11,433 bases of DNA from Smittium culicis (Eukaryota; Kickxellomycota; Harpellomycetes; Harpellales; Legeriomycetaceae). This document shows positions 1 to 11,433 of the stretch, piece by piece. The position numbers and the translations under genes were made by a program. The notes under the pieces were generated by a model, which worked only from the letters and a program-made list of their open reading frames with translations, was not told the origin of the DNA and ran no database searches. Each line of letters starts with the position of its first letter. Within the stretch, counting starts at the first letter, position 1. The stretch lies in NCBI GenBank assembly GCA_001970855.1, contig LSSN01000328.1, positions 1-11,433 of the forward strand, read 5' to 3'.

Positions 1-1838
1 GGCTCATCAATGAAGCTTTTTGAAGCTAATGACTTATTGCTGATAAATGAGCTATTTTCAACCACGGGAAAATCATCAACTAAGCTAATGTCTAATATTT
101 TTGTTAAATTGTCGATTAGAAATGATTGATAACAATAGTTTAATAAGAGTTGTGAGTATTTAGATTATTGGTTAGAAAAAAGATACCAGTTTTTCTTTTT
201 TTAGGGAGTGAAGAAGTAGCCTTGGGCTGAGTTTCTGGTGACACTATGTTTACTGAGTGACTTGGTTTATCATATTCATTACTAATTGAGATAGTAGATT
301 TTTTTCTTAACAAAGCAGAAGATTCTTGAATCTGTAAAGGTTAAAGAAAAAACGAAGGATAAAAAACCTTTTTTCAAAAGAATGAAAGATGGTCATAATT
401 TTATTGTATTTTATACAAATACTTATAAATTTATCATATATCTGTGTGAGAATAAGTAAATAGTGAGTATACCTGAAATTCTAGCTGAGTTTTAAAAGAG
501 TCCATCTGTTTTTGCATTTTTTCTTGGATAAAAGACTTTTCAACAGAAAGTTTTTCAGTGACAGAAACAAGAGTTTCTTGAAGGTTGACATTGTCATTTT
601 CAGCCTGAATTATAACATAGAGAGAATAAATATATATTTTATATGTAAATAGAGAAAATTAAGAAAGAATGATTTGATTACTTTTTGGAGTTTTCTTCTA
701 ACAGTTTCGATTTCACCTCTTTGTAGGCTTAGCTTTTCTTCTAATTCCATAATTCTTTTCTCACGATCTGCAATTTTGTCACTTAGCTAAGTATGATGGA
801 AAACAATTTAATAAAAAGTAATGTTTTAATTAGCGTCAACGTAAATTGTGTGATAGTATCGAATAAAATATAAATTAAAATGTTAGTGAGTACCTTTGAT
901 ATTCCTACAGAGTTGTCATTATTCAAAATATTATGAAAACCATTATTACTTGAGTCTTTTTCATTAATGTTGACGTTTAAAATTCGGTCCCCATAGTTAG
1001 CTAAAAAAATATCAAAAAAGCAAATTGACGAATATTTTAGTAAATAGGTCTAATAAACGTAAAATAAAATGAGATTACGTTGAACTTTGAGAGATTTTTG
1101 GTTATTAATTACTTGATTTGGTGGTATAGGGGGGAGAGTTATAAAACTATTTGAGTGATGATTATTATGAAGGTTGTTTGTTAAATTTATATTTTGAGCA
1201 TCAAATTGACAACTAATAGATTCTAAATTAGCACTTTGAGCTCTCTGTATTATGGAAGTATTGTTATTTGTTTTAGAATCTAAAGAAGTTGAAGATTTTT
1301 CAGCGTTATATAGAGAAATGGGTAGCATTTCATTGCTATAGGCCTTATTGTTGATTAAATTTGCGATAGAACTGTTGTTTTTTGTAGAGGTAGGTATAGG
1401 AGAATGAGAAGCAGCAGAGGTAAATTGTTCTGCTTGGGATGCATAGTAGAGCTCTTCGGTCTCCATGACCTTTTTCAGAGTCTGGGAATCGAACTCGATT
1501 TCAAAGTCATCATCGGGGAAGTCTAAGTCCAAGTCTTGAGATTGCTCTTTTAAATTATGGTTACAATCAATGTTATTTTTAGGGAGTTTTTCAGAGGTAT
1601 TATTTTCAATTCCTGAATGAACCAAGTTTAAAGGATTGATTTTGTGAGAGCTTTTGGTTTTATTTGGTTTGTTTGCAAAGCCATTTATGTTTTTTGTTTT
1701 GTTAAAATGTGTTAAATTAGTTATAAAGCTGTTGGAGTTGGATTTAGAGTTAAAATCGTTAAACTGATCAGACTCTAGATCAGAAAAATCATCGAATTCT
1801 TGAGAAAAATTTAAATCTATAATTTCTTGAGGATTCAT
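1..1838 (-). CDS. ATRIP: ATRIP/Rad26-like ATR-kinase partner, 5' part, six exons, truncated at window start
   Basis: Exons on the minus strand, 5' to 3': 1838-1079, 1000-894, 786-682, 604-473, 331-187, 91-1. The introns are 78, 107, 77, 141 and 95 bp and all junctions keep one open frame of about 446 residues that runs off the window. An in-frame TAA lies a few codons upstream of the ATG at 1838, which supports this start. Seen: an Asn/Ser-rich N-terminus; an acidic patch (residues ~102-118) followed by a helix (119-137), as in the RPA-binding region of ATRIP; a coiled coil (~290-385) with Q-R-G-E-I-E-T-V-R at 311-319 matching the conserved ATRIP 'GEI..LR' coiled-coil start; a second conserved-looking stretch LEFQ..ESSALLRKK; and a basic KKRK at 412-415. 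Family knowledge: ATRIP (fungal Rad26/Lcd1/UvsD) recruits ATR/Mec1 to RPA-coated single-stranded DNA. The identification is by remembered alignment, and the C-terminal HEAT part that would confirm it is outside the window. Confidence 0.72.
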
Positions 1839-3219
1839 CAGCTTTTATTTTCTAGATAAATTTACAGACGAAAGAGAGGAAAGACTCAGGCGTCCAATAT
1901 AAATTCTAAGAGAGATTTCTTATTTGGATCGAGATTGGATGAATCTTTTTGTCTATCCATTAAAGTATATTCTTGTTAAATTCAAAGTATTAGTAAGAGA
2001 CCATTAAAGCTAAACCAACTCTACTATCAAAATCGCGTCAGACTTTTAAAACTGCGAAATTTTGATCCCATAAAAACCTACCGTTTTTAGATCGCTTATT
2101 TTATTGGATACGCATGTGATAATTTTATGAGCTTGATCATAACTAGGCTTTCTTTGCTTAATATGATTCGGTATAAAGGAAAGGTGCCAATTTCCTTTTA
2201 AAGTTATATTTGATTTTAGACTGCATTTTCTGCTTTTAGACGAAGTTTATTTGACAATTCAATTCAGGAAATTTTAATGCGCATTCTTACCCAAACCAAA
2301 AAAACCATACAGTTAAACCTCATTTTGTATTTAGCACTCTGTTTAATTCGCATATTATATAACTCCGATTATACTCACACATTGCTTAACAAACATATCT
2401 TATAACTCTGATTTATACTCTCGCGGAGCTTAACAAGCATATCTTATAACTCGCATTTACACTTAACCAAAGCGTAGAAATGGGCTTAGTCTATTGCTAT
2501 TTATTATTTTGCAATAAAATTACTATTCCCGCTTTAAACGTTTCTAAATTGCATTATTGACTAGCATTTTCAGCAAATATAAGAAATATTTAAGCAAATC
2601 TAAGAAATCACTATTTATCTTAATTGTAGTTTAAAATCTAATATTTGATTTTGGGAGTGGAATTGTAAAATATTTGGTCAAGCTGCTTTTAGAAATTATC
2701 TCAAGTGGTTGGCTGACTCTATTTTGATTTTTTGATTTTTTTATCCCATTCAGATTTATTATTGGGTACGAGTATTTGCTGGATAATCAAACTTGCGATC
2801 AAATAGTTTCCTCACAGTAAAGGCTTTTTATTCGCCAAGCTCCATAGCTTAGAATTTAATATTCTCTAATAGAGTTTGTATTGAAACGCTTTTTAATTAA
2901 ACAAATTTATACACCCAAGCATTTAACGATAAATTTAGTATCTACTTATAATTCTGTCTATAGCTCATCAAATTCTACGAAAATCTAATACCTTCCCTAC
3001 AACACAAACTACTTCAGCAAAATATCTTCAATTTATAGCCAAAGATTATATATGTTGCATTATGCTTTAGCTTTTTCGATTTCTCGATAATACCTATACT
3101 TTGCGAGTTTAATAAGAAAATATTAGGAAACCAATCTTCTTCATTAAGCATAAATACAATAGATTTATATTAAGCATTCAAAAAAAATTAACTGCTTTAA
3201 TTCGCTAATAGTATATAAA
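1839..3219. other. Divergent intergenic region between the ATRIP-like gene and the kinase gene
   Basis: About 1.4 kb without a supportable gene on either strand. It must carry the 5' regions of both flanking, divergently transcribed genes. A TATATAAA-like string at about 3212-3219 directly abuts the kinase ATG, so it is more likely leader sequence than a TATA box. The only internal structure I can point to is the tandem repeat at 2341-2468 and a smaller 16-bp near-repeat (AGCAAATMTAAGAAAT type) at about 2572 and 2593. I looked for tRNA B-box-like sequence and for spliceosomal snRNA signatures and saw none. Confidence 0.6.
2341..2468. repeat. Imperfect tandem repeat, three units of about 41-44 bp
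   Basis: Three head-to-tail degenerate units: 2341-2383, 2384-2427 and 2428-2468. Units 2 and 3 share GCTTAACAARCATATCTTAT followed by AACTC and an ATTTAYAC block. Unit 1 is more diverged but keeps the CATATTATATAACTC and ATTATAC blocks. It lies about 0.75 kb upstream of the kinase start and 0.5 kb upstream of the ATRIP-like start. No function is evident. Confidence 0.7.
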
Positions 3220-5438
3220 ATGAGTGAAATTAACATAGACCTCGATAAAATATCCTTCAACAGCCATATAACTCTTATTACCACAGGTCTTGGAAATTTA
3301 TATTCAAGACTACAAAATTTTGAAGCTAGCTCCAAAGACCAAAAGCTATACTCGAAAAAAGCTCAAAAGGCTTCTTTACCATCTGCTTTCAAAAAATTCA
3401 ATAGTGATTTGTCATCAAATAACTGCCGTCGAGGTCAAGGCGCTTTCTCCCCTATATACACCGATCTATTAATTCTAAATCATAGTAACAGTAATACTTG
3501 AATTTTAATTTTATTCCTATAAATTATCTAGTACTTATTATATCACCTATTCTATTATTTTTAATTTCTTATTTACTAAATATTAATTGTTGACTTGTAA
3601 TTTTTTTTTATTTTTGAATGTTTAATATTTATTGAAATAAATAACGCACGTTAAATTTTTAGTTGCTCCAAATAAAGTTCCAAAAACTTTCAACTCATCC
3701 CGAAACTTGGTAGATGAATATCCAAGCAGTGGTGCAGGTAATTTACTCTATATCCTTGTTTTATTTATATTTTTTACTTTTATATTCACCCCTAATTTGT
3801 AGAAAGCGAAGCTTGTGAAGAATCACCCCCATTTTTTCAAACTCCTATTTTTTTACCAAAATTCACTTCAAAGAAATGCAACGTTTTAGATCATAGTTAC
3901 ATATCGGATATCCCGGACTCAAACGAACAACCCCTAATTGAAATGAGTAAGATTGAATTTTTCCTGAACATAATTTCCTATACTTTAACCATTTACAATT
4001 TTAATTTAGATAACAGATATAAAGTGTTGTCACATTTGGGCAGCGGCGAATTTTCAGATGTATTTCTTGCATATGACTCTTATATCAATTTAAACTTCAC
4101 TAAAAAAGGCTTCTCAAGTAATAGGATTGTATCTCTAAAGCTAATGAAAGATAATGAAAATGATATCGGCTTAGCTGAATACTCATCACTTCACTTCATT
4201 CAAAAAAAAAAGTCTCTTGATCTAAAAAAATATGTTGTTTCTATGTATGACATTTTTAAAATTCCTACTTCTCAAAACATTTCGCAACTAAATTGTAGCT
4301 GGAAAGTAGTACTGGTTATGGAGCCTTTATTTGGAGGTGTTTTAAACCAATCTCTTGCTATTAAATTAGATAAAATCAAATCAACCACTTCTGACCCCAA
4401 CGTTTTTATCCTAAATAAGCTAGTCCTAATTAAAGACGTTACAAGCCAAATCCTGGCTGCAATTAACGCACTACACAAAATACACATTATCCATGCCGAT
4501 TTAAAACCTGCTAACATAATGTTTGTCTCCAATGGTATCAACTTTTTTAGAATTAATCTCTCATCTTTAAAATGAATACATACATACTATTATTTACATT
4601 ACTACTAATTAAAAATATTAATATACTTTAATTAAATCAATTTTTAATTTTTTTTTTTTAGATTCGAATAAAATAAAGCTAATAGATTTTGGTAACTCTG
4701 TAAAATATTACAATTTACACCACTACTTTACTGACTATGAAATTCAACCACTATGGTATAGAGCACCCGAGGTTAGCTTTTCATAGTAATATATATTAGA
4801 AATTTAAATTTGTACCATATTTCTTAAATTACAACACTCTTTCAAACACTATTTTTTTATTATTAAATATCCTTAGGTTGCTTTCTGCACGAATTTTGAT
4901 TCAAAAATCGACATTTGGTCGGTTGGATGCATTTTTTGCGAAATGTGGACTCAATATCCACTATTTCGATCTTTTGACAATTCATCATTAATATCTAGTA
5001 TTCGCGATTTAAGAGGACCGCTGCCAGAATACCTAAATTATCAATCACTTAATGAACACATTTTGTCGCCAGAAAATTCACCTATACAAAATTTAAAGTT
5101 AAATAATTCAAAGAATTTACAAAACACACGTTCTTCATTATCAGATTTCCCAAGACAAACCAGGTATTTTCCATTTTTTTAATCTTTTCTTTTATTAATG
5201 TTAAAAATTTAATATGCATATATTCTTCAAAGATACTAATTTTTATTCTTTTTTTTTTTTGACCTTTTTTTTTCACTAATTTTTCTCTAAATTAACAAGG
5301 AGGGATTATCTTGGAAAAAAACTTGACGTCAATTGTCCAGAATTCATATCTCTGGCAGATTCTCTGCTTGAACTTGACCCCGAATTAAGGATAAACTCAT
5401 TTGACGCACTGAATCATGACTTTTTTTTAAAATATTAG
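3220..5438 (+). CDS. CMGC-type serine/threonine protein kinase, seven exons, 516 residues
   Basis: Exons: 3220-3490, 3663-3737, 3803-3946, 4010-4534, 4662-4771, 4877-5163, 5300-5438. All phases agree and the stop is TAG at 5436. An in-frame TAG upstream at 3160 supports the ATG at 3220. The first ~160 residues are low-complexity and Ser/Asn-rich. The kinase domain follows: Gly loop GSGEFSDV (174-181), VAIK-type lysine K207, a candidate alpha-C glutamate E220, catalytic loop HADLKPAN (325-332), DFGN (347-350), WYRAPEV (370-376), DIWSVGC (387-393) and the final LELDPELR helix (494-501). The HAD in place of HRD, and the EIQ..WYRAPEV activation segment, recall the DYRK/SRPK/CLK branch, but I cannot assign the subfamily. 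The segment after GPLP (~410-465) holds a polar insert. All residues needed for phosphotransfer are present, so it is probably active. The exon 1 donor could instead be at 3485 (same phase). Confidence 0.85.
3947..4009 (+). other. 63-bp in-frame intron of the kinase gene that contains no stop
   Basis: The intron runs from GTAAGATTG to TTTAATTTAG, with a TTTAACC branch-like stretch. It is exactly 21 codons long with no stop, so it reads through as coding. Splicing joins EM to NNRYKVL, the usual residues just before the glycine loop in SRPK-like kinases. Retention would insert a hydrophobic 21-residue stretch there. A start at the ATG at 3943 would place the start codon only four bases before this intron, so it is unlikely to be the true start. 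Confidence 0.75.
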
Positions 5439-5849
5439 TGCTTTTTCGATTTCTATAAAAAAAATTTTGATGTTATTAGTGTATTTTTAATTATAAAAAA
5501 AAAAAAAGATCCTGTAATTCAGTTTGTTAAATTGACTCGTATCCACTTTCTTCCCTGTCCACCTTTTTTTAGTCTTATGCTTTTTATTTTTGAATATAGC
5601 TTTAAAAGAAATTTTTTTTTATAAAAGCTGGTCTAAGCTCTAAAAAAAAAGTGTTGCCTAAATTGAGTTAAAATTAAATATAATTCGAAAATTTTGATTT
5701 AGAGAGTTCCGAATAATATATACTTGTAAAAAAAAAAATTTTTTTCTAGATAATTTTAAATTTGATTTGGATATACATTTACTCTATTGACGGATATAAG
5801 TATAGGTCATGATTTATGGGCTAAAAATAATTAAATAACCAAATCTAGA
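5439..5849. other. Convergent spacer between kinase and WDR89-like gene
   Basis: A 411-bp interval between two converging genes, so it holds both 3' untranslated regions. It is dominated by A and T homopolymer runs, for example near 5496-5508, 5611-5621 and 5729-5746. No open frame of note and no recognisable RNA gene. Confidence 0.6.
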
Positions 5850-6872
5850 TTATATCGCTGACCATAAACAAATTAGACCATCCTCGCCACCAGTTATAGC
5901 AGTATTGTGGGCAAAGTTGAACTCGATACATCTAACAATATCTGAATGACCCCCGATCAATCGGGTTAAATGACTAACACCTCCTATTTCAACATTAAAG
6001 ACGTCTAAATTTCCAGAAATATCCCCTGTAGTTAAGTACAAGCTGTTATTGGCCTCATTAAAATCACAATTTACTGCATAGTCGATAAGTGGCCCTTTAC
6101 TATCATCTTCATTAATCAAACTTCCATAATCTTTAACAAGAGTGCAATCATCTGACCATAAAGATAGTGTGTTCATATCCGTCACACAATAGAAAAATTC
6201 AGAGTTGCTACCTACATAACCTAGTTGCTGAATTGAAACGTCTGTTGTTGAAGAGAAAAGCATCGCATCGTCCTCATCAATTGTTTCTGAAAAATCGTAC
6301 AAGCATACTAAACCATCGGTAGAACCAGACATAAAACGCATATTTGATTGCTTGTGGCATCTGATTTGCGAAATATCATTGCTATGAGTTTCTGTAAAAA
6401 CGGCATACTCTTTCTTATCCATTCTCGCATCCCAAATGAATATCCCAACTTGATCATCAGAAACGAACCCTTTGTTAGCAAAGGATTTGTTATTCTTTTT
6501 GTTCAGATTGCCATCAACCTGTTCGCTTCCTGCAACTACAAACTGATTGTCGCAGCTTATATCAAATGATAGCAGAGGAAAAGGAGAAATAAATTCTTGA
6601 ACGGCTGAAATTGAGTCAACTCGAACATCATATATCTTCACAGTGCCATCGAGGCTACTGCTAGCTACAAAATTTTTATTCATTGATTTAATCCCAGTTA
6701 TCGGCTGATTATATCCATTATATTCTCTTAATAGTGATAATGAGGTATAGTCATGCAGTCTTATACAGCTTTCTGTAGATGAAACTATTCCGAGATCTAC
6801 ACCACTCACATTCTGTATGTATTGGGCTGAACCATTGATTTTCGGCAATTCTATTCGATTCACGCAATTCAT
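5850..6872 (-). CDS. WDR89: WDR89-like WD40-repeat protein, intronless, 340 residues
   Basis: A single open frame from ATG at 6872 to TAA at 5850. WD40 repeat features are spread along the protein: SSLDGTVKIYDVR (72-84), GIFIWDARM (143-151), ETHSNDISQIRCH (161-173), SGSTDGLVCLYDF (182-194), LSLWSDD (236-242) and GGHSDIVRCIEFN ... GGEDGLICLW (307-338). The order and spacing of ETHS-D-I-x-Q-I-R-x-H, GSTDGLV-x-x-x-D, a block of acidic residues at 198-202, and a C-terminal GGH ... GGEDG-x-x-x-LW match the WDR89 family rather than generic WD40 proteins. The length is near the family's roughly 340-390. A low-complexity KKNNK insert sits at ~120-138. Function: probably a beta-propeller protein-interaction scaffold; the family's cellular role is poorly defined. 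It shares the minus strand with the helicase-like gene but is 1.36 kb away, so there is no sign of co-transcription. Confidence 0.8.
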   Translation of the reverse strand: MNCVNRIELPKINGSAQYIQNVSGVDLGIVSSTESCIRLHDYTSLSLLREYNGYNQPITGIKSMNKNFVASSSLDGTVKIYDVRVDSISAVQEFISPFPLLSFDISCDNQFVVAGSEQVDGNLNKKNNKSFANKGFVSDDQVGIFIWDARMDKKEYAVFTETHSNDISQIRCHKQSNMRFMSGSTDGLVCLYDFSETIDEDDAMLFSSTTDVSIQQLGYVGSNSEFFYCVTDMNTLSLWSDDCTLVKDYGSLINEDDSKGPLIDYAVNCDFNEANNSLYLTTGDISGNLDVFNVEIGGVSHLTRLIGGHSDIVRCIEFNFAHNTAITGGEDGLICLWSAI

Positions 6873-8228
6873 TATTTAATTTTTTTTTTTTTCCTTCTAT
6901 CGAATGTTTCTAAATTTCTTGATCGTTGTGTTCAATTTACAAAAGTACAAGTGTATTTAAAATAAAATTATTCAAAAAAAATATTTTCATATTACTTTTT
7001 TGATATATAAAACGCTAAAAAAAATTGCCAATGAGCTTTGAGACGTTTATGTTTACCACCCAATTATCGTAATTTGGTACTGATTTATAAACATAGTTGG
7101 CTGGTGTGATCACGTTAGTAGCTAATCATCTTTCCCATGAAACTTTTTTTTTTTGACACACTTCAATCTAGACAAATAATATTTGTAGCCTTCTGGTTGA
7201 GCTTGGACATCTATGAAATCTAAAATTATCTCTAAGGCTTATATTATTTTTTATTTTCAATTTTTTAATATTCAAATTAGGTATATAGCCAAAAATATTT
7301 AAATTCATTTTACCAAACACACAACGCACTCAAAGTCACTTACATTTTTACGATAAAATTTATTCTGTTATATAGCGTGTTAATACAACATTGTTTTACC
7401 ATATAGTACCTAGGTTCTGTAAGACAACATGCCTTATATAATATCCTTTTGATTAGGAAATTTTATCTTAAATCTTCCATACTACAAGCCCAAAAAAAAT
7501 TTGAAATTTGAAAAAAACGAATGTTGTTAAACCAGATACAGATAAGAATTAAATAATAAAACCTTGACTTATTTTTACAATAACACTAACTGTATATCAA
7601 TTGGGCCTACAGTCATGAGATTCTACAGTTAAAATAATCAAAAGGTCTGATTGCCTGGAAAAATTCATTCTTTTAATAAATACAAAAATAAAATCTCAAA
7701 GTTAATTCAGTAACTTTCATTACTACCTCCTTTTAATCACAATCGGATAAATGCAAAAACAATTTAGCAAATATAACTAGAATGATAATTATGCTATATT
7801 ATGGGTTATCTACAATTTTTAGATCCATGGCTTAAAAATTATTCTTAAACAATTTGTTAAATATTTATTATAGGATATTTACATATAAAATGATATGTTT
7901 TTCAAGTTTCAAATTATATTTAAAATTTTAAACGTATGTTAAAACCTAACTGTATAAAAAAAAAAGTAAAATGATAAAAAATATCTTTATTATAGGTCTA
8001 GGTTATCAAATCCTTAATTGGTAACATTAGAAAGATATAGAAATTTTAATATATTAAAATCTTTAACTGCCAGACTAAAAGATAAAGATGCAATACATGT
8101 TAATGAAAAATAAACTGAAATCTAGCTGAATGAAAATCGATTTGGCCTAAATTACCGTAAAAAAAATATAAATATTTAAAAAATGATAAATTGAGAATAA
8201 ATTTATGAAAAGTAATATAAAATTTGCT
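6873..8228. other. Long AT-rich intergenic region
   Basis: About 1.36 kb between the 3' end of the helicase-like gene and the start of the WDR89-like gene, both on the minus strand. It holds the WDR89-like promoter and the helicase-like 3' untranslated region. Very AT-rich, with short A/T tracts. I find no conserved-looking reading frame, no spliced frame, no tRNA and no clear repeat. The longest small frame I noticed (plus strand from ATG 7137, about 28 codons) has no family resemblance. Confidence 0.55.
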
Positions 8229-11097
8229 TTACATTATATAAGGAAGCCACTCTGGTTCAATAATAGACACGTTAGTCATATAAAGCTTTGTTGTTTCGAT
8301 AGCTAATAGCATTGAGATAGTATTATATTTTTTAAATAAATAAAAAGTATTAAAAGTGATTAAATTTTTATATATTTAGATAGCTTAGCTTACCTTGTGT
8401 GTAAATTACAAGCTTGGGTGTAAATTTAAACAAGCAAGAGTTTGGGTGAATAAACATGATCTAAAAGATATAATATAATGTTAGTTTTGCTATAATAAAC
8501 AGCTAAGAGTTATAAATAATACAATAAGGTTAAAAACGGCCTGATACCTGATTAGTTGATATGTTTCTATAGTTTATTCCGTCTTTTTCTAATTCACAAA
8601 TGTTATTATAAAACCCTCGCACCAAGCACTTTCTAATTAGTGTTGATTTTAAGTTTAGCATCGAACTATTGATATTTACAAGGTTTTTTATAGAGTGATC
8701 AAATCCTATCTCTGATAGCTTTTTGATAGAGTTCTGCAGCAGCTGGTATAATTTTTGTGCTATATTATATGCCTTTTTCAAAACAGCATAATCAAGGTTA
8801 TGCTTTGAGGACCAATGCGATAATGAGCTCTCTGTACTTGAATAATGTGTTTTAACTCCTATATATGCCAAAAACACATTTATCAAGCAAAGATGATCAC
8901 TTTCTTTAGAGGCAAATTTCAATTTTTGGCTATCTGTATCTGCTCCTCGTCTATTGGATTCGGTGAATACGGTACCTGCACTAAGCATGGATGCTACAAT
9001 TATCATCTCGAGACTGATATCTATTTTTGAACTATTAGATACAGTCATATTATTTGAAAAGTCAGATGGCAAAAATCTATTTGGCCCATTGTAGTTGTTG
9101 ATAGTTTCGAGAGAAGATAACAAGCATACTCCTATTGAAGGCTCCAAATTAAATAGGACTATACTGTGTATAATTTGGTACTCTTTTTGAGTTATTTTCT
9201 TTTCCTTCTTACCAAGCTCAATAATACCTAGCGTAGATAAGGACTCTATAGCACTTGTGATTCCTTCCCTGGATGGACCTGGCGGAATGATATCAAACTG
9301 GGTTGAATTCGCGCTGTTACCAATTAAAAGTAAAACAAGCAGTAGTAATCGGGATAGCTTAGAAGGCCCTATTCTATTAATTTCTGGGACATCAAATTCC
9401 GGCATTCCTTCTTTGTACACGGCTAACGGATATAAGCGATAGCATTTTCCTTCGAACCCGCTCCCGAAAGAATCCTTTACGATTGATGATCTAGTGTCAG
9501 CTAAAGATTTAGATATTGGCATAACTTGTAGAACGTCTGTATTTTTTTTATAGTCAAAAGCGATTTCCTAATAAATTAATAAAAATGAGCTTAAAAAAAT
9601 AATAATAATTTTAATCTATAACTTCATACTTTTTTTATGCCAGGATCGATTATATACTTAACACCTTTAATGTATACATTTTCTGCCGATCCAGTCGAAA
9701 GGTAAACTCGGCGAAAATCATTGCTATTTTGCTCTGGCTTATACTTAAGGTCTTCTTCAGAGGAAAAAGAGTGCAAAGGTATTGAAATTAGCTCTAAACC
9801 ATCATAATTTCTATTAATGATAATAGCAAATAGTTTACAGGTGTAGAAGATATGCAAAAAATACTATGAAAGCTACTGATAAATAAAATACCTTTCTGCA
9901 TACGATGATAAGAGATGTGACACTCGCTCAATCTCTTTAAACCCATTTAGAAAAACCAAAATATCTCCTTTTTGCTCGTTCTAAGAATAGAAATTGAAAA
10001 ATTAATATATATAAGATAAAATATGCTAGGCTATTTAAAGAATTCAATATTAAAAACTTTATTATTACAAAGTGTATTTTTCTAGCTGTTAATGCAGCCT
10101 CTTCTAAATAATCTACACACGGCTCTTTCAGATAGTGTATATCTACTATGCTACTCGAGTTTACTAAGTTTATTACAGCATTTATTTTTTTATCTTCTTT
10201 TTTATCATTCACAGTTGGAGTTTTACTATTTCCAAAGTAATTCGAAATCTGTGAAATTGAAGCTTCATTTGAAACACAGAATACAAGTTTTAGGTCGCCT
10301 CTTTTTCGTTGTATTCTGGATTATAATATAGTTAAATGAGTTAATTAAATAAAATTAAATTTTATATATTAAAAAAGATTCAATAATAAAATTTTAATTA
10401 AACTTTACTTTTTCAATATTGATAATAAAATATCGATTTCAGCAGTCCTTATATCAACATCGTCAATTATTAGTACTGAAATGTCTGACAGCAATGGATT
10501 AGTTAAAATTTTAAGGAAAATATAGCTTATACTTTGATATTTTATCCTGGTTTTCCCTGGGACGCAATTTTCTTCGTGTTCGGCTGAAAAGCCTATTAAG
10601 CTCTCGTTGGTTTCATTGTTTTTGTTTTTTGATAACATAGCTAATCTTATTACGTTTGAATTTTTGGCCTATTTTATAAAAAATAATATATAGATATAGA
10701 TATCTTAGAACTTTGTCGCTCCTATAGCTTGAACAAGCTAAAAATACAAAAAACTGTAAAATAAAGGATGTATTTAAATAAATACCGGGACGTAGCATAT
10801 TGATCTAGAAGAATCCGACCATCCATTCTGAAATAGCAGATATGGCAAATCTTTAATAAATTTAAAGCAGGTTGAGTTTTTAAATATTACTGAATAAAAA
10901 TATATTACATAGATAATAAACAGCACTTACAAGTCTCAATTTCGCAATACCGATTTTTTATTATTGAAATTGTGTTTGATTTACTAAGAGCATATAATAT
11001 TTTCGTTTCTACCAAACGAAGAATTATTGTTTAGATAATAAAATAAAATTCGGTTATAGATCATTAACTTACTATTGTGATAAACTATGTTAGACAT
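8229..11097 (-). CDS. DHX35: DHX35-like DEAH/RHA helicase homologue with all catalytic motifs lost (pseudohelicase), ten exons, ~701 residues
   Basis: Exons 5' to 3': 11097-11073, 11008-10931, 10850-10786, 10668-10409, 10315-10069, 9980-9892, 9810-9630, 9567-8548, 8460-8394, 8302-8229. The nine introns are 62-117 bp and phases agree throughout, ending in TAA. Family landmarks: GW at 44-45, TRIKY, NPLL, KKIQRKRGDLKL (142-153; very DHX35-like), VDIHYLKEP..DY, GDILVFLNGFKEIE, KYIIDPG, GKCYRLY (355-361), MPEFDVPEI, the HA2 segment FASKESDHLCLINVF (533-547), OB-fold IHPNS (659-663) and ETTKLYM..EPEWLP near the C-terminus. The catalytic motifs are replaced: Walker A by KNRYCEIET (26-34), TQPRR by YVPAK, DEAH by DDVD (125-128), SAT by CVS (156-158), motif V by STGSAEN (293-299), and motif VI by TRSSIVKD (340-347). 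ATP hydrolysis is therefore not expected. DHX35 proteins are spliceosome-associated, so a scaffold role is my inference. The family's N-terminal extension before the core is almost absent. Confidence 0.85.
10851..10930 (-). other. Second intron of the DHX35-like gene, with two in-frame acceptor choices
   Basis: The donor is a strong GTAAGT at 10930. The first acceptor, TTCAG ending at 10890, gives a 41-bp intron and 13 extra residues. The second, AAAG ending at 10851, gives an 80-bp intron. Both keep frame. I chose the second because it brings the sequence into gap-free register with the DEAH family from the Walker A position to the conserved Gly-Trp, and because 80 bp fits the other intron sizes. 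The first has the better acceptor consensus, so both may be used. Confidence 0.55.
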
Positions 11098-11418
11098 GGA
11101 AGATAGATTCGAATTATGTATTTTAATATGTAGTCAGAATTACGCCTATAAAACGATTTGTACAATTTATGAAACAAAGCTTGATAAATACCAAAGATGA
11201 TTTAATAACATCCAAATAAGCTACAGGTATTAAAGATTCTGAACAAACGAACACTTTCTAACATTTAACCTTATTGGAATGATAAAGTAAGAATCGATGA
11301 TATATTGGCTGAATCGAAAATGGATTTCTTTATTTTATATTTTATTTGTTGAATTAAATGAAGTTTTTTAGTTTTTAGCAACAGCAACCAAATCAATTTA
11401 AATAAATCTTACTAATAA
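11098..11418. other. Upstream region of the DHX35-like gene
   Basis: About 320 bp of AT-rich sequence 5' of the ATG at 11097. An in-frame TGA occurs upstream of that ATG without an intervening Met, so the start is at least locally sensible. A further 5' exon carrying the usual family N-terminus could lie outside the window. I see no other gene here. Confidence 0.5.
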
Positions 11419-11433
11419 ACCCCCCCCCCCCCC
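11419..11433. repeat. Terminal poly-C run at the window edge
   Basis: Fifteen consecutive C residues end the window, in an otherwise strongly AT-rich sequence. There is no repeating telomeric unit. The best reading is a sequencing or assembly artefact (poly-G/C read tail) at a contig end. Confidence 0.6.

Follow-up and report, generated by a model that had tools for sequence, protein, structure and literature searches.

A DHX35-type protein of Smittium culicis that lacks its helicase motifs: a likely pseudohelicase in a genome whose GPATCH1 has no detectable G-patch

Smittium culicis is an insect gut fungus of the Harpellales (Kickxellomycotina). A stretch of 11,433 nucleotides of its genome, contig LSSN01000328.1 (hereafter the window), holds a gene related to the DEAH helicase DHX35 in which the catalytic motifs are altered, and it raises the question of whether such a gene still encodes a useful protein and of what a DHX35 without a motor might do. 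A cryo-EM study published in 2025 (PMC11958768) proposes that GPATCH1 and DHX35 together reject spliceosomes with a faulty 5′ splice site, through docking on PRP8 and the undoing of the pairing between U2 and the branch site. In C. thermophilum, DHX35 is delivered to U2 snRNA by GPATCH1, which is docked on PRP8, and the branch-site pairing is undone. A lineage that has both proteins, with neither the motor nor the activator motif, would be a natural test of docking or blocking against unwinding.

The gene was rebuilt exon by exon (Table 1). An earlier note on this DNA had described ten exons without a stop or frameshift and a 701-residue product, and both are reproduced by the rebuilt model, in which all nine introns are of the GT...AG kind and range in length from 41 to 117 nt (714-residue model). 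Two acceptors are available for exon 3. The AAG acceptor (10850) leads to the 701-residue product, while the CAG acceptor (10889), located 39 nt upstream, adds 13 residues beside motif I and leads to 714 residues; with either of them, the lysine of the P-loop is absent from the register. Alignment work was carried out on the 714-residue form, and the database searches (Pfam, solved chains, proteins and genome) on the 701-residue form. The N-terminal extension of about 60 residues that is present in many DHX35 proteins was not found in the gene model or alignment, and the customary APHFY tail is missing from the end of the model (exon 10).

Table 1. Coordinates of the DHX35-like gene in the window, and of the GPATCH1 orthologue elsewhere in the genome.
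Feature	Position	Strand	Description
DHX35-like gene	11097-8229	-	ten exons
Exon 1	11073..11097	-	start ATG, MSNIVYHN; from gene model and alignment
Exon 2	10931..11008	-	motif I remnant KNRYCEIET (~10958-10932) in place of GETGxGK(S/T)T
Exon 3	10786..10889 (or from 10850)	-	ends in YVP, part of the motif Ia remnant
Exon 4	10409..10668	-	TRIKY kept; motif Ib lost; motif II DDVD (10464-10453), not DEAH
Exon 5	10069..10315	-	VDIHYLKEP kept; motif III lost
Exon 6	9892..9980	-	motif IV ILVFLNG kept
Exon 7	9630..9810	-	YIIDPG kept; motif V altered, TGSAE-N (9695-9678)
Exon 8	8548..9567	-	340 codons; motif VI TRSSIVKD (9495-9472), winged helix, ratchet, start of OB domain
Exon 9	8394..8460	-	OB domain
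Exon 10	8229..8302	-	end of OB domain and stop
GPATCH1 orthologue (L043)	G000:C2139:11422-14179		five exons, 698 residues; spliced by homology

A second contig (C1995) represents the other haplotype of the window contig (C252), to which it is 99.3% identical across 9.26 kb, and carries the same gene from residue ~177 onward. Out of 63 differences between the two haplotypes, one alters the coding sequence of the DHX35-like gene, where codon 575 in the 714-residue form changes from Ser to Asn. The sole S. culicis protein entry that we found for this gene (P0142, which stands for two sequences) matches 61% of exon 8 at 100% identity. It is a 218-residue fragment named RNA helicase, and the loss of the motifs is therefore easily overlooked. 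A pseudogene or a sequencing error was rejected because the haplotype contigs agree, save for that one codon, across the part of the gene that they share (8229-10217), and also because of the match to P0142 and the unbroken frame. Hidden exons that would restore the motifs were rejected as well, since the altered motifs lie inside exons that align on both sides.

Similarity to DHX35-type proteins along the whole length, as put forward in the earlier note, is confirmed by the protein search. The top named proteins among the best 120 of 367 matches are of the DHX35/DEAH9 type, with 27-31% identity and coverage up to 99%. The best solved chain is 9l5s_z (E 5e-71), which is labelled only as 'RNA helicase' and belongs to an entry that also contains GPATCH1, and the second-best match is human DHX35 in 9s2f. 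With DHX35, Gih35 and DEAH9 the protein has in common not only this whole-length homology but also the order RecA1, RecA2, winged helix, ratchet and OB in the alignment. Pfam (E up to 0.1) detects OB_NTP_bind (77 bits) and HA2_C in the product and detects neither DEAD nor Helicase_C. In a control DHX35 from Coemansia (P0103), Helicase_C reaches 45 bits and DEAD 20 bits, below the cut-off of 26; the missing DEAD match alone is therefore weakly informative. The OB score of 77 bits compares with 74 bits in a Coemansia DHX35 with an intact P-loop.

In our tree, the S. culicis protein and its homologue from S. mucronatum form a pair (100/100), which joins four DHX35 proteins of Coemansia with modest support (83/61). 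A union of the Smittium pair with five S. culicis paralogues (Prp43, Prp22, Prp2, Prp16 and a DHX33-like protein) is rejected, not strongly (p-AU 0.031). The branch leading to the pair is very long (2.17), and DHX35 proteins and paralogues are not fully separated, two plant DHX35 proteins falling with the paralogues (92/92). Taken with this reservation over an unsharp tree, the S. culicis gene appears to be a DHX35 by descent.

What sets the product apart from DHX35, Gih35 and DEAH9 is the state of its motifs. Of these, IV is still recognisable, as are the winged-helix, ratchet and OB regions, whereas I, Ia, Ib, II, III, V and VI are disrupted (motif states as aligned are given in Table 1). 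The sequences that mark an active helicase, namely the P-loop GxxGxGK(S/T), DEAH in motif II, SAT in motif III and QRxGRxGR in motif VI, are all absent; motif VI is kept in 119 of the 120 listed matches (the best 120 of 367). The changes reported previously for motifs I, Ia, II and V are seen again in our gene model and alignments. Motif III is lost as well, with the nuance that SNE, not CVS, stands opposite SAT in our alignment. In motif VI the second and third arginines, which we take to be the arginine fingers, have indeed become Ile and Asp, and the first arginine (that of QR) is retained.

Conservation at motif and other positions was assessed against 104 of the 120 DHX35 matches, those shorter than 640 residues and one Coemansia protein (P0002, described below) having been dropped. 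In columns conserved at 95% or above, 12 of 44 motif residues are kept in S. culicis against 72 of 123 other residues (Fisher p 0.0004), which bears out the claim of a selective loss of catalytic over non-catalytic sites. The contrast is also seen in columns conserved at 90% (13/48 motif residues against 94/183 others, p 0.003) and at 80% (14/53 against 133/299, p 0.015). When the 90% columns are divided by domain, with boundaries set by hand, motif residues are kept at 3/27 positions in RecA1 and 10/21 in RecA2, and non-motif residues at 26/55 in RecA1, 29/49 in RecA2, 12/25 in the winged helix, 12/31 in the ratchet and 15/23 in the OB domain. The fold may well be retained, as also proposed earlier, with support at the level of sequence from the alignment and from the Pfam matches to the OB domain and HA2_C.

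The homologue in S. mucronatum (P0143) is known from an incomplete gene model of 477 residues and is 57% identical over exon 8. It is also without motifs III, V and VI; its model does not cover motifs I-II and IV. In the alignment, motif V is one residue shorter in both Smittium proteins, and both have extra residues following motif VI and ahead of the ratchet; their common lineage-specific insertions amount to 69 columns that are 52% identical between the species. Among the conserved positions in the overlap of the two proteins, both retain 63, only one of them retains a further 28, and neither retains the other 88; at 47 of these 88 the two carry the same replacement. Because of the shared replacements and the shared indels, the motifs were most likely lost before S. 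culicis and S. mucronatum diverged, and the altered state appears to have been largely conserved since then.

These data also bear on a less favourable reading, according to which Smittium is losing the GPATCH1-DHX35 pathway as a whole and both genes are unbroken remnants of little function. The divergence between the congeners is high (57% identity over exon 8 versus 68% for the adjacent WDR89 gene), which would also fit relaxed constraint. The non-motif positions conserved at 95% are themselves reduced in S. culicis, and P0143 taken alone displays no contrast, 12 of 22 motif residues being kept against 46 of 77 others (p 0.81). Both partners, as described below for GPATCH1, are without their catalytic or activating parts, and, according to the part of PMC9658070 available to us, S. 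pombe can do without Gpl1, Gih35 and Wdr83. Such decay is, however, difficult to reconcile with about 700 codons in ten exons that are still open and joined across GT-AG introns, with 47 derived residues and insertions common to the two species, and with an OB domain at full strength. Selection was gauged by retention of the open frame, in place of dN/dS. When exon 8 was evolved neutrally under the base composition of introns to 54-61% identity, 12-14 stops arose on average and the frame was open in 0 of 300 runs per step, a range that covers the observed divergence. We consider this reading unlikely, and the open reading frame is likely to be kept under selection. Judged from its sequence, the S. 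culicis protein is thus likely a pseudohelicase, that is, a helicase-derived protein whose catalytic residues are gone and whose frame is kept by selection.

A second, intact DHX35 elsewhere in the genome, for which a search had been suggested in the earlier note, was not found in 56.3 Mb of S. culicis sequence, either with the S. culicis product as query or with Coemansia P0103, a DHX35 that keeps the P-loop and motif VI and has DEAQ at motif II. Candidates for a second DHX35 were all rejected: C75 is Prp43 (C1487 is the same sequence by eye), C1857 is Prp22, C649 is Prp2, and C841 is Prp16 (C992 has identical match values). By eye, C213 and C1861 are DHX33-like, without a close solved chain, C844 is DHX37-like, and C898 and C1385 are DHX29/57-like. 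The published assemblies of two S. culicis strains measure 71 and 77 Mb according to the accessible portion of PMC5954228; the absence is therefore not final, as 15-21 Mb of the published assembly size lie outside the sequence searched. This difference in size, together with the genome duplication proposed for Smittium in the same portion of that paper, is what favours the idea that our gene is a diverged second copy left by such a duplication and that an intact DHX35 resides outside the 56.3 Mb. We regard this as rather improbable in view of the two queries that yield no intact DHX35, and of the single GPATCH1 found, which is without the motif that would serve an intact DHX35. No Smittium-named protein occurs among the best 120 of 367 matches, which is a weak argument in the same direction as many of these are unnamed.

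The S. culicis genome, as in the case of DHX35, Gih35 and DEAH9, also encodes GPATCH1 (Table 1). It retains a conserved DUF1604 region (E 9e-33), by which GPATCH1 is attached to PRP8 in the known structure, and the match to a solved GPATCH1 reaches E 7e-40. That there is a single copy is supported by the DUF1604 search alone. A G-patch was not detected in the model by Pfam at E up to 10, a whole-genome G-patch scan gave 11 matches with none on contig C2139, and no G-patch was present in the three forward frames of the 286-nt third intron, whose weak, inferred donor (GTCATT) precedes the place of the lost motif. The G-patch signature, as given in the portion of PMC9658070 at hand, scores 5/9 in S. 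culicis GPATCH1, which is the commonest score among shuffled sequences (349/500); among controls, the five of the 11 G-patch loci whose match is on the scanned strand, four score 8-9 and a weak one scores 6. The stretch of GPATCH1 that is expected to wrap the RecA domains is not alignable past one landmark. What is new here is that GPATCH1 is encoded with a conserved PRP8-docking N-terminus and without a detectable G-patch, in which it differs from the partner of DHX35, Gih35 and DEAH9, just as the helicase model differs from these in having neither the N-terminal extension nor the C-terminal tail.

The earlier guess that the protein belongs to the spliceosome gains support from this retained but altered GPATCH1. 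Going by the two sequences, motor and activator both look dismantled, and the remainder persists. The common insertions and the 47 common replacements in the two Smittium proteins suggest new constraints, and could be taken to mean that the scaffold has been recruited to some new task unrelated to splicing, in which it binds protein or RNA. In GPATCH1, however, the end that docks on PRP8 is retained and the change affects precisely the motif that served DHX35; this points to the old partnership and makes a new task highly improbable. Our favoured reading is that the only DHX35-type protein found in S. culicis probably serves the GPATCH1-DHX35 proofreading module as a subunit without a motor, its open frame likely being under selection. 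As far as the available text of Li et al. (PMC11958768) goes, S. pombe work is cited there for binding mediated by the G-patch, which contradicts a passage on that work. If binding needs the G-patch, GPATCH1 and the DHX35-like protein may no longer meet.

For a motorless module of this kind, the following working can be proposed. GPATCH1 would still dock on activated spliceosomes via PRP8, and through contacts that do not involve a G-patch it may keep the DHX35 relic bound as a passive body. The relic, having no ATP hydrolysis, would be unable to strip U2 snRNA from the branch site; at most, it might block the site sterically and tether partners. Rejection of bad substrates would be left to DHX15/Prp43, the motifs of which are intact in S. 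culicis, and to other DEAH motors with intact motifs. Motifs Ia, Ib and V have a role in RNA contact. Since these motifs are also lost, protein contacts would be expected more than an RNA clamp, and it is doubtful that the relic acts as a passive clamp on RNA. It is possible, and we suggest it tentatively, that a proofreading machine has turned from an ATP-driven into a motorless one, with GPATCH1 shedding its G-patch in step, that the job of the remaining scaffold needs no unwinding, and that, given the parallel erosion in a Coemansia described below, this switch has perhaps begun more than once in the Kickxellomycotina.

If the checkpoint is motorless, 5′ splice sites in these fungi are predicted to be looser. 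Among the 13 introns of the DHX35-like and GPATCH1 genes, G is present at +5 in 4 and T at +6 in 7. As a lead drawn from S. culicis with no comparison species, these donors might be weak 5′ splice sites of the kind that the GPATCH1-DHX35 checkpoint handles. U2 was found in the S. culicis sequence, and U6 has a normal ACAGAGA box, so the U6 side is not visibly altered.

Besides the S. culicis protein, changes in all three of motifs I, II and VI are seen in only one protein among the best 120 of 367 matches. This is P0002 from Coemansia sp. RSA 2603, a protein of 649 residues from a cluster of four sequences, in which motif I reads GEPGSGRST, motif Ia TQPRH, motif II DQFH, motif III TVA and motif VI LRADRAGH, all of them changed. 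It resembles the S. culicis protein in the alteration of motifs I, Ia, II, III and VI, and both fungi belong to the subphylum Kickxellomycotina. However, P0002 is far less diverged than the Smittium pair and has different replacements. Pfam still detects Helicase_C in it (37 bits). Its motif residues are kept at 29 of 44 positions conserved at 95% against 100 of 124 others, which is a trend (p 0.06), and at 90% no such trend is seen (p 0.73). Three other named Coemansia proteins keep the P-loop lysine, SAT and all arginines of motif VI, with GEPG in motif I and DEAQ in place of DEAH. Because P0002 is nested within the Coemansia clade (99/98), among proteins that retain these residues apart from DEAQ, and because its replacements are unlike those of Smittium, erosion of the DHX35 motifs seems, from the sequences compared, to have happened twice, in separate events.

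Pseudohelicases as such are already known, and a motorless DHX35 would be a new variant among them. Utp25/Def, as described in the accessible part of PMC9539457, is like the S. culicis protein a relative of helicases with vestigial motifs inside a large RNP machine. It is, however, DEAD-box-like and acts in the SSU processome and ribosome assembly in yeast and human, whereas the S. culicis protein is of the DEAH/RHA type, is probably tied to the spliceosome, and shows the loss in one fungal genus. In the PriA pseudohelicase of Deinococcus radiodurans, going by the portion of PMC4504706 available, one lineage has likewise lost an activity that is retained elsewhere; it differs in being a protein of bacterial DNA replication restart. 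Judged by titles and the openings of abstracts, none of the literature on pseudohelicases that we found concerns a DEAH or spliceosomal protein. At the same depth, a literature search for a degenerate DHX35 or DEAH protein, or for loss of GPATCH1, gave nothing relevant.

The rest of the window contains further genes and features. An Rfam search of the window gave no match. On the minus strand, an asparagine- and serine-rich gene occupies positions 1-1844, with an open stretch of 264 residues (1053-1844) that has no Pfam match, and is followed by an intergenic tandem repeat at 2351-2463 (period 44, 2.6 copies). A spliced protein kinase is encoded on the plus strand at ~3220-5436; its nearest solved chains are CDK6 and DYRK2, and its catalytic loop has HAD where HRD is usual. 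The intron-free WDR89 gene (5853-6875, minus strand) is 68% identical to that of S. mucronatum and 51% to that of Furculomyces, and the WDR89 entry listed from the S. culicis genome has 277 residues only. The haplotype differences between C252 and C1995 are unevenly distributed, with 61 of the 63 in 1281-4885 and 2 in the last 5.3 kb (4886-10217), so that heterozygosity falls sharply across the WDR89 and pseudohelicase genes. At the contig end, a run of C (11419-11433) probably marks the end of the assembly.
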